Part shown: piece after piece, positions 1 to 64,000 of the stretch | Layout of the letters: the number at the start of each line of letters is the position of its first letter | Position numbering within the stretch: the first letter of the stretch is position 1 | Source: a virus | Length of the DNA stretch: 64,000 bases | Direction: 5' to 3' (one strand) | Virus record (IMG/VR): IMGVR_UViG_3300009034_000025 | Location: 1-64,000 of that record | Program-made: the position numbers and the translations under genes | Notes under the pieces: model-generated | Database searches by the model: none | Told to the model about the DNA's origin: nothing | The model's input: only the letters and a program-made list of their open reading frames with translations

Positions 1-2481
1 CTTTGGAAACCAACTATTGGGGGATATTACGATATTAATATAGGTGCTCTTCTTGCTGTCGATTCATTGGATTGGGAAGATGATATAGTTTTGCTCTTAA
101 AATTTGATTCGAACAACACAAACAATGATTTTTATATATACGCAAAAGAAAGTGGAAGTGGTTATGAACCAATTTTAAGAATTGGCTATACAGACCCAGC
201 ACCACCTGCACCCACAAATTTAGCCGTTATAAGTGTGGATTCAAGAGATTTAAGAATCGAATGGAACGAACCTTCCGATTCCGATCTAAGCACAGTTGAA
301 TTAGAAAGAGCCACGAGCAAATATGGTAGTTATTCTAATATCGCAACAAAGAGCGCAGGCACTGAATATCATGATGATACTGGTGTGGTGAGCCAAACTG
401 ATATCCATGATTATGATGTAAATCAAGATACTTATCCTGAAGGCAGAACTCTTTGGTATAGAGTGAGAGCAAAAGATGCAAATAATAATTATAGTGGTTA
501 TTCTGACCCTGTGAGTGGAACAACTAAAAAACCGATCCAGCCGATTAAAGTAAGTAACATCCTTGGTATTTATGAAGATTCTAAATATAAATTACAATTT
601 GATTTTGATTGGGCAGTATTTTCAACACCTGATGATGATTTCGATAAAGTGGAAGTGAGATATGAAGAAGAGAGTGGAACAAATCCAACAATAAGTAGCA
701 CTCTTGATGCAACAATTTATAGGCCAGATGTAAAATCACACAAACTTGATAAAGCAGGCGCAGGTGCAGTAGAATTTACCACTTATAGATTTCTTGCCAT
801 TGCTTATGACGAAGGTGGTTTATATAGATATAATGCAGATGAAGAATATATTCAACAAATCCCTGAAGGTGATACATTATGTTCACCATGTGTGGCTATG
901 CGCCCAATATCTCCAACAACTTTTAATTCTGGAACTGTAGTGGAATTTGATATGCGACAAAGTTCAAAAGCTGATAGCACTTCACCATTGGCGGATTTTC
1001 TCGCAGCAAATGGAGTGGATAAAAATTGGTGGGAAAAGCCAACTGGAACTGTGATTTGGCCATTGCAAGATGGCGAAGCTTGGAAATTTTATAAGACTGG
1101 AGCTGATGAAGCAGGAATAGAAATGCCACCAACTTGGGCTGATAAATGCGAAGCTCATCCAAGTTGGCATCGCAGAACAAATGATATGTTGATTAAAATA
1201 AATATGAAAATGGAAAAATGGAATAGTGCACGATATTTTATGATGTATTTGCGTTATACTGATTCGAATAATTATTGGGCGATAGAATTTAGAACCAGTG
1301 CTGATAGCAATAGTTGGTATGTTACACTTTGCATTAAAAGAAGTGGAGTTGAAAATACTTATAATAGCACACAGAAAACAAATCCTGAAGATTATAGGGA
1401 TTGGATTATAAAGATTGTTGAGGATAAAGTAAGTGTTTATTATGAAAACACTTTCACAAGAGTAGTAACAGCCACAGATAGTGCTGGAGCATTCACTAAT
1501 GGTTATTTTCGTTTGGTAGGTTGGAAAGAGGGTGTTGGTTATATGGATGAAAACTGGGATATTTGGGTTAAGAGATTAACAATTTATGGTATGTGGCAAC
1601 CTGATGTAAATGCTGGCAATGGAATTACTTTGGCTTTTGGAGATGGTGATAATACAGGATTAATACAACCATCCAAATATTCGCATATTTATAATGCTTT
1701 GCCTGACCAATCCTCGAATACTTATGATTATTATGCAAACGGTGATATTACAGATGGGCGAGAAAGTTGGAATGTCCCAAATCAAACCTTAACTGTCAAT
1801 AATGTGAATCCTGTGGCTTATTTAATTGTGCAAAGCACAACAATTAAGAATGTTGAAATGACTGCTTATGGCCATTTATCCTATGACCAGGAAGGTGGAA
1901 TTGACGATACCAATGGATATGAATTTGATTTTGGTGAAGGTGGTGGTTGGGAAGCCACATCCAATTCTTATAAAACTCATACATATACAACCACAGGAAC
2001 AAAAACCGTTAAGCTTCGTGTCAAAGATGAAGCAGGCAATTATAGTAATACTGACCAACAAGATTTGGTTGTTTATGATTCAGGAAGCGTTGGAACTCAA
2101 TTAACTTTAATGTGCCCATTTCATAATATCAAAGAAATTCCCAAAGGCACAATTTCAACATTGCCATATCCTGAATTGGATTACGATGGAATCCAAGCAA
2201 TGGGTAGTGAAAATTTAAGGTTATTGCTTGAAGGTGAGCATCACGATCCTGATGAAAGCAAAACTCCAGCACAAAGGGAAACAAGTATGAAAACTGAAAG
2301 AGATGCGTGGAAAGAGGCAGCAGAATTGGGAACATTGGTGCGCTATACTTTTCCACAATATGGAGAATTGACTGGACATCTCGTAGATTATCAAGCTGAA
2401 TTGGATGAAAGAGATTATTATCGATTGCCATTCACTGTGACCTTTATTGTGGTAACTGAGGAGCAAATACAAGAGCCATGA
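1..2481 (+). CDS. Tail fibre/receptor-binding-like protein with FN3 and PKD-like domains (5' partial)
   Basis: The reading frame is open from base 1, so the gene starts before the window. The visible 827 residues begin with the end of a beta-rich domain (FYIYAKESG...PILRIGY), then a fibronectin type III-like domain (about residues 70-170: PPAPTNLAVISV, YRVRAKDANNNYSG). A lectin- or concanavalin-like middle follows, and a PKD-like domain lies near residues 620-700 (HTYTTTGTKTVKLRVKDEAG). The C-terminal 120 residues are different and may attach the protein to the tail. FN3 and PKD domains are common in phage surface proteins that touch the host. The gene ends 12 bases before the tail-hub gene, which supports a tail role. 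The exact role (fibre, tip or decoration) is inference. Confidence 0.7.
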   Translation, partial: LWKPTIGGYYDINIGALLAVDSLDWEDDIVLLLKFDSNNTNNDFYIYAKESGSGYEPILRIGYTDPAPPAPTNLAVISVDSRDLRIEWNEPSDSDLSTVELERATSKYGSYSNIATKSAGTEYHDDTGVVSQTDIHDYDVNQDTYPEGRTLWYRVRAKDANNNYSGYSDPVSGTTKKPIQPIKVSNILGIYEDSKYKLQFDFDWAVFSTPDDDFDKVEVRYEEESGTNPTISSTLDATIYRPDVKSHKLDKAGAGAVEFTTYRFLAIAYDEGGLYRYNADEEYIQQIPEGDTLCSPCVAMRPISPTTFNSGTVVEFDMRQSSKADSTSPLADFLAANGVDKNWWEKPTGTVIWPLQDGEAWKFYKTGADEAGIEMPPTWADKCEAHPSWHRRTNDMLIKINMKMEKWNSARYFMMYLRYTDSNNYWAIEFRTSADSNSWYVTLCIKRSGVENTYNSTQKTNPEDYRDWIIKIVEDKVSVYYENTFTRVVTATDSAGAFTNGYFRLVGWKEGVGYMDENWDIWVKRLTIYGMWQPDVNAGNGITLAFGDGDNTGLIQPSKYSHIYNALPDQSSNTYDYYANGDITDGRESWNVPNQTLTVNNVNPVAYLIVQSTTIKNVEMTAYGHLSYDQEGGIDDTNGYEFDFGEGGGWEATSNSYKTHTYTTTGTKTVKLRVKDEAGNYSNTDQQDLVVYDSGSVGTQLTLMCPFHNIKEIPKGTISTLPYPELDYDGIQAMGSENLRLLLEGEHHDPDESKTPAQRETSMKTERDAWKEAAELGTLVRYTFPQYGELTGHLVDYQAELDERDYYRLPFTVTFIVVTEEQIQEP

Positions 2482-2493
2482 GGGTGAAAATGA

Positions 2494-5400
2494 ATGGTTT
2501 GGAATTTGGACAAAAGAGGCAGGAAAGCAAATGTCTATCGCAACAGCGAAATTCCCAGACAATGTAGAGCAGAAATTGCTGCTGTTCCAATTAACTTTTA
2601 TGATGATGTAGCAAAAGAATGGAAGCCCACCGATACTGAACCACAATCCTCGGGCAATCCAGATTACGATTGGGAGATGACCGAGGCAGAATTTCAAGCA
2701 TTTTTCCCTACATTAACTCAAGCACCGATTAAATTTACAGTCGATGATATTATAGGCCATAAAGGTGAAGACCATGAATTCACTCTCGATATATTGGAAG
2801 CATCTTATTGGGATGAAGAAGGTAATGATGATTATTTAGGCAGTCCAGAAGAGGTGACAGGCTCAAAATTAACAAATCCAAATCGGATAATTTATTATGA
2901 TGCTTTCAGTGTGCCGAATGAACTTGAAGTAGATTTGGAATATATTTTGCTTACATTCGGATTAAAAGAATTTATTATTTTAAAAGAAAAACCTCGTGAC
3001 CCCGCAGGATATTTGGTGGGTGTAATAAAGCTTGGATTCAGTGATATTATTGTTCATCCCACAACTGATATGTATGTGGATGATGTAAAAATAACACCAA
3101 GTGGAATACCATTTTTAACACGAAAAAAGATCGTATTTAAAGATTCAAATGAAAATCCAAAATTTGTATTGCCTGAGCCTTTTGCCGAGGATGATAATGG
3201 AGAAATAACTCTTTGCGAATATGAAGTGAAAAAAGTAGGCCAACGAGTTTATTTAACACTTTTAACTCCATGGGATTGGCTTGATGATGCAGGCAGAACT
3301 TATCCTATAAGAATCGATGCCAGCCCTCAAACAATCGGTTCGAGCTGGGATATAGGTATATCACGCAATAACAATACAACAGTTCTCAGTTGGGCAAGTG
3401 CGACAGCGACAACTATATCTGTTGGTTTCCAAGGATTTCCTGTTCCAGCAGGCACAACATTTAGAGCAGGAATTGATTTTACTACTGCCATACTTGACCC
3501 AGATGCCATTAAACAAATAACACGAGTGGATATTAAACTTTGTGTAAATACCACAGATTCGGGTGATGAAATTGATATGGATGAAATGGTGGGTGGCGGT
3601 TTGCCCTATGGAAGAGGTGCAGCAGAAAAATATTATGTCGATAGTAATCCGACAGGATTTTGGAGCGATTGTGATGGCAATACATATCTTTCAGCATCAA
3701 CAGCATTTCAAAGCACTGGTTGGCAACAGGTAACACTTTCATCGCAAGCAGAAACTGATTTATATAATCAACTTGGTCTCGCTTGGTTTACTGTGGGTAT
3801 TACAGCGACAGGTGAAGATTCTGGTATTATGGTATTTCGTTCTGACGATTATCCTGATTATTTTCCTCAAATTATTGTCTGGTATGATGAGTTTATTCTG
3901 TTAGTTGGTTCAATTGCTGGCACATCTACTGTTAGTGGTGCATTAGAAATGGCCATGGATTTAACTGGAACATTAGATGGTCAAGTAACTATCCTTGATG
4001 ATTTATTATCTACCACAATGAAAATTGTAGGCTCATTGGCAGGTCAATCCGATCTAACAGGTGTGCTCAAAAGAATTAAATTTCTTGCAGGCTCACTTGA
4101 TGCTTTATCAGATTTGCCTACCGTATTAATGGATATAAATCCAATGAAACTATTTGGAGATTCAGATGGTCAGGCATCCTTGATCGGCATTTTAAAATTT
4201 GCACCTACAGAATTAATTGGAACTATTGATGCGCAATCGTCACTCCTCGATATTTTATTAACCACAACAATGGAGATTGTTGGTGATATCGATGGACAAG
4301 CAAATTTAACGGCATTATTGAGTAAAAGCTTTTCAATTGCTGGAACGATTGATGGGCAATCCTCTATGGATAATATTTTAATGAAAATGATTATGGAATT
4401 ATATGAATCAACTCCAATTGCAGGTTCAAGCACTTTAACCGGAATATTAAAATTTGTAAAATCATTGAGTGGAACTATTGATGCTCAATCAAATATCCCA
4501 GCTACATTAATGAAATTGACGATGAGATTTAACATTGGAGTTGTTTCAATTGCTGCTACATCGAATGTTGTTGCGGATGCAATTTTATATTTGACAAGGG
4601 AATTAATTGGAGATATTGATGGCTTATCATCTTTGACAGGAATTTTGAAATTAGATGTTGTAAAATTATTCGGCACGATTGATGGGCAAAGTAATTTATT
4701 AACTTCATCATTAGAAATGGCCATGAAGTTGAGTGGCGATCTTGATGGACTAAGTGGTATCACTAATGTTCTTTTGAGTTTGACTATGAAATTTATAGGA
4801 AGCCTTGGTGCCACTTCAACCTTGGCAGGTGTCCTTACTGTTACTGGAGCATTTGTTTTGCTTATTGGAAGCATTGATGCTTTATCAAATCTATCTGGGA
4901 GTTTGGAATTATCAATGTCATTATTTGGAGTTGTAAATGCATTAAGCAATTTGTGGGGGTATTTAGCTATGACACTACCATTGGATGAAAGGCATAAAGC
5001 CACTGTGGAATTGTATTTGGATAATACGAGAATCAAAACTTGGAATAACATAAAAATTGATGCAAGATTAAGTCAACTCAGGGATATTACATTGAGAATT
5101 GGAAATGTGGATGGAAGGTGGACGAAAAGATTTGCTCAATGGCAAGATATTGAAGTAAAATTGAGTTGGGGTGGAACACCAAAGCGTTATTTTATTGGAG
5201 AGATCGATAGAATTACTGAAACACTTTCTAAATATCAAGGCAATGTAATTGACATTCACGGAAGAGATAAAGGTTTGATAATGATGAAAGAGAAAACTGT
5301 GGATGATACTTTTACCGCATACAATCAAATTAATAATGCAAAATCTTTGGAAATTATGGACTTTATTAATTCACAATTATCAACACCTCTTCCATTCATT

Positions 5401-6048
5401 GGACAGTTGAGTGGAAAAGATGCTTTGTTGGATTATGAATTTAATGATGATGATTATACTCTTGATTTATTTAATCGCTTGGCTGAATATGGTGGATATA
5501 GATGGAGAGTTGATGCCAATGGAAAATTAATTGTATTTCCTCAACTTGATTTGGAATCTGCGAATTGCCTTAAAGCCTTCGTGGTAGGTGACAGAAGTGA
5601 TTTCAGTTTGCCTGTTAATAAAGTTGACCAAATCTCAGGATATTCCTTTGGTGAGGATTGGCAAAGAGTTTTTAGTGTATTGAAATTGGTAGGTAAAAAT
5701 GCCACCTTGGTTTTAAGTGATTCAGAAAGCATAGCATTAAATGGTAGAATTGAAGAAAAGGTAAGTGATGATGGACTTACATCAAATGATATTGAAATTG
5801 CTTCAAGAAATAAATTGGATGCACATAAGGAAGCGATTAAAACATTGTCTTTCAAAGGCAGAGGTGACCCTTTAATATCAGTTGGTTCTGTTGTTTATCT
5901 CGATGATATTAAATGGAGATTGAATAAAGAGACTGATAAATATTATGAGATTGTGGGTTTGAGAGATAACATAACAAGAAATGGTTGGATTCAAGATATA
6001 ATGGTTGGATTTGAACAAGAAAGATTCAGTGATTATCTATCAGCTTAA
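2494..6048 (+). CDS. Giant tail-hub protein with internal hydrophobic repeat array
   Basis: The protein has 1184 residues, starting at an ATG after a GAGGGTGA site. Residues 1-465 are beta-rich and end in a DNRLRE-like domain (YPIRIDASP; AWFTVGITATG...PQIIVWYDE). Residues about 468-827 are some 15 imperfect copies of a 21-23 residue unit with consensus L-x-G-T-I-D-G-Q-S-x-L-T-x-I-L-x-x-x-M-K-L. Residues about 830-1184 look like the tail hub family (T4 gp27/P2 gpD/Mu gp44-like): FIGEIDRI, DIHGRDKGLIMMKEK, and a final beta domain with SVGSVVYLDDI. A hub attached to a long repeat array is unusual. The same repeats occur in the gene at 58053. The hub assignment is by pattern; the repeat function is unknown. 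Confidence 0.65.
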   Translation: MVWNLDKRGRKANVYRNSEIPRQCRAEIAAVPINFYDDVAKEWKPTDTEPQSSGNPDYDWEMTEAEFQAFFPTLTQAPIKFTVDDIIGHKGEDHEFTLDILEASYWDEEGNDDYLGSPEEVTGSKLTNPNRIIYYDAFSVPNELEVDLEYILLTFGLKEFIILKEKPRDPAGYLVGVIKLGFSDIIVHPTTDMYVDDVKITPSGIPFLTRKKIVFKDSNENPKFVLPEPFAEDDNGEITLCEYEVKKVGQRVYLTLLTPWDWLDDAGRTYPIRIDASPQTIGSSWDIGISRNNNTTVLSWASATATTISVGFQGFPVPAGTTFRAGIDFTTAILDPDAIKQITRVDIKLCVNTTDSGDEIDMDEMVGGGLPYGRGAAEKYYVDSNPTGFWSDCDGNTYLSASTAFQSTGWQQVTLSSQAETDLYNQLGLAWFTVGITATGEDSGIMVFRSDDYPDYFPQIIVWYDEFILLVGSIAGTSTVSGALEMAMDLTGTLDGQVTILDDLLSTTMKIVGSLAGQSDLTGVLKRIKFLAGSLDALSDLPTVLMDINPMKLFGDSDGQASLIGILKFAPTELIGTIDAQSSLLDILLTTTMEIVGDIDGQANLTALLSKSFSIAGTIDGQSSMDNILMKMIMELYESTPIAGSSTLTGILKFVKSLSGTIDAQSNIPATLMKLTMRFNIGVVSIAATSNVVADAILYLTRELIGDIDGLSSLTGILKLDVVKLFGTIDGQSNLLTSSLEMAMKLSGDLDGLSGITNVLLSLTMKFIGSLGATSTLAGVLTVTGAFVLLIGSIDALSNLSGSLELSMSLFGVVNALSNLWGYLAMTLPLDERHKATVELYLDNTRIKTWNNIKIDARLSQLRDITLRIGNVDGRWTKRFAQWQDIEVKLSWGGTPKRYFIGEIDRITETLSKYQGNVIDIHGRDKGLIMMKEKTVDDTFTAYNQINNAKSLEIMDFINSQLSTPLPFIGQLSGKDALLDYEFNDDDYTLDLFNRLAEYGGYRWRVDANGKLIVFPQLDLESANCLKAFVVGDRSDFSLPVNKVDQISGYSFGEDWQRVFSVLKLVGKNATLVLSDSESIALNGRIEEKVSDDGLTSNDIEIASRNKLDAHKEAIKTLSFKGRGDPLISVGSVVYLDDIKWRLNKETDKYYEIVGLRDNITRNGWIQDIMVGFEQERFSDYLSA
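3898..4974 (+). repeat. Coding tandem repeats, ~22-residue units
   Basis: About 15 degenerate copies of a 63-69 base unit encode G-[ST]-[IL]-D-[GA]-[QL]-S-x-[LI] followed by a hydrophobic segment and M-K-L. Copies differ in almost every codon, so the array is old or has diverged under selection rather than being a recent expansion. Confidence 0.75.
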
Positions 6049-6090
6049 ATATTACGATCTAATAATAATGTTGTATAATCGAGAGAAAAA

Positions 6091-6100
6091 CTTATAATAT
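6091..6100 (+). promoter_or_regulatory. TATA-box candidate for the tRNA transcript
   Basis: An AT-rich box (cttataatat) lies 32-41 bases before the tRNA 5' end. The same core (tataatatcc) recurs in the non-coding regions near 25490 and 44990. Spacing fits an archaeal TATA box with a short leader that contains GAGGTGCGAT. Confidence 0.4.
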
Positions 6101-6131
6101 CCTTAATCTATTACGATTTGAGGTGCGATAT

Positions 6132-6341
6132 GCCAGTGAAGCAAAAATTGGAAAGTTGCGCATTCGTGGTAATCGGTTTTAAAATAGGAAAGCCCTTAAG
6201 AGAGATGAGAATGGATGCTCTTCTTTCATGCATCCCTTAAGGTGGGGAGCGTAAAAACCGATTTGGAACATTGTCATCCCTGACGGTGTCCCAATTTAGC
6301 CCACAAAGAATGAGATGTTGGTTCGATTCCATCCACTGGCT
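6132..6341 (+). tRNA. trnT: tRNA-Thr (anticodon GGT) with 135-nt intron
   Basis: The cloverleaf can be drawn by hand. Acceptor stem: GCCAGTG (6132-6138) with CACTGGC (6334-6340), 7/7 pairs, discriminator T6341. D stem: GCAA (6141-6144) with TTGC (6156-6159), with GG in the loop. Anticodon stem: CATTC (6161-6165) with GAATG (6308-6312), 5/5. T stem 6317-6321 with 6329-6333 has one T-T mismatch, and the T loop is TTCGATT. The anticodon is GGT at 6168-6170. The intron, 6172-6306, sits at the usual position 37/38. A bulge-helix-bulge is visible: GTGG (6166-6169) pairs with CCAC (6301-6304), with 3-nt bulges TAA and AAA. Odd points: A instead of U at position 8, G at 21, and no encoded CCA. It could be a decaying or specialised tRNA. 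Confidence 0.8.
6172..6306 (+). other. Structured archaeal-type tRNA intron
   Basis: The intron folds into at least two hairpins. The first pairs 6173-6180 with 6254-6261 (tcggtttt/aaaaccga) and contains an inner ggatgc/gcatcc stem. The second pairs ttggaaca (6263-6270) with tgtcccaa (6286-6293), capped by gtca/tgac. A 36-codon reading frame with a good ribosome-binding site starts at 6130 and runs through exon 1 into the intron (stop TAA 6238-6240); it is probably incidental. Confidence 0.6.
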
Positions 6342-6344
6342 TTC

Positions 6345-6405
6345 GGCAAGGATGATGCACCATCAAGTAAGCCAGTCATTGCCTATTCGTTGCATCATCC
6401 TTGCC
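6345..6405 (+). repeat. Perfect 15-bp inverted repeat after the tRNA
   Basis: GGCAAGGATGATGCA (6345-6359) is matched by its exact reverse complement at 6391-6405, with a 31-base loop. It lies between the tRNA and the next ribosome-binding site. It may be a processing or termination hairpin, or a protein-binding site. Confidence 0.7.
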
Positions 6406-6421
6406 TCAAGAGGTGAAAGAG

Positions 6422-6733
6422 ATGGGAAAAAAAGAGAGTGAGAAAATGGAAGTTGGAAAATATCATCCAGAACCAAATCCAGAGTTTGTTGGATTATTGG
6501 AAGCGCATGGATTCGTCAAAGATAAAAAACGAAGCATTTGGTTTTTAAATTATCCGAGCAGAGGCATTCATTTGGAAGCAAATTTTACAGGAACAGCTAA
6601 TGGACATTATTGCGGAGAGAGAATTGATGGAGAAAAAGAATCAAGCCGTATGTCTCCTGGAGATGTGAAGCATTGGTTTGGAATAACGCTTGGATGGCCA
6701 TTACCACCTAAAATCGAAGATAATTGCATTTAA
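6422..6733 (+). CDS. Hypothetical protein
   Basis: 103 residues, with an ATG 6 bases after GAGGTGA; an upstream TTG is less likely. It has a charged start, then a compact domain with W, G, H and single C residues (GHYCGERIDGEK). I do not recognise it. It is the first gene of the replication-side operon after the tRNA. Confidence 0.7.
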   Translation: MGKKESEKMEVGKYHPEPNPEFVGLLEAHGFVKDKKRSIWFLNYPSRGIHLEANFTGTANGHYCGERIDGEKESSRMSPGDVKHWFGITLGWPLPPKIEDNCI

Positions 6734-6773
6734 TCAACAATAAAAAAACAAATAGAACAACGAGGTGACAACT

Positions 6774-7190
6774 TTGGGGCTTAACAAGGGTAAAAGTATA
6801 AGGGAAAAGGTTGAATTAAAGCCTGAATCCGCATATTGCGAAATATGCAGAGATTTGATTAAATGCTTCAGGCCTTTTATTTGGACTGCCACATTAAGGC
6901 AATTATACGATCTAAATTTGCGAAGCGTGATGGTAAAATGTCCAGTCTATAAAGTGCTATGGAAAACCGCAAAGATGAATCATTGTTTTGTATGTCAATT
7001 TGCTGAGGGCATTCATAATCGAATTTGTGCCATGGAAATAAAAAATTTAGCAAGCATAGGTAAAAAATATGACCATTGGAATGTTCCATATATTCCACCA
7101 AAACCAGAAGAGGTGAAAAAGAAAAATGAAAAAGAAAGCAAGTCAGAAATGGCAAGAAGTAATACCCAAATGGAAATACCCACCAAATAA
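6774..7190 (+). CDS. Small Cys-rich (zinc-binding) protein
   Basis: 139 residues from a TTG 5 bases after GAGGTGA. Cysteines form CEIC, CP, HCFVC and a final C, suggesting one or two zinc sites. The tail is highly charged. Its last 65 bases overlap the next gene, so the two are probably translationally coupled. Function unknown. Confidence 0.6.
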   Translation: MGLNKGKSIREKVELKPESAYCEICRDLIKCFRPFIWTATLRQLYDLNLRSVMVKCPVYKVLWKTAKMNHCFVCQFAEGIHNRICAMEIKNLASIGKKYDHWNVPYIPPKPEEVKKKNEKESKSEMARSNTQMEIPTK

Positions 7191-8586
7191 AGATATTCAA
7201 GAACGATACTTTGGACATAACTTTTGGGAAATTTACAGAAGCCAATTTAATGCAAGGACAATTGGACATCCAGGTTATGCAGATTTAACACTTCATACAA
7301 TCCTTGGGCAAATAGATAACATCAAAAAAATGAGAATAATGGTTGATGAGAATGAAGTAGACTTGCGCATAAGTTCAATTTATTGGAAGCCTTCAGGCAG
7401 TGGCGGTGGACGAGGATATAATTTTACAGCTCAGATTATGAATGGTGTAGCACGCAAGAATAAAGACCATTATCCATTTCAACATATGACCATCGTGAAC
7501 GATGGCTCAGTTGTAGGTTCAATTCGACAAATAAAACAAGTTGACCCTGTATCCAAATCTGAAAAATATGTGACCAATTTTGAATATGGTTGGCTATGGC
7601 CTGGATGGGATATTAATATTCTTGCTCATAATGAAGCTTCAATGTTATTTGATAAATCTAAATTTACTGAGCATTCAAAAAAAGTGGTGCATTTTTTTCA
7701 GATAGCATTGAATCCAATGGGCACTATTGATAATCAGATCGTAAAAAAATTAACATTCGGGGATGCAATACGATACCATCCTGAGTGCTCTGTATTTTTA
7801 ATTTCTTATCCACCACCATATGAGCAATTATTGAAACAATTATTTGGAACAGGGTTTGTTCCCAGATGTGTAGTATTGCATAATGAATTTACGCTTGATG
7901 AACGAAAAGAACACATACAATTATTGACCAAAAAAATAGGTAAGAAAACCAAAAAAATTGGAAGAGTTGGGGATATAATTCAAGCCTTAAAATTTATGAA
8001 TCGATTTTATGAAGGAAAAAAATCATTAGGAATTACCAAAGATGCTCGAGGTGCATTAGATGATATTGTGGAAGAAATATTTAAACCATTATATCAAATG
8101 CCCGAACATTCACGCAAACCACTCGAAGATTTTGCTGCACGATGGATTGAGCATTTATGGAAATGTGCTTGGCACCACGCTTGCACAAGATTATCTTTGG
8201 ATGTTGAAAAACAAGACATCGCTCATGCAAGGGCTTTTATTTTACCTTTATGGAAACACATAGTGTATTTCTGCGAAGATACTTTTATAATTCCAAAACA
8301 CCAAAAGACACGATGGATGAGACATGTTCAATTTATGAAAGTAATCTATGATGCAATCCTTGAAGCCAATCCAAAATATAAAGCGAAAGGTGAAAAGCAA
8401 GATTTTGTTCCCAGAACATTGATGAAGAAAAAACTTGCAAGCAGAGATACAGGTTGGGGTATTTCAGAAGACACTGCATCAAAGAGAATGGCGAAAGCAG
8501 AAAAGGAAGGTTATATGGTGAGAAATTATTTTCACACTACAAAACCTTGGGTGAAATGGATTAATATTCCAAAATGGTTTGATTGA
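7126..8586 (+). CDS. Replication-associated protein, possibly a degenerate MCM/AAA-like helicase
   Basis: 486 residues. A Gly-rich loop near residues 87-94 (PSGSGGGRG) looks like a P-loop but has no Lys. Residues about 335-385 (RKPLEDFAARW...HACTRLSLDVEKQDIAHA) resemble the C-terminal helical lid of MCM and related helicases, where an arginine and an ALA-rich helix precede an EDV-like motif. The last 60 residues (GISEDTASKRMAKAEKEGY) form a winged-helix pattern, as in MCM. If it is a helicase, the Walker A motif is broken, so it could be a helicase-derived DNA-binding protein. Position before the SSB-like and RecA-like genes supports a replication role. The helicase link is weak. Confidence 0.35.
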   Translation: MKKKASQKWQEVIPKWKYPPNKDIQERYFGHNFWEIYRSQFNARTIGHPGYADLTLHTILGQIDNIKKMRIMVDENEVDLRISSIYWKPSGSGGGRGYNFTAQIMNGVARKNKDHYPFQHMTIVNDGSVVGSIRQIKQVDPVSKSEKYVTNFEYGWLWPGWDINILAHNEASMLFDKSKFTEHSKKVVHFFQIALNPMGTIDNQIVKKLTFGDAIRYHPECSVFLISYPPPYEQLLKQLFGTGFVPRCVVLHNEFTLDERKEHIQLLTKKIGKKTKKIGRVGDIIQALKFMNRFYEGKKSLGITKDARGALDDIVEEIFKPLYQMPEHSRKPLEDFAARWIEHLWKCAWHHACTRLSLDVEKQDIAHARAFILPLWKHIVYFCEDTFIIPKHQKTRWMRHVQFMKVIYDAILEANPKYKAKGEKQDFVPRTLMKKKLASRDTGWGISEDTASKRMAKAEKEGYMVRNYFHTTKPWVKWINIPKWFD

Positions 8587-8595
8587 ATTTAAAGG

Positions 8596-8616
8596 AAAAG
8601 TATTTAAATATTTAAG
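8596..8616 (+). promoter_or_regulatory. BRE/TATA promoter candidate
   Basis: gaaaag followed by tatttaaatattta lies about 75 bases before the ATG at 8687, in the 100-base gap after the preceding stop. It matches an archaeal BRE plus TATA box and would drive the operon starting at 8687. Confidence 0.5.
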
Positions 8617-8686
8617 ATGATACGGTAAATACTTCGATGGGGATGAGTTTTTACTAAATTCTATTAAGCAACAGAGGTGAGAGAAA

Positions 8687-8977
8687 ATGAGTGAGCTGAG
8701 TTCACAAACCAAAGAGCTTATCGATGCGCAGAAAACCCAGGAACAACTCATTGTTCCAAAGTTGGGTTATCTGAAAGTGCCCGATGATTTTCGTGCAGAA
8801 TATGGTTCACCAAATCGATATCCAGAGCCAATTGCTTATACGAAAAAGTCAACTGTGGATGGAAAGACTTTATTGACCTATGTATGGGATACAAGAGAGT
8901 TGGAAAAATCCCATGAACGAAAATCTCGAGTGACTATCGCAAAAGAAAAGGAAAGAAAAAAACATTTGAAGAGGTGA
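8687..8977 (+). CDS. Hypothetical protein
   Basis: 96 residues with a GAGGTGAG site. The first part is acidic/polar, and the end is Lys/Arg-rich with helix-forming character (ERKSRVTIAKEKERKKHLKR). The next gene starts 4 bases after the stop. No family recognised. Confidence 0.7.
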   Translation: MSELSSQTKELIDAQKTQEQLIVPKLGYLKVPDDFRAEYGSPNRYPEPIAYTKKSTVDGKTLLTYVWDTRELEKSHERKSRVTIAKEKERKKHLKR

Positions 8978-8981
8978 GAAA

Positions 8982-10094
8982 ATGGCAAAAGGAAAAAAGA
9001 AAAATAAGAAAAAGAGTGAAAAAAAGAAAGGTGCAAAACCAAGCACAGAATTGATAGCCAGTTTGAAAGCATTGGCAAAAGGTGTAGGTAAAAAATTAGA
9101 TGAAATTAAAGAAGAGTTTCAAGCAGTGGTGAAAGAAAAATACCTTCAAGACCTTGCACCTCAAGAACGATTGGAAATGGCAGGAAGAGTTTTGGTGGCA
9201 AGATATGCAGAAAGATATGCAGGGGATGATAACCCTTATCAATTCATTGTTCTGGATGTGGGTCATCCACGACCAATAGCAGTGAAAGATGATAAAGGAA
9301 AACCCATTCCAAATAAGAAGCAAGATTTTGCTCAAATTTTCGGCATATTTTTGCCAATAGGTGAAGATGAAGAAGAGATCGGTGACCCTGAATATGGGCA
9401 AGTTGACTTGTATCGTGAAGCAACAAAGATTTCATTACAAGTGAAAAGAGGTCAAGCATATCAAGGAAATTTTACTGGGAGCGCAAAACAAGGCACATAC
9501 CGATTGGGCACTAAGGGTGATAAAGTGCCAATAATAACTGAACTTGATGATATTCCCATAGAAAAGTTTGATGCTCGCAGATGGGTATTGGATAGATTTG
9601 GTGACCCAGTGGACATCATTTCAGCATCTGAAAATTTATCAGAAAATCCAAGCGACAAAAAAATAATTCAGGGTCAAGTTTCAGGCTCATGGGCAGGAAA
9701 AGGGCGAAGTGGTTATCCATTTGGCCGATACAATATGATTGATGATTCCATGGATTTTGATGACATCAAAAAAACTGGCGGTTTATCTGTGATGGTTGCG
9801 CACAATCAAATCCGATGGGCTGTTGGCTCGGAAGTATTACATCTTGGAATCCTTGAAGATGATGACCAATATGGTATTGGCCTGAGTGGTGAAGTTGTCC
9901 TTGAAAAATTCGGCATTCCAAAACCCAAGATCGATATTGAAAAATATAAAGAGGATGAAAAAGAGGATGAAGAAGAACCAGAAGAGGACAATGAGCCTGA
10001 AGGGGATGAAGAACCGGAAGAGGATGAAGAACCAACCGAAGATGAAACTGAAGGCGATGAGGATGAGGACATTGACCTCAGTGGATTGGATTAA
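8982..10094 (+). CDS. Single-stranded DNA-binding (RPA/SSB)-like protein
   Basis: 370 residues in three parts: a Lys-rich start (residues 1-20), a beta-rich core (about 80-310) with short aromatic strands that would fit OB folds (YQFIVLDVGHPRPI, QVSGSWAGKGRSGYPFGRY), and a very acidic tail of about 55 residues made of EDEEPEED-type repeats ending DIDLSGLD. An acidic C-terminal tail after an OB-fold core is typical of viral SSBs, where it recruits other replication proteins. The gene is flanked by the helicase-like and RecA-like genes. No single OB motif is diagnostic, so the call rests on overall build and context. Confidence 0.5.
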   Translation: MAKGKKKNKKKSEKKKGAKPSTELIASLKALAKGVGKKLDEIKEEFQAVVKEKYLQDLAPQERLEMAGRVLVARYAERYAGDDNPYQFIVLDVGHPRPIAVKDDKGKPIPNKKQDFAQIFGIFLPIGEDEEEIGDPEYGQVDLYREATKISLQVKRGQAYQGNFTGSAKQGTYRLGTKGDKVPIITELDDIPIEKFDARRWVLDRFGDPVDIISASENLSENPSDKKIIQGQVSGSWAGKGRSGYPFGRYNMIDDSMDFDDIKKTGGLSVMVAHNQIRWAVGSEVLHLGILEDDDQYGIGLSGEVVLEKFGIPKPKIDIEKYKEDEKEDEEEPEEDNEPEGDEEPEEDEEPTEDETEGDEDEDIDLSGLD

Positions 10095-10107
10095 CTGAGG
10101 TGAGTGG

Positions 10108-11244
10108 ATGCCTTTCGGTGAGCGGTCACGATTAATTACCGAATTAATGAAAAAAGCTGATATTACTTTCGCACCAAGTCAACATGTTATCACTGGTAGT
10201 CAACTCAGAGATACAGGAATTATGAGACTTCAGTTTGAGGGTGCAGCAAAGTGTGGAAAATCCAGAAATATGTTGGATGTTATTCGACATATGCATGAAG
10301 TGATGAAACTTGAAATTGATGAAATTTTATTATGTATCATCGATTTTGATAAAGATGGACTTCACTCACTACTTGAATCTGAAACTTTGCAACGCAAATA
10401 TCATGATTGTATTCGCTATTGGAAAATTGACCTTTCCAAACATCCTCAACTTGAAGCTTATGCTGCACTTGACCATTTCGAGGATTTATTAGAAAAGCAT
10501 CGAAAGAAAACTGGCTTCATGGGAGTCATGGGCACAGAAAATATAGGCACAGCTTGGGCTGAATGTCAGAGCGATTATTGCAAAATTATTTACAAAAAAT
10601 CCATCGTTGAATTGCTTATAGAATCAAAAGTGGAAGCTGAACGAAAAGGAAAAGCAACATTACCAGCACTCAGTCAACTTCATGACTATAAAATCATAAA
10701 TCCTTATTGGCTCAATTTTGCCAATGCTTTAACAATGGGAAATTATCATCTGATATGGACTTGTTATCAGTATGAGCGTGAAGTGGAAGAGCACGGTGGC
10801 AAAAAAACAAAAAGGATTTGCGGACAAGGCCAAAAGGACAATGATGGGAAAGTAGATTGGATAGTAACATTATACAGAGAGACAGGCAATTATTATGCGA
10901 CATTCAGAGGTGTAAGAGGTATCAGTGGAAATGTAAAAATCAAAAGACCAAATTTCACAAAGATTGTCAGAAGCATTTATGAAATAATGGAGAGTGAGAT
11001 CGCCAGAAAATATAAAAAGCGATCTTTGGGTGACCCACCTGAATTAAATCCTTATTGGTTATCAGAGAGAGCAGAAAGCCCAATACCAACATCACTTGAT
11101 GATGGTAAATTATCTCATCGAAAGACATCCACAGAATCTTTGGTTGAAAAAAGTATGAGTGATGCAAGAAAATTTACCGAAAATATTAAAAAAGAAAAGA
11201 GAGATGAAGCAGAAGATGAAAATTGGGAAATTTCCCTGGACTGA
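10108..11244 (+). CDS. RecA-like P-loop ATPase (Sak4/AAA_24-like)
   Basis: 378 residues. The Walker A motif FEGAAKCGKS is at residues 46-55. A hydrophobic strand with acidic end (EILLCIIDFDKDG) may be the Walker B. LIWTCYQYEREVEEHG is a possible sensor strand. Phage Sak4-type proteins have this size and a lone RecA core, work with the viral SSB and promote strand annealing. The SSB-like gene lies immediately upstream, which fits. The C-terminal 70 residues are charged and probably disordered. It could instead be another RecA-fold regulator. Confidence 0.6.
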   Translation: MPFGERSRLITELMKKADITFAPSQHVITGSQLRDTGIMRLQFEGAAKCGKSRNMLDVIRHMHEVMKLEIDEILLCIIDFDKDGLHSLLESETLQRKYHDCIRYWKIDLSKHPQLEAYAALDHFEDLLEKHRKKTGFMGVMGTENIGTAWAECQSDYCKIIYKKSIVELLIESKVEAERKGKATLPALSQLHDYKIINPYWLNFANALTMGNYHLIWTCYQYEREVEEHGGKKTKRICGQGQKDNDGKVDWIVTLYRETGNYYATFRGVRGISGNVKIKRPNFTKIVRSIYEIMESEIARKYKKRSLGDPPELNPYWLSERAESPIPTSLDDGKLSHRKTSTESLVEKSMSDARKFTENIKKEKRDEAEDENWEISLD

Positions 11245-11253
11245 GGTGAGTGA

Positions 11254-11550
11254 ATGGAAACGATGAAATTTGAAGAAGCCTTCAAAGAGCGTAGCCAAGA
11301 GGTGAAGGATTTTGTCAAAATGATAGCGAACAAATTACACAACCAAACAATCATTGACTTCGAATATGGTTTGGATGCGGATGGTGACCCACAATTGTAT
11401 TACATCGTTTTGGACAATGGAATAAAAATTGGAATGGCGAGAGTTTATCAATATGGAAAAGTAAAAGAACTTGATAGAACTGAAAGATACAAAGATGGCT
11501 CAATCATCAGATTCCAATTTCTGAATTGGCCTGGAGATGAGCCAAAATAA
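11254..11550 (+). CDS. Hypothetical protein
   Basis: 98 residues after a GAGGTGAG site. It has a helical start and then beta strands (LYYIVLDNGIKIGMARVYQYGK). It sits between the RecA-like ATPase and the PCNA-like clamp, so it may be a replication accessory factor. Not recognised. Confidence 0.7.
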   Translation: METMKFEEAFKERSQEVKDFVKMIANKLHNQTIIDFEYGLDADGDPQLYYIVLDNGIKIGMARVYQYGKVKELDRTERYKDGSIIRFQFLNWPGDEPK

Positions 11551-11565
11551 ATTTGAGGTGAGAAA

Positions 11566-12375
11566 ATGAAAGAAGAAATTTTGGAGATTGTAGGAAAGAC
11601 TGGAGACATTGTGGAAATCCTTACAGCAATATCTGCAAGGATTGCCGACAATGACTTAATGTTTGATAATCCTATTGTGGTGTTTGAAAAGAAAAAATTT
11701 GCCGTGAATCATGCATCACAAACGGGCAGTGCGCTTGTGCGGTTTGAATACTTTGGTGATGAAATAAAATGGAAAATGAAAGAAAAGAAATTGGAAGTGG
11801 TTTTCGATTGTGACAAAATACTTCATCAAATCAATAGCATGGCCTGGGGTTCAGATACCGAAACAAAGATTGGATGGAATGGGTCAAGGATGTTATTGAC
11901 TAATGAAAGCTCAAGAGACATCAGCAAAATTTATCCTGAAGATATCGAGGCCTGTAGAACTCAACCACTTGCAGTCAAATTCAAAGATTGGGCACCACAA
12001 TACAGCGGTAATTTAAATGTAGGAAAACTTGTGACCGAAACAAGCGAATTAACAATAATGAAAAAGAGAGCAGATTTAACAGATGTGAACAATTATGTGT
12101 TCAATCTGAAAAAAGGTCATAATGAAATCCTTGTTGGTGGAGCAAAAGCAAAAGCAGACGAAATCAAACATATCCTTGATACTGAAAAAACTAAATATAA
12201 AGGCAAAGCAATGGAAATTGCTTTTGGTGAACAATTCACGAATGTCTTTGGGAGTGTAAAAGGCAAAATTGGAATAGTTTGCACTAAAAACAAAACAGGC
12301 GATCCATATCCTTTTTGGATAATCACTGAGACAGACAATTGGAAAAGAGGTATAATGGTGACACCTATTGAATGA
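11566..12375 (+). CDS. PCNA-like sliding clamp (divergent)
   Basis: 269 residues, close to the usual PCNA length of about 245-260. The order of segments fits a two-domain clamp: ILTAISARIADNDLMF (first helix-strand), ALVRFEYFGDEIKWKM, KLEVVFDCDKILHQIN, then MLLTNESS. In the second half come VTETSELTIMKKRADLTD and a final strand set ending IMVTPIE, resembling the clamp C-terminus that binds PIP boxes. The virus also encodes RFC small and large subunits, which load clamps, so a clamp is expected. Sequence identity to cellular PCNA looks low. Confidence 0.5.
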   Translation: MKEEILEIVGKTGDIVEILTAISARIADNDLMFDNPIVVFEKKKFAVNHASQTGSALVRFEYFGDEIKWKMKEKKLEVVFDCDKILHQINSMAWGSDTETKIGWNGSRMLLTNESSRDISKIYPEDIEACRTQPLAVKFKDWAPQYSGNLNVGKLVTETSELTIMKKRADLTDVNNYVFNLKKGHNEILVGGAKAKADEIKHILDTEKTKYKGKAMEIAFGEQFTNVFGSVKGKIGIVCTKNKTGDPYPFWIITETDNWKRGIMVTPIE

Positions 12376-12385
12376 GGTGTCATCG

Positions 12386-13576
12386 ATGCCTAAAAAATCA
12401 ATACCAAAAAAATATAAGAATCCAATCTTTTTCAGAGGGGATTCACTTGCGTGTCCATTAGCATTTTCCATAGATATTTATGGTGGATGTGATTGGGGAT
12501 GTATTTATTGCTTCCTGCGTGAGTTAGATAGCACTTTATTTCCAGCATATTTCAAAGGTTGGAAAGAAGATTTGGTGAGGCCATCTGATTTATCCATTGT
12601 TAAAAAGGCTTTTAAAACTGCTTACTCAGAAAAAGAAAGCGATAGCATTATCATCAAATCTATTAGAGCAGGAGTGCCCGCATTGGTAGGTGTCAAATCT
12701 GACATCTTTATGCGCAACAAAATGGATAATCAATTATTTGAATTGCTTGAAATCCTTGATGAATATGATTATCCTTTCATCCTGCAAACTAAAAATTGCG
12801 AAATAACTAAAAATAAAGTGTTGGATGCTATTAGCGAAATGAATTCAGCTGTCATCATATCGATAATTCCAGGGTCAGCAAAGCTTTTAAAAAACCTAGA
12901 AAAACATTGCCCAAATCCGAAGCAAAGATGGGCAACAGTTAAAAGGCTCAGAAACAGCGATATTTGGTGTGGGGTATGCGCTGAACCCATTATCCCTACT
13001 TTGAACGATTCTATGCAGGAGCTTGAAGCATTTGGGCTTCTTGCAGCAGATTCAGGGGTATCCCATATTAATTTCTATAATTATGTGACACGCAGGAGAA
13101 AACAGGCCAAAAATCGATTTGAAGCCCTTGGATTTAATTATGAAAAAATAATGAAACATAACAAGGGTGAATATTGGCAAAAAATCGGACAAAGAGTTTT
13201 TGAGATTTTTCGAAAATACGATCTAAAAGTATCGTGTCCTGATTGGATAAATTTTCCATTCGATTCTGATATGGAATGTTGTTGCGGAATTGATAGAGCT
13301 TTCGAAAAAAATTTTAATCATTTTACCTTTATGTATGCAATGAAGAAAATCAAAGATAAAGGCAAAGTGAGTTGGAGTGATATGGAAAAGGCACCAATCA
13401 AGCTTCATACAACAGAACAATATTACAGAATGAAAGTTGTATGGAGTGAAAAAGACCCAACATATTATGGCATGTTTGACAATCCTCAATTAAAAATATT
13501 GGATTATGATTCTGAGGATATGCCAATTTGGGGCAGAAGAGAAATAAAAAATTTAGAACAATATTTCTTAAGGTGA
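12386..13576 (+). CDS. Radical SAM protein, SPL-like (paralogue 1)
   Basis: 396 residues from the ATG 5 bases after GAGGTGT; an in-frame TTG upstream is unlikely. The radical SAM cluster motif is CDWGCIYC (CxxxCxxC) at about residues 35-42, within DIYGGCDWGCIYCF. This resembles the spore photoproduct lyase (SplB)-like family. Later motifs ILQTKN, EPIIPTLND and a CCCG cluster near residue 300 are shared in position with the second copy at 14160. The reaction is unknown. In a replication block it could repair DNA damage or modify bases. Confidence 0.75.
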   Translation: MPKKSIPKKYKNPIFFRGDSLACPLAFSIDIYGGCDWGCIYCFLRELDSTLFPAYFKGWKEDLVRPSDLSIVKKAFKTAYSEKESDSIIIKSIRAGVPALVGVKSDIFMRNKMDNQLFELLEILDEYDYPFILQTKNCEITKNKVLDAISEMNSAVIISIIPGSAKLLKNLEKHCPNPKQRWATVKRLRNSDIWCGVCAEPIIPTLNDSMQELEAFGLLAADSGVSHINFYNYVTRRRKQAKNRFEALGFNYEKIMKHNKGEYWQKIGQRVFEIFRKYDLKVSCPDWINFPFDSDMECCCGIDRAFEKNFNHFTFMYAMKKIKDKGKVSWSDMEKAPIKLHTTEQYYRMKVVWSEKDPTYYGMFDNPQLKILDYDSEDMPIWGRREIKNLEQYFLR

Positions 13577-13580
13577 GAAA

Positions 13581-13952
13581 ATGGTATGTATATGTGGACA
13601 TGATATCAGAGACCATGAATGGAATTTTGTAAAAGGCAAGCCTGAGCCTTGCACGATATGTGATTGTCCAGATTATATTGATGAATCAAGAGGTGAGAAA
13701 ATGGATATGAGCAAAATAGTAGAATTGGGAGACCGTGTCGTGGATACGATAACTGGATTTAAAGGTTGCGTGACAGCCAAGATAGTCTACATGTATGATT
13801 GCACGCAATACTTGGTTCAGCCAAAGGCAGAGAAAAAAAATGGTGCCTGGGTAAGTGCCAAGTGGATTGATGAGCCACAACTGAAGATAACTAAAAAGGG
13901 CACATACAAAGCAGGCAAACCAAAGTTTGGTGGAATGAGAGAACATCCTTGA
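13581..13952 (+). CDS. Zinc-ribbon plus small beta domain protein, with internal start
   Basis: 123 residues. Residues 1-35 form a zinc site (CICGHDIRDHEW...CTICDCPDY). Residues 41-115 are a beta domain (ELGDRVVDTITGFKGCVTAK...YLVQP...WIDEPQLKI) of a type common in phage small proteins. A second strong ribosome-binding site (GAGGTGAGAAAATGG, from 13690) lies in frame before residue 41, so two products may be made: full-length and the beta domain alone. Function unknown. Confidence 0.65.
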   Translation: MVCICGHDIRDHEWNFVKGKPEPCTICDCPDYIDESRGEKMDMSKIVELGDRVVDTITGFKGCVTAKIVYMYDCTQYLVQPKAEKKNGAWVSAKWIDEPQLKITKKGTYKAGKPKFGGMREHP

Positions 13953-13962
13953 GGTGAAAAAA

Positions 13963-14163
13963 ATGGATGAAGCAGAAAGAGAATTGAAAAGATTGGAATT
14001 GGAGCGCAGTCATCAATGCTCAATCGAATTTGGGCGAGGTGCAAAGAATGTGATGACTTGGAAAGCAAAATTATATTTTACTGGCATTAGTCAGCAAAAT
14101 ATTCTCGCAAGAGCCAAGGTTATCAAAAAAGAATTGGACAAACTTTGTGAAGTGACCGAATGA
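13963..14163 (+). CDS. Small hypothetical protein
   Basis: 66 residues, starting at the ATG after GAGGTGAAAAAA. Mostly helical and charged. Its stop overlaps the ATG of the second radical SAM gene (ATGA), so translation is coupled. It may be a partner of that enzyme. Confidence 0.65.
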   Translation: MDEAERELKRLELERSHQCSIEFGRGAKNVMTWKAKLYFTGISQQNILARAKVIKKELDKLCEVTE

Positions 14164-15575
14164 TACTGCTCAACAAGAAAACAATTGGAAAAGTAAAAGA
14201 CCAACTTAAAAGGATTCAGCTTGAGGACATCGTGCCAAAAGCTGAACCTTTCATTCCAATTGAGCAACAACAAGTGGACTGGACAACTATTAAAAGACAT
14301 CAACGGGCACAAAGTCAACTTGATTACGATCTGCTACAAGACAAATGGATAAAAAAAGAAAATCCATTGCCACCGGATTTCAAAAGCATTCTTGAGGTAA
14401 GTTGTCGAGCATATGAATGTCCTCTTTGTTTAAACTTTGATGTTTATACTGGCGGTGTGTGCTATGGCTGTATCTATTGCTTTGCAAAACTTTTTGAACA
14501 ATCTCTATATTCAGCATTTTACGATGGCTATGATTATAGAGTTGTGAGGCCTGCAAGTAAAAAGCATATTACCGAAACACTTGAAAAACTTTTCCATAAT
14601 AAAGGAAGTGGTGAATTTCAAAAAGCCTTCAATAGAAAAGTGCCAATCAGATTGGGCATTCGTGACGAGGATTTCTTGCCATCAAGTGAAAAAAAATATA
14701 AACGCAGTTTATTCGCTATGAAATTAATCAATGACCACGAATATCCGATGATGATAAATACCAAATCAAATTTGGTCATTAAAAATCCTTGGTTCAAACA
14801 GATATGTGAATTTGGTGACCGAATGTCTATTCAGGTATCTATCATTCATTGTGACCGAGAAATTTCACATCGCATTGAACAAAAAGCACCTGCGCCAGAT
14901 ATTCGCTGGGATGTTATTAAAACTCTCAATGAAGTTGGAATCCAAGCACAGCCAAGGATTGAACCTTTAATGGCTTTTATTAATGGAACAGATGAACACA
15001 TGGAAGAGTATGTCAGGAAAACTGCTGAAGCTGGAGCACATCATATAACAACAGATACCTATCATTATTTTGCCAACACAGAAGGCATTCGTGATAATTT
15101 TTTACGATTGGGATTTGATTATCCAAGGATGTTTGAAGCCACATCAGAATATCAAATTATTGGCTCAATCCTTATCGAAAAGCTAATGATGATTGCACAT
15201 GAAAATGGCATAGGATGCTCAAGTTTCAATTTTAGATCGCTACCAATGAACAGCCACGATATTTGCTGTGGTGTGGATAATCTTTGTGGAATAAATGGAT
15301 ATAACAAATTTAATTTACTCACAGCAGGAAGATTATTAATTCGAAGAAAAAAGATGTCACTCAAGGATTTATTTGATTTTGCTGAGCCATTATCAAAACC
15401 AATTGCTGATGAGGTAATGGCTGTTTGGAATCATATTAAGCCTTCATGTTGGGCAATGGATTGGATTGGCGGTGTCAAGCCAGTAGGTCAAGATGAATAT
15501 GGTTTGATATACGGTTATGATGAAAAAGAATATGTGCAAGAATTGGAGACAATAGCAGATGCAATTGAGAGGTGA
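14160..15575 (+). CDS. Radical SAM protein, SPL-like (paralogue 2)
   Basis: 471 residues. The cluster motif is CYGCIYC (CxxxCxxC counting the preceding C in GGVCYGCIYCF). Shared with paralogue 1: the aromatic run after the motif, a strand-turn with NTKSN (QTKN in the other), EPLMAFINGTDE versus EPIIPTLND, and a late Cys-rich loop (ICCGVDNLC). The first 75 residues are extra. Two related enzymes in one operon may act on successive steps or form a heterodimer. Known SPL enzymes repair thymine dimers; other radical SAM enzymes act in phage base hypermodification. Which applies here is open. Confidence 0.75.
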   Translation: MILLNKKTIGKVKDQLKRIQLEDIVPKAEPFIPIEQQQVDWTTIKRHQRAQSQLDYDLLQDKWIKKENPLPPDFKSILEVSCRAYECPLCLNFDVYTGGVCYGCIYCFAKLFEQSLYSAFYDGYDYRVVRPASKKHITETLEKLFHNKGSGEFQKAFNRKVPIRLGIRDEDFLPSSEKKYKRSLFAMKLINDHEYPMMINTKSNLVIKNPWFKQICEFGDRMSIQVSIIHCDREISHRIEQKAPAPDIRWDVIKTLNEVGIQAQPRIEPLMAFINGTDEHMEEYVRKTAEAGAHHITTDTYHYFANTEGIRDNFLRLGFDYPRMFEATSEYQIIGSILIEKLMMIAHENGIGCSSFNFRSLPMNSHDICCGVDNLCGINGYNKFNLLTAGRLLIRRKKMSLKDLFDFAEPLSKPIADEVMAVWNHIKPSCWAMDWIGGVKPVGQDEYGLIYGYDEKEYVQELETIADAIER

Positions 15576-15580
15576 GAAAA

Positions 15581-15832
15581 ATGGAAGAAAAAAATACAAA
15601 ATCGAATGCGCAAAAAATAGCAGTATTTAATAATATTTATGATAGGTGTCTCGAGCATTTTGAAAATGTAAAAAAAGATGGCAACGATTTCACCGAAGGC
15701 TATGGTTCAGATGACGACAAACTTGTTTTTGAGTTTGTTATGAAACAAGTTCTTGGTGAAAATATTTTTGAAGAATACAATAAATATTGTGATTGTAATG
15801 GATGCACAATTGATGAATTAAATCCAGAATAG
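15581..15832 (+). CDS. Small acidic protein
   Basis: 83 residues from the ATG after GAGGTGAGAAAA. Acidic and helical, with a short Cys cluster (YCDCNGC) near the end. It ends with TAG, one of few TAG stops here. Not recognised. Confidence 0.65.
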   Translation: MEEKNTKSNAQKIAVFNNIYDRCLEHFENVKKDGNDFTEGYGSDDDKLVFEFVMKQVLGENIFEEYNKYCDCNGCTIDELNPE

Positions 15833-15845
15833 CTGAGGTGAGTTG

Positions 15846-16589
15846 ATGAAAATAGATGATGGATATGAAGATTTGCTTGCCATAGTAGATTATGGCGATG
15901 CAATAACAACAGGAAGCAAGCGTGGTGCAATTATAGGTTTGAAAGATGGAATGATAACTTTGATGAATACTCAGCGAAATATTCTTTTGATATTGAGCTG
16001 CCGAGAAATCAAAGGAAAAGCATCAATTAATTCCAGAAATTTTCCAGACCCAGTGCCACCTTTGCGAATAGCTCAAGGAGAAAAGAAGACAACTATTTAT
16101 TGGATTGAAGGCTCATTTGAACGCAGTGCAAAAGTTTTAGCTGAAAAAAATTATTGCGATGCCATCAAAAGAGTATTTGCAAAAAGATTTCATGAAGATT
16201 GTGAAGTGATTTTGAATCCAGAAAACCTATCAGTATTGTCAAGCGAAATCACAAATACAAGATTGATAAAGCAAGGCAAAAATCTTAATCTACAACAGCG
16301 CACACCAACAGGTGATGAAATCTATGATAATAAATTGGATTTGGCTCAAACTGATGGGAGCGCATTAACAAAATTTTTTGCTCAGAAATCCTCGAAAGAT
16401 AAAAAAGAGCATTCTGTTTTAGTGTCAACCAATGAATTAATGAAAATTGCTAAATTGACAACTAACAATTTTTCATTATTCATAGGTAAGGGTTTGGTTA
16501 AGGGAAAACCAAAACCATTGTGTCTTAAGACAAAGATGAAAAATGGAGAACTAAAAATGATGTTTTCTCCAAAGATTAGAGAGGTGTAA
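15846..16589 (+). CDS. Unknown protein, faintly clamp-like at its C terminus
   Basis: 247 residues from the ATG 4 bases after GAGGTGAGTT. The last 60 residues (VSTNELMKIAKLTTNNFSLF...PLCLKTKMKNGELKMMFSPKI) resemble the end of a PCNA-like clamp, where a PLK strand is followed by a short strand ending in SP or AP. The first half does not match clearly. It could be a second clamp-like protein or unrelated. The length and operon position permit either reading. Confidence 0.4.
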   Translation: MKIDDGYEDLLAIVDYGDAITTGSKRGAIIGLKDGMITLMNTQRNILLILSCREIKGKASINSRNFPDPVPPLRIAQGEKKTTIYWIEGSFERSAKVLAEKNYCDAIKRVFAKRFHEDCEVILNPENLSVLSSEITNTRLIKQGKNLNLQQRTPTGDEIYDNKLDLAQTDGSALTKFFAQKSSKDKKEHSVLVSTNELMKIAKLTTNNFSLFIGKGLVKGKPKPLCLKTKMKNGELKMMFSPKIREV

Positions 16590-16591
16590 AT

Positions 16592-16774
16592 ATGCAATGG
16601 AAAAAAGCAAAATTGGCAAGTGGTGAAGAAAAGTATATAATGACAACAAAAGTTGAATGCATATCTGCAACAGTATTAGCTGGTGAAGATATTTGTATTG
16701 CTCTTGTTGGTGGAAATGTAATGCCAAAAAGCATAGGAAAAAAGTTCAAAATTACTTTTGTTGAGGTGGTGTAG
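16592..16774 (+). CDS. Small beta-rich protein
   Basis: 60 residues with GAGGTG upstream; stop TAG. Alternating hydrophobic pattern (ECISATVLAGEDICIALVGG) suggests a small barrel. Unknown. Confidence 0.6.
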   Translation: MQWKKAKLASGEEKYIMTTKVECISATVLAGEDICIALVGGNVMPKSIGKKFKITFVEVV

Positions 16775-16878
16775 TGGGTGGAAAATCTATGAAGAGTGGC
16801 GGTGGTGGTGGAAAAAAAAGAAAGAATCGCAGAAAGGAAACAAAAAAGAAAAAGAGGTCATTAGATGAATTTAAATGA
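16774..16878 (+). CDS. Very small basic peptide
   Basis: 34 codons from a GTG that overlaps the preceding TAG stop (TAGTG). The peptide has a glycine run followed by a Lys/Arg-rich half (KKRKNRRKETKKKKR) and overlaps the next ATG by 14 bases. It may bind nucleic acid or simply couple translation. Confidence 0.4.
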   Translation: MGGKSMKSGGGGGKKRKNRRKETKKKKRSLDEFK

Positions 16879-17779
16879 AGAACATGAATTGAAACCAATC
16901 AGCCTCGAAGATAAAGAATTTTTTGAAGCTTATTTTGACCATTCAGCGAGGCCAGATTGGTATCAACAACCGTGGTATTTTAATCATGCATTGATGTTTG
17001 CTCAACCCTATTTGATGTTATGGAAAATCATTGACTATTGTTTGTGCATATTCGGTAGAACTGATGATGATTTTTTTCTGTATGTTCCACCACTTGGTTC
17101 AGGAAATGTGAGCAATGTAGTCAATGAATGTTTTGGTATTATTGAATATGAGGGATTTGAAGCAAAGATTATGTGTGATTATCCTGACTTCGAGAGATGT
17201 ATTGATAAGGATTTATATGTTTCAAAACATTTCGATGTCAATTATATCAATGACACAATCCTTGTCACGATCTTGAAAGGGAATAAATTCAAAACTCTCA
17301 GGCACAATGTAAACAAATTCAGAATAGAGCAATCTTTCAAATATATCAAATTCAATCCTGATTTACATACAATCGAGGCAAAAGAATTAATCGAAAAATA
17401 TCATCAGCAAAGCGAAGATTTTGATGATGTAGAATACAATCTCAATCTTTTATCAAATGTATCGGCATTGGGATTGAGAGCAACTGTATTAACAATTGAT
17501 GAACAGGTCAAGGGATTGAATGTTGGAGTTCATCTGAATGACCATACGATGGGATATTTGATTAACAAAGTAGATACTTCAATCAAATATCTTGTGGATT
17601 ATACAAGATGGCGATTTCATGCTGATGCAAAATCCTTGGGTTATCGCTATGTGAATGATGGGTCAGATTTGGACAGCAAAGGATTGCAAAGGCTCAAGAA
17701 AAAATTTGCACCCATAGCTATCCTTGAATTGTATAGTTGGAAAAGAGCTGAGATTGAAAGCCTTGATATGAGTGGGTGA
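16865..17779 (+). CDS. GNAT-fold acyltransferase-like protein (DUF2156/LPG-synthase C-like)
   Basis: 304 residues. It resembles the DUF2156 family: a first GNAT-like half with FLYVPPLGSGN, a basic helix TLRHNVNKFRIEQ (where related enzymes have RK..R..I.RF), and a second half with ATVLTIDEQVKGLNVGVHL and YLINKVD. Members of this fold transfer acyl or aminoacyl groups, in some cases from aminoacyl-tRNA. The gene lies directly before the primase and near the radical SAM pair. It could take part in DNA or cell-surface modification; the substrate is unknown. Confidence 0.5.
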   Translation: MNLNEEHELKPISLEDKEFFEAYFDHSARPDWYQQPWYFNHALMFAQPYLMLWKIIDYCLCIFGRTDDDFFLYVPPLGSGNVSNVVNECFGIIEYEGFEAKIMCDYPDFERCIDKDLYVSKHFDVNYINDTILVTILKGNKFKTLRHNVNKFRIEQSFKYIKFNPDLHTIEAKELIEKYHQQSEDFDDVEYNLNLLSNVSALGLRATVLTIDEQVKGLNVGVHLNDHTMGYLINKVDTSIKYLVDYTRWRFHADAKSLGYRYVNDGSDLDSKGLQRLKKKFAPIAILELYSWKRAEIESLDMSG

Positions 17780-17780
17780 A

Positions 17781-18953
17781 ATGGAAAGGCTAATTTTAAA
17801 AGCTTCAGAATATTCCAAAGTATTAAATAATTTTGGATTTATGAAATTTCCAAGGATTGTGGGAAATCCTTATTCATGGAATGTGTTTCATGAGAAAGCT
17901 TTTTTAAATTTTATCCGTGAAAATACTGGCAAAAAAATTTGTTTCACTTCCAATATATCATTTCCAAGGCTGGATAGATTTATGAAACCACAATCAGTTG
18001 AAATTGATAAATTATTTACTGATTTGGATAGCAAGCGAAAAATAGAAAATGCATTGAGAGATGCAAGAAAGCTATCCAGATGGCTTGACAAAATGGAAAT
18101 CCCTTATCTCATTACTTTTTCTGGTGCAAAAGGATTTCATTTTTATTTATATTTTGACCCTATAAATGTTGTTTACAATGAATCCTTGTGGCTTGTATAT
18201 AGAGCCATTCATACTTATATCAAAATAAAAGCCAAAATAAGCACTGCTGATAGGAAATGTAAAAATCCAAATCGATTATGCAGAATACCATACACACGAT
18301 ATGTGACAATGATAGAGAAAGAAAAAAAATACCGGATCGGCGATACTTATTGCACACCGATCCGCATCGAAACGATAAGGAAAAGTGGTGTGAGGGCAAT
18401 CAAAAATATGGCCACAGAACCTACCTTCTGGATTCCTGAAAAACCCAATCCACAATTCGATATATTCACTTGGATAAATGAATTGAGGGGTAATAAATCT
18501 TTGAAAAAATGGGCAACAGAATGGGCAAGAAAAGATGAGATTAATATTAAAACAGGAAAGATTGAATTTAGCGAAATTGCAAAGATTCAAAGTGATATGT
18601 TTTTAGAAAAAATAAAAAATTTGGTTTGGAGACCATGTATTTGGAATGAGTTGTTCACTTACAATCCTTGTCATGAAGCCAGGAGAATTGGAGTTGTCGC
18701 ATTAAAAAGAGCTGGATACAATCAAGGACAAACTGACTTTGATAAAATAGTAGAATTGTTTGATATACTTTCCGAAAAATGTGGATGGCTTGATAAACAT
18801 TTTAGATATCGAAGAGTATATCAAATTCATTCAATATATACCAATCCATATAAAATGGATAGATGTAGCACAATTAAAACTTATCGTTCATCAATAACCG
18901 GAAAATCTTTGTGCGTGGGCAAAGCTTGTCCAAAATATGTTGAGGGATTATGA
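17781..18953 (+). CDS. Primase, PriS-like catalytic domain fused to PriL-like Fe-S domain
   Basis: 390 residues from the ATG after GGGTGAA. The N-terminal part has archaeo-eukaryotic primase motifs: LFTDLDS (metal-binding DxD, about residues 82-88), SGAKGFHFYLYF (motif SGxKGxH, about 114-125) and NRLCRIPY (conserved Arg). The C-terminal 110 residues look like the Fe-S domain of the large subunit: RPCIWNEL, HEARRIGVVALKRAGY, YTNPYKMDRCST and SLCVGKACP give four well-spaced cysteines. Cellular archaea carry these as separate proteins; fused forms are known from some archaeal mobile elements. It would make primers for the viral PolB. Confidence 0.75.
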   Translation: MERLILKASEYSKVLNNFGFMKFPRIVGNPYSWNVFHEKAFLNFIRENTGKKICFTSNISFPRLDRFMKPQSVEIDKLFTDLDSKRKIENALRDARKLSRWLDKMEIPYLITFSGAKGFHFYLYFDPINVVYNESLWLVYRAIHTYIKIKAKISTADRKCKNPNRLCRIPYTRYVTMIEKEKKYRIGDTYCTPIRIETIRKSGVRAIKNMATEPTFWIPEKPNPQFDIFTWINELRGNKSLKKWATEWARKDEINIKTGKIEFSEIAKIQSDMFLEKIKNLVWRPCIWNELFTYNPCHEARRIGVVALKRAGYNQGQTDFDKIVELFDILSEKCGWLDKHFRYRRVYQIHSIYTNPYKMDRCSTIKTYRSSITGKSLCVGKACPKYVEGL

Positions 18954-19720
18954 TGCCAAAAAAGAAAAAAGAATCTGAAGATAATGACCTTGAAATACTT
19001 TGGGATGTTGTGCCTGAAAGTTCATCGGTAACTATGATTGATATTCGAGAACATTCAAAGATGATTGAAGCTCTCAGGAAAAAAGATTCAACGATTCAAC
19101 CTATTCAACTTGAAGTGGGTGACATTGTGAATACAAAAGTTGGAGTTGGATTCACCCGAAAATCTGATGACTTTTTGGATAGTATGATGAAGGGAAAACT
19201 TGACCAGGAAATTGCTGAGCTTCAGTTATTATTTCCGAATGCTTATTTTGTGGTGGACAAATCGGTTGCAGATATTCGAAAAATGATATTTAGTCGGTAT
19301 CGGAAAGCAGGCCGAAGGAAAGCAATATGGAGTGCTTTTGTGGGATTTGTTGCCAGCTGTAATGCCAGAAAACCACCCATCCCAATTCAATTTCTTGGAA
19401 GCAAAGGAATGATAGCAGATGTAGTGGTCAGAACTATCGAAAAATTGGATGATGGAAAAGATCGCAGAATAAATTCATTCATCAGACCGAGGCCAAAAGC
19501 AAAAGATAGATGCGTTTATATCCTTACAGGATTTGATGGCATATCAAAAAAAAGAGCCAAACATTTATTAGATTTTTATGGCTCATTGAAAAATGTTTTG
19601 GATGGCTTTTATTCTCTTTTAGTATCTGATGAAGATTTAATCAGATTTCTTGGTTTGAATAAAAGAGTAATAGAGAAAGCTGTCATATCACTGGAAGCTA
19701 ATCAACCCAAACCTTTTTAA
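18950..19720 (+). CDS. XPF/Hef-like ERCC4 nuclease with helix-hairpin-helix
   Basis: 256 residues, ATG overlapping the primase stop. The nuclease domain is at about residues 28-165: DIREHSKMIEAL, LEVGDIV, then GFTRKSDDFLDSM. The usual motif is ERKxxxD; here the E is replaced by T (TRKSDDF), so activity may be altered or lost. Two helix-hairpin-helix repeats follow (LTGFDGISKKRAKHLL; FLGLNKRVIEKA). It is short, without the helicase part of Hef. It probably acts on branched DNA at replication forks. The changed residue should be checked against related viral proteins. Confidence 0.7.
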   Translation: MMPKKKKESEDNDLEILWDVVPESSSVTMIDIREHSKMIEALRKKDSTIQPIQLEVGDIVNTKVGVGFTRKSDDFLDSMMKGKLDQEIAELQLLFPNAYFVVDKSVADIRKMIFSRYRKAGRRKAIWSAFVGFVASCNARKPPIPIQFLGSKGMIADVVVRTIEKLDDGKDRRINSFIRPRPKAKDRCVYILTGFDGISKKRAKHLLDFYGSLKNVLDGFYSLLVSDEDLIRFLGLNKRVIEKAVISLEANQPKPF

Positions 19721-19760
19721 GAGTGAAAATTATTACTAGGATAAACGATGAGGTGCGATT

Positions 19761-20744
19761 ATGAAAGACTGTCCGTGGATTGAAGAATATAGGCCAAAAA
19801 GCCTTGATGATATATTTGGGCAAGATTCTGTTATCAAAAGATTGAAGCGTTGGTCAAAAGCTATCAAGAAAGGCAATAAAAGTATGCCACATTTTTTATT
19901 TGCCGGAAGAACAGCAGGTAATGGAAAGACATCAGTGGCAATGGCTTTCATGCGAGATACTTTTGGTGACCAGTGGGAAAACAATTGGATTCAATTTAAT
20001 GCTTCGGATAAGCGAGGTATTGATTTTATTCGTGGTGAAATAAAAGACTTTGCAAAAAAATCTGTAATACCTCATTCCAAACTTGGAAAAGTTTTTAATG
20101 TAATATTTCTAGATGAAGCTGATGCCCTAACTCCAGAAGCTCAAGCTGCAATGCGTGGGGAAATGGAGCAACTTGTTAAGACTTGCCGATTCATTTTGAC
20201 TTGTAATTTTTTATCTAAAATTATTGAGCCAATTCGCAATCGATGTTTACCATTCAGATTCAGACCACTTCCAAAATCAGATATTGTTAAAGTTCTTAAA
20301 AAGATAATTAAAATTGAAGAAATTGATATTGAATCAGAGGCAATTTTAAAGATCGCAGAAAATTCAAAAGGAAGCGCAAGAACTGCTATCAATATACTCA
20401 ATGATTTATCCCTTATTCCTGCGGAAATCACACCAGGTGATGTTTCCGAGGTTATCCCTATACTAGATACCTCGGAAGCATCGAAGTTGCTTAAATCAGC
20501 CCTGAGTGCATCTATTAGTGTTGTGGATGAGGCCGTTATTGAGGTTTATGATAATGGCTACACTTCAGAAGAGATTTTCGATGCCATATATGATTTATTG
20601 ATTTTAAGTAAATTGCCAGATAAAACTGTTCGCAAAATTATGGCAAAGATGATGGATGTTGAATTTCATATTGCCTGCGGTTGTAATGAGTTAAGACAAT
20701 TGCGAGGCTTCTTCATTTGGTTATCCTTGAAGGCTAAAAAATAG
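19761..20744 (+). CDS. rfcS: Clamp loader small subunit (RFC-S)
   Basis: 327 residues, the normal length. Start after GAGGTGCGATT. RFC boxes seen: WIEEYRPKSLDDIFGQ at the N terminus, Walker A GRTAGNGKTS, FNASDKRGID, Walker B FLDEAD, and the sensor NCNFL-type strand LTCNFLSKIIEPIRNRC, where the usual SRC is NRC. The protein would form RFC with the large subunit encoded at 24376 and load the viral clamp. A short gap of about 40 bases with an AT-rich stretch precedes it and may hold a promoter. Confidence 0.9.
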   Translation: MKDCPWIEEYRPKSLDDIFGQDSVIKRLKRWSKAIKKGNKSMPHFLFAGRTAGNGKTSVAMAFMRDTFGDQWENNWIQFNASDKRGIDFIRGEIKDFAKKSVIPHSKLGKVFNVIFLDEADALTPEAQAAMRGEMEQLVKTCRFILTCNFLSKIIEPIRNRCLPFRFRPLPKSDIVKVLKKIIKIEEIDIESEAILKIAENSKGSARTAINILNDLSLIPAEITPGDVSEVIPILDTSEASKLLKSALSASISVVDEAVIEVYDNGYTSEEIFDAIYDLLILSKLPDKTVRKIMAKMMDVEFHIACGCNELRQLRGFFIWLSLKAKK

Positions 20745-20824
20745 CACCACGCATTTCACCTATTGGGCAGAATACATCGCACCTCAGTGATGTTTTTTAC
20801 CCTGGTGAGCGTATCGGTGATTAG

Positions 20825-21493
20825 TTGAAACTGGATAAAATATACCATAAGTCATGCGCCAAAATGTCCGAAATTGATGACGAAAGCGTGGACATGATAT
20901 TTACCGATCCACCCTACGGTGCCACAACTAAAATGAATATGATTGGTAACAAAGATTTAAAGGCATTTTTCAATGCTCTTCCAGAGATGAAAAGAATTTT
21001 AAAACCTGATAGGGCTTGTTTAATTTTTTGTTCTATACCAATGTTGCAAATTGTTTTGGATGAATGTTCAAAATATTTTAATTACAAATGGCAACTTATT
21101 TGGTATGCTTCAAATAATATGCAGTGTGTTCATTGGGTATTTCCAAAATACACTCCAATCCTTTGGTTTGAAAAAGGCACAACAAGAATTATTAAAGGTA
21201 AAAAATGTCAAGACTTGCGCAATGTTCCAATACCTTCTAAAAAAATTGAATTTGTTGGCCATCCAACTCAAAAGCCAAAATATATTATGAAATATTATAT
21301 TGATACTTTTACTTTGGAAAATGAAATTGTGGTTGATAATTTTATGGGCTCAGGCACAACCGCAGTGGCTTGCAAAGAATTATGCCGACATTGGATTGGC
21401 TATGAAGTTGAAAAGAAATATATCAAACTGGCTGAAGACAGACTGAGCAAAGCAAAAGGACAAAGCACCAATTGGGATAAGTGGTTTCAATGA
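20825..21493 (+). CDS. DNA methyltransferase, beta class (N6-A or N4-C)
   Basis: 222 residues from a TTG 5 bases after GGTGA; there is no better start upstream. The catalytic motif IV, TDPPYG, comes first (residues 31-36) and the SAM motif I, NFMGSGTTAVACKE, comes near residue 175, the order of beta-class amino-methyltransferases. HPTQKPKYIM is the usual motif before it. No restriction enzyme gene adjoins it, so it is a solitary enzyme that may protect viral DNA. This is relevant to the tetranucleotide avoidance described in the findings. Target sequence unknown. Confidence 0.85.
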   Translation: MKLDKIYHKSCAKMSEIDDESVDMIFTDPPYGATTKMNMIGNKDLKAFFNALPEMKRILKPDRACLIFCSIPMLQIVLDECSKYFNYKWQLIWYASNNMQCVHWVFPKYTPILWFEKGTTRIIKGKKCQDLRNVPIPSKKIEFVGHPTQKPKYIMKYYIDTFTLENEIVVDNFMGSGTTAVACKELCRHWIGYEVEKKYIKLAEDRLSKAKGQSTNWDKWFQ

Positions 21494-21765
21494 AAAACGA
21501 ATGGGAAAATAAAATCACTGAATATACTTTTACACATAAAAAATGTCCTAATGGTTGTGGAATAGCATTTTATTATGAAGAAAATGAAAATGTAATAATT
21601 TATCGTTGTCCTTTTTGCGATGAAAAAATTGAAGTGAAAAAAATTAAAGAATATATTGAAAAGCATTTCGGCAAACAAATTAATTGGTATCAATTCTATC
21701 AGCAAAACAAAGAAGAAATTGATGAGGCTATGGAAAATGAAAAAAGAAATAGTAACAATATTTAA
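21490..21765 (+). CDS. Zinc-ribbon protein
   Basis: 91 residues; ATGA overlap with the methyltransferase stop. Four cysteines form a ribbon (CPNGC...CPFC) around residues 19-48, then a helical tail. Its end overlaps the start of the polymerase gene by 29 bases. Possibly a polymerase or transcription partner; unknown. Confidence 0.65.
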   Translation: MKNEWENKITEYTFTHKKCPNGCGIAFYYEENENVIIYRCPFCDEKIEVKKIKEYIEKHFGKQINWYQFYQQNKEEIDEAMENEKRNSNNI

Positions 21766-24376
21766 AATTCATTATGATGTGAATTATGGCAAACTGGTAG
21801 TTTATCTTTGTGGACGAAGACATAGTGATAAATCTCGGTATGTTGGAATATTGCATAATACAAAACCTTATTTTTATATTCCAAAGCAAACTATCGCTCA
21901 TCTTCCACCAGAGGCAAGAGGATTAATTAAAAATATTCGCAAAGAGGGCAGAGATTTAAACAATAAAAAATTATTAAAAGTTTTTACTAGATACCCTTTT
22001 GATGTGCCTAATGTTCGCAAATTTTTTCCTTTTACTTATGAAGCTGACATCTTATATGCAAATCGTATTCAATACGATCTGAAATTTAAGCATACGATTT
22101 CAGTGCCAAGTGGTGAACTTAATATTACTCCTGAAAATGTTATACCCAAAGATGAAATCAAACCTGTAAAACCGAGGATTGCAGTATTGGATATTGAAAA
22201 TGATGATAGTGAAGGATTGGCCACACCGAAATATCCCACGGCTGAAGTTTATTGTTTTACAATTTATGATAATTATACAGATGCTTATTATTGTTATGTC
22301 TCAGGTGAATGGGCAAAAGGCTTCAAAGAATCTATGAAAAAACATCCTAAGATCGCTGAACTTATTAAGAATGGAAAATAGGTTTTTATTAAAGTTGTCA
22401 AGGATGAATATAGATTATTTGTGGCTTTGAAAATGTATTTCAATAAATTCGCTCCTGACATAATCACTGGATGGTATGTCAAAGATTATGATGTGGCTTA
22501 TCTCACCGAAAGAGCAAAAAATTTTGATTATCAATGCCCAGAATTTAAAAACTATGCGGTATTCGATGCGCTTGCAGGTTATCGACATTTACACGATGGT
22601 GAATTGGTTAGTGGTGCGCTTGAATATGTGGCTTGGGATGAATTAGGTGAAGGCAAAATAGAACGAGATAATATTTGTGATATGTATAACCGAAAAGACC
22701 CATTACTTTTAGTTTACAATCTTAAGGATGTTGATTTGGCTCTTAAAATTATTGAGAAGTTGGATATAATTGAAGGCTTTCATTTGCCTCTGGCACAATA
22801 TGCTGGATGTTGCGTTGAAAATACAACTTACAAAGCGCAAATGATAGATTCATATTTGATTCATAGATTAAATGGAGCAGCAATTTTGCCTACAAAACAT
22901 ACATTGAAATATCAAAAAGTAAAAAAAGGTGCTGATACTTCAAAGCCTTTTTGCGGAATTGAAAAGTGGGCAGTGAAAGTTGATTTGAAAGCAGAATATT
23001 CTCAGATAATTATTGGTGGCAATATGTCACCTGAAACGCTTATACAAAACCAATGCAAATATTGTCATAATGTTGATAGCCCAATGAGTTGTGGAAATTT
23101 TTTAATTGAAAAAGGAATAACTGAACAACCAATTCGAGAGTGCGGTGATTTTGAACCTACCATCCCATGTTTCATAGCCAAATCAGGCAGAGCTTATCGG
23201 CTCAAACCTGTAGGATTAATCCCTTTGATTTTAAAAGAACTTTTAATTGAGCGTGACCGCATTCAAAAAGAAATGAAAAAAGTTGAATTTCAAAGTGATA
23301 AATATAAAGCCCTTGATAGACATCAAACAGTAGACAAATATTTTATTCATTCTTTTTGGGGCAGTTTGGCAAGCAAAGATTTTAGACTTACAGCTGGAAT
23401 GATTGGTGATGACATTCTTGAAACTGGCCGTGAACATATTCAATGGATTGATAAACGATTGGCTGAAAATGGTTGTATTCCATTATATCACGATACTGAT
23501 GGAACACATTTTAAACCACCAGAGGATTGGCTCACACCGCCAACTGATTGGCCAGGAAAAAAAGTGGATTATATCTTAATGAAATCAGAAGAGTTAGTGA
23601 AAAAGCTTAATGCAACATTTGATGATTTTGCCAAACAATTTAATATTACAAAACACTATTTCAAAATCAAAGTTGATAAAATCCTTGAAACATATTTTCA
23701 ATGGGGTGCAAAGAAAAGATATGTGGAATTATTGGCCTTCAATTATAAAGCTGGAGATGTGACAAAACATCCTTTTGAAAAAAGAATAAAAATTGTGGGT
23801 GCGGAAGCAAAGCGATCTAGTTCAGCCCCATTCACTCGCAAAACGCAAACTGAATTATTTTATACCGCAGTTCAACAACATAATATCGAGGGATTAATAA
23901 AATGGTTCAGAAAAAAGATTGATGATATTTATTCAGGAAAATATGATGTAGAACTTGGGACACCAATTGGATGGAAATCTGCTCACTACAGTGGGAGAAA
24001 TCCACCTTATCATGTCATTGCTGCAAAATATTCTAATAAACATTTAGGATATGATTTTAAAGTTGGAGACAAACCAAGGATTTATAAAATGAGAACAGTG
24101 ATGAATGTAAAAGTAAAACCTAAAAATGGTTGGATAGCATTACCTTGGGGCATTGAACCAAGTAAACACGGCAAATTAGATTATGATTTTATGCTTGAAA
24201 AAGTATTGTTTAAACCATTACGAAAAATCATTGAGTTAGGTTTGGGATTGAACATCACTCAATTGAAAGAGGGAAAGATTCAAACCATCAGAAAACCTGA
24301 AGATTGGAAGCGATATTTTAAAGGTGATTCCAAAGTTAAAGGTAAGGATTTTGAGATTGATTGGGGTGATGATTAA
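21737..24376 (+). CDS. polB: Family B DNA polymerase interrupted by one in-frame TAG
   Basis: Read through TAG at 22379-22381, the frame gives 879 residues, a normal PolB length. Before the stop: N-terminal domain and Exo I (AVLDIEND). After it: Exo II region (PDIITGWYVKDYDVAYL), Exo III-like KDVDLALKI, motif A VDLKAEYSQII (usual DxxSLYPSII), motif B HSFWGSLASK, motif C YHDTDG, and KKRY. All catalytic acids are present, so it looks active. The stop lies between Exo I and Exo II in clean, unbroken homology (NGK-TAG-VFIKVVKDE). Possible readings: UAG decoded as pyrrolysine or suppressed; two polypeptides, the second starting at GTG 22421; or a mutation. An insertion with four cysteines (CKYC...C) follows motif A. 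Confidence 0.85.
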
Positions 24377-25374
24377 TGGATTTGGAATTGCCTTGGATTG
24401 AAAAATACAGACCTCAGACATTTTCGGATTTTATCGGAAATATGGATGTTGTTTCAATAGCGATGAATTTTATTGAGACATGGATAATTGATAGGCCAAT
24501 GAAACAAATTTTAATTTTGGCAGGGAAAAATGGAATTGGAAAAACTACATTGCCGATTGTTTTGGCAAATGAATATCGATTGGATTGGTTCAGATTTAAT
24601 GCTTCAGAAAATCGAACACATAAAGAGCTTCAAGGATTTAAAAGGGAATGCTTAACAAAAACATTCAGCAGAAAAAAGAAGATTATGATTTTAGATGAGT
24701 TTGATTATGCGCATAAAACAGCAAAAACAACTGGCTTAAAATGGATAATAGAAAATACACGACATCCTATTTTTGTGACAGTGAATGATATTCGATCTAT
24801 TCCATATGAGAGTATTCGCAAAAGAGCTGATGTTATGATATTGCGCTTTGAATCACCTACAAATAATGAAATTCAAATCGTATTGAATAGAATTGCAAAG
24901 GCCGAAAAGATTGAGAACAAAAAGGAATTGATAACAGAAATATCTTTGAAACTTAAAACTTTTCGTGGAGCTATTTCTGCATTTGAAAGAGGTTGGATTG
25001 AAGAAGATGACACGCTGGAAGATGTGGATGATTATGAACTAACAAAAAGAATTTTGCGCAATGAAAAAGTGAATATAACACTATCACCTGAAAGGCTTAT
25101 CACTTGGCTTTTTGATAACACAAAGAAAAATCAAGAACTTTTCAAATTAGCAGATGAATCTTTGGCTCATACAAGGGAATTAAAAAATTATCGGTTTTGG
25201 AAATATGCTCATTATTTTTTATCTCAGTGCAGAGATTCAAAAATTGAAAAGGCAAAATTTCCAGTGAGCTATACTTTGAATAAAACAAAAAAATCTAACA
25301 ATATAAAAGTTTTAGATTTGAAAAAAGCAAGTAAAACCGATATTTTTAAACAGAAAAAATATAGAAAATTATAA
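24376..25374 (+). CDS. rfcL: Clamp loader large subunit (RFC-L), short form
   Basis: 332 residues, against about 480 for the cellular protein. Start ATG overlaps the polymerase stop (TAATG). Motifs: WIEKYRPQTFSDFIGN, Walker A AGKNGIGKTT, NASENRTHKELQGF, Walker B ILDEFD, and a TVND sensor. The C-terminal collar region is reduced, and the end (KTDIFKQKKYRKL) is basic; a weak clamp-binding motif is possible. Together with RFC-S and PolB it makes a viral replisome core. Confidence 0.85.
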   Translation: MDLELPWIEKYRPQTFSDFIGNMDVVSIAMNFIETWIIDRPMKQILILAGKNGIGKTTLPIVLANEYRLDWFRFNASENRTHKELQGFKRECLTKTFSRKKKIMILDEFDYAHKTAKTTGLKWIIENTRHPIFVTVNDIRSIPYESIRKRADVMILRFESPTNNEIQIVLNRIAKAEKIENKKELITEISLKLKTFRGAISAFERGWIEEDDTLEDVDDYELTKRILRNEKVNITLSPERLITWLFDNTKKNQELFKLADESLAHTRELKNYRFWKYAHYFLSQCRDSKIEKAKFPVSYTLNKTKKSNNIKVLDLKKASKTDIFKQKKYRKL

Positions 25375-26081
25375 GGCCAAAAAACAGGATCGTGATTATT
25401 TTTATTTTTTGAAAAATTATAATAATAACTATTTTGCTTGCATTATTCAACAATATAAGGCCATTTCCTGCATCTTCTCAAAACAGGTATAATATCCCTA
25501 AAATACTGTTGATTTGGGCTAAAATAAGCCCAAAATCCCCATAAAATAATACTACAAAAACCGTATTAACTATACAATAGAAGGTATTATATACCCTCTG
25601 AACAATATAGGTGTTGAGGTGCGATGTGGACTGTGTGAATCTATGCGGTTGGTGACCTGCTCTGACAAGCCTTTTCCCTTTGACGGGCAACAGCAAGAAA
25701 AGCTGAGTGCGATTCCCTTTTGAACTTTGACATTCTCTGACACGATGTCTTTTTTATCTCTGCAAAAAGCGAAAAAGTGGCACGGGAAAAGCAAGGAAAA
25801 CAGATTACTAATTTTACAAACCTTTCGATGATGGGATTGCAACCTGAGAAAGCTGATAAGGTCAGCATCGACACAACATTTGGATGGATGTTGTAATGAA
25901 GTGGCAAAACCCAAAAGCTCACCTGACCTTTGAAGCAATCGAATAGCAAAAAGTTAAGATGGATGGAAATCCTGAAGGTGCAAAAAGTGTTGGTGAAGAA
26001 AATTCGCTGATTGAAAAGGCCTGAAAAATCTTGGTGATTATGCGATGCTCTTATATTAGACTACACTATATGTATTATTTT
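25375..26081 (+). ncRNA. Long non-coding stretch; probable structured RNA from ~25605
   Basis: No convincing gene on either strand over about 700 bases. The first 220 bases are AT-rich and hold a hairpin (tttgggct/agcccaaa, about 25513-25534) and a palindromic TATA-like box (ggtattatatacc, about 25583-25595). About 25 bases later comes GAGGTGCGAT, the same leader as before the tRNA. From there on the sequence has stems: GACAT/ATGTC followed by TTTTTT (about 25729-25755), AAGGTCAG (25858-25865) with CTGACCTT (25923-25930), and inside it ACAACAT/ATGTTGT. A transcribed RNA is likely; an origin function is also possible. Confidence 0.4.
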
Positions 26082-26147
26082 TTTATTTTTTTGTCGGTGA
26101 GTGTAGCTCACCCTGATGAGCCAGAAATGGCGAAACAGAAAAATAAA
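26082..26147 (+). ncRNA. Hammerhead ribozyme 1 (type III layout)
   Basis: All core residues are present. Stem III: 26082-26093 with 26136-26147, 12 pairs. Cleavage site GTC ends at C26095. Stem I: GGTGAG/CTCACC, loop TGTAG. Core CTGATGA at 26113-26119. Stem II: GCCA-GAAA-TGGC. GAAA at 26132-26135. It lies 11 bases before the ATG-bearing region of the gene at 26163, so cleavage would free that messenger. Confidence 0.9.
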
Positions 26148-26162
26148 CAGGAGATGATATGA

Positions 26163-26471
26163 ATGAAGAAAAGAACAATATTGGTTGGAGATCGTGTCCA
26201 AGACAGGAGAACAGGAAAAGTTGGATATATCCGATGGACAAGAGAGACTGAAGTGAATGTCAAATATGATGATGACCCAGTGACAACCTGGGAATGTCCT
26301 GAAGATTTGATATTCCTTGAGCATGGACTGAATGATTACTTCAGGAATATCCTTGAAAGATATATCCGAATAGACCATTGGGTTGAGGGATACCTCAACA
26401 GCGAATATGCATCTGTCTCTGTCCCAATGGAAGCAATCTCAAAGATTGTTTTAGAAGAGGATGATGAATAA
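26163..26471 (+). CDS. Hypothetical SH3-like small protein
   Basis: 102 residues. The first half (LVGDRVQDRRTGKVGYIRW...DLIFLEHG) looks like a small SH3/KOW-type barrel, as in proteins that bind nucleic acid or other proteins. The second half is helical. The gene lies between ribozymes 1 and 2. Confidence 0.65.
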   Translation: MKKRTILVGDRVQDRRTGKVGYIRWTRETEVNVKYDDDPVTTWECPEDLIFLEHGLNDYFRNILERYIRIDHWVEGYLNSEYASVSVPMEAISKIVLEEDDE

Positions 26472-26482
26472 ACATCCTCTAA

Positions 26483-26544
26483 TTATTTTTTGTCGTGGGC
26501 TGTAAGCCCACCTGATGAGCTGGAAACAGCGAAACAGAAAATAA
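26483..26544 (+). ncRNA. Hammerhead ribozyme 2
   Basis: Stem III: 26483-26492 with 26535-26544, 10 pairs. Cleavage site GTC ends at C26494. Stem I: GTGGGC/GCCCAC, loop TGTAA. Core CTGATGA at 26512-26518. Stem II: GCTG-GAAA-CAGC. GAAA at 26531-26534. Stems I and II differ from ribozyme 1 by paired changes, which is good evidence for the fold. Confidence 0.9.
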
Positions 26545-26561
26545 AATAAAGAGGTGAAAAT

Positions 26562-26837
26562 ATGAAAATGGAATACCCAAAAAAAGTATATCGTGATGGA
26601 TATGTGAGTGTGCGAGCAACCTTTACAGATGAAGAGCAACAAAACCCCAATGATGCCTGGTGGAATTTTCAACATCAGTGCAAAGTTGTTTTTGGTGTAG
26701 CACCTGTGGAAGACAACACCATAGGTCAAGTTGTGCAAACCGATAACATAAAGAACAGTGGATATTGCACAGGCCATGTAAATCTGTATGGGTTAAAAGT
26801 GACCCCAATAAACAAGCGATTGAAAGAAATCGCTTGA
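26562..26837 (+). CDS. Hypothetical protein
   Basis: 91 residues after GAGGTGA. Mixed composition with aromatic residues (NPNDAWWNFQHQCKVVFGV). It stands alone between ribozymes 2 and 3. Not recognised. Confidence 0.65.
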   Translation: MKMEYPKKVYRDGYVSVRATFTDEEQQNPNDAWWNFQHQCKVVFGVAPVEDNTIGQVVQTDNIKNSGYCTGHVNLYGLKVTPINKRLKEIA

Positions 26838-26846
26838 ATCTTTTTA

Positions 26847-26912
26847 TTTTTTGATGTCCGAGGGTGCGTGCCCTCGCTGATGATGATTCAAAAGAATCGA
26901 AACATCAGAAAA
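26847..26912 (+). ncRNA. Hammerhead ribozyme 3 (one core insertion)
   Basis: Stem III: 26847-26856 with 26903-26912, with an inserted GATG/CATC section. Cleavage GTC ends at C26858. Stem I: CGAGGG/CCCTCG, loop TGCGTG. Core CTGATGA at 26877-26883 followed by one extra T (26884). Stem II: GATTC-AAAA-GAATC. GAAA at 26899-26902. The extra T between the core and stem II may slow cleavage. Confidence 0.8.
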
Positions 26913-26934
26913 AATAAAATGGAGCGTGAAAAAT

Positions 26935-27054
26935 ATGAGAAAAAAATCAAAGAATGATTGGATATATAAGGCCAATCTGAAAAGTGTCTATGAGCGTGTG
27001 ATGAACACAAACGATTACCTGAATGGATGGAAATCCATAGGGGTGAAAGCATGA
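26935..27054 (+). CDS. Small basic protein
   Basis: 39 residues from the ATG after GGAGCGTGAA. It starts RKKSKNDW and is helical. Its TGA overlaps the next ATG (ATGA), supporting real translation. Confidence 0.55.
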   Translation: MRKKSKNDWIYKANLKSVYERVMNTNDYLNGWKSIGVKA

Positions 27055-27350
27055 AAGTTGAAACTGAAGTGAGCCGAAAAGAAATAATTGGCACATCAAG
27101 AATTGGTGTGTTTTCGAAAAATGTCACCATCAAAAAAATCAGGTCTGTATTCGGAAAAGATATTGGATGCAGTAGTGATGGCAAAACAACCCACGAGTGG
27201 ATTTCTAAAATTGATGGTGAAATTGTCACTATCTATGATTACAAGGGTGACAGATGGCATGTCGGTGGCAAAGTATCGTGGTATAAGAGAGAAAAATTGG
27301 TGGCAAAAGTAAAAACTCTTTTGGGAATAAACAATGAGGTGAATGAGTGA
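27051..27350 (+). CDS. Hypothetical protein
   Basis: 99 residues from the ATG after GGGGTGAAAGC; an upstream in-frame ATG at 27027 lacks a good site. Beta-rich, with GRDxG-like turns (FGKDIGCSSDGKTTHEW). Unknown. Confidence 0.65.
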   Translation: MKVETEVSRKEIIGTSRIGVFSKNVTIKKIRSVFGKDIGCSSDGKTTHEWISKIDGEIVTIYDYKGDRWHVGGKVSWYKREKLVAKVKTLLGINNEVNE

Positions 27351-27457
27351 AATATCGCTGTAAGAATTGCGGACACGGATTTGAATGCCTCGATAAACCA
27401 CTCACTTACAAAAGTGCGATCTGTCCGAAATGTGGAAATTTTGGAGAGATAATATAA
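27347..27457 (+). CDS. Zinc-ribbon peptide
   Basis: 36 residues from a GTG 5 bases after GAGGTGA, overlapping the previous stop. Four cysteines in two CxxC pairs (CKNCGHGF...CPKCG) make a compact zinc ribbon. Confidence 0.65.
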   Translation: MKYRCKNCGHGFECLDKPLTYKSAICPKCGNFGEII

Positions 27458-27476
27458 AATTTAACCTCAATTTTTA

Positions 27477-27551
27477 TTTTTTGTCACAGGAGATACAGCC
27501 TGTCTGATGAGCCGGAAGGCCATAGGGTGATAAGGTCACCGAAACAAAAGA
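27477..27551 (+). ncRNA. Hammerhead ribozyme 4 with extra hairpin
   Basis: Stem III is about 7 pairs (27477-27483 with 27545-27551). Cleavage GTC ends at C27485. Stem I: ACAGG/CCTGT. Core CTGATGA at 27504-27510. A short stem II (GCC-GGAA-GGC) is followed by 20 extra bases containing a hairpin GGTGA/TCACC, and then GAAA at 27541-27544. The insertion between stem II and GAAA is unusual and may disable the ribozyme or make it controllable. Confidence 0.6.
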
Positions 27552-27560
27552 GGTGAGAAA

Positions 27561-29051
27561 TTGCCAAGAAAAAGCAAAAAGAAAAGCAGGAAAATTGCAA
27601 AGGGCAAAAAGCCCAAAGTGTCCAAAGGAAAGAAAACAACCGCAAAAAAGTCAGCGGTGAAAAAGCAGGCCAAAGCGAAAAAAACCACTGCAAAGAAATC
27701 CACGAAAAAGGAAGAGCCCAAACCAGAAATGCCTTGGGAAAAGAATGGTGTGGTTTGGCTTGATGGATTGCGAGATGCGAGTGGTGCAATCAAAGGAAAG
27801 CCCACCATAATGCATGTTTGGGGTGACTACATTGACCTTACACCTGTCATCTCCAGCGGTGAAGAAAAAACAGAGGGCACGGTGACCATCAGAGATATGG
27901 ATGGAAAAGAGCATAAGGCAAGGGTCAAGGATATGGCCACATTCAAACCACTTCTGTGGAAACATGATTTCGATGACATGAAAAAAATTGTTGGGAAATC
28001 AAGAGCACAGATGTATAAGGTTTTGAAGGATGAGGTCATTCCATTTCCCAGATCGCAGAACCATCCAGGCAGTCCATTGTGCTTCAAAATAGTCATCGAC
28101 AAGGAAAATGGCAATTGGCTTTTGGGTAATAACACCAAAAGATGGACACCTATCAAAGCTGATGATTATATTGGCTTGGTTAGGAATACCGTTAAGCCTT
28201 TTGATGGCGATGTGAACATCACACGCAGTGATGGAATCCACGGTGGACATATCTCAGTGAAATTCCCAAAGCAAGAGCTTTTCAGCACAAATCTTGACAT
28301 CGATTTCGGCAGATTTGATGGATACCACGCAATTCACATCAAAGGTGGATCGCAAATTCTTGCATGCCTGAATCAGTTGTCTTTTGATGTTGGCGCAAAA
28401 ATGAAGCCCATAGTCAAACTGGGATTCACCAAGCGCAGACTTCATGAAGGCACAGTGGAAGAGTTCACGGCAGAGCTGACCGCAGTCATCGATGCGTTAA
28501 AGCAAATTGGTGGTGTGCTCAGTGCTTCCAAGAGACAAAAAGTTGCAGCAAATACTGCTGTCGAGATAATCGATTATTACAGACACATTGGTTGGCTCAC
28601 AGCCAAAACTGAAGAGCTTGTCAAATCCATGATAGGCAATCCCATTGTGTTTGGAAAGTTGAAAAAAGCTGAAGCAGTAAAACTACAGGGCACAGTTTAT
28701 GAGCTTGCAATGATTGCTACCTATATTGGAACACACAATGAAGAGGTCAAAAGTGAGCACTCACAATATGACCTGAAGCGAATGGGTGGTGAGCTTATCG
28801 CCTGCTCAACAAGCCACAAGGAATATCTGAAAATCGTCAGAGACTATAACAAGGAATGGACTGAGAGAGAAAAGAAAAGACAGGAAGAGCTTAAGAAAAA
28901 GGCCAAAAAGGAAGCTAAAAAGGATACACCCAAAAAGGCTCAGAAACAGCCCAAGGCTGCATCCAAGCCCAAAGGTAAGGGTAAGGGTAAGGTCAAGGAT
29001 AAAAAGCGCAAGAGCACAAAGAAAACTACCAAGAAAGCGAAATCTGCATGA
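27561..29051 (+). CDS. Large Lys-rich-ended protein of unknown function
   Basis: 496 residues from a TTG 5 bases after GAGGTGAG. The first 50 and last 90 residues are almost only Lys, Ala, Thr and Pro, similar to histone tails. The core (about 55-400) is folded: PTIMHVWGDYIDLTPVIS, a beta section with NITRSDGIHGGHISVKF, and a helical section. Base composition is more GC-rich than the neighbouring small genes. Such tails suggest abundant binding to nucleic acid, for example packaging or chromatin-like coating. No family recognised. Confidence 0.7.
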   Translation: MPRKSKKKSRKIAKGKKPKVSKGKKTTAKKSAVKKQAKAKKTTAKKSTKKEEPKPEMPWEKNGVVWLDGLRDASGAIKGKPTIMHVWGDYIDLTPVISSGEEKTEGTVTIRDMDGKEHKARVKDMATFKPLLWKHDFDDMKKIVGKSRAQMYKVLKDEVIPFPRSQNHPGSPLCFKIVIDKENGNWLLGNNTKRWTPIKADDYIGLVRNTVKPFDGDVNITRSDGIHGGHISVKFPKQELFSTNLDIDFGRFDGYHAIHIKGGSQILACLNQLSFDVGAKMKPIVKLGFTKRRLHEGTVEEFTAELTAVIDALKQIGGVLSASKRQKVAANTAVEIIDYYRHIGWLTAKTEELVKSMIGNPIVFGKLKKAEAVKLQGTVYELAMIATYIGTHNEEVKSEHSQYDLKRMGGELIACSTSHKEYLKIVRDYNKEWTEREKKRQEELKKKAKKEAKKDTPKKAQKQPKAASKPKGKGKGKVKDKKRKSTKKTTKKAKSA

Positions 29052-29087
29052 GGGGAATAATACCCCTCATCTTTTTTCTTATTTTTT
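29048..29087 (+). terminator. Hairpin plus T-tract terminator
   Basis: ATGAGGGG (29048-29055) pairs with CCCCTCAT (29063-29070), followed by a 17-base T-rich run. It overlaps the stop codon of the preceding gene. Confidence 0.75.
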
Positions 29088-29093
29088 CAACAA

Positions 29094-29124
29094 CACCGAA
29101 CACGGTTAAAATCCGTAATCGGTG
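29094..29124 (+). promoter_or_regulatory. Leader hairpin before the gene at 29139
   Basis: CACCGA (29094-29099) pairs with TCGGTG (29119-29124), with an inner ACGG/CCGT stem. It occupies the place where ribozymes stand before other genes of this region but lacks a hammerhead core. The downstream site GAGGTGA follows directly. Confidence 0.45.
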
Positions 29125-29138
29125 AGTGAGGTGAGATA

Positions 29139-29357
29139 TTGAGCAAAAAGGATGAGTTTGTGAAGGCTTTCAAAAAAGCCAACAATGGAGTGCATCCAAA
29201 GAAAATGCATGAGCAAAAATTGTATTCGGAATTTGCTGAAATTTTAAACAGCAAACCACATCTCAAAATTCTATTCTATGAGGCCTGGGATGAGGAGAGC
29301 GGAAAGGACACTGACCCTGCTGCTGGTTTGGGACAACTCTTCGATCTTAATAAATAA
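29139..29357 (+). CDS. Small hypothetical protein
   Basis: 72 residues from a TTG 4 bases after GAGGTGA. Helical and charged (EFVKAFKKANNG). Unknown. Confidence 0.6.
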   Translation: MSKKDEFVKAFKKANNGVHPKKMHEQKLYSEFAEILNSKPHLKILFYEAWDEESGKDTDPAAGLGQLFDLNK

Positions 29358-29363
29358 TCGGCA

Positions 29364-29437
29364 ACAGGGTTAATCCCTGTCTGGCGATGTGTATCGCCAC
29401 TGAAGATTCCGAAAGGATGAAACAGAAAAAAATAAAC
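29364..29437 (+). ncRNA. Degenerate hammerhead-like element 5
   Basis: Cleavage triplet GTC (29379-29381), stem I TGGCGAT/ATCGCCA, core CTGAAGA (29400-29406, variable position 7 is A), a short stem II around a GAAA loop and GAAA at 29419-29422 can be placed. However, stem III is only CTG/CAG, and its 5' strand can form a competing hairpin ACAGGG/CCCTGT. The 3' flank cagaaaaaaataaa matches the other copies, so this is probably a decayed or altered copy. Confidence 0.5.
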
Positions 29438-29450
29438 AAGGAGTGATAGA

Positions 29451-29687
29451 ATGGAAAAAACAAAAAAATTACATGTGTGGGAAAAGCCAACACAAAATAC
29501 AGGCATACTTCAATCCATTACCGGAAGAAATTTGAAATTTCTGGTAATGGTATCGAGCAGAAAATGTCCAGTGACCTTGACCGCCAAAGCTGAAGTTGTT
29601 CAGAAGGCCGTGCCAATGATAGGAAAACATGTGCGCTTTAATGTGCTCGGTGATACTATCATTGATGTGGAAGAGGTGAAACCATGA
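29451..29687 (+). CDS. Small hypothetical protein
   Basis: 78 residues; start after GGAGTGATAG. Beta-rich pattern ending IGKHVRFNVLGDTIIDVEEV. Unknown. Confidence 0.65.
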   Translation: MEKTKKLHVWEKPTQNTGILQSITGRNLKFLVMVSSRKCPVTLTAKAEVVQKAVPMIGKHVRFNVLGDTIIDVEEVKP

Positions 29688-29794
29688 GATGGCCTGAAGC
29701 AGATTACACCGCAAAAGAAGAGAGACAAATTGAAGCTTGGGCAAAGAGAATGGCCATTGACGAATACCGAAGACAACATCCAGATGAGAGGTGA
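29684..29794 (+). CDS. Very small protein
   Basis: 36 residues, ATGA overlap with the previous gene and GAGGTGAAACC before it. Helical and charged (KEERQIEAWAKRMAIDEYRR). Unknown. Confidence 0.55.
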   Translation: MRWPEADYTAKEERQIEAWAKRMAIDEYRRQHPDER

Positions 29795-29798
29795 AACC

Positions 29799-30014
29799 AT
29801 GCCAGCAAAAATCTTACGAAAAGGCACAAAAATCAGACTGCTCAAGGATATATGCCATGCATATGAGACATTTCGCAAGGGCACAAAAGCCAAGATCGTA
29901 GATGTCTACAAAATCCCAGGATACCCACCCAAAACAATTATTTGGGATGACGGCAGAAAAATGGAAGCACCAGTGGTATTCAGAAAAGACAAAGAATTTG
30001 AGGTGGTCAAATGA
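29799..30014 (+). CDS. SH3-like small protein
   Basis: 71 residues from the ATG after GAGGTGAAACC. The pattern KGTKIRLLKD...FRKGTKAKIVDVY...IIWDDGRKMEAP suggests a small beta barrel. Unknown partner. Confidence 0.65.
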   Translation: MPAKILRKGTKIRLLKDICHAYETFRKGTKAKIVDVYKIPGYPPKTIIWDDGRKMEAPVVFRKDKEFEVVK

Positions 30015-30487
30015 AAGAGCGATGGATACAAATGAAAAAATGCGAAATCTGCCCTTACTACATCGAGAATGTCGAAGGTGAAGTGCTGGAGATAATGACA
30101 GCAAATAATCTTCAATGCAGCCATGAATGCGTTGCGCTTCATGATGGTGGAAAAGGATGCAAAATCTTATTCCCCAATGAAGCAATTAATCATTGGCACA
30201 TCACCTTTGACCCAGAAGCACCAAAAGTTGATGGCAATTGGTTTTCATCCAAAAAGGATGCAGAAAAACGCATTCAAGAAATCGCAGATGAATGGTTTGG
30301 AGCTGGATGTGAACAGGATGCGAAAGATTTTTATTATGTCGAGCCTGTTTACAACCATGAAATGATAGGCAAACCTGGCCACTGTGGATATTGTGGTGCC
30401 AAAACTCAAGGCTCAACATCTCCACCAGCCTCATTCTGCCCCAATGGATGCTATGTCCATGAGTATTCAGGAGAGGATATGCGATGA
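30011..30487 (+). CDS. Zinc-finger protein
   Basis: 158 residues. N-terminal CEICPYYI and CSHEC and a C-terminal CGYCGAK...CPNGC give two zinc sites around a mixed domain. ATG overlaps the previous stop. Likely a nucleic-acid or protein-binding adaptor. Confidence 0.65.
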   Translation: MKERWIQMKKCEICPYYIENVEGEVLEIMTANNLQCSHECVALHDGGKGCKILFPNEAINHWHITFDPEAPKVDGNWFSSKKDAEKRIQEIADEWFGAGCEQDAKDFYYVEPVYNHEMIGKPGHCGYCGAKTQGSTSPPASFCPNGCYVHEYSGEDMR

Positions 30488-30813
30488 GCAAAGAAAATTG
30501 GCCTCAGTGGGATGATAAACTTTGGAAGCACGGCACTGAGCAATTTGAAACTGGCTGGAAATGTAAGTGCGGAAAGGCAATGCATTCACATTGGAAACCT
30601 GTATATAAAGCCAGAACTTCATCAATGCACTGCATACATTGTGGCAGGCAATGGTATCATCCAAGAGTTTATGCCCTTGGTGGAATGGACAGAGATGGTT
30701 GGATTGAACCTGACTGCGATTGTAACAGTGGAAAATTTGAACAATGCAACAAAGATCGTCGATTGAAAAAACTGGCAGAATATAACAAATGGAAAAAGGA
30801 ATACAACAAGTAA
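30484..30813 (+). CDS. Zinc-ribbon protein
   Basis: 109 residues, overlapping start. CKCGKAMHSHW and CIHCGRQWYHPR form one ribbon; DCDCNSGKFEQC a second Cys group. Last gene of the ribozyme-bearing operon. Confidence 0.65.
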   Translation: MSKENWPQWDDKLWKHGTEQFETGWKCKCGKAMHSHWKPVYKARTSSMHCIHCGRQWYHPRVYALGGMDRDGWIEPDCDCNSGKFEQCNKDRRLKKLAEYNKWKKEYNK

Positions 30814-30823
30814 AACTTTTGAA

Positions 30824-30918
30824 TGGGGCATTTTGCCCCAACTTTTTTTATTGAAATTTGCTGGGAATTTCTACAGTATTACTTTTGAATGGGGGTTTTA
30901 TACCCCCACTTTTTTTTA
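30824..30918 (+). terminator. Tandem duplicated terminators
   Basis: Unit 1: TGGGGCA-ttt-TGCCCCA (30824-30840) then ACTTTTTTTATTG. Unit 2: TGGGGG/CCCCCA (30890-30908) then CTTTTTTTTATTG. Both are preceded by acttttgaat, so a segment of about 66 bases was duplicated and diverged. They end the + strand operon ahead of the convergent minus-strand gene. Confidence 0.8.
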
Positions 30919-30939
30919 TTGAAAAATTTCATATCTGTG

Positions 30940-30996
30940 AGGGGAATAAATCAAAATCATATTGGTGATACAACATGACTTTAATTTAATTCCCCT
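30940..30996. terminator. Bidirectional terminator-like inverted repeat
   Basis: AGGGGAAT (30940-30947) pairs with ATTCCCCT (30989-30996). It lies just past the end of the minus-strand gene and contains one arm of the 19-bp inverted repeat. Confidence 0.45.
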
Positions 30997-31822
30997 ATTC
31001 ACTTTTTTTGAAGAACTAATTTATAATTTTTTAACTCTTCCTTTTCTTTTTTTTCAATTCTCAAAATTGTTTCATAGTGAGGGATATCTATATGCTTTCT
31101 AATTACTTTTTCAATTTCAATTTTCAGTTCATCCAATTCCAATCCATCAAGCCTTGCATTTGGAGGCAGATCGTATTTCTTTTCAATTTTATCGGTCATC
31201 ATACACCACTTCATTCGTGGCTTACATTTTTGATATTTCAAATCTCTTTTTATAACATCATAGATTTCATGTCCTTTCTCATCATTGTCCCCAAAATAAA
31301 GTATCTTCCAATTCCAGTCCATTATTTTAATTGCCATATCGTGTTTTGCTGTCCATGTTGGTTGTCCTCTTCCATTTAACCAAGGGACATTATATTTCCG
31401 ACAAACAGATTCAAATTCAGGTTCAACTGTCTCTTTTTCAAACCATACTAAAAATGGATATTTATGAGCTGGTCTTTTCGTTCTTGAATAATATAAATGA
31501 AGGTCATCTTTCTCTTGTGTTGCGAGGAATGCTTTAATATTTCGATACCCTTCAAGATTTTTAAATTTGCATCTATTCTCTCTAATATTTTTCCAAGGAA
31601 TCATTCCCAATATTCTTGCTCTTACAACATCTTTGATGGTTGTATTATAAGCATTTTCCAAATCCTTTCCATGAAGTTTTGGGTATAAAATATAAGTTAT
31701 TTTTCTCACCGTTCTTTCAATCGAACCTACCTTCTGAATTTTTTCTAATCTCTTTTTAACTTTATTGCTGGGCTCAACCATCCAATAAGGTTTTATTTGC
31801 ATTGTCATGTTGTATCACCAAT
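30961..31822. repeat. 19-bp perfect inverted repeats bracketing the minus-strand gene
   Basis: ATTGGTGATACAACATGAC at 30961-30979 reappears as its exact reverse complement at 31804-31822. The right copy includes the ribosome-binding site and ATG of the minus-strand gene. The left copy, on the + strand, carries the same start context but leads only to a five-codon frame. Confidence 0.85.
30999..31808 (-). CDS. TopoVI-A/Spo11-like protein with Toprim domain
   Basis: 269 residues, the only confident minus-strand gene. N-terminal half: winged-helix pattern with VRKITYILYPKL and ARILGMIPWKNIREN, as in the DNA-binding half of TopoVI-A/Spo11-like proteins. C-terminal half: Toprim with FLVWFEKE (catalytic Glu) and ILYFGDNDEKGHEI (DxD-type). 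The tyrosine in ITYILY could be the DNA-cleaving residue. It is shorter than cellular TopoVI-A (about 360). No B subunit gene is seen. Roles may be DNA cleavage, nuclease defence or anti-defence. It has its own promoter and terminator. Confidence 0.65.
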   Translation of the reverse strand: MTMQIKPYWMVEPSNKVKKRLEKIQKVGSIERTVRKITYILYPKLHGKDLENAYNTTIKDVVRARILGMIPWKNIRENRCKFKNLEGYRNIKAFLATQEKDDLHLYYSRTKRPAHKYPFLVWFEKETVEPEFESVCRKYNVPWLNGRGQPTWTAKHDMAIKIMDWNWKILYFGDNDEKGHEIYDVIKRDLKYQKCKPRMKWCMMTDKIEKKYDLPPNARLDGLELDELKIEIEKVIRKHIDIPHYETILRIEKKEKEELKNYKLVLQKK

Positions 31823-31828
31823 TTAGTA

Positions 31829-31902
31829 TAAGGTATCATACCTTATATAATTTTGGTTAAAATAATCCTTAGTGCTGAATTTTATAGGGGAAAATATATA
31901 AT
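31829..31902. promoter_or_regulatory. Divergent promoter region with palindrome
   Basis: ataaggtat-c-ataccttat (31829-31847) is a 9-bp palindrome that overlaps a TATA-like box for the minus gene (ccaaaattatataagg on that strand). A second box, ggggaaaatatataata (31887-31903), faces the + strand genes. The palindrome may be an operator. Confidence 0.5.
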
Positions 31903-31938
31903 ACTTGAAGTATATTGCGGTTAGATGAGGTGTGGTGT

Positions 31939-32145
31939 ATGACAAGAGCTGGATGTCCTTGTAAAACTTGCAAGGATGAAGATTGTAAAATGAGACATCA
32001 TACCAGATGTCATGGTTGCGGTGGGTGCTTCAAAGTAAATATGATGAATGGCAGGAGAATTGCGCTGCAACGAAAAGCTCTGGGAGTGGAAGCACACGAA
32101 AAAATTGGAGATAAGATTTGCGAAGGAAGTGAGCGAGGCAAGTGA
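31939..32145 (+). CDS. Cys-rich small protein
   Basis: 68 residues from the ATG 7 bases after GAGGTG. Eight cysteines and several histidines occur in the first 32 residues (CPCKTCKDEDCKMRHHTRCHGCGGC), enough for two zinc ions. The second half is basic and overlaps the next gene. Confidence 0.6.
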   Translation: MTRAGCPCKTCKDEDCKMRHHTRCHGCGGCFKVNMMNGRRIALQRKALGVEAHEKIGDKICEGSERGK

Positions 32146-32626
32146 AGCTGAAGTGATTGGCAGACAAGCATATGCTGGAGTGATGCCGATCTTTCCAGAT
32201 GCCTATCTCAAAGATTTCCACAGAGGTGACTTAATAGTTGCTTTATACAAGGGAAAGGTTGTTGGTTTTTTAACAGCCAAGGTCACGGTGAACTGTATTT
32301 TCTTTGGGGATATGGGAGTGTTAAAAGAATATCGTGGGAAAGGAATTGCTTCAGCAATAATGGATTTTGTTAAAGAGTTGAGTGATGGCAGATACCCAAT
32401 TGTTGTGAAAACTGAAATGGCTGCTGGATTTTATCTCAAGAATGGATGGATAATTCGAGGTGAGGATTACAGCAAAAAAGGATTGAGATATAATATTTTG
32501 GTTTATGGTGATATGTCTGAAATGCAACTTCAAAGATTTTTGAGGAGCAGAGGGCATGGAAAAAGAACAATATCTATGAAATACTTGCTCACGAACAAAT
32601 TGAGTAAATATTTTGAAGGTAGGTGA
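32048..32626 (+). CDS. GNAT acetyltransferase
   Basis: Up to 192 residues. The acetyl-CoA motif is EYRGKGIASAIMDFV (R/Q-x-x-G-x-G/A), preceded by strand MGVLK and VVGFLTAKVTV, and followed by MAAGFYLKNGW. The start is uncertain: the ATG at 32048 has no good ribosome-binding site and overlaps the previous gene by 98 bases; TTG at 32105 (LEIRF) begins the domain. Substrate unknown. Confidence 0.75.
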   Translation: MAGELRCNEKLWEWKHTKKLEIRFAKEVSEASEAEVIGRQAYAGVMPIFPDAYLKDFHRGDLIVALYKGKVVGFLTAKVTVNCIFFGDMGVLKEYRGKGIASAIMDFVKELSDGRYPIVVKTEMAAGFYLKNGWIIRGEDYSKKGLRYNILVYGDMSEMQLQRFLRSRGHGKRTISMKYLLTNKLSKYFEGR

Positions 32627-32698
32627 TATTATCTTAAATGATAATTGCATATTAGGGATTTATATAGCATCACGGTTATCTTTAACTAAGGTGCAAAA

Positions 32699-32794
32699 AT
32701 GCCTGAATCAATTATATGCAAAGATTGCCCAATCAAAATATTGCTTCAAGAAATTATGGCAAAATTTGAATGGACAACATTTGAAACCGCTTAA
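32699..32794 (+). CDS. Very small protein
   Basis: 31 residues after AAGGTG, with one CxxC (CKDC). A TATA-like tttatata lies near 32660. Short, so only a candidate. Confidence 0.4.
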   Translation: MPESIICKDCPIKILLQEIMAKFEWTTFETA

Positions 32795-32812
32795 CCAAAA
32801 AATAAAAATAAT

Positions 32813-32904
32813 CGAGAGTGTGCATCATCGAATACTGCCTATGGATGAGAGAGAAAGCCCTTATTATTTCTCTTATCTCCACATCCATGTGATGCCACTC
32901 TCGT
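32813..32904 (+). promoter_or_regulatory. Large leader stem-loop
   Basis: Outer arms cgagagtgtgcatca and tgatgccactctcg pair with one bulge; inner arms gagagaaa and tttctctt pair as well. It ends about 20 bases before the start at 32926, after a weak GGAG site. It may regulate that gene or stabilise the messenger. Confidence 0.5.
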
Positions 32905-32925
32905 TGATTATAAGGAGATGAAAAA

Positions 32926-33168
32926 ATGATAGACAAATATGCAGCGTTAAAAAAATGTGTGATAGCTTATTGGATTGGCCTGGGATTATTGGCACTTATT
33001 TCTTGGATACTTGCCTTTTTATGGGGTGGAAGAACAATTATTGAAATAAATCAATACGGTGAAGCTTATTTTGAATTGATATTCAACAGTTTTTTTATTG
33101 CGCTCACTTTGATTTATTTAATACATCCGAAAACAGAATTAAAAAAATACAGATTTATAGTGAGGTGA
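32926..33168 (+). CDS. Small membrane protein, two TM segments
   Basis: 80 residues with hydrophobic segments at about 10-32 (VIAYWIGLGLLALISWILAF) and 48-66 (ELIFNSFFIALTLIYLI). Could be holin-like or alter the host membrane; no further motif. Confidence 0.7.
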   Translation: MIDKYAALKKCVIAYWIGLGLLALISWILAFLWGGRTIIEINQYGEAYFELIFNSFFIALTLIYLIHPKTELKKYRFIVR

Positions 33169-33172
33169 GAAA

Positions 33173-33376
33173 ATGATAACAATAAGAAGGCCAATGTTTG
33201 GAAAATGGAGAAATCGAAGAGTAATATTGGAAAGCGATATACCGCTGGAAGTGGATAAGAGATTGTTGGTGAAAGGTGAGCTTGTTATCGTGAAAGAAGT
33301 TTTGAGCAGTGCGAGAGTATTGGTCAAGGATAAAGAAGCGATTGTAAATGATGCTGATTATGAGGTGTTAAAATGA
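33173..33376 (+). CDS. Small beta-barrel protein
   Basis: 67 residues after GAGGTGAG. Short alternating strands (LLVKGELVIVKEVLSSARVLVKD) suggest an SH3-like fold. Precedes and overlaps the glycosyltransferase gene. Confidence 0.65.
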   Translation: MITIRRPMFGKWRNRRVILESDIPLEVDKRLLVKGELVIVKEVLSSARVLVKDKEAIVNDADYEVLK

Positions 33377-34728
33377 AAAAAGAAAAATCCGATCTTGAAG
33401 ATTTGGAAATCATTGCGGTATGTGTGCCTGCGTATCAAAGAATGCCTGTGATGTTTGTCACAGCTTTGTTGGAATTGCTGAGGATAATATCTATGAAATA
33501 TAAAGTTCATACGATGATTAATGATGCTATTCCAATCGATGAAGCAAGAAATCGATGCGTAAAATATGCGCAGGATAAGGAAGCTAAATATGTATTGTTT
33601 TTGGATACAGATAATGTTGTGAAAAATAATACATTTGATAGTTTAATGAAGACAATGAAAGAGTATGATGCTGATTTGGTAACTGGATTATATTTTGAAA
33701 AAGCAAGACCTTATTTTCCGGTTTTGAGAACTTGGAATAAAGAATGGGGATTCAGAAAGCTCGATGATTTTAAACTTGGTGATGTTATTCCAATTGGTGG
33801 ATGCGGTATGGGTTGTGCGCTCATTAATATGCGAGTATTTGAAAAGCTCAAATATCCTTGGTTTCAATTCATTTATGAATATGATGAAAAGGCAAACCGC
33901 ACTACACAATTATCTGAAGATTTATCTTTTAGCCGAGAAATGAACAAAGCAGGATTCAGAATGTATTGTGATACAAAAGTTGCTGCACCACATCTCGGTG
34001 GACTTGTTGACACTCCTGAATTTTGGAGTTATAAGCCAATGAGAACAAGTCTGAAAAAAGATCGTGAAGAACTCATCAATGATATTCGAGATTTCTTGGA
34101 TGTTCCAATTTCTCAAGTTCAACAAAATCTTTTCATAGGTCATATTTTAATGGCCAATGAATGGAATGAAACATTCAAAGATAAACCACTCACTTCTGAG
34201 AACATCAAACAATTCTATAAGAATACTGTGAATTATCTCTATGACTTAACTCTTTGGCATGTGACTGTGCGAAGAAAATTTGATATTGATTTGCTTGTCG
34301 CATGTAAGGAAGATATTAAACCACGAAACATCCTTGACTTTGGTTGTGGAATTGGACAGAATGGACTTATGCTTGCTCGTGAAGGATTTGATGTTACCAT
34401 CGCTGATTTGCAAGGCGCAACTCTTGATTTCGCAAGGTGGAGATTTAAGAAGCATGGTCAAATGTGTAAGATTTGGGAAGTGGATATTGACGAAAATCCA
34501 CCTGATGAAAAATACGATCTAATTATTTTGTGCGATGTCTTGGAACATATCCACGATGATGAGTTTGAGAGCATTGTTAAAAAGTTAATATCATTGAAAC
34601 ATAAAAAAACAAAAATAGTGACCACCAACACTTTCGGAAAAACTCACATCCATCCGATGCACATGGAGTTGAATGATAAAAAGCGCAAGTTAATCTCTGA
34701 ACTTGTTGGAGTGGAGTGGGAATCATGA
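33373..34728 (+). CDS. Glycosyltransferase-methyltransferase fusion
   Basis: 451 residues. Residues 10-215 form a GT-A glycosyltransferase: AVCVPAYQRMPV, then YVLFLDTDN (DxD metal site), and a later acidic SEDLSF. Residues about 310-440 form a class I SAM methyltransferase: ILDFGCGIGQNG (motif I), VTIADL, and DLIILCDVLEHI. The enzyme probably adds and methylates a sugar on a viral or host surface molecule, or on modified DNA. Overlaps its neighbours by 4 bases on both sides. Confidence 0.8.
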   Translation: MKKEKSDLEDLEIIAVCVPAYQRMPVMFVTALLELLRIISMKYKVHTMINDAIPIDEARNRCVKYAQDKEAKYVLFLDTDNVVKNNTFDSLMKTMKEYDADLVTGLYFEKARPYFPVLRTWNKEWGFRKLDDFKLGDVIPIGGCGMGCALINMRVFEKLKYPWFQFIYEYDEKANRTTQLSEDLSFSREMNKAGFRMYCDTKVAAPHLGGLVDTPEFWSYKPMRTSLKKDREELINDIRDFLDVPISQVQQNLFIGHILMANEWNETFKDKPLTSENIKQFYKNTVNYLYDLTLWHVTVRRKFDIDLLVACKEDIKPRNILDFGCGIGQNGLMLAREGFDVTIADLQGATLDFARWRFKKHGQMCKIWEVDIDENPPDEKYDLIILCDVLEHIHDDEFESIVKKLISLKHKKTKIVTTNTFGKTHIHPMHMELNDKKRKLISELVGVEWES

Positions 34729-34889
34729 CCAAAGATTCTGCTGAATATCATATAACCCTTACAGCCGTCAGTCCTTGGAGACATCACAAAGGTGCAGATG
34801 TAGTCAAGAAAGCAATTGAAACTCTTTTTCAAAAATTAAATCTTGACATAACTGATATTGAGGTTTTAAGAACGAAGGTGAGCCAATGA
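34725..34889 (+). CDS. Small hypothetical protein
   Basis: 54 residues, ATGA overlaps on both sides. Mixed alpha/beta (YHITLTAVSP...IETLFQKLNL). Unknown. Confidence 0.6.
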   Translation: MTKDSAEYHITLTAVSPWRHHKGADVVKKAIETLFQKLNLDITDIEVLRTKVSQ

Positions 34890-35239
34890 AAGAAACAAGA
34901 ATTTATCCTGACATCGATGGCGGTCAAAGAAGAGTGCTTGTTCAAATAATAGGAATAGTCAATGACCAAATCGAAGATGAGCGCAAAAAAGGATTTATGC
35001 CAAAATTTATTCTGATACCGAAAGGTGAAGAAATTTGGTTATCTTCAATTCGCAAGAATGGATTGGTTGCTCCAAAGTCTACAATCGAATTATTCAAAAG
35101 TATGAAAAAGGCTTGCAAATTTTATGCAACTCATGGTGAAGATTTGGATGCGCCAATTGAATTTTGTAGCCATAAAAATAATCAAGAAGGATTTGAAGGC
35201 AACTGCAATATGCGTTTGTGTCCTATTATTGAGGAATGA
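34886..35239 (+). CDS. Hypothetical protein
   Basis: 117 residues. Basic and beta-rich at the start, with three cysteines near the end (FCSHKNN...CNMRLC), possibly a metal site. Unknown. Confidence 0.65.
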   Translation: MKETRIYPDIDGGQRRVLVQIIGIVNDQIEDERKKGFMPKFILIPKGEEIWLSSIRKNGLVAPKSTIELFKSMKKACKFYATHGEDLDAPIEFCSHKNNQEGFEGNCNMRLCPIIEE

Positions 35240-35241
35240 AA

Positions 35242-35352
35242 ATGGATAAGCCTAAATGTGCTGTATGTGGGACAATGATGATGTGGGACAACTTTGAGGA
35301 TGCGTGGATTTGTCCACATTGCGGACATGTTTACAATCCAAGGAGCGATTGA
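35242..35352 (+). CDS. Zinc-ribbon peptide
   Basis: 36 residues with two CxxC pairs (CAVCGTMMMWDNF...CPHCGHVY), the size of a rubredoxin-like knuckle. Follows the previous stop by 2 bases. Confidence 0.65.
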   Translation: MDKPKCAVCGTMMMWDNFEDAWICPHCGHVYNPRSD

Positions 35353-35396
35353 AATGGATTATTTAACCAGAAAGTATTATGAATTAGAGAAAATAT

Positions 35397-35585
35397 ATGG
35401 CAGAGGCGATGATAATGATATTCAAAGTCAAAGAAAGTGTTTGGAAAACAATGTCAGACCAAGCCAAAACCGGATTCAATCCTGGAGACAGAATAATGCT
35501 CATTTGGTTTGAAACAAAACTTGTAAAAGGATTTTACAGAAATGTTGAAAGACATAGATTTATTGATGCTCCAATATTGAGGTGA
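35397..35585 (+). CDS. Small hypothetical protein, start uncertain
   Basis: 62 residues if started at 35397; ATGs at 35409 and 35415 are alternatives. SH3-like pattern (FNPGDRIMLIWFETKLVKGFYRNV). Another frame starting at ATG 35354 (MDYLTRKYYELEKIYGRGDD) overlaps it; the two may be one gene broken by a frameshift or two overlapping genes. Confidence 0.5.
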   Translation: MAEAMIMIFKVKESVWKTMSDQAKTGFNPGDRIMLIWFETKLVKGFYRNVERHRFIDAPILR

Positions 35586-35589
35586 AATA

Positions 35590-35709
35590 ATGAATAATAT
35601 TTGGAAAGAAAAACCAATAAAAGAATTTGAATATATTGCTCAAGGAAAAAATGCATATAAACAACATTCAAAAAAAGTGCTTAAAAAAGTATTTGGCAAA
35701 GGTGATTAA
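35590..35709 (+). CDS. Very small basic protein
   Basis: 39 residues after GAGGTGAAATA. Lys-rich (KKVLKKVFGKGD). Unknown. Confidence 0.55.
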   Translation: MNNIWKEKPIKEFEYIAQGKNAYKQHSKKVLKKVFGKGD

Positions 35710-35712
35710 TCT

Positions 35713-35892
35713 TTGAAATGTTGGTTTTGCAAACATGAGGCTCAAGCGATCTGTAATGGATGTTCAGTAGCAATTTGCCGTGAACATCGCAGTGAACATT
35801 TAGGCAAATGTCCTGAGTGCATCAGAAAACAGCGGTTAATGATGGCGCAAGTCTTTGAATCTAACAAGTATCTTAAGGGGTTGAAAAAATAG
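35713..35892 (+). CDS. B-box-like zinc-finger protein
   Basis: 59 residues from a TTG 7 bases after GGTGA. Cys/His order CWFCKHEA...CNGCSVAICREHRSEHLGKCPEC fits a B-box or AN1-type double zinc site. TAG stop. It may be a protein-interaction adaptor. Confidence 0.6.
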   Translation: MKCWFCKHEAQAICNGCSVAICREHRSEHLGKCPECIRKQRLMMAQVFESNKYLKGLKK

Positions 35893-35898
35893 CCAAAT

Positions 35899-35910
35899 TC
35901 CATTTAAATA
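35899..35910 (+). promoter_or_regulatory. TATA-box candidate
   Basis: ccatttaaataaagg lies in the 140-base gap before the PLP-enzyme gene. An imperfect inverted repeat (cccata...tatggg) follows at about 35938-35971. Confidence 0.4.
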
Positions 35911-36032
35911 AAGGCCATATAACCACACCGATATTAGCCCATAGGTTATCCCTTGGGGTATTGAGATATGGGCAGGAGCGTGGCTTATAACAACGATAAT
36001 TGTTGAATTATTACACTAAAAGGGTTGATACG

Positions 36033-37028
36033 ATGAAATCAATGGAAAAACTGGAAATCATAGACAGTAAAAGACTTAAAGGCAAACTTCACGGATTAAA
36101 TATGCCAACAGTAGAAAAATACAGAACTAAAATTGAAGGTAATGAATTTAATGTCATCAGAGATGATTTGCCTTTTCCATTTCCATCGCCAAACTTTTCA
36201 AAGGTCAGAGGCATTGTTTCATATTTTGAAAAACTTCAAGAAAAAGGAATCAAGATCGTAGCAAGCCAAGATACCATAATTGCAAGAGTTGGTTGGGGTG
36301 TGGGTTATTTTGCTGAACAATTCGATATGAAGCATTATGGTTTTTATCCAAAAGGCCATGATGATTTTTATAGAAAAATGATGAAGTCATTTGGAAGTGT
36401 GGGAGTTGACTTGCCTGGGAATCATCAAAGAATTGTGAGAGGTTGGGCAAAAAAATGGTTGGAGAAAAACAATATTAAGAATTATGATTTCTTGCCTATT
36501 GGATTGAGATTGGACGAAAGCAAAACAGAACATATTAAATTGGTTGAGGCCATCAAGGATTCTTTGGATTGTGGTGGCACGCTTGTGATGATTGTTTCCA
36601 GTGGCACGATTCTTTCAGGAATACTTGCGGGCATTATGAATAATGATATTGATATTGATGTTAAAGGCATCCTTGTTCATCCATTTAAGCAAAGACATAA
36701 AAAAATATTAATGGATGCAAGGAAGATATCTACAAGAAGCCCACTTGTTCATCCAACTAAAAAATGGTCATTCAATATTATTGATGCCGGATATTCATAT
36801 AATCAAAAAGCATCTTTGAGGCCAAACTTTCCATGTGACCAATTTTTGGATGCCAAGGCTTTTACTTGGATGATTGAAAATTATGAAGAGCTTGAACCAC
36901 CAGTTTATTTTTGGAATGTAGGTGGAGAATGGTCACCTGAATTTGGAATTGATGAAAATTTATTAGGTGATGGAATAATAAGCAAGAAAAAAATTAAAAA
37001 ATATTTGAAATCAAAAGGAGTTGAATGA
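36033..37028 (+). CDS. PLP-dependent enzyme, ACC deaminase/D-cysteine desulfhydrase-like
   Basis: 331 residues from the ATG at 36033; a TTG at 36000 is possible. VIRDDLPFPFPSPNFSKVRGI matches the fold-type II pattern KREDL..GGNKVRKLE, with the K of SKVRG as the likely PLP lysine. The following VASQDTIIARVGWG corresponds to the substrate-binding SNH loop. GGTLVMIVSSGTILSGILAG fits the Gly-rich phosphate-binding loop. Length is normal (about 330). In a virus it may supply or alter an amino-acid-derived group, for example in DNA hypermodification. Actual reaction unknown. Confidence 0.65.
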   Translation: MKSMEKLEIIDSKRLKGKLHGLNMPTVEKYRTKIEGNEFNVIRDDLPFPFPSPNFSKVRGIVSYFEKLQEKGIKIVASQDTIIARVGWGVGYFAEQFDMKHYGFYPKGHDDFYRKMMKSFGSVGVDLPGNHQRIVRGWAKKWLEKNNIKNYDFLPIGLRLDESKTEHIKLVEAIKDSLDCGGTLVMIVSSGTILSGILAGIMNNDIDIDVKGILVHPFKQRHKKILMDARKISTRSPLVHPTKKWSFNIIDAGYSYNQKASLRPNFPCDQFLDAKAFTWMIENYEELEPPVYFWNVGGEWSPEFGIDENLLGDGIISKKKIKKYLKSKGVE

Positions 37029-37029
37029 A

Positions 37030-37374
37030 ATGAGTTCAGACATGATGGTAATATGTAAGGAAGATGATAGCAGTTTTGAAGGCACAAATTCGGACAAGGC
37101 ATTTTTTATTGATGAATGTTCAATGGATGACCCTTGGCATGAGTTTGGAAAATGGTTTCAACGAAGATACTGTCGGGCACCAAGTATGCTTGAACAATTA
37201 GCAGGTGGGATGAGCCATCATGAACATAATTATATTGAATTGACTAAATATGATGCGTTGGCGATTGATACCGCTCTGACAGAATTAAATCGGCATGAAA
37301 GACTTGATGCCGAAAAATTTAGAGAATATATTACAAGTCATATTGGAAAACATATTAGCACTGAAAATTGGTAG
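37030..37374 (+). CDS. Hypothetical protein
   Basis: 114 residues; ends with TAG. Acidic, with several His and Met (GGMSHHEHNY). Unknown. Confidence 0.6.
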   Translation: MSSDMMVICKEDDSSFEGTNSDKAFFIDECSMDDPWHEFGKWFQRRYCRAPSMLEQLAGGMSHHEHNYIELTKYDALAIDTALTELNRHERLDAEKFREYITSHIGKHISTENW

Positions 37375-37382
37375 GTGATTTG

Positions 37383-37940
37383 ATGCCCAAAAAAATGGAT
37401 GTTCAACAGCGTAGAGAGGTCAGAACAAAAAAAAGAAGAGTGCCAAAAGTGCAGTGTCAAATGTGTGGTAAAATAGTGAGAGCCACAAAGATAAAAATGC
37501 TTCCATTCAAATCCAAGCGTGAAGGAATGGAGCATTTCAATTTAAAAGTTTGCCGTGAATGTTATAATCGAGAGATGGAAGCCAGAAAAAAAGGACAAGC
37601 TTCCAATCAAGCTGAAGAAAGATTAAAACAAATTCAAGATGCAAAACCAAAACCTGAACCTGAACCTGAAATAAAAGAACCAATACCACAATCTTTGGAA
37701 AATGACAAAGATATTGCCGGATTCATTCATAAATTGTTAAGGATTAATGAAGATGATATACCAATCTACAAAAGAGAACATGGAGAAATAACGATAGATG
37801 CAAATCGATTATCCTTGATATGTAAGAATACTCTCGGTGCCGATCTAATGAGAGAGGTGCAGCAAATGTCAGGTGAAGGCAAATGTTATGAAGTCAATAT
37901 TAAATCTATAAAGTTTGAATATAAATTGAAGCATCCTTGA
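37383..37940 (+). CDS. Zinc-ribbon protein with acidic/proline linker
   Basis: 185 residues from the ATG after GTAGGTGATTTG. A basic start, then CQMCGK...CRECYN zinc ribbon (about residues 25-62), a Pro-Glu linker (KPKPEPEPEIKEP), and a C-terminal mixed domain. Possibly a DNA-binding regulator. Confidence 0.65.
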   Translation: MPKKMDVQQRREVRTKKRRVPKVQCQMCGKIVRATKIKMLPFKSKREGMEHFNLKVCRECYNREMEARKKGQASNQAEERLKQIQDAKPKPEPEPEIKEPIPQSLENDKDIAGFIHKLLRINEDDIPIYKREHGEITIDANRLSLICKNTLGADLMREVQQMSGEGKCYEVNIKSIKFEYKLKHP

Positions 37941-37949
37941 GGTGAAAGA

Positions 37950-38687
37950 ATGGAAAGATTTTTACCAAAGATTGATACAGAAGCGATCCAAAAACAAATT
38001 TCGAGGTATCGAGGATTAAATGAAGAACCAAAAACAGTGGATAAAGAATTTCTTATGAGCACTATTGAAAACCCTATTGATTTTAAAAAAAGGAAAGTGG
38101 GCAAGTATCGAATTGAAATTGATATTCAATTAAAAGGTCAACCAATGACAGTAGTGTCTTGGCGAAATTTTTTAATGATGGGTTATAGACCTACACAAGT
38201 GATTATGCCTGAAAATCGATATGTTCATAAACTCATAAAAGATGGTCAAGGATTATTAATGAGCGATAGTCCACAAGAAATGTTTTTGCAATACGAAGCC
38301 TACAAAGCAGCAAGGGGCAGAGTGCTCATTGGGGGATTGGGATTGGGAATGTTTACGGCAATGGCAGCAAAAAAGTCAGAGGTCACTGAAATAATTGTAA
38401 TAGAAATTGAAGAAGATATTATTGATTTAATTGAGTTTGAGCATCCAAAGGTTAAGATTATTTGTGATGATATTTGGCGATTTCTGCGGACAACTGCTGA
38501 TACAAAGTTTGATTTTATTTATATTGATATTCATTATTCAACAGGTTGCAAAGAATATATTAATACTGTATTACCTATGCGGAAGATTTTGGAAAAAAGA
38601 TTTCCAAATATTCCAGCTATGTTCTGGGGTGAAAAAGAAATGGAAGCACAATACGATCCTGATTTTGAAAAAGAGGTGAAACAGTGA
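37950..38687 (+). CDS. Spermidine-synthase-like SAM-binding protein
   Basis: 245 residues. The second half has GRVLIGGLGLGMFTAMAAKK (SAM-binding motif I), IIVIEIEEDIIDLI (acidic strand), KIICDDIWRFL and FDFIYIDIHYSTG, the layout of spermidine synthase and related methyltransferases. The first half is unique. The substrate is not clear; polyamine synthesis or a methyl transfer are possible. Confidence 0.65.
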   Translation: MERFLPKIDTEAIQKQISRYRGLNEEPKTVDKEFLMSTIENPIDFKKRKVGKYRIEIDIQLKGQPMTVVSWRNFLMMGYRPTQVIMPENRYVHKLIKDGQGLLMSDSPQEMFLQYEAYKAARGRVLIGGLGLGMFTAMAAKKSEVTEIIVIEIEEDIIDLIEFEHPKVKIICDDIWRFLRTTADTKFDFIYIDIHYSTGCKEYINTVLPMRKILEKRFPNIPAMFWGEKEMEAQYDPDFEKEVKQ

Positions 38688-38887
38688 GTTGTTGTAGTGG
38701 CAATACGATTGGGAATTATTGCAAACGAAGATGTTCAAATTGTAAGCAGATCGATGCTTGCGGATATTTGGCATTGCTTCGAGATGCATATGTTTGTATG
38801 GATGTGACTGCTTGTGATAAAGGAAGCGGATTTGAAAGCACACATAAATTTATGAAAGGAAAATTTAAATGTAAGGTGAAAAAATGA
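38684..38887 (+). CDS. Cys-rich small protein
   Basis: 67 residues from GTG after GAGGTGAAACA. Nine cysteines (SCCSGNTIGNYCKRRCSNC...). Typical of phage Cys-rich proteins that bind zinc. Unknown. Confidence 0.6.
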   Translation: MSCCSGNTIGNYCKRRCSNCKQIDACGYLALLRDAYVCMDVTACDKGSGFESTHKFMKGKFKCKVKK

Positions 38888-39755
38888 CAACCAATGAAGC
38901 TGTGATAACATTTATTGTTGTCTGGATTGTGGGCATTATTGCCATTATCTGGATGATAAAAATGTTAGGAAAAGTAAAAGAGATGAGAGAAAATGAAGAA
39001 GAATGGGTGAGAAATCTTCGAGTGGGTCTGAAAGAAATCAAAGTTTCAAAGCCTACAAAAAGAGAAAAATTGAGAAGATGGTTCATTACAAAGCTGGGTG
39101 GTTATTGGGATATTCCGAAAGAGCCAGAACACTCTCGATATTTGGCATTATTCGTTGATGATAAAGAGGTTAACGGTCAAGGGTATCATCGAGCACCTGT
39201 TCAAAGATTTGTTTGGGAAAGTGAAAAGGTGACCGATTGGTCACTGAAAAAGATATTGGTTTTGGAGAGGCCACAGAATATTGGGGTAACATTAATGGCT
39301 TTGGAATGTTTGAAACTGAAAAGGGCGATAATCAAATGTTCAAAGAAAGATTTGTAAATCCAATTACTATTAACAATGGCGATACCCCTAAATTTGCATC
39401 TGGAGATTTTCATATTGATACTAATTTTAAAGAGACAGATGGCCTTGATGAGATCGAAGATATGCGCAGAAGGGCAATGCAGATAAGCGAAACAAAAAAA
39501 GATGGCGAAATATTATGCTGCCCGCATTTGGTATTAATCTTTGATGAAGCTTGCACTGCAACTGGTGGAATTGATATTTATCGATGCTCTGTTTGCGGTG
39601 CTCTTCTTGGAATGAATGAAAAGCCAGAAGACAGCGGAATTATTACTACAGTAGAATATCGTTGCGATAAATGTAATGCAATAGTTGACCCAACCAAAAC
39701 TCATGAGTGTGGTGAAGGATTGGGGCATTTATTTGGAGGTGAAGAGGATGACTGA
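38884..39755 (+). CDS. Membrane-anchored protein with tail-fibre-like domain, needs a -1 frameshift
   Basis: The first frame (ATG 38884, TM segment VITFIVVWIVGIIAIIW) runs into YLALFVDD...GYHRAPVQRFVWE...DWSLKK. Near 39249-39255 (ctgaaaaag) homology moves to the -1 frame: DIGFGEATEYWGNINGFGMFE...NGDTPKFASGDF, ending at 39755 with two zinc-ribbon groups. The combined order matches the virion protein at 57573 (FIALS..., GYTRV..., ITFPEATGTWG, QNGDTAKFAAGDL). Unshifted, the first frame stops at 39357. This is either programmed -1 slippage on AAAAAG, an indel, or a decaying gene. Confidence 0.6.
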
Positions 39756-40116
39756 GTGTCCTTATTGCGGAGAATATTGGCCAAACTATGTGACGGTAAA
39801 TCGATGTCCGAAATGTAATGCTCCTGCGGATGGAATGGTAACAGTTTGTGGATGTTGTGGAGAAATAAAAACTTGTTATGATGAATGTTATAAATGGATA
39901 GGTGAAAGCAGGCTCGTTTGTGAAGAATGTCATACGAAATATCGAGTGGTCACTATGATGAATCTGCCTCCATGTGACAGAGGATTTGGATGTAAAGCAG
40001 GAAAAAAAGTGCCCATCGAAGAAAAAAAGCCAAGGATAGTATCTTTGAAAGGTCATGCAAAAGTAAAAGGTATGCATCCAGATAAAATCATTGTTGATGA
40101 GAAGGTAATTAAATGA
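39748..40116 (+). CDS. Multi-zinc-ribbon protein
   Basis: 122 residues from the ATG after GGAGGTGAAGAGG. Seven CxxC-type pairs in the first 85 residues (CPYCGEYW, CPKCNAPA, CGCCGE, CEEC). The end is basic. May be an adaptor or RNA-binding protein. Confidence 0.65.
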   Translation: MTECPYCGEYWPNYVTVNRCPKCNAPADGMVTVCGCCGEIKTCYDECYKWIGESRLVCEECHTKYRVVTMMNLPPCDRGFGCKAGKKVPIEEKKPRIVSLKGHAKVKGMHPDKIIVDEKVIK

Positions 40117-40259
40117 ATAATTGGATCGTAAAATTCTCTGTCGAGGGTGAAGCAATTACATCAGCCTGGGAATTTGAATCAAATCTGGTTCAAATTTATA
40201 ATTCTTGGGATGAAGCTTGTGAAGTAATGATAGTTTATTATCCAAGGAAAGGTGATTAA
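40113..40259 (+). CDS. Small hypothetical protein
   Basis: 48 residues, ATGA overlap. Beta-rich and acidic (WIVKFSVEGEAITSAW). Unknown. Confidence 0.55.
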   Translation: MNNWIVKFSVEGEAITSAWEFESNLVQIYNSWDEACEVMIVYYPRKGD

Positions 40260-40541
40260 ATGAAATATAATGAACAACAATTATGGAGATATGTTCAAGC
40301 TTGGGGAAATGAAGCTTTAAAGACTGACCCAGAAGCTGGAGCTGTGCTGAGGCAATTGGAATCAATATTCAAAAAAGCAAATGCTTACACAAAATATAAT
40401 GAAGCAGTAGAAAATGGAAAAATAGTGATATTGAATAAACTTGAAATAGTGGAATTGTTATCTAAATTTGGAATTAAAACTGCCAAAAAGATTCGAGAAT
40501 ATTTGGAAAGTGTGAGCAATTGGAAAGGATTGGTGAATTAA
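40260..40541 (+). CDS. Hypothetical helical protein
   Basis: 93 residues after AAGGTGATTAA. Helical; the end (LNKLEIVELLSKFGIKTAKKIREYL) resembles a helix-turn-helix or helix-hairpin-helix. Unknown. Confidence 0.6.
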   Translation: MKYNEQQLWRYVQAWGNEALKTDPEAGAVLRQLESIFKKANAYTKYNEAVENGKIVILNKLEIVELLSKFGIKTAKKIREYLESVSNWKGLVN

Positions 40542-40724
40542 ATGGGAGATTTTAACAATTTGCGTTGCTCTTCAGAGATTTGCAAAGTTTGTAATTGGTT
40601 ATTAAGGATAATCCGTGATGGGGATGAATTTAATACCATTCCGATCTTATTGACTTGTGCAAATCCTGAATGTTCAGAATATGAAATTGTTAAAACAAAA
40701 AATTATAGCAACTGGGATGGTTAA
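40542..40724 (+). CDS. Zinc-ribbon protein
   Basis: 60 residues with C at CSSEICKVCNW and CANPEC, a ribbon. Starts directly at the previous stop. Confidence 0.6.
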   Translation: MGDFNNLRCSSEICKVCNWLLRIIRDGDEFNTIPILLTCANPECSEYEIVKTKNYSNWDG

Positions 40725-40725
40725 A

Positions 40726-40860
40726 ATGAAATGTCCAATGTGTCAATCAAATTTGCCCTTAATTACTATTTTGATTACGCAATTAAAAAAAGAAAATCAA
40801 GAACTTAAAGACAGAATTGAAGAACTGGAAGATAAATTAAAATATGGAAGAGTGTTATAA
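40726..40860 (+). CDS. CxxC plus coiled-coil peptide
   Basis: 44 residues: CPMCQ then a coiled coil (LITQLKKENQELKDRIEELEDKL). It could dimerise through both. Confidence 0.55.
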   Translation: MKCPMCQSNLPLITILITQLKKENQELKDRIEELEDKLKYGRVL

Positions 40861-40988
40861 TGAAAAACAAAGAATTTGAAACTTGTAATGAGTGTCTTGG
40901 AACTGGATATAGAAGAACACATTCACCGGATAAACAATGCAAGAAATGTGGTGGAACTGGCCGAGCAAGGAAGAGAGTGATTAAATGA
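40860..40988 (+). CDS. DnaJ-type zinc-finger peptide
   Basis: 42 residues with CNECLGTG and CKKCGGTG, two CxxCxGxG motifs as in the DnaJ central domain. Overlaps the stop before and the start after. Confidence 0.65.
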   Translation: MKNKEFETCNECLGTGYRRTHSPDKQCKKCGGTGRARKRVIK

Positions 40989-41785
40989 TGAAAAGATTAC
41001 AAGTGGAAACAACGAATGTGTGCAATGGGAAGTGCGTATTTTGTCCGCATGATAAAATCAAGGATGTTGGACATATGAGTGATTATCTCTATAAAAAAAT
41101 ATTGACGAATGCCAGTCAATACGATCTTGAATGGTTTATTCCGAATGGGACAGGTGAACCATTACTTGACCCAAAGATTTTTGAGAGATTGGAATTTGCA
41201 AGAGATTGTTTACCCAAAACTGATATAATACTTTTTACTAACGGCAGTTTATTGACAAAAGATAAGATCGATGCGCTCAGAAATCCCAATATTAAGCTCT
41301 TTATATCTCTGAATGGAGTAGACAGAATGACAAGATTTTTAATGATGGGATTGGATGATTTTGAACATGTGGTAAAAATGGTTGATTACGCTAAAAAAAC
41401 TGGGATGTTGCAATATGTTAGCACTGTCACTCATCCTATTATGGATTTGAAATTGAAAAATTTCAAACGCAGATGGGGTGCTTTTTATTTTTGGATAAGG
41501 TTTAATGGATTTTGTGGCAAGATTTATAAATTTAGGAATTCAATAAAGACAACTTGCTTCAGGGCTTTAAAAACGATGACTATATTGAAGGATGGAAGAG
41601 CAGTTTTGTGTTGTTATGATATTTTTGGAGAAATGACATTTGGAGATTTAAATAAAAAATCATTGGAAGAGATTTGGAATGATAAAAGACATCAACACTA
41701 TCTTGAAGTTCACAAAAGAAAAGAAGGCAAATTATTGCCCTTGTGCAAGGATTGTATTGAGCCTTTGGAAGCTTGGATGGATTGA
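40985..41785 (+). CDS. Radical SAM protein with SPASM/twitch-like C terminus
   Basis: 266 residues. Radical SAM motif CNGKCVFC (CxxxCxxC) near residue 13; TGEPLLDP is the GGEP-like SAM motif; ILFTNGSLL is the usual strand. The C-terminal part has CFRALKTMTILKDGRAVLCC and CKDC, fitting an auxiliary Fe-S cluster. SPASM/twitch enzymes often modify peptides or build cofactors. It is unrelated in layout to the two SPL-like copies. Substrate unknown. Confidence 0.75.
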   Translation: MMKRLQVETTNVCNGKCVFCPHDKIKDVGHMSDYLYKKILTNASQYDLEWFIPNGTGEPLLDPKIFERLEFARDCLPKTDIILFTNGSLLTKDKIDALRNPNIKLFISLNGVDRMTRFLMMGLDDFEHVVKMVDYAKKTGMLQYVSTVTHPIMDLKLKNFKRRWGAFYFWIRFNGFCGKIYKFRNSIKTTCFRALKTMTILKDGRAVLCCYDIFGEMTFGDLNKKSLEEIWNDKRHQHYLEVHKRKEGKLLPLCKDCIEPLEAWMD

Positions 41786-41794
41786 GGTGAAATA

Positions 41795-42046
41795 ATGGCA
41801 TTGTTTATTGGAAGACTTAAAGGCAGATGGGTGCACACTTATTCAAAGCGATTAAGGGATAAATATCTCAAAAATAATTATGTTGTTGTTTTTACTCTCG
41901 GAAAAGGCAGAAATGGTGGAACAAAGATAAGAGGATTTCCGAAAAATAGCATTCCATTAAGCAAAGTGGAGCGCACTGGAATTATTGATGTCGATATAAG
42001 GTTTGGTTTGAAAGATAAATTGCTGCATAAAGAATCTTTGAGGTGA
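41795..42046 (+). CDS. Small basic protein
   Basis: 83 residues after GAGGTGAAATA. Basic with alternating strands (YVVVFTLGKGRNGGTKIRGF). Unknown. Confidence 0.6.
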   Translation: MALFIGRLKGRWVHTYSKRLRDKYLKNNYVVVFTLGKGRNGGTKIRGFPKNSIPLSKVERTGIIDVDIRFGLKDKLLHKESLR

Positions 42047-42050
42047 AACA

Positions 42051-42365
42051 ATGATTAAGTTTGAGAATAATGAAGGTGCTATCAATTTGATGGCAAGAGT
42101 GTTCATGTTAATATCTCAGATAAGTGGTGTTGCTGGTTGTTTGAAGCATGTGATAAGAGGCACAATTGAGATGCATGATACTAAAACTATGATTGGTGCC
42201 AAGGCTTATCTTAAGAGCACAATGGGTGACTTAGTTTATCAGATGGAATTATTGGCAAGTGAGTTGGATTTGGATTTTGAAGAAATCCGAAAGATCGGAA
42301 AAATCAGATATGAAGAAACAAAGCAACAATGGATTGAGAAAGGATATGAGAGCAGGTGGATTTAA
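42051..42365 (+). CDS. Helical protein, faintly MazG-like
   Basis: 104 residues. MGDLVYQMELLASELDLDFEEIRKIG resembles the end of MazG-type helical bundles, but the EExxE motif is not seen. Unknown. Confidence 0.55.
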   Translation: MIKFENNEGAINLMARVFMLISQISGVAGCLKHVIRGTIEMHDTKTMIGAKAYLKSTMGDLVYQMELLASELDLDFEEIRKIGKIRYEETKQQWIEKGYESRWI

Positions 42366-42475
42366 TGTCAAAAAAAGAGGATATAAAAAAAGTCAAAGAT
42401 TGGATGCACGATAGATATGTGCCGAGGGATATATATTTTGCATTTCTGAGAGTTGCCAATGAGAAGGTGGAATGA
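42365..42475 (+). CDS. Very small protein
   Basis: 36 residues, TAATG overlap upstream and ATGATG downstream. Helical and charged. Unknown. Confidence 0.5.
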   Translation: MSKKEDIKKVKDWMHDRYVPRDIYFAFLRVANEKVE

Positions 42476-42735
42476 TGGGGCAATGGGTTTGCAGTTGTGG
42501 AAAGATTTGGCCTGTTTTTGCTCCAATAACAATTGACCAAGCCATAGAATATATCAATGAAGGCTTTGACCATTGGAGCTTAGGACATACAGTTGTGAAA
42601 ATTGATAATGTGGTTTGTCCTATGTGTAATGGAACTGGAAATTTGAGCATTGGGACTGGTGATTCAACTGGTGGAACAACAGATGCTGCAATCACTCCAT
42701 GTCCCTGGTGTTCTGGAATGGGGGTGCAAGAATGA
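42472..42735 (+). CDS. DnaJ-type zinc-finger protein
   Basis: 87 residues: CSCGKIW, CPMCNGTG and CPWCSGMG. The last two are CxxCxGxG motifs spaced as in DnaJ. Confidence 0.65.
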   Translation: MMGQWVCSCGKIWPVFAPITIDQAIEYINEGFDHWSLGHTVVKIDNVVCPMCNGTGNLSIGTGDSTGGTTDAAITPCPWCSGMGVQE

Positions 42736-42890
42736 GCAAAGTATGTGTAAGTTGTAAAGAAAAATTGGAGATGTCGAAAGATGGTGGTTATTCGGCATGT
42801 ATGAATGCGGTTTGTCCTCGATATGGATTGTTAACAATTGTGTATTATGACGACTCAGACCCAATGTCACCATTCGGGAAGCGGAAATAA
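42732..42890 (+). CDS. Zinc-ribbon peptide, paralogue A
   Basis: 52 residues: CVSCKEKL...GGYSACMNAVCPRYGLLTIVYY. Shares CPRYGLLT and spacing with the gene at 43689. Confidence 0.65.
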   Translation: MSKVCVSCKEKLEMSKDGGYSACMNAVCPRYGLLTIVYYDDSDPMSPFGKRK

Positions 42891-43132
42891 TGATAGATGT
42901 TGTTATCCAAGTGAGAAATGAAGAGAGAGGTGAAATGGAGTATTGGTTGATTGCTCCACCAGAGAACAAACTATTGGGAGTTATGAGAGATGACGGAATG
43001 GAAAGGCTTAACGAAGTGGGACAGGAGTTGGTTTTGAAGCGGATGCTTGGACATTTCTATGGTTGTGTATTTCGAGATATTGTGTTTGCAAGAATCGAAG
43101 ATGGTATTAAGCATTTAAAGAGCGTGGAATGA
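42890..43132 (+). CDS. Hypothetical protein
   Basis: 80 residues, overlapping starts and stops on both sides. Mixed alpha/beta (EMEYWLIAPPENKLLGVM). Unknown. Confidence 0.6.
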   Translation: MIDVVIQVRNEERGEMEYWLIAPPENKLLGVMRDDGMERLNEVGQELVLKRMLGHFYGCVFRDIVFARIEDGIKHLKSVE

Positions 43133-43422
43133 TGAAGATGAATGGCGAATGTAATTGTGAAAGTTGTGTCGGTGAAGAGAAGGCTGGCGACATAGAATTT
43201 CCCGAAGCGACTGGAAATTGGGGCGAAGTTACGCACGCAATGGCTTTTCCGAACAATAAGAGAAATAAAACCAAAGATTTCCTTCTGAAGCTCGGGACAA
43301 AATTGGGTCTGGTGATTCCTTATAAATCGATTGATATTGGAAGAGGATATTCCATTATCGTGGGATGGAAGTGGCGTTGGGGAAAAAAGCTTCATATATG
43401 GTATATGTTTTGGGAGATGTGA
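43129..43422 (+). CDS. Protein with a truncated tail-fibre-like motif
   Basis: 97 residues. It carries CNCESC, then GDIEFPEATGNWGEVTHAMAF, which matches DITFPEATGTWGTITHFAIF in the virion protein at 57573, and then diverges into an unrelated basic, Trp-rich end. It looks like a chimera or remnant of that domain. Confidence 0.55.
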   Translation: MMKMNGECNCESCVGEEKAGDIEFPEATGNWGEVTHAMAFPNNKRNKTKDFLLKLGTKLGLVIPYKSIDIGRGYSIIVGWKWRWGKKLHIWYMFWEM

Positions 43423-43423
43423 A

Positions 43424-43522
43424 ATGGCGACGATTGTTGAGACAAAAATGGGGATAAGTCCTTGGTTAGTGATACTTTTCGTGTTAATGTTGATGATGTG
43501 CTATTTGGTGGGAGAATTATGA
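43424..43522 (+). CDS. Single-TM peptide
   Basis: 32 residues with one membrane segment (WLVILFVLMLMMCYLVG). ATGA overlap with the next gene. Confidence 0.5.
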   Translation: MATIVETKMGISPWLVILFVLMLMMCYLVGEL

Positions 43523-43692
43523 AATGTGAGGGTTGTCCAGAATTTCGAGGCAGAGATAAATATTGTGCATGTGGTCAGTGGATAAGAACTGGAGATATGC
43601 GGATATGTTCATCTCATCCAGAGCATCCAGATTATACGAAAGAAAATAGAGATAAACATCGACAAAGAGCAATAGAATGTGGGGTGAAATGA
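43519..43692 (+). CDS. Small Cys-rich protein
   Basis: 57 residues: CEGCPEF, YCACGQW, ICSSH. Zinc binding likely; basic end. Unknown. Confidence 0.6.
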   Translation: MKCEGCPEFRGRDKYCACGQWIRTGDMRICSSHPEHPDYTKENRDKHRQRAIECGVK

Positions 43693-43847
43693 TGGCTCAA
43701 GAAAAGGATATGATTAGAACAAAAAATAAGTGTGTTTGGTGTGAAGGACATTTGGTAATTTCCACAAAAGGTGATTATAGCTATTGTGAAAATACAGCTT
43801 GTCCAAGATATGGGTTATTAACGGCTGTTTTTTACAAACCAAAATAA
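43689..43847 (+). CDS. Zinc-ribbon peptide, paralogue B
   Basis: 52 residues: CVWCEGHLV...DYSYCENTACPRYGLLTAVFY. Clearly related to the gene at 42732, so a local duplication occurred. Confidence 0.65.
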   Translation: MMAQEKDMIRTKNKCVWCEGHLVISTKGDYSYCENTACPRYGLLTAVFYKPK

Positions 43848-43931
43848 TATCAACAGTTTTATGTGGAATTTTAGCCAGAATATGGGCTAACAAGGAAAGC
43901 TTTAAGGTGAGAACAGAGAATATTTTATATT

Positions 43932-44408
43932 ATGTTAAACAAATCAGCTGTTGAAAGGGTGTTTATAGAGATGAAGTTGCTGGCCAAAGGTGGATGCTCA
44001 GCCTGGGAGCTGTCAAAAGCAACAGGAGCAGACATCAGAACCATTGAAGGTGATTTAAAAGAGTTTATAAAGCTAGGATTGGTCAGTGGCAAGACCGGAA
44101 GAAAGAAAAAATGCATGACTTACAAGCTTCATCATTTACCGGAATTTCCAAGTTTCAATCCAGAGAGTGGTGTCATTAAATTACTGAATATTTTTGAGAT
44201 AATCAGTAGACATAGAAAAGATGGGATTTGCATGGAAGATATCGTCGATGAATCTATGTTGACTGGTGGCAGTGTATCGAGGTATGTGAGAATATTGAAA
44301 GCGATCCGGTGGATAAAATCAGTGAAGGCATTTAAGACTGGGACATTTCGGAAATTACCAATGTATAAGCCTATGGTCAAATTGGTGAATGTAGATTATC
44401 GAGATTAA
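43932..44408 (+). CDS. Winged-helix transcription regulator
   Basis: 158 residues with two winged-helix patterns: CSAWELSKATGADIRTIEGDLKEFIKLGLV (residues about 22-52) and MEDIVDESMLTGGSVSRYVRILKAIRWI (about 100-130). The ribosome-binding site is 20 bases away, so the message may use a short leader; the AT-rich tattttatatt before the ATG could be part of a promoter. A TTAGCC/GGCTAA hairpin lies upstream near 43871-43891. Confidence 0.7.
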   Translation: MLNKSAVERVFIEMKLLAKGGCSAWELSKATGADIRTIEGDLKEFIKLGLVSGKTGRKKKCMTYKLHHLPEFPSFNPESGVIKLLNIFEIISRHRKDGICMEDIVDESMLTGGSVSRYVRILKAIRWIKSVKAFKTGTFRKLPMYKPMVKLVNVDYRD

Positions 44409-44421
44409 TGGAGGTGAAGCA

Positions 44422-44502
44422 ATGGATAGATTGAGATGGGTGACGCTTGGTATTACTTGCGTCAATTTCGCAGTATTAGTAGCGATTTGGATTTTGAAAT
44501 AA
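44422..44502 (+). CDS. Single-TM micropeptide
   Basis: 26 residues after GGAGGTGAAGCA, with one membrane segment (VTLGITCVNFAVLVAIWIL). Confidence 0.45.
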   Translation: MDRLRWVTLGITCVNFAVLVAIWILK

Positions 44503-44515
44503 TGAAGGTGAATCT

Positions 44516-44590
44516 ATGAAGCGCAAAAGCAAGAAAAAGAAAAGTGCTGATGACATCGATGAAGATATGGTGCGCAAAGTCAATAAATAG
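44516..44590 (+). CDS. Basic/acidic micropeptide
   Basis: 24 residues after GAAGGTGAATCT; starts KRKSKKKK and continues DDIDED. TAG stop. Last gene before the non-coding region. Confidence 0.4.
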   Translation: MKRKSKKKKSADDIDEDMVRKVNK

Positions 44591-44637
44591 TGGGATTTCT
44601 GGAAAACTAGGGTCAGCAATTATTGTGGAATATCAAG

Positions 44638-44658
44638 TTAGGACATAAAGTGTCCTAA
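44638..44658 (+). terminator. Hairpin after the accessory operon
   Basis: TTAGGACA-TAAAG-TGTCCTAA, 8 perfect pairs. No long T-run follows, so it may only protect the 3' end. The flanking 44591-45060 is AT-rich with no gene seen on either strand. Confidence 0.5.
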
Positions 44659-45063
44659 TTAGGAAATTGGGTAAATTATGGAGTGTTGAATTGGGAAATT
44701 GGTGAGGGGTAAGGGATTTTGAAAAAGTGAAAAAGTGAAATAGAGTGGATATATTGGGGAATAGGAAAATAAAAGGGCGATATTCTACACTGCGTATTTA
44801 GGATTTAAATGTGTTTTACCGAAAAGCTTAAATGGAATAAAATAGGGGTATTGTATTTTAACTTTTTAGTGTTGTTCGCAAAGTCAAATTTATGCGATTT
44901 TTTTTATAGATGCGATACCCATAGGGAAAATGCGAAATCCTAATTGGGCTGATTAGCAGATTTGTCCTAACTAGGGTGCATTCTACCGTTATAATATCCG
45001 GTTAGGGGTATTATATCCTATCTTCCTTTCTATGGTCTAAAATAGCCTTTAAACCGTGTTCTC

Positions 45064-45075
45064 ATACATATATAG
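45064..45075 (+). promoter_or_regulatory. TATA-box candidate for the three-hairpin RNA
   Basis: tacatatataga lies about 60 bases before the first hairpin at 45135. A transcript could begin near 45095. Confidence 0.35.
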
Positions 45076-45134
45076 AGGGTGACCCTGAAGGCCAATGTAT
45101 CTAATATCGTAGGGGGAATCTAGGATTTAAGGCA

Positions 45135-45222
45135 GAATCTATCCAGTTGGAAGGTAGATTCGTGGAGCAATGAAGTGAGGCAAGGCTTCATGCAGATCGG
45201 CTGTTTCAGGGCACAGGCGATC
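45135..45222 (+). ncRNA. Three-hairpin RNA candidate
   Basis: Hairpin A: GAATCTA/TAGATTC plus CC/GG (45135-45161). Hairpin B: ATGAAG/CTTCAT (45170-45191). Hairpin C: GATCGGCTGT (45195-45204) with ACAGGCGATC (45213-45222), 9 of 10 p paired. Three adjacent stems with no coding potential suggest a structured RNA. Function unknown. Confidence 0.45.
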
Positions 45223-45322
45223 TTAAATAATTAAAGATATTTAGCAAGGGATAATAGGATAAGAGGCAAGGAGATGAGGCCAGGAGAGGTGTGATATAAG
45301 GCTGTTAGTGTTGGCAGTATTG

Positions 45323-45507
45323 GGTGTCAAGTAAGGTGTCAGGTAAGGTGTGACAGGCCAGCAGTTATGCGTGGCAGGTAAGGTGTCAGGTATCGTGTCA
45401 GGTTATGTGTCAAGCAGTGTGACAGGTAATGTGACAGGTTATGTGAGCAAGCTAACAGTTATGAGTGCGCACACAGCGTGTCAGGTTATGTGCGAGGTAG
45501 GGCTGAG
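45323..45507 (+). repeat. 12-bp iteron-like repeats (GTGTCAGGTAAG family)
   Basis: About ten imperfect direct repeats of GTGTCAGGTWAK are spaced mostly by 12 bases, with two spacers. They lie in the largest non-coding region, just before the packaging genes. Direct repeats of this kind are typical of replication origins or of packaging recognition (pac/cos) sites. Confidence 0.6.
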
Positions 45508-45649
45508 GGGTAGGTAGAACTTTTTGCCGGAGAATCGAGAAAGAGGGGAGTGGTGCTGGAAAAAATATGCCGATTTTCCTGCAACCGCATTTAAATTTTA
45601 AATACGGCAACCCATAACCCATAAATACCCCTACCTTCAACTATCCTTT
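45508..45649 (+). promoter_or_regulatory. Promoter region for the packaging operon
   Basis: catttaaattttaaatac (about 45587-45604) resembles a TATA box about 48-60 bases before the ATG at 45650. No ribosome-binding site precedes that ATG, so a leaderless or short-leader message is likely. Confidence 0.4.
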
Positions 45650-45868
45650 ATGGCATACCAAATCTTACTTCGCACAGAAGTTATCCGCACCATTAAAGAC
45701 ATGGGATGGCGATACATTACCAGCAAAAAAGTATCCCACTACATTGACCATCCCAGAGGCAATTCGCATGCCATCAGCAGAGTGCTAATGAAATTAGTTG
45801 ATGAGGGCAAATTGTCCATCTACAACCAAAGTGCCCATCGCAAAGTCTTTGAGGTGGTGAAGATATGA
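45650..45868 (+). CDS. Winged-helix DNA-binding protein
   Basis: 72 residues. TSKKVSHYIDHPRGNSHAISRVLMKLVDEGKLSI is a winged helix-turn-helix covering half the protein. No ribosome-binding site; first gene of the packaging operon. It may bind the nearby iterons or regulate late genes. Confidence 0.65.
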   Translation: MAYQILLRTEVIRTIKDMGWRYITSKKVSHYIDHPRGNSHAISRVLMKLVDEGKLSIYNQSAHRKVFEVVKI

Positions 45869-46089
45869 AATGCTCATCCCAATACTGTTCAGATAAAACC
45901 AAAGCAGCAGATACCTGTTGCTACAATTGCGATAACACTCAATGTTCACGATGGCTTGACTGTTCAGAGATTTCTAAATGCACCCAACAAGCAGAGGTTA
46001 TCCAATACATAGGAAAAAATCTGGCAGAGGCCATCAAAGTAATGAAAGAATCTTTGACCAAATTAAAAGAGGTGGTGAGAAGCATATGA
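45865..46089 (+). CDS. Cys-rich protein, paralogue 1
   Basis: 74 residues after GAGGTGGTGAAG. CSSQYC, DTCCYNC and a helical tail. Related to the next gene, which shares DTCCYNC, the C pattern and the EVV-ending helix. Confidence 0.65.
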   Translation: MKCSSQYCSDKTKAADTCCYNCDNTQCSRWLDCSEISKCTQQAEVIQYIGKNLAEAIKVMKESLTKLKEVVRSI

Positions 46090-46334
46090 AATGCTATGAA
46101 AAACATGGATGTCCAATAACCAATCGCCCATCTAATGATACTTGTTGCTACAATTGTAGGGTTGAGTGCTTTTACAATATGAATTGCCCTACAATAAGCG
46201 AATGCAAAGAGATTCTTAATGTAATAATGTTCATTATAAATAGAATCAGTGTTTCAATAGAAAATTTCAATTTGGTTTGCAAGGCATTAAAAGCAAACAT
46301 TGAAGCTCTGAAGGAAGTGGTGAAAGAAAAATGA
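46086..46334 (+). CDS. Cys-rich protein, paralogue 2
   Basis: 82 residues, ATGA overlap. Tandem duplicate of the preceding gene (KHGCPI, NDTCCYNC, CPTISECKE). Role unknown. Confidence 0.65.
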   Translation: MKCYEKHGCPITNRPSNDTCCYNCRVECFYNMNCPTISECKEILNVIMFIINRISVSIENFNLVCKALKANIEALKEVVKEK

Positions 46335-46840
46335 AATGCCCGATCTGCTCTCAATCTTTCAAAAACAAATCCCAAGTAGAAATTGTCACCAGTGATGTTG
46401 ACCCTTTAATTGTCACATCAATCCTCTGTCCTGGCTGTCACGCTATTCGTTTTTTCGATGATGATGTCCAAGAAGTAAAATACCGACAGCGCAAAGCTGA
46501 ACTCATCAAATTTTTTCAAGATCGATACCCTCAAGATTACAATCCAATTGTCCATGATACCATAATCGATGGCCTTGTCAGAACTGAATTGCAAGTCAAA
46601 CATTATGAATCTGTGATAGCTAACAATCGAGAGAAAGGTAGCACAATCTATTCTCTTTTATCCAACGAAAGACAGCATTGGCGGTCACTATTCGATAAAC
46701 TCAATATTTCAATACAGGCAATGCGCAAAGATAAAGGTAAGGACAAACCCATCTCCAAAGAATTTGCTGATGTAATGAAAGAAATCCTCAGCACCGCAGA
46801 AATTGATGTTGAGGATATTATGGCAGAGGTGAAACCATGA
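46331..46840 (+). CDS. Putative terminase small subunit with zinc ribbon
   Basis: 169 residues. N-terminal zinc ribbon (CPICSQSF...CPGC), then a helical part (LVRTELQVKHYESVIANNREKG, then SLFDKLNISIQAMRK), which is the build of P27-type small terminases, where a helical core precedes an L..L.I...R motif. Position two genes before TerL supports it. The zinc ribbon is not typical, so the call is tentative. Confidence 0.45.
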   Translation: MKCPICSQSFKNKSQVEIVTSDVDPLIVTSILCPGCHAIRFFDDDVQEVKYRQRKAELIKFFQDRYPQDYNPIVHDTIIDGLVRTELQVKHYESVIANNREKGSTIYSLLSNERQHWRSLFDKLNISIQAMRKDKGKDKPISKEFADVMKEILSTAEIDVEDIMAEVKP

Positions 46841-46986
46841 CTGAAGCCAATTGTGATTTGTGTGGAGAATTAAACAAAGTAAAAATCATAGAAGATGACA
46901 ATACTGTATGTAAATCTTGCTATGATATGTTGAGGAATTGGAATGAAGATATGGTTGGTTGGGAAGAAATCGCTGAGCAAGGATAA
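46837..46986 (+). CDS. Zinc-ribbon peptide
   Basis: 49 residues: CDLCGELNKV...CKSCYDML. ATGA overlap upstream. Confidence 0.65.
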   Translation: MTEANCDLCGELNKVKIIEDDNTVCKSCYDMLRNWNEDMVGWEEIAEQG

Positions 46987-47008
46987 ATTCTATCAACTCC
47001 CTCCATCT

Positions 47009-47047
47009 GTGCTGGGGTTTTCGAGCATTCCCCAGCACTATTTTTTT
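47009..47047 (+). terminator. Strong hairpin terminator
   Basis: GTGCTGGGG (47009-47017) with CCCCAGCAC (47030-47038), followed by TATTTTTTT. The T-run abuts the ribosome-binding site of the next gene, so it may attenuate transcription into terL. Confidence 0.75.
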
Positions 47048-47058
47048 GGGGTGATTGA

Positions 47059-47223
47059 ATGATAATAATCCGAAAATCTCGTGGGCAATTATATACCGAA
47101 TTATCAGCACTTTTAAGAGTGAAGGAAGAAAAAAATTTTGAAGCCCTTGAAAATGGACTTTGGAAGCTTAATCGAGCCACAATGACATTTCTCATTAAAA
47201 AATATAAATTAATTTCTGAGTGA
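47059..47223 (+). CDS. Small hypothetical protein
   Basis: 54 residues after GGGGTGATTGA. Helical and basic. It directly precedes terL; it could be a small packaging factor. Confidence 0.55.
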   Translation: MIIIRKSRGQLYTELSALLRVKEEKNFEALENGLWKLNRATMTFLIKKYKLISE

Positions 47224-47227
47224 TATA

Positions 47228-48655
47228 TTGAAAGCAAGCAAATTCATTAGGAATTGTCAAAAAAACCCTACCTACTTTGCTCGATACATGTGCAAGAAAA
47301 AATTTTCTGATGCACAATCAAAGATTTGCAAGTTTGCAACACTGCTTGCTCATATTGTAGCGATTTTTGCTCGGCAAAGTGGCAAATCTACAGCTCTTGC
47401 GATCTGGTGCTTATGGAAATGTCTTTGGGATAATAAAGAATACAAAACTGATGATGGCCATCTTCACATTCACATCTTCGCTCCAATTGAAGAACAAGCT
47501 TTTATAATCTTTGATAAAATTAAACTTTTTACTAAAAATAATCCAATGATTTTAGCATTTGTAAACGAAGGGGAAACAAGATGGCGAGGTGGATACCTGG
47601 CATTTAATAATGGCAATACCATTCAAGTCTTTTCCGCATCTGAGCAGGCTCATATCCGAGGACATAGCCCTGCAATCATTGTCATCGATGAATCCCAAGA
47701 CCTTACTGAGAAAAAATATTGGCAAGATATTTTACCCAGTGGCTCAACTACAGGTGCAAAGATCGTAGAAGCTGGCACACCCAAAGGGCGCAATCATTTT
47801 TATCGTCACACCCTTCCAGTGAACAAAAATGATATTCAAATCATTTATCAAAAACATACTGAATGTTATTTTATGGATAAGGCTTATGTTGCAAGGATGC
47901 GAAGGAAAATGCCCAAAGCAGATTTTGACCAGGAATTCAATTGTATATTCCAAACAGATGTTGGCATGGCATTCGATTTTGATGTTTTGAAAAGAGCTAT
48001 CAAAAAAGATTTAAAAGCAGAAAATTATATTGACCTTCAAACCTATTATGCCGGATTGGATTTGGGTAAGCATGAGGATGCCACGGTGCTCAGCATTTTT
48101 AAGTTGGAAAAAGTAAAAGACAAACTTGTATTTATTCAAGCAGATATTTATGAATGGCGCAATGAAGATTGGGATGTTGTGATTAGAGAATTGGGCAAAA
48201 TTATTGAAAGGTATCACTTGAAAGGACATGTATATGCTGATAGACTTAATGTTGGTGATGTGGTTGTAGATTTATTGAAGCCTTTTGATGTGAGGCCAAT
48301 AATTCCAGACATCCAACAAAAACAAGATGCAGTGGATAAGCTAACAAAAATGATGGAAGAGGATGCGCTGTGGTTATTGGAGCATGAACTTCAAGCAGGT
48401 GAGATGATGAATTATGAAAGAAAGAAAACACCATCAGGCCGTTATTCATTTCACCATCCGAAAGGTGAACACGATGATTATGTTACCGCAAATATGATGG
48501 CAGCACTCGCAATGTATGAAGAAATTGAAGCAGGAGATATTGTTTATGAATCTGGTGAATCCTTGGGAATTGCAAGTGGATTGAGTATAGCAGATGGAAA
48601 AATGGATTCAGAAAGCATCCCATTGGGTGATAATAAACCTTATAATCAACTCTAA
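47228..48655 (+). CDS. terL: Terminase large subunit
   Basis: 475 residues from a TTG (GAGTGA upstream). ATPase: Walker A ARQSGKST (about residues 48-55), Walker B IIVIDESQDL. Nuclease: YYAGLDLGKHEDATV (first Asp), GHVYADRLNVGD (second), and HDDYVTANMMA (last). This is the motor and nuclease that packages DNA into the head. Length and motif order are normal for the Terminase_6 type. Confidence 0.9.
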   Translation: MKASKFIRNCQKNPTYFARYMCKKKFSDAQSKICKFATLLAHIVAIFARQSGKSTALAIWCLWKCLWDNKEYKTDDGHLHIHIFAPIEEQAFIIFDKIKLFTKNNPMILAFVNEGETRWRGGYLAFNNGNTIQVFSASEQAHIRGHSPAIIVIDESQDLTEKKYWQDILPSGSTTGAKIVEAGTPKGRNHFYRHTLPVNKNDIQIIYQKHTECYFMDKAYVARMRRKMPKADFDQEFNCIFQTDVGMAFDFDVLKRAIKKDLKAENYIDLQTYYAGLDLGKHEDATVLSIFKLEKVKDKLVFIQADIYEWRNEDWDVVIRELGKIIERYHLKGHVYADRLNVGDVVVDLLKPFDVRPIIPDIQQKQDAVDKLTKMMEEDALWLLEHELQAGEMMNYERKKTPSGRYSFHHPKGEHDDYVTANMMAALAMYEEIEAGDIVYESGESLGIASGLSIADGKMDSESIPLGDNKPYNQL

Positions 48656-48702
48656 AAATTAACTTTTAACATTAACTTTTTTAATTAACAATTAATGATT
48701 TC

Positions 48703-48732
48703 TTTATACCCCGTAGGGGTATAAACTTTTTT
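48703..48732 (+). terminator. Terminator after terL
   Basis: TTTATACCCC-GTA-GGGGTATAAA, 10 perfect pairs, followed by CTTTTTT. It separates the packaging genes from the portal operon. Confidence 0.8.
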
Positions 48733-48783
48733 GGGTTTAACATTGATATTAAAAAATTAAAGATGCAAACCAATAACATTAAA

Positions 48784-48799
48784 GTATTTTAAATATTTA
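48784..48799 (+). promoter_or_regulatory. TATA box of the head/tail operon
   Basis: agtattttaaatatttat lies about 20-25 bases before the portal ATG at 48813, and no ribosome-binding site is present. This spacing fits a leaderless archaeal message. Confidence 0.6.
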
Positions 48800-48812
48800 T
48801 AGAGTTTCCCGA

Positions 48813-51146
48813 ATGCAAGATACTGAAAAAGGCAGTAATGTTAATGCCAATGAAGATGTGCCTAATTATGGTGAATATGGTGAGATTAGGCCAGACTATG
48901 TTGGCGTGGTAATGGAACTTTTGGGTGATTATAATCCTGAAACAATTTCGATTGGCACTTTTCGAAAGATGATTCACGAAGATTCTCAAGTGTCTGCATC
49001 TTGGAATTTTTTAATTATGGCAGTCCTGGCAAAAGGTTGGGAATGGAATCACGAAGGAAAAGATATCGATAAAGCAGAAGAGCAAAAAAATGTAGTTAAA
49101 GCCATGTTGAATGAAGTAAATCAAACACCGCATGTTAGGGGTGGTTTGGTAATGGCTTTGCGTGAATTTGCCAGTGCTATTTGGGCAGGATTTTCGGTAA
49201 CAGAGATTGTCTGGGATTATCATCAAAAATTAAAAATGCATTGGCCTAAAAAATTGAAAACATTACCACCTGAAACTATTAAATTTTATAGCGATAATTT
49301 GGGAAATATGAAAGAAATATGGCAATTTGATTATGATGTATTCAATACAACTGTTTTTCGAGGGTCAGAACACATAACTTTGCCTCTTGATAGGCTCTTA
49401 ATTTGGAGTTATCACAAAGAATTTGGCAATAAATACGGTGCAAGCGATCTAAAACCTTGTTATAAATACTGGTATATCAAGGATTTTGTGCTGAAATTTT
49501 GGTCAATTTTCATAGAAAGATATGGTTCACCGTTTGTTTTAGGGAAAACACGCTCAGCGAGAATGAGTGCTTTTAGAAATGCGTTAAAGGAAATTATGAC
49601 CAAAACAGATTTGGTTATCGAAAAAGAGGATGAAGCAGAAATCCTTGAGACCAAACATGAGGGTGAACAATTCGAAAAGCTCATAAATTATTGCGATAGA
49701 ATGATAATGCTTTCATTTATAGTGCCATCAGTAATACTCAATCCACCACCCAAGGGTTCAAAGGCTTTGGGAAGCGAAATGATGAAGGCTTTTGGATGGC
49801 GCATAAAAAATATTCAAGAAGATATAGAGTTTTTAGTCAATTCTTTAACAAAACAAATCATTGATTACAATTTCCCTGAGAGTGAGATCGAGGCATATCC
49901 AAAATTCAAATTCAAGCCTTTAACTCAATACGATTTGATGAAAATGGCACAAGCAGTAGAATTATTGGTGAGGGCAAAAGTGATTCATCCCACTGAGAAA
50001 TGGATAAGAGATTATATGACATTGCCTGATGCTGACCCTGAAGTTTTAGATTTGTTATTGGAAGCTGCAAAGCTTCCATCAGGTGAACCAGAGGGCACAA
50101 AGCCCACATTTGGAGTGCCAAACATTCCACAAACTGCACCGCCAGAAAAAACAAAACCAGAAGCACCTTATCAACCGCAAGAGGCCAAACAAAGACTGCC
50201 CAGGGAGCGTGGTGAAGATTCGCCGATAAGTGCACATCCCAGAATGAATGAACCTCAAGATACTTTATACAAAGAAGAAATGGACACAGTATCAATGGAA
50301 CGATTCTTGGATAGAAAAGAAAATGAATTATATAACATTTTAGCAGAGTGGTTAGATGGAATGCCAGATTTGGTATTTGCTGAAATGAGCAAAGTAGGAT
50401 TAACCGAAGAGGGTGCAAAAGCTTTGGATGAAATGCCACCACCATTTGATATGAAGTTGGTATTCAAAGTCAAACCTGTGCCAATTAAAGCCCTTCAAAA
50501 ATCCTTGAATGATTATTTTACATCTCTCACCTCTGAAACCGTGACCACGGAAGCATCCAATCTGATGGAGATGGGAATGACTGGGGCATTCGATGTCGAA
50601 GCCAGATTGGGTGCATTAAATTATATTGAACAAAATATGGCACAGAGAATGAATTTAATATTAGCAAAAGGTGGAAACATTGCCACTGATATGCAATATA
50701 ACATTTGGAAAAAGACAAGAGATGTAGTGCTTCAAGGATTGAATGAAGGGATGGATTTAAAAAGAATCAGAAAAGAATTGAAAGTTGAATTTGGACGCAT
50801 GTATAGTGCTGCCAGAATTCAAACGATTGCGAGGACAAATGCAAATTATGCTTATAATGCAGGCAGGATCGGATTTTATAAAGCTAACAAAGATTTCGTT
50901 AAGGCTGTAGAATATTCGGCAGTAATCGACAGGCGCACAACTCCATTCTGTTCAGAAATGGATACCACTGTATTCAATATTAATGACCCTGCGGTAGAAC
51001 GATACACACCACCAAATCATTTCCAATGCCGAAGCACTTGGCTGCCAGTGACTTACATGGATACTGATGTTGAGCCAAATTTTGATGAAGAAAGTTTGAC
51101 CAATAATCCCCAAGAGGGATTTTCAACATTAATGGGAGTGTTGTAA
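48813..51146 (+). CDS. Portal protein fused to MuF-like head protein
   Basis: 777 residues. Residues 1-450 resemble the Mu gp29-like portal (DUF935): ISIGTFRKMIHEDSQVSASW, LPLDRLLIWSYHKEFGNKYG, RYGSPFVLGK, MMKAFGWRI. A Pro-rich linker follows (about 430-480). Residues about 640-750 are MuF-like: ARIQTIARTNANYAYNAGR, AVIDRRTTPFCSEMDT, PPNHFQCRSTWLP. In Mu, these are separate proteins (gp29, gp30). The fusion would tie the head-entry ring and the minor head protein together. Confidence 0.85.
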   Translation: MQDTEKGSNVNANEDVPNYGEYGEIRPDYVGVVMELLGDYNPETISIGTFRKMIHEDSQVSASWNFLIMAVLAKGWEWNHEGKDIDKAEEQKNVVKAMLNEVNQTPHVRGGLVMALREFASAIWAGFSVTEIVWDYHQKLKMHWPKKLKTLPPETIKFYSDNLGNMKEIWQFDYDVFNTTVFRGSEHITLPLDRLLIWSYHKEFGNKYGASDLKPCYKYWYIKDFVLKFWSIFIERYGSPFVLGKTRSARMSAFRNALKEIMTKTDLVIEKEDEAEILETKHEGEQFEKLINYCDRMIMLSFIVPSVILNPPPKGSKALGSEMMKAFGWRIKNIQEDIEFLVNSLTKQIIDYNFPESEIEAYPKFKFKPLTQYDLMKMAQAVELLVRAKVIHPTEKWIRDYMTLPDADPEVLDLLLEAAKLPSGEPEGTKPTFGVPNIPQTAPPEKTKPEAPYQPQEAKQRLPRERGEDSPISAHPRMNEPQDTLYKEEMDTVSMERFLDRKENELYNILAEWLDGMPDLVFAEMSKVGLTEEGAKALDEMPPPFDMKLVFKVKPVPIKALQKSLNDYFTSLTSETVTTEASNLMEMGMTGAFDVEARLGALNYIEQNMAQRMNLILAKGGNIATDMQYNIWKKTRDVVLQGLNEGMDLKRIRKELKVEFGRMYSAARIQTIARTNANYAYNAGRIGFYKANKDFVKAVEYSAVIDRRTTPFCSEMDTTVFNINDPAVERYTPPNHFQCRSTWLPVTYMDTDVEPNFDEESLTNNPQEGFSTLMGVL

Positions 51147-53207
51147 ATGCCAGGATTCGAAACAAAGCCAGATTGGACAGAAATTCGTTATAGATTGGCC
51201 AGTCCCAATCTGTGTGGAAAGAAATATGGCAGAAGAGAAATAACCAGTGGAGTATCATTGCTTGTGTGCTTGAAAAAAGGAAGCACCGACAATTGGATGA
51301 ATCAAGCACTTCGTTTTGCTAAAAGCCGATTTCCTACTGTTGCCAAAGCCAGAGCTTGGTTTAACAAAAACTGGAAAAAGAAAGGCAAAAAGGCTTGGGA
51401 TATTTTTGTGGAAGGTAATTGGGAAGAGTGCGATCTAAAAACATTGGGCTTCGAGATTCAAGAGGGTGAGTTTGAATGTGGATGTCTTGAAGAGGATGGC
51501 ATTATAATCTTTGAGATAGAAAATGAAGCCAAAATTATAATTAATGGAGATGCAAATTGGAATAGCAACACATCTGGCAATGTTAAAGGTTATGAAGGTA
51601 TTACTCTTTCGAATGGTGCCAATCAATTGCAAATGGAATATGGAGCAAAGATAATAACCAAATTTAAATGTGATAAATATGCATGCTATGTGAAGGAAGA
51701 GAATGGAAGAGAGGTAGCATATCTTCATTTTAAAGCTGTGACAACAAAAGAATCCAATAAGCATAGATTCCCAGAAAAGATATTGGAAAGAGACATAAAA
51801 ACCCTCGAAGATAAACCTTTTGTTGATTGGCATAGCGAATGGCCTGAAAAAAAATTATCCAACTTTGATATTATTGGCCGTGTAGTGAAGGCCTGGTATA
51901 ACAAAGCAAAAAAATTGGCTGAAGTTGTGGTGAAAGTTTGGAGAAAGCAGATCGTTGAACTCATAAAAGAGCGAAAAAAGAATGGAAAGCTCTTAATAAC
52001 GCATGTATCAGTGGGATATAAACACAAATTCCATAAGGAAGGCAATATAAGAGTATCGGATAGAATTGAATTTCATCATCTTGGATATTTACCGAAGGCA
52101 GATGCAGCAGATAAAGAGGCAGAAGCATTGCCAATAGATGAATCCTTGCTAAGTGGAGTTGTAGGAAAAGCTGAGGATTATACCGAATATGAAACAGAAT
52201 GGACAAAAGAGATATCCGAATTTGTTGCAGAGGGGAAAAAAATGACAGAAGATGATTCAAAAATTGTGATAATGGATAAGAGTAGCTTTCAGGATTTGCT
52301 TAATGAGCATCCTGCAAAGGTTGGTGATACTGCGTGGCTGGTTTTTCGACAAAATGATGCCGAAAAATATTGGTATTGGGAAGATGTGATAGTCAGTGAA
52401 AGCAAACCAACAGATAAATTCTTGTTAGATTTTTTTTATGAAGGAATATATCGAATGTTCAAAGTTGGAAAAAGCATTACAGATGAAGGAATAAATCACG
52501 GAAGGGCAAAAAGTTTGCCAAAAGGTTATCGAGATTTCAAGATTACAAAGATGATAAAATCAGAATCCACGATAAAAAGTGCTGGAAGCAGCACTGTGGA
52601 GGCAACAAACATGGATGAGAAAGAACAAAAAAAGATGGAAGAGGATTTGGCAAAAGCCAAAGAAGAGTTGGAAGCAAAGGCCAAAGAACTGGAAACATCA
52701 AAAGCTGAGCTGGAAACAGCACAGGCTGAGCTGAAAACCAAAACAGAAGAGCTGGAAACCAATGAATCTGCCGTCAAGGAAAAGAGCGATGCGCTGGATG
52801 CAGCTCTTAAAGAAAAAAAGGATGCCGACACTGCAAAAGAAGAGGCAGAAAAGGCAAAGAAAGATGCTGAGGTGCTGCTCCAGCAGGAAAAAGAGAAGCA
52901 ATTGGAAGTCAAAGTTGAAGAACTGGTCAAGAATGGCCAGATCGAGGCTTCCAAGAAAGAGGACACGCTGAATCTGTTGAAGGCTGCGGATGAAGAAGGA
53001 CAAACAAAGCTTCTCAATGTCCTTGAGACAAAAGCCAAAGCTGTTCCAGTAGGTGAGGAACAGGGCAGAGAGGAAGCGGAGAAAGAGCTTGGAGCAGATG
53101 GCTTAATGCCTGATGCAAAAGCAGATGCCCTTGCGAAAGAAATGTATAATGTGAGCTATGAAGAGCTGGTCAAGGGTGTGAAGTCTGGTGGGGGTGAAAA
53201 GAAATGA
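51147..53207 (+). CDS. Head maturation protease/scaffold protein
   Basis: 686 residues. The first part (RFPTVAKARAWFNKNWKKKG, then a beta domain with FVDWHSEW, ITHVSVGYKHKFH) sits where prohead proteases are found. Residues about 490-600 are a long coiled coil (repeats of ELETxKAELETA), typical of an internal scaffold, and the last 90 residues include EEQGREEAEKE. No clear catalytic triad is assigned: His and Ser of ITHVSVG are candidates. Position between portal and capsid genes supports the call. Confidence 0.6.
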   Translation: MPGFETKPDWTEIRYRLASPNLCGKKYGRREITSGVSLLVCLKKGSTDNWMNQALRFAKSRFPTVAKARAWFNKNWKKKGKKAWDIFVEGNWEECDLKTLGFEIQEGEFECGCLEEDGIIIFEIENEAKIIINGDANWNSNTSGNVKGYEGITLSNGANQLQMEYGAKIITKFKCDKYACYVKEENGREVAYLHFKAVTTKESNKHRFPEKILERDIKTLEDKPFVDWHSEWPEKKLSNFDIIGRVVKAWYNKAKKLAEVVVKVWRKQIVELIKERKKNGKLLITHVSVGYKHKFHKEGNIRVSDRIEFHHLGYLPKADAADKEAEALPIDESLLSGVVGKAEDYTEYETEWTKEISEFVAEGKKMTEDDSKIVIMDKSSFQDLLNEHPAKVGDTAWLVFRQNDAEKYWYWEDVIVSESKPTDKFLLDFFYEGIYRMFKVGKSITDEGINHGRAKSLPKGYRDFKITKMIKSESTIKSAGSSTVEATNMDEKEQKKMEEDLAKAKEELEAKAKELETSKAELETAQAELKTKTEELETNESAVKEKSDALDAALKEKKDADTAKEEAEKAKKDAEVLLQQEKEKQLEVKVEELVKNGQIEASKKEDTLNLLKAADEEGQTKLLNVLETKAKAVPVGEEQGREEAEKELGADGLMPDAKADALAKEMYNVSYEELVKGVKSGGGEKK

Positions 53208-53626
53208 GTGGGAACATCCCTGATGCGGACACACCACTCACCGCTGTGATGGCCACTGCCGAGCAGTGCATTGAAGGAATGCTCTACAAAGTTGCAACTG
53301 CAAAGCTGACCAAGGTAACTGCGAAAGCAGATGAGGCCATTGCAGTGGGTGCAGAAACAAGCAAAAATGCTGATGGTTCAGCAAAAAGTGGTGACCTTTG
53401 TTTGGTATGGAACGAAGGCACACGCATGGTTCTCACCAAAGCAGGCACATATCAGCCCTGGGGGTTGGTGTATGTCAGCGATGATGTGGATGGCTATGCA
53501 ACACCAACCGATCCAACCACAGGCACAATCATAGGCAGGGCAATGATACCCTATGCAACCACCTATGTCCAGGGCGATATGGTGCCCGTAGCATTGGACA
53601 TCGCAGGCAAAAATGTGACATCATAA
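53204..53626 (+). CDS. Capsid decoration/cement protein
   Basis: 140 residues, beta-rich, GTG/ATG overlap with the scaffold gene. Pattern DLCLVWNEGTRMVLTKAGTYQPWGLVYVSDD...IIGRAMIPYATTYVQGDMVPVAL resembles DUF2190-type head stabilisers, which sit directly before the capsid gene in many phages. Base composition is more GC-rich here. Confidence 0.6.
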   Translation: MSGNIPDADTPLTAVMATAEQCIEGMLYKVATAKLTKVTAKADEAIAVGAETSKNADGSAKSGDLCLVWNEGTRMVLTKAGTYQPWGLVYVSDDVDGYATPTDPTTGTIIGRAMIPYATTYVQGDMVPVALDIAGKNVTS

Positions 53627-53640
53627 GGAGTGTGAAAAAA

Positions 53641-54612
53641 ATGGTAAAACCCGCAATACAAGGTGTGTTGGGCTTTCCGGCAGATTTCTACGATAAACTG
53701 ATTTATGACAAATCAGTTTTTCTTTCTGGTGCGGATAAGCTATTGCCTGGTGAATTCACCGATTTTGAATTGGTGAAAAGTGGAATCACTGTTGGTGACC
53801 AGGGAAGATATGGTGTGCCTTTCAAATCCAAGTTTGAGGGCACTGCGCTCAAGGATATTGAGCTTTCTGCCACCATCGATTGGATGGATTATGGCTACAT
53901 AATCCCTGATGCATCAAAGCTGAGAACAAGAATTAAGAACAGACCCAAACTGACTCAATTCCAGATTCAATCTGGTTCTGAGTTCTTTGGTGCGTGCAAA
54001 GATTATAATATCCTTGCTGCACTCAAGGCTTACATTGATAGCACTGGATATCAAGTTGCCACCGAGGGTGGATACACTTGGGATGAAGAGCTGGCAAAAC
54101 CTGATTTGGACATCATAAATGGCTTCCAAAAATTAGTGAGCACAGCGATAAGTCTGGCTGATGTTCCAAATGTAAAAATCTTTTATCCAGCAAAACTCTT
54201 TGGGGTATTCCTGAGAAGGAATATGTTTGAAAACATCGTCACAAACCTGAAGAAATATCTCAAGGGCACATTCGAACTGAGTGACCAGGCATTTGTGCCT
54301 TACAGACCACCCAAGAGGCCTGATGGAACAACGATGACAACCAACGATGGAACAAGCATGGATGTCTTAAGCACAAGCGCATTCATAGTTGCACCTGGCG
54401 CAATGCTGGGTGAGCACTATGAATTCAATCCTGCTGCTGCAAGAGCTGCAAAAGTGCCGTTATCAGAAACTGCTCGTGAGTTCAACTTTGGTGACAAGTT
54501 TGTCCAATGGAGAGGATTGGCCACTTTGGTTTATCCAGACATTCGTATTTCCAGCCCAGTTGCAACATCGCCAAGCCACCGAATATATGAGATAACAGGA
54601 GTGTCCACATAG
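53641..54612 (+). CDS. Major capsid protein
   Basis: 323 residues from the ATG after AAGGAGTG. Composition and position (after scaffold and decoration, before minor structural genes) fit an HK97-fold capsid protein. Visible features: GVPFKSKFEGTALKD, an alpha-rich middle (FFGACKDYNILAALKAYI), and a C-terminal FNFGDKFVQWRGLATLVYPDIRI. No motif is diagnostic by eye. TAG stop. Confidence 0.7.
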   Translation: MVKPAIQGVLGFPADFYDKLIYDKSVFLSGADKLLPGEFTDFELVKSGITVGDQGRYGVPFKSKFEGTALKDIELSATIDWMDYGYIIPDASKLRTRIKNRPKLTQFQIQSGSEFFGACKDYNILAALKAYIDSTGYQVATEGGYTWDEELAKPDLDIINGFQKLVSTAISLADVPNVKIFYPAKLFGVFLRRNMFENIVTNLKKYLKGTFELSDQAFVPYRPPKRPDGTTMTTNDGTSMDVLSTSAFIVAPGAMLGEHYEFNPAAARAAKVPLSETAREFNFGDKFVQWRGLATLVYPDIRISSPVATSPSHRIYEITGVST

Positions 54613-54649
54613 ACACTTTTGTTTCTCCTCATTATTGTGAGGTGAGGCA

Positions 54650-55627
54650 ATGCAGAGCGTAAGTGACTGGAATTATGAGCGCACTTTGAGTGAATATCTC
54701 AAAGGTGTTGACGGTGTGGCTGGAAGAGTGGTTGTTGAATCTGAAGTGCTCGATGACTGTGAAAACAACACTGAATGGTCAGGCTATGCACCAGTATCTG
54801 GCAATGAACCTACTATAACTGCTGGTGCAACAAACAATAGAACAGGCACAAATGCGATTAAGATCGCATGGGCTAATACAAGCTTAAATTCTGCTGGAGT
54901 TTTAACAATTGCAGCAGCAAAGAATCTGGCGAAATGGAACTTCATGGGATTTTGGGCAATTCATGATGAAACAGACAACACAAACTATGATGCAGTTGGA
55001 GATGTGACCATCGAATTTTACGATGCTGATGGAAATCTGCTTGGAACATACACATGTCCGGCATTCCGTGCACAAGGAGTTGTCCACTATATCGAGGTGG
55101 CATTGGCAGATGTTACCCTCGAAACAGGAAGAGTATTGAATACCGTCAAAACAATCCGCTTCATCAAAGGAGTGACTGAGGGTGAAAATGCAAAGGCTTT
55201 GTTCATTGACCACATCGAATTGTATCAAGTCTCAGCTGGATATCCAGTTAGAACAGGTGGAGTTATCAGAGCTTTTCCTGCAACTGGCACTTTCGTCAGG
55301 GGAAACATCGCAGAGATTGCTGACCCAGTAATAGGCACAGTTCAAGCAGTGACCGACAACTCAAAAGTGGCCATCGGCAAATTCTGTAATAGTGGAACTG
55401 GTGGAACAGCGTATGTGCTTGTTTGGGGAATAAGCACATTACAGGCAAATGAAGCAATGGCTGCTGGCGAAGGTTGCGAATCGGCAGGCACGACAGATTT
55501 GGTGGATGACGGTGGAGCAGATACAACTGATGACCAGATATTTGCTAAGGCATTGGAAGCAGCAGCAGCACAATATGACCACTTCATGGCACTAATCGGT
55601 GTCGTGGGTGAGGAATACACCGCATAA
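54650..55627 (+). CDS. Head decoration protein with lectin-like and cement-like domains
   Basis: 325 residues after GAGGTGAGGCA. Residues 35-200 form a jelly-roll/carbohydrate-binding-like domain (CENNTEWSGYA...IKIAWANTS...VTIEFYDADGNLLGTY...VKTIRFIKG). Residues 205-325 resemble the DUF2190-type cement domain (GGVIRAFPATGTFVRGNIAEIADPVIG). It could bind host-surface sugars from the capsid. Confidence 0.55.
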   Translation: MQSVSDWNYERTLSEYLKGVDGVAGRVVVESEVLDDCENNTEWSGYAPVSGNEPTITAGATNNRTGTNAIKIAWANTSLNSAGVLTIAAAKNLAKWNFMGFWAIHDETDNTNYDAVGDVTIEFYDADGNLLGTYTCPAFRAQGVVHYIEVALADVTLETGRVLNTVKTIRFIKGVTEGENAKALFIDHIELYQVSAGYPVRTGGVIRAFPATGTFVRGNIAEIADPVIGTVQAVTDNSKVAIGKFCNSGTGGTAYVLVWGISTLQANEAMAAGEGCESAGTTDLVDDGGADTTDDQIFAKALEAAAAQYDHFMALIGVVGEEYTA

Positions 55628-55641
55628 GGTGAGGTGAACTG

Positions 55642-55800
55642 ATGCCTGCTAAGAAGAAAACCACCAAAAAGAAAACCACCAAAAAGAAAGTAAAACCTGA
55701 ACCTGAGCCAGAACCAACACCTGAACCTGTGGAGAAAAAAATGAGCGTGCAAGACCAATTAAATGACCACGAGAAAAGACTGAGAGAGCTTGAAGGCTAA
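55642..55800 (+). CDS. Small Lys/Pro-rich protein
   Basis: 52 residues after GAGGTGAACTG. Repeats AKKKTTKKKTTKKK, then PEPEPEP, and an amphipathic end (DQLNDHEKRLRELEG). Probably a flexible linker peptide of the virion. Confidence 0.6.
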   Translation: MPAKKKTTKKKTTKKKVKPEPEPEPTPEPVEKKMSVQDQLNDHEKRLRELEG

Positions 55801-55806
55801 ATTAAA

Positions 55807-55827
55807 ATGATGGGCTTTGTCCCATCA
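55807..55827 (+). terminator. Short hairpin
   Basis: TGATGGG-ctttg-TCCCATCA followed by ctatttaatat. It could end transcripts partly; the AT-rich stretch could also be a promoter for the next gene. Confidence 0.45.
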
Positions 55828-55872
55828 CTATTTAATATCATAATAATCATCGAAGAAAAAGAGGTGAAGAAA

Positions 55873-56217
55873 TTGGACAAAAGAAAAAAGAAAAAAGGAA
55901 AGAAAACAAAATCAAAAAAAGGAAAAATGAAAAAAGCAAAAGTCGAAGATGAAGTGGAACTTCAACTGTTGAAATCTCAACCGGAAAAACCAAAACCTAT
56001 TGAGCCTCAGCCTACTAACAAGGATTTTCGTGACCTTGAATATCCCACGATCCAAAAAACTCGTGAAGTGAAAGAGGCATTGATGAGTGGATTGCTTCAA
56101 GTAGTGAACAGCCCATATCCACTCTTAATCAAAGTGAGCGAATTGAGACAGAAACAAGTTACCATCAACGGTGAAGGGCTTGATAGAAAAAAAATCTATA
56201 AAATTGTTGAGGGGTGA
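55873..56217 (+). CDS. Hypothetical Lys-rich protein
   Basis: 114 residues from a TTG after GAGGTGAAGAA; an in-frame ATG at 55807 would place a hairpin inside the gene and is less likely. Lys-rich start, then a small folded domain. Unknown. Confidence 0.6.
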   Translation: MDKRKKKKGKKTKSKKGKMKKAKVEDEVELQLLKSQPEKPKPIEPQPTNKDFRDLEYPTIQKTREVKEALMSGLLQVVNSPYPLLIKVSELRQKQVTINGEGLDRKKIYKIVEG

Positions 56218-56222
56218 ACGAA

Positions 56223-57032
56223 ATGGTAGACTATGAAGAAGCAGCAATCTCGCAAATGATGGAATCTTTGCCTGTGCTTGTGAATCACGATGAAGCAAAC
56301 CTCAATCTCCAAGGAGTGAATCACACCACGGTCAATCGGCTCAATTCTTTGAGTGGTTTATCCGTGAGTGGTGATGCTGAGATGGTTTTGGATGAAGCCC
56401 TTGGTGGAGCAGGAAGACATCGACAAACTGTATTACAAGTGAAATTTAAAACCACAGGAGATTATCTTGAGATCGATTTGGGAAGCGCACAAGATTGGAC
56501 AGCAGGAAATGCTGAAGATGATAACCTCACATTTTTTATGAGGGCAATTGCAGCATTTGCTGATACTCAGTTTGACCTTGAACTCAGAGATGGAAGCAAT
56601 GTCTTAATCACCAATGCAGATTTTACTGTGCCAGCATTCACAACTGCTCGCAAGCCACAATTTGTAAATATCGATACTTCAACACCAACATTATCAGCGG
56701 TGCGATATATCCGAATTGTATATGATGGCTCAGGCGAATTGATTTTGTGGCTCTGGGATTTTGTAAGAACAGATGCAGGTTGTTTGACCAATGCAAAAAT
56801 CCTTGACCTGGAAAATCTTCATGGAAAGATTGCGGGTGCTTTCAAAGCTGCAATTGCAAACAATGCTGGAACTGAAGCACACTTTCATCGCAATTCTTTG
56901 GCTGAGGATGGCGAAGTTATTGATGCCACGAATGGACTTGACCACGATAACGAAAGAATGGGTTGGTGTTTGATTCATGGTATCACTGGCGATGCAGATG
57001 TGGATTTGGAACTTGAAACCCGAAGCAGGTGA
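56223..57032 (+). CDS. Virion-associated beta-rich protein
   Basis: 269 residues from the ATG after GGGGTGAACG. Beta-sandwich pattern (YLEIDLGSAQDW...FDLELRDGSNVLITNADFTVP...YIRIVYDGSGELILWLWDF) of the F5/8 or carbohydrate-binding type, then a C-terminal part AHFHRNSLAEDGEV. Lies between capsid and tail genes, so probably on the particle. Confidence 0.5.
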   Translation: MVDYEEAAISQMMESLPVLVNHDEANLNLQGVNHTTVNRLNSLSGLSVSGDAEMVLDEALGGAGRHRQTVLQVKFKTTGDYLEIDLGSAQDWTAGNAEDDNLTFFMRAIAAFADTQFDLELRDGSNVLITNADFTVPAFTTARKPQFVNIDTSTPTLSAVRYIRIVYDGSGELILWLWDFVRTDAGCLTNAKILDLENLHGKIAGAFKAAIANNAGTEAHFHRNSLAEDGEVIDATNGLDHDNERMGWCLIHGITGDADVDLELETRSR

Positions 57033-57037
57033 TGTGA

Positions 57038-57340
57038 TTGGGTAAGGGTTATCGAACTGGGATTAAGATCGGTGATATTCGAAGAGGCAAAATTACAATG
57101 GAAGAGGGAATTGAGCGTGTAGCTCAAGCTGTCGATGGAAATGCTGATGGAATTGATGCTGTTTGTGAAGAACAAACTGGAGTTAAAAAAATTCTTCACG
57201 GAAGTGATGATAAAGGTGGTTTGATAACCCAAGTGGGCAAAAACGAATCAAGAGGTAAGATGAATTTCGCTCTTATCATTGGATTCGTTGTGATAGTGGC
57301 AATTGCTCTGATAGGGCTTGTAATGACTATCGCTTCATAA
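57038..57340 (+). CDS. Small protein with C-terminal TM (XhlA/holin-like)
   Basis: 100 residues from a TTG after AGGTGATG. A coiled N-terminal half (GIERVAQAVDGNADGIDAVCEE) and a C-terminal membrane segment (ALIIGFVVIVAIALIGLVM). This layout resembles XhlA-like phage proteins. A lysis role is possible but not shown. Confidence 0.5.
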   Translation: MGKGYRTGIKIGDIRRGKITMEEGIERVAQAVDGNADGIDAVCEEQTGVKKILHGSDDKGGLITQVGKNESRGKMNFALIIGFVVIVAIALIGLVMTIAS

Positions 57341-57390
57341 CGAAATTGTGAATATGACAACGAAAACAACGAATAAATGGATGTGAGAAA

Positions 57391-57558
57391 ATGGAAGGAA
57401 ATGAAGAACACAAAGTTGAAGTGGGTGTGGACATCGATAAAAATGGAAAAGCTGATTTCACTATCAAAGTGAAAGGAAACAAAAAAATAATCCTCTTGTG
57501 TATAGGATTCTTTGTTGCAGGATTTCTATCGCATTGGGGTTATACGATATTGATGTAG
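57391..57558 (+). CDS. Small C-terminal TM protein
   Basis: 55 residues after ATGTGAGAAA. Acidic first half, then membrane segment IILLCIGFFVAGFLSHWGY. TAG stop. It may act with the preceding membrane protein. Confidence 0.55.
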   Translation: MEGNEEHKVEVGVDIDKNGKADFTIKVKGNKKIILLCIGFFVAGFLSHWGYTILM

Positions 57559-57572
57559 AGAGGTGAACAAAA

Positions 57573-57974
57573 ATGGGAAGCTTTGGAAACTATCTGGAAG
57601 AGGCATTGCTGGAGCATATTGTGGGAAAAGTGACATATTCTTTGCCCACAGCATTTATTGCTTTATCAACAGCTGACCCAACAGATACTGGTGGTTCAAT
57701 AGCTGAGCCTTCAGGAAATGGATATACCAGAGTGACTACGAATGGAGCAACTTGGAACAACGCAACTGCTAATGGTGGAGCAATCGATAATGCAAGCGAT
57801 ATTACTTTCCCAGAAGCCACGGGCACATGGGGCACAATAACGCATTTTGCGATATTCGATGCAGGCACTGGTGGAAATTTCATGGCACATGGGTCAATAT
57901 CTCCAAGCAAACAAATCCAGAATGGCGACACGGCAAAATTCGCAGCAGGCGATCTGGACATAACGCTGGATTAA
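57573..57974 (+). CDS. Tail-fibre/virion protein with FPEATGTWG motif
   Basis: 133 residues after GAGGTGAACAAA. It matches a widespread phage protein type: FIALSTADP...GYTRVTTNGATWNNAT...DITFPEATGTWGTITHFAIFDAGTGGN...QNGDTAKFAAGDLDITLD. Two divergent relatives occur in the accessory region (38884-39755 and 43129-43422). Confidence 0.65.
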   Translation: MGSFGNYLEEALLEHIVGKVTYSLPTAFIALSTADPTDTGGSIAEPSGNGYTRVTTNGATWNNATANGGAIDNASDITFPEATGTWGTITHFAIFDAGTGGNFMAHGSISPSKQIQNGDTAKFAAGDLDITLD

Positions 57975-58052
57975 TCGAGAAATCCTTGATGAATGGGAAT
58001 GCGCCCAATGTCGATTAATTTAAAAGCAATAACAAAAATAAGTGGAGATTGA

Positions 58053-61000
58053 ATGACTATTGAAAGAGCATTTGCAAGTGGAAGCACAACTCTTGACCAA
58101 TCAGGTTGGACATTAATAGATAGTATGCAAGTTACCCCTGGAGCTGGTGATTTTCTTGCTATTTTTTCAATGGAAGTTCAGTTTGCATCATCTCCTGGCA
58201 GTGAAATTTTATCCGTGGCTATTTATGTTAATGATGTCCAACAAGCTCATAGCGTAAGGAAAATTCAGGCCAATAGTTCAGTTCCAAATATGTTTTGTCC
58301 GATTGTAACAAGCGCATTAGTATCGCCCACTGCGGGACAAGTGGTGGATGTTAGATACCAAATTTCTGGTGGAAGCATGACAGGGACTGAGAGAGAATTG
58401 AACACCGTAAAAGAGAATACAACAAGCATTCAAGATGCTGACACCGTCAGTGATACAATTGCTTCGGCAACTTGGGCAACTCTCGATAATATGACTGAAA
58501 CCCCACCTGCGGGAAATTATCTTTTAGTTTTTACCGCATATGCTGCTACACCAGATGATGAAACTGTTGGATTTCGATTAAGTGTGGGTGGCAGTCCTGT
58601 TGCTCATACCGAGAGGCAATTGAGATGTGAAAGTTCAGCCAATCCTACCACTTATCCAGTATTAATCGCTGCATCTATTTCGCCAAATGGATCGCAAGTG
58701 GTAGAAATTGAGTGGGCAAGAATATCAGGCAGTGGAACACAAACTTGTTATGAACGAAATATGATTTTGCTCGAGGTAGATTCAGGCGATATATCCCAAG
58801 CCACGGGCACTGTTACCGACAATGATACCACTACAACTGATAAGCAAATCGATGATATGTTAATTAGTGACCCAGGAGCAGCAACTTATTTGGCGATATT
58901 CTCAGGCACTCAATTTTATGGAAGCTTGGGTGCACCTGGTGCTGGGGCAACTTATTCAATTTATAATGGTGGAGTGAAGGAAACAGATACTCAAAGATAT
59001 CATTTCCATGAAGATTCTCTCGATAATTGTGAGCGTCCAGTATTTACAACAGGCCGTGTTACTGTCGCAAGTGGAACTGATGATATTCAAGCATATTGGC
59101 AAGGCAGTTCAACGGATTCGAGAGATTGTTATGAAAGAACCTTGGTGATAATTGAAGACCCATTTCCGCCACCGCCATGGGGTGGAGCAGTTGTCGCAGA
59201 TACTAATACATCGACAGGTGCTGCTGGAACAAGTCATACAGTGTCTCTTGCGCCAAATATCTCTGCGGATGACCTTTTGATAATATTCTTTGCGACAGAT
59301 GGTGATAATACCGTTACGGATTGGGATGGATTCACGGAATTAGGTTCAGAATCCAATGGAACAGCAAATTTTTTCGCTATCGCTTACAAAAAAGCAGTTG
59401 GAACTGAAGGCTCATCAATCACCGTAACGACAAGCGAGAGTGAACCATCTTCTCATATTTGTTTCCGAATTACTGGACATATAGACCCAGCAACTCAAGC
59501 ACCAGAATTATCGACGGTAGCAGAAGCTTCAGATGCTTATCCTGACCCAACAATACTCACGCCCACGGGTGGGGCGAAAGACTATATGTGGATACATGCA
59601 AGTGGTTGGGATTATGATAGAACGGTGAGTGCTTGGAATCCTAATTTTGCCGATAATCGATTATATTCTTCAAATGGAACTAATCAAGGTTGTTCTTGTG
59701 CAGTATCTACACGAGAAGAAAATGTTGCATCCAAAAATCCAGCATCAATCACAATCGACACAGGTGATACTTGGTGTTCTTGGACAGTGGCTGTTCATCC
59801 TGCTGCTGGACAAATTCAAGAACTTGCTGGTTCACTCGCTGCAACTTCAACTTTAACGAATATCCTCTTAAGCACAACGATGAAATTGGGAGCGCAGGAT
59901 ATTCCAGGTCAATCCGATCTAACCAATATTTTATTGAGCAAATCATTTGATTTTGGAATTGCTACTATTGATGGTCAAGCTGGACTTACAGATTTGCTAT
60001 TAAGTCAAACAATGAAATTAAATCCGGCAGATATTGTTGGTGCATCTTCAGTGTTATCCTTGAATATGAAGTTGACTATGAAAATATTACCTGAAGATAT
60101 TATAGGTCAATCAGTTCTTGGTAATGTGCCACTCGAAATTCCCATAATGAAATTATTTGGCACTATCGATGGTATAGCCGATCTTACAAATTTACTTTTA
60201 TCAATGACCATGAAATTATCTCCTGCTGATATAGTTGGGCAATCCACATTAGATGGTGTTATAACTTTCTTGAAACTTTTGATAGGCTCACTTGATGCAA
60301 CTTCAGATGTGCCTGATACTCTTATGAGTTCAATAATGAAAATGCTTCCTGAAGATATTGCAGGGCAATCAGTTCTTGAAAATATTCCTATGGAAATTGC
60401 AATGGGTTTGATAGGGAATATTGATGGCACTGGCGGATTAACTGATTTGCTTTTATCATTAACGATGAAGCTTGGTGCTGAAGATATTGTGGCAGCAGCA
60501 ACTGCGGATGGAGTTTTAACCGTCACTGCAATCGTGGAAATGATAGGCACTTGCGATGCGCTTTCAGATTTGCCTGATGCTCTTATGAAAACAACTATGG
60601 AATTGATTGGGAATATTCCAGCAACATCAGAGGTAGATGGGATTGTGGAATTATCTTTGAAATTAATTGGAACTATTGATAGCACGGCAGATTTAACTAA
60701 CATTCTTATGAGCCTTGAAATGGATTTAATTGGCACTCTTGATTCCAGCTCAGGATTATCTGGTGCATTACAAAAATTCCTTAGCATTACAGGAACAATT
60801 GACGGACAATCTGTTGTGGCAGATAATCGATTATTATATCTCACTCAAAAATTAATCGGAAGCACAGCTGGACAATCAGAATTGCTTAACATTTTGCTTT
60901 CAACTACAATGGAAATCATTGGAGATTTGGATGGCTTATCTGGTTTGTCAGGTATTCTCAAAAGAACTTATAGTTTTACTGGCACAATTGATGCAATTGC

Positions 61001-61343
61001 TGGAGTTTCAGGTATTATAAAATTAGCACAAAAGTTTTCTGGGATTATTTCTGCCACTTCCGCAGTTTCAGGTATTATCAATTTAACCATAAAAATTATT
61101 GGTAGCATTGATTCAATTTCATCTTTATCAGGATTGCTTAAACTCGATATGAAACTCATTGGTTCTTTGGTAGGGCAATCATTGTTGAGTGGAGTATTGA
61201 CTATATTTATATTGGTTCTATTTGAAGAACCAATTTCAGTGTCTCTCGCAAATCCAAAAATATATGTTACGATGGATACAGGTTATTATCCGATTACAGC
61301 TGAGTTAGCAAATCCAAGAATATATATTGAGGCGATAACATGA
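58053..61343 (+). CDS. Giant virion protein with repeated beta domains and hydrophobic repeats
   Basis: 1096 residues. Residues 1-370 are three related beta domains of about 120 residues, each with L/AIF strands and an ERxL or ERN-type end (TERELN, YERNMILLEV, YERTLVIIED). Residues 375-585 form another beta domain with conserved Cys and Trp. Residues about 588-1050 are some 20 copies of the same 21-23 residue unit as in the hub protein at 2494 (LIGSIDALSDL...). The last 45 residues repeat SLANPKIYV and ELANPRIYI. Probably a large head-tail-interface or tail-surface protein. Confidence 0.6.
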   Translation: MTIERAFASGSTTLDQSGWTLIDSMQVTPGAGDFLAIFSMEVQFASSPGSEILSVAIYVNDVQQAHSVRKIQANSSVPNMFCPIVTSALVSPTAGQVVDVRYQISGGSMTGTERELNTVKENTTSIQDADTVSDTIASATWATLDNMTETPPAGNYLLVFTAYAATPDDETVGFRLSVGGSPVAHTERQLRCESSANPTTYPVLIAASISPNGSQVVEIEWARISGSGTQTCYERNMILLEVDSGDISQATGTVTDNDTTTTDKQIDDMLISDPGAATYLAIFSGTQFYGSLGAPGAGATYSIYNGGVKETDTQRYHFHEDSLDNCERPVFTTGRVTVASGTDDIQAYWQGSSTDSRDCYERTLVIIEDPFPPPPWGGAVVADTNTSTGAAGTSHTVSLAPNISADDLLIIFFATDGDNTVTDWDGFTELGSESNGTANFFAIAYKKAVGTEGSSITVTTSESEPSSHICFRITGHIDPATQAPELSTVAEASDAYPDPTILTPTGGAKDYMWIHASGWDYDRTVSAWNPNFADNRLYSSNGTNQGCSCAVSTREENVASKNPASITIDTGDTWCSWTVAVHPAAGQIQELAGSLAATSTLTNILLSTTMKLGAQDIPGQSDLTNILLSKSFDFGIATIDGQAGLTDLLLSQTMKLNPADIVGASSVLSLNMKLTMKILPEDIIGQSVLGNVPLEIPIMKLFGTIDGIADLTNLLLSMTMKLSPADIVGQSTLDGVITFLKLLIGSLDATSDVPDTLMSSIMKMLPEDIAGQSVLENIPMEIAMGLIGNIDGTGGLTDLLLSLTMKLGAEDIVAAATADGVLTVTAIVEMIGTCDALSDLPDALMKTTMELIGNIPATSEVDGIVELSLKLIGTIDSTADLTNILMSLEMDLIGTLDSSSGLSGALQKFLSITGTIDGQSVVADNRLLYLTQKLIGSTAGQSELLNILLSTTMEIIGDLDGLSGLSGILKRTYSFTGTIDAIAGVSGIIKLAQKFSGIISATSAVSGIINLTIKIIGSIDSISSLSGLLKLDMKLIGSLVGQSLLSGVLTIFILVLFEEPISVSLANPKIYVTMDTGYYPITAELANPRIYIEAIT
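59815..61200 (+). repeat. Coding tandem repeats shared with the hub gene
   Basis: About 20 units of 63-69 bases encode [LI]-x-G-[ST]-[IL]-D-[GA]-x-[SA]-x-[LV]-x-x-[IL]-L-x-x-x-M-K-[LI]. Some neighbouring units are nearly identical at the DNA level (for example cctgaagatatt...gggcaatcagttcttg), suggesting recent local duplication. Confidence 0.75.
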
Positions 61344-61663
61344 AAAGGCAAGTTATTGTGGGTGACTATGGGTATAATTTAACATTTACCTTGACGCAAG
61401 CGAATGGGAATGCATTGGATTTGACCAATCAAACCTCAATAAAGCTGAGGATCGCAAAGGTCAAAGTTGATACAGCACATAAGGTGGTAGATTGCCAAGT
61501 GGTGCCACCTGCAACTAATGGGATTTGTAAATATACTGTTGCAAATGGCGATTTTGATGAGGAAACAATTTATGATGCTTCGATAGTGGTGACTTTTGCT
61601 TCATCGAGGGTCACTGCTGATGGATTACAAATCGAAGTCTTGAGAGAATTACCGAGCACTTAA
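61340..61663 (+). CDS. Ig-like small structural protein (BppU-like)
   Basis: 107 residues. GDYGYNLTFTLTQANGNALDLTNQTSIKLRIAK is the first part of a BppU-type/Ig-like domain found in phage upper baseplate proteins. Overlaps the previous gene by 4 bases. Confidence 0.6.
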   Translation: MKRQVIVGDYGYNLTFTLTQANGNALDLTNQTSIKLRIAKVKVDTAHKVVDCQVVPPATNGICKYTVANGDFDEETIYDASIVVTFASSRVTADGLQIEVLRELPST

Positions 61664-61677
61664 TGGAGAGTGAAAAG

Positions 61678-62178
61678 ATGGCAATTGAAGAAGGATGGTA
61701 TTGCGACAAAAATGATGTCTGGGATTTAACTAATTTAGATTCAGTTGCATTGCCGGATAATCAATGTGAAAAAATTATTGGAATGGCGCAGGCCGAAATT
61801 GAGGCAAGGCTTAAATCTGCCGGATACCCCACTGAAGATTGGACAACCAATACACTCACTCCAAAAAAAGTTCAAGTGCTTTGTTGCAAATTAGCTTCTG
61901 GATATGCGCTTCGAAGCCAATTTACAGGAGAATCACCGAATGAAACAAAGCAAGGACAATTGTGGATTAACAGTGCAAGAAAGCAATTGGAAAAAATTTG
62001 TGAAGGTGAAGAAGCAATCCTTGATTCAAGTGGGGAAATAATTGAACCAGATTCAGCTGAAAGTGGTGAGGCATTAAAAACAACCGATAAAAAAGCAGTT
62101 TTCAGTTTGGATAGACCCAAAGATATGGAAGATTGGTATTCAGATGGTGAAACATTTGTTGGAGAGGATGAAGATTGA
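61678..62178 (+). CDS. Head-tail adaptor-like protein (Mu gp36/DUF1320-like)
   Basis: 166 residues from the ATG after GGAGAGTG; ATG 61663 is an alternative. Helical with QCEKIIGMAQAEIEARLKSAGY and VQVLCCKLASGYALRSQF, like the DUF1320 family that joins head and tail. The end is acidic and disordered. Confidence 0.55.
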   Translation: MAIEEGWYCDKNDVWDLTNLDSVALPDNQCEKIIGMAQAEIEARLKSAGYPTEDWTTNTLTPKKVQVLCCKLASGYALRSQFTGESPNETKQGQLWINSARKQLEKICEGEEAILDSSGEIIEPDSAESGEALKTTDKKAVFSLDRPKDMEDWYSDGETFVGEDED

Positions 62179-62621
62179 AAGATGGAATAAAGATTCAAAT
62201 CACTGGCGATAAAGTAGCATTAGCACGGCTCAAAAGAGCAAAAGGTAAATTAAAACAGAGAAAAAAATTATTTCAGCGCATTGCGATCTATTTGGAGCAA
62301 TCGACAGGAAAAACTTTTAAGATGGAAGGCAGACCAGTGGGTTGGAAGCCTTCGCAAAGAGCTGAAACTGAAGGTGGAAAAACGCTTCAAGATACCAGAC
62401 AACTTTTTGGTTCAGTAACAGGAAAAGGTGTTGGAGCTATTCGTGATGTGAGTGATGTTAAGTTGGTATTTGGAACATCATTGATACACGCTCCAGTTCA
62501 TCAGTTTGGAAATCCAGATCGTGGACTTCCTGCAAGACCATTTTTGGGGATTCATAAGGAAGATGAGAAAGAAATCAAAAAAATACAAAAACAATGGGCA
62601 GAAGAAATAGTGAGGAGATAA
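62175..62621 (+). CDS. Virion morphogenesis protein (Mu gpG-like)
   Basis: 148 residues from a TTG overlapping the previous stop. Pattern RIAIYLEQSTGKTFKMEGRPVGWKPSQRAE and LQDTRQLFGSVTG...VFGTSLIHAPVHQFG...LPARPFLGI is the classic gpG/tail completion (Phage_tail_S) signature. Good match. Confidence 0.8.
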   Translation: MKDGIKIQITGDKVALARLKRAKGKLKQRKKLFQRIAIYLEQSTGKTFKMEGRPVGWKPSQRAETEGGKTLQDTRQLFGSVTGKGVGAIRDVSDVKLVFGTSLIHAPVHQFGNPDRGLPARPFLGIHKEDEKEIKKIQKQWAEEIVRR

Positions 62622-62622
62622 A

Positions 62623-63123
62623 ATGGCAGTAACATCGATACTATTCAAACCACTTCTTGATAAACTCCTTGAATTGATGGATGCTTATACAGATAGTGAT
62701 GGCGATGAAGTATTCACCATTGGAACAAAAGACCAGGGAAAAAATTTCAGAAAGAGATTTCCACAGCCCAGAAAAAGTATTCCATTGGGTCATTTTCCTT
62801 GCTATTTTTATTATGTGAAATCTCATGATATTAATTGGAGTTCATTTCCAAATAATATTATGGGCACTGTTTCAATTCGAGTGGTATTTTATAAACAGAT
62901 TTGGGATAGTGATAAAGATGACCAAACTCTCGATTTGTATTATTGGGCAGAAGAACTAACATGGTTAGTTGAAGGCAATCGGCGATGGGATGGAGCATGT
63001 AGTGATGGTGTTCAAAATTCAAAAGTATCAAGCTTAGATTTTGATTTCACTGCCGAGGGTGGAAATTGGTTTATGCTTACAGATATGACGATTGATTTAT
63101 TATTAAAGATTGATATGGTATAG
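62623..63123 (+). CDS. Tail terminator-like protein
   Basis: 166 residues. Alpha/beta pattern with strands GTVSIRVVFYKQI and WFMLTDMTIDLLLKIDM; position between the gpG-like protein and the tail tube is the usual place for the tail terminator. No diagnostic motif. Confidence 0.5.
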   Translation: MAVTSILFKPLLDKLLELMDAYTDSDGDEVFTIGTKDQGKNFRKRFPQPRKSIPLGHFPCYFYYVKSHDINWSSFPNNIMGTVSIRVVFYKQIWDSDKDDQTLDLYYWAEELTWLVEGNRRWDGACSDGVQNSKVSSLDFDFTAEGGNWFMLTDMTIDLLLKIDMV

Positions 63124-63136
63124 TGAGGTGAAAAAA

Positions 63137-63391
63137 TTGAACCCGCAAATGGAAAAAGACAAGAAAAGGCGATTGAGCCTATTAGAGAATGGCGTGGCAT
63201 CCGCACAGCAAAAGCTGGACAATCCTGAACTCAACAAAGATGCCAAAAAGCATCTTCAGGGTAGATTGTCTCGGTTCAAAAAAGAAATTGGTGAACTGAA
63301 AAAAGAATTATATCCGACGACACCTGAAGAGAAAGAGAGTGTGACCGAAAAGCCCAAAAAGGGCAAGAAAAAAGCACCATCGAAGGGGTGA
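63137..63391 (+). CDS. Small helical protein
   Basis: 84 residues from a TTG after GAGGTGAAAAAA. Helical core (LSRFKKEIGELKKELY) with a Lys-rich end. Perhaps a tail assembly helper. Unknown. Confidence 0.6.
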   Translation: MNPQMEKDKKRRLSLLENGVASAQQKLDNPELNKDAKKHLQGRLSRFKKEIGELKKELYPTTPEEKESVTEKPKKGKKKAPSKG

Positions 63392-63397
63392 TGAAAA

Positions 63398-64000
63398 ATG
63401 GTGGAATTTAATGAAGTCTTTGCCAGCTTCGAAGGTCTTGCTGGATGGGTTTCAGAAACAACCGCAGGCCAGCCACCAGACCAAACAACTTCAACCGAAT
63501 TATTAACCGCATTTGGTGTGTTGGCCAATGTGAATCTCGATGGATGGGATTTCGAAAGGGTGAAAAGATTTGGAATTGGCAATTACAAATTAACTCAGAA
63601 CGAACAAGGCAGATACCAGGGTGGTGTTTCCGTGGAATATGCACCAGTGGATATTGGTGATGCATTTGAATATATCCTCGGTAACGCAACAACTTTTGCG
63701 CCACATATACATACCAGAACTATTGAAGTGGCTTGGAAAAGAACAACTGCCACCGCAAGTGAAGTGCGTGGAGCTTTGAACATGTGTAAAATGAACAGCT
63801 TATCCTTGAAACTTGCTATGGGTGAACCAGTGATGATAACTGAAGAACTGTTGGCACAATATCTGAATCTCAATACCAACAAAACCTATACATCGCCATC
63901 TACCACACTTTATGCCGATTTTACGATGTATGGCGATCCTGCTGCAATAACACAAACGATGCTAATGTTTCACGATTGCACCATTGAACTGATTGAAGAC
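63398..64000 (+). CDS. Tail tube protein (3' partial)
   Basis: 201 codons to the window end, still open. Beta-rich: GWDFERVKRFGIGNYKLTQNEQGRYQGGVSVEYAPVDIGDAFEYIL, LSLKLAMGEPVMITEE, LYADFTMYGDP. This order fits siphovirus or myovirus tube proteins. A tape-measure gene is expected downstream of the window. Confidence 0.6.
   Translation, partial: MVEFNEVFASFEGLAGWVSETTAGQPPDQTTSTELLTAFGVLANVNLDGWDFERVKRFGIGNYKLTQNEQGRYQGGVSVEYAPVDIGDAFEYILGNATTFAPHIHTRTIEVAWKRTTATASEVRGALNMCKMNSLSLKLAMGEPVMITEELLAQYLNLNTNKTYTSPSTTLYADFTMYGDPAAITQTMLMFHDCTIELIED

Follow-up and report, generated by a model that had tools for sequence, protein, structure and literature searches.

Introduction

Clustered hammerhead ribozymes flank single genes in prophages, and Perreault et al. 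2011 proposed that they process transcripts into operon- or gene-length mRNAs (PMC3088659). Three tandem arrays of these prophage hammerheads cleave in vitro, and one cleaves in E. coli (PMC3088659). The same work described HHphage in the archaeal viruses HF1/HF2, 13 nt upstream of the helicase start, with the 5' end of the HF2 transcript mapping at most 3 nt away from the hammerhead site (PMC3088659). HHphage of HF1/HF2 is a single-copy, type II hammerhead with a core insertion found only in saltern sequences; the HF2 copy (NC_003345, 10292-10359) is annotated as type II in its record and was confirmed by Rfam. The concept of serial, gene-flanking viral hammerheads has been known since 2011, and the function of small self-cleaving ribozymes in viral genomes is not settled.

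Here we analyzed a stretch of 64,000 nucleotides (the window; positions 1-64,000 of IMGVR_UViG_3300009034_000025) from a virus record of 68,225 bases. As in the prophage clusters (PMC3088659), several hammerheads lie close together and flank single genes or short gene blocks, and the same processing role is proposed. Unlike those bacterial clusters, the present set belongs to a probable archaeal virus, comprises at most five type III copies, and has a predicted stem III in which a U-rich gene end pairs with an A-rich leader. The locus resembles HF1/HF2 in that a start codon of a tailed virus, archaeal there and probably here, is closely preceded by a hammerhead, but its elements are type III, serial and of consensus core, and the virus has a non-halophilic protein composition. 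We rejected the possibility that the elements correspond to the promoter repeats of HF2, as those repeats are AT-rich promoters (PMC8707807) and the HF2 hammerhead is separate and single.

An initial annotation had presented serial hammerheads between genes as apparently without precedent in an archaeal virus. That novelty was overstated in view of the prophage clusters and HF1/HF2 HHphage published in 2011 (PMC3088659) and of two type II hammerheads in a haloarchaeal-type record described below. What is new is that a probably archaeal, non-halophilic virus has five copies of type III, with stem III formed by a U-rich gene end and an A-rich leader. A search of the open-access literature gave no account of serial hammerheads in any archaeal virus.

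Five hammerhead elements precede ribosome-binding sites

The five type III hammerheads lie within 3.4 kb of the coding strand. As first described, they are intergenic and each is followed closely by a ribosome-binding site; four of the five directly follow a stop codon. The features of the region are as follows.

25396..25411, + strand: TTATTTTTATTTTTTG tract, 21 nt past the RFC-large stop, no hammerhead (sequence)
26084..26145, + strand: element 1, canonical type III hammerhead, predicted cut after C26095
26163..26471, + strand: gene A, 102 aa (ORF; weak match to a PHROG of unknown function)
26483..26544, + strand: element 2, canonical type III hammerhead, predicted cut after C26494
26562..26837, + strand: gene B, 91 aa (ORF; no match in Pfam or PHROG)
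26841..26919, + strand: element 3, near-canonical type III hammerhead, predicted cut after C26858
26935-27054, + strand: gene C, 39 aa (read from the sequence)
27051-27350, + strand: gene D, 99 aa (read from the sequence; a longer frame is in the ORF list)
27347-27457, + strand: gene E, 36 aa, Cys-rich, zinc-ribbon-like (read from the sequence)
27474..27554, + strand: element 4, hammerhead core with stems I and III, site after C27485
27561..29051, + strand: gene F, 496 aa with lysine-rich ends (ORF; no phage homologues and no kin in viral_contigs)
29079..29130, + strand: U-rich tract and unrelated hairpin before gene G, fold z -3.1, no hammerhead (sequence)
29139..29357, + strand: gene G, 72 aa (ORF)
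29370..29432, + strand: element 5, degenerate hammerhead, putative site C29381
29451..29687, + strand: gene H, 78 aa (ORF)

The element coordinates and the sites at C26095, C26494, C26858 and C27485 that had been assigned previously are exact in the sequence. No clear gene directly precedes element 1. The predicted cuts of elements 2-5 fall 21-28 nt past the upstream stop codon (23 nt past the gene A stop for element 2 and 21 nt past the gene B stop for element 3), and in all five cases the next start codon is 67-76 nt downstream of the predicted cut (67 nt from element 1 to gene A, 69 nt from the element 5 site to gene H), with a leader that includes the ribosome-binding site. The starts and stops of genes C, D and E (26935..27457) overlap, with no intervening hammerhead. 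Because these three genes overlap and have one common leader, the predicted message pieces are A, B, C-D-E, F-G and H onward. With no hammerhead within C-D-E or before G, the pieces are not strictly single-gene, contrary to what had been proposed. No tRNAs were found within the window.

Two elements are canonical and three depart from consensus

All five elements contain the core C3 U4 G5 A6 N7 G8 A9 / G12 A13 A14 A15 / U16 H17, the consensus being taken from PMC3088659. From 5' to 3' they are arranged as a U-rich arm (absent from element 5), GUC, the stem I hairpin, CUGANGA, the stem II hairpin, GAAA, and C with an A-rich arm, followed by the ribosome-binding site. We built a covariance model, R1, from elements 1 and 2 and three type III hammerheads of other viral contigs, leaving elements 3, 4 and 5 out of the training set. 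Run over the whole 68,225-base record, R1 returned five sites at 80.8, 80.0, 51.0, 31.2 and 30.7 bits (E 1e-19 to 1e-5), and none outside the five-element cluster.

Elements 1 and 2, both training members, score 80.0 and 80.8 bits with R1. The minimum free energy structure of each is the hammerhead fold (z -4.8 and -4.6, respectively), and no shuffle of elements 1-3 folds as well as the native sequence (z -4.6 to -5.2). Element 3 (51.0 bits) has a stem III lengthened on both sides by a complementary GAT/ATC insertion and an extra U left unpaired after A9, before stem II. In its best predicted fold the core CUGAUG is paired with CAUCAG, and this competing fold is predicted at -28.0 kcal/mol versus -23.5 kcal/mol with the core held free. 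Element 4 (31.2 bits, E 9.6e-6) contains a 19-nt insert; it is not a regular three-stem hammerhead because two adjacent hairpins around this insert replace stem II, and its fold is unremarkable relative to shuffles (z -1.9). Element 5 (30.7 bits, E 1.3e-5) has a U-U mismatch at 10.1-11.1, beside the core, and a stem III of 3 bp whose 5' arm is occupied by a CAGGG/CCCTG hairpin. Its minimum free energy structure is non-hammerhead and lacks stem III (z -3.0), and its A-rich leader is nearly identical to that of element 1.

The core-adjacent pairs (10.1-11.1, 1.1-2.1 and 15.1-16.1) are present in elements 1 and 2 and, only if the U is bulged, in element 3; in element 4 stem II is split by the insert, and in element 5 position 10.1-11.1 is the U-U. 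The filters applied by Perreault et al. 2011 accept elements 1 and 2, leave element 3 borderline and reject element 5; element 4 has no regular stem II. The five elements are two canonical, one near-canonical and two degenerate. The initial annotation, which counted four good elements with three stems each, was too generous: it holds for elements 1 and 2 and nearly so for element 3, but not for element 4. Its view of the fifth as degenerate is borne out by the mismatch and the short stem III.

The elements share with Rfam RF00008 (Hammerhead_3) the core, the GUC site, three helices and the type III order. The Rfam search suggested previously did detect elements 1, 2 and 5, at 46.7 bits (E 2.5e-8), 33.8 bits (42.7 in another search) and 31.6 bits, respectively, but all fall below the gathering score of 48.5 bits, which is the threshold of one library model and not a structural criterion. 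A default Rfam scan therefore misses these copies, and the class is probably under-counted in viral metagenomes.

Covariation and chance controls

The pattern CTGATGA-N6..36-GAAAC occurs 5 times in the window versus 0.53 expected, and 0 of 100 shuffles reach 5. Four of these matches are elements of the cluster; the other, at position 2249, lies inside a coding region, failed the stem check and was rejected. In 483 kb of distantly related viral sequence R1 found nothing below E 1.5, the top match scoring 15.7 bits (E 1.5).

Standard pairs make up 90.9% of the paired cells in the alignment of the five copies and 94.9% over 17 sites from several viruses, percentages that lean upward because the alignments were fitted to the model. 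The slid and shuffled controls are still clearly apart. Among the five copies 12 of 18 pairs changed on both sides, giving 22 double-sided cells versus 7.3 in shuffles, and the covariation score of 0.744 compares with 0.230 for shuffled alignments (0 of 500 shuffles) and at most 0.172 with partners slid. Over the 17 sites there are 81 double changes versus 22.5, with a score of 0.737. In the five-copy alignment all three helices covary and stem III is open. The sequence of stems I and II is almost wholly different among the copies and the pairing is kept, in agreement with the paired changes first noticed there. Since these stems differ yet remain paired, selection on structure is needed. By structure and covariation the hammerheads are real, and the earlier exclusion of chance stands on the core-pattern shuffles, the R1 scores, the 483-kb control and the covariation.

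The host is likely a non-halophilic archaeon

The best full-length matches of PolB, RFC-small and RFC-large are haloarchaeal tailed viruses of the Druskaviridae. The record also encodes ERCC4 nuclease and TFIIIC B-block-like domains, and GAGGTGA is the dominant motif upstream of genes; motifs of this type fit archaeal start sites. Archaeal-type replication genes occur together with packaging genes, the terminase and portal being of tailed-virus type. The proteins are not acid-rich, unlike those of halophiles (D+E 14%, K+R 13%). From these sequence features we infer that the host is likely archaeal and non-halophilic, in line with the original suggestion of an archaeal virus, which the three replication proteins and the GAGGTGA ribosome-binding sites favor. 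A bacterial host, which would make this another phage with serial hammerheads, appears unlikely. Such a host is suggested by the portal, whose best matches are bacterial phages (~33% identity), by serial type III hammerheads in other viral contigs whose hosts are possibly bacterial, and by the failure to obtain any host link for the virus; against this, the PolB and RFC matches, the ERCC4 and TFIIIC-like domains and the prevailing ribosome-binding motif all point to archaea. This alternative concerns the host only and is compatible with the mechanism considered below.

Searching cellular genomes with the arm-plus-core pattern returned one unrelated Colwellia contig; as the sole provirus candidate, it was rejected for lack of a model match. 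Neither gene F nor PolB alone identified close relatives in viral_contigs, and alignments of PolB and RFC led only to distant records, most of them haloviral, that lack type III hammerheads.

Proposed message processing and alternative explanations

As each element lies just before the ribosome-binding site of the next gene, a long message is probably self-cut into smaller messages. We consider it likely that the type III hammerheads self-cleave a multi-gene viral transcript at gene boundaries, and from the strong precedent of the systems described above we infer self-cleavage and message processing, including use in the cell. RNA polymerase would read through, and the U-rich tract past the stop codon would pair with the A-rich tract before the next ribosome-binding site to form stem III. 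Stems I and II would form between these arms, and the RNA would be cut after GUC. The upstream message would then end in the U-tract with a 2',3'-cyclic phosphate, and the downstream message would start with a 5'-OH, a stem-I hairpin cap and the freed A-rich leader before the ribosome-binding site. The U-rich arm would thus double as the gene 3' end and the A-rich arm as the leader, with stem III holding both until the cut. Based on their predicted structures, elements 1 and 2 should be efficient cutters, cutting by element 3 is probably partial or slow, and elements 4 and 5 should cut poorly or not at all, the ribozyme of element 4 being probably impaired. That three of the five copies (elements 3-5) are non-ideal counts against the self-cleavage reading.

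These departures from consensus could also be read as regulation, a proposal we regard as rather improbable. Here the ribozymes would be graded and some of them regulated, with elements 1 and 2 fast, element 3 bistable through pairing of its core with its own stem III arm, and elements 4 and 5 carrying added structures (an inserted hairpin in element 4, a hairpin over the cleavage site in element 5). Cutting and leader release would then tune the genes individually, perhaps responding to a signal. The same departures in elements 3-5 would also suit a view of the hammerheads as a duplicated or mobile element whose copies are decaying and do little; the limitation of the copies to one 3.4-kb cluster, and the loss of the U-rich arm from element 5 while the A-rich leader of element 1 is kept almost identical, are consistent with this. 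We find decay very improbable, because stems I and II are nearly all different among copies yet paired, which needs structural selection, and because every copy sits just before a ribosome-binding site, four of the five just past a stop codon.

The common U- and A-rich arms could primarily serve another purpose. The + strand of the window has 10 copies of TATTTTTT. Seven of them lie in short non-coding stretches at 25.4-29.1 kb, and two of these seven places, at 25396 and 29079, follow genes without any hammerhead. In Methanococcus, aCPSF1 binds terminator U-tracts and cuts RNA 3' ends, and the Lokiarchaeota and Thaumarchaeota orthologues behave similarly (PMC8716108). The TTATTTTTATTTTTTG tract is, from its sequence, a possible archaeal U-tract terminator. 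If most 3' ends arose at the U-rich tracts, acting in general as archaeal terminators (U-tract plus aCPSF1/FttA), the hammerheads would act only on read-through RNA or be relics. We judge this unlikely: it fails to account for the covariation of stems I and II around a fixed catalytic core, it assumes an archaeal host that is itself only likely, and U-tract and hammerhead may both function. Self-cleavage at gene boundaries is our preferred reading, and the good, altered and decayed copies within one transcript form a natural series in which to test the effect of cutting on expression.

Serial hammerheads in other viral contigs

IMGVR_UViG_2639762639_000001, a haloarchaeal-type record, contains two type II hammerheads (48.7 and 37.7 bits, both above gathering) that flank a Band_7 gene, each just past a stop and before the next ATG. 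The only matches of its Band_7 protein in the phage collection are haloviruses. Like the present locus it has serial hammerheads, each between a stop and the following start; it differs in hammerhead type, in having two copies and in belonging to another virus group. The five-copy run, its regular stop-cut-start spacing and the probable archaeal virus suggest that serial hammerheads are not limited to bacterial phages. Taken with the two-copy type II case, they suggest repeated origins of the arrangement, from hammerheads of different type.

In a first collection scan, most of the 44 contigs failed the stem check. Type III hammerheads with CAG-A-rich 3' arms are present in nine further viral contigs, three of them with two copies, and the stop-to-start placement recurs in other viral contigs. 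Another contig family has several intergenic hammerheads, some of them in type I order.

Hammerheads in other viral records

Two type II hammerheads, both scoring above the Rfam gathering threshold, flank a Band_7 (stomatin-like) gene in the haloarchaeal-type virus record L090 (IMGVR_UViG_2639762639_000001), and serial hammerheads lie between genes in the viral record L006:

L090, 1501-1567, type II hammerhead
L090, 2454-2524, type II hammerhead
L006, 3472-3538, - strand, intergenic hammerhead
L006, about 6037-6125, - strand, intergenic hammerhead
L006, 7742-7810, - strand, intergenic hammerhead

Serial intergenic hammerheads are also present in the kin of L006 within one viral contig family (L016, L019, L032, L034 and L042). 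Some hammerheads of this family have the type I order, with an open stem I, and are located 3' of ATPase-like and other genes.

The viral contigs L097, L099-L101 and L105, several of which are approximately 60 kb long, contain related hammerheads of type III in which stem III is a short CUG/CAG helix; L099, L100 and L101 each carry two copies. In L097 and L099 a GC-rich hairpin lies immediately 5' of the site, as in element 5, a degenerate hammerhead of the window. The RF00008 (Hammerhead_3) control search returned a match below the cut-off in the archaeon Methanosarcina acetivorans, a control genome, which may be due to chance.

The genome of haloarchaeal virus HF2 contains both a hammerhead and a gene (37516-38880) for an RNA ligase of the tRNA-splicing type. 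Ligases of the RtcB type join 5'-OH to 2',3'-cyclic phosphate ends, the same ends that hammerhead cleavage produces.

Additional features of the window

Within 27517-27556, the insert hairpin of element 4 is formed by GGTGA...TCACC, and its TCACC arm could possibly pair instead with the downstream ribosome-binding site, GAGGTGAG. Approximately 700 bases 3' of the clamp-loader gene RFC-large (25375-26060, beginning TTATTTTTATTTTTTG) contain no reading frame on the + strand.
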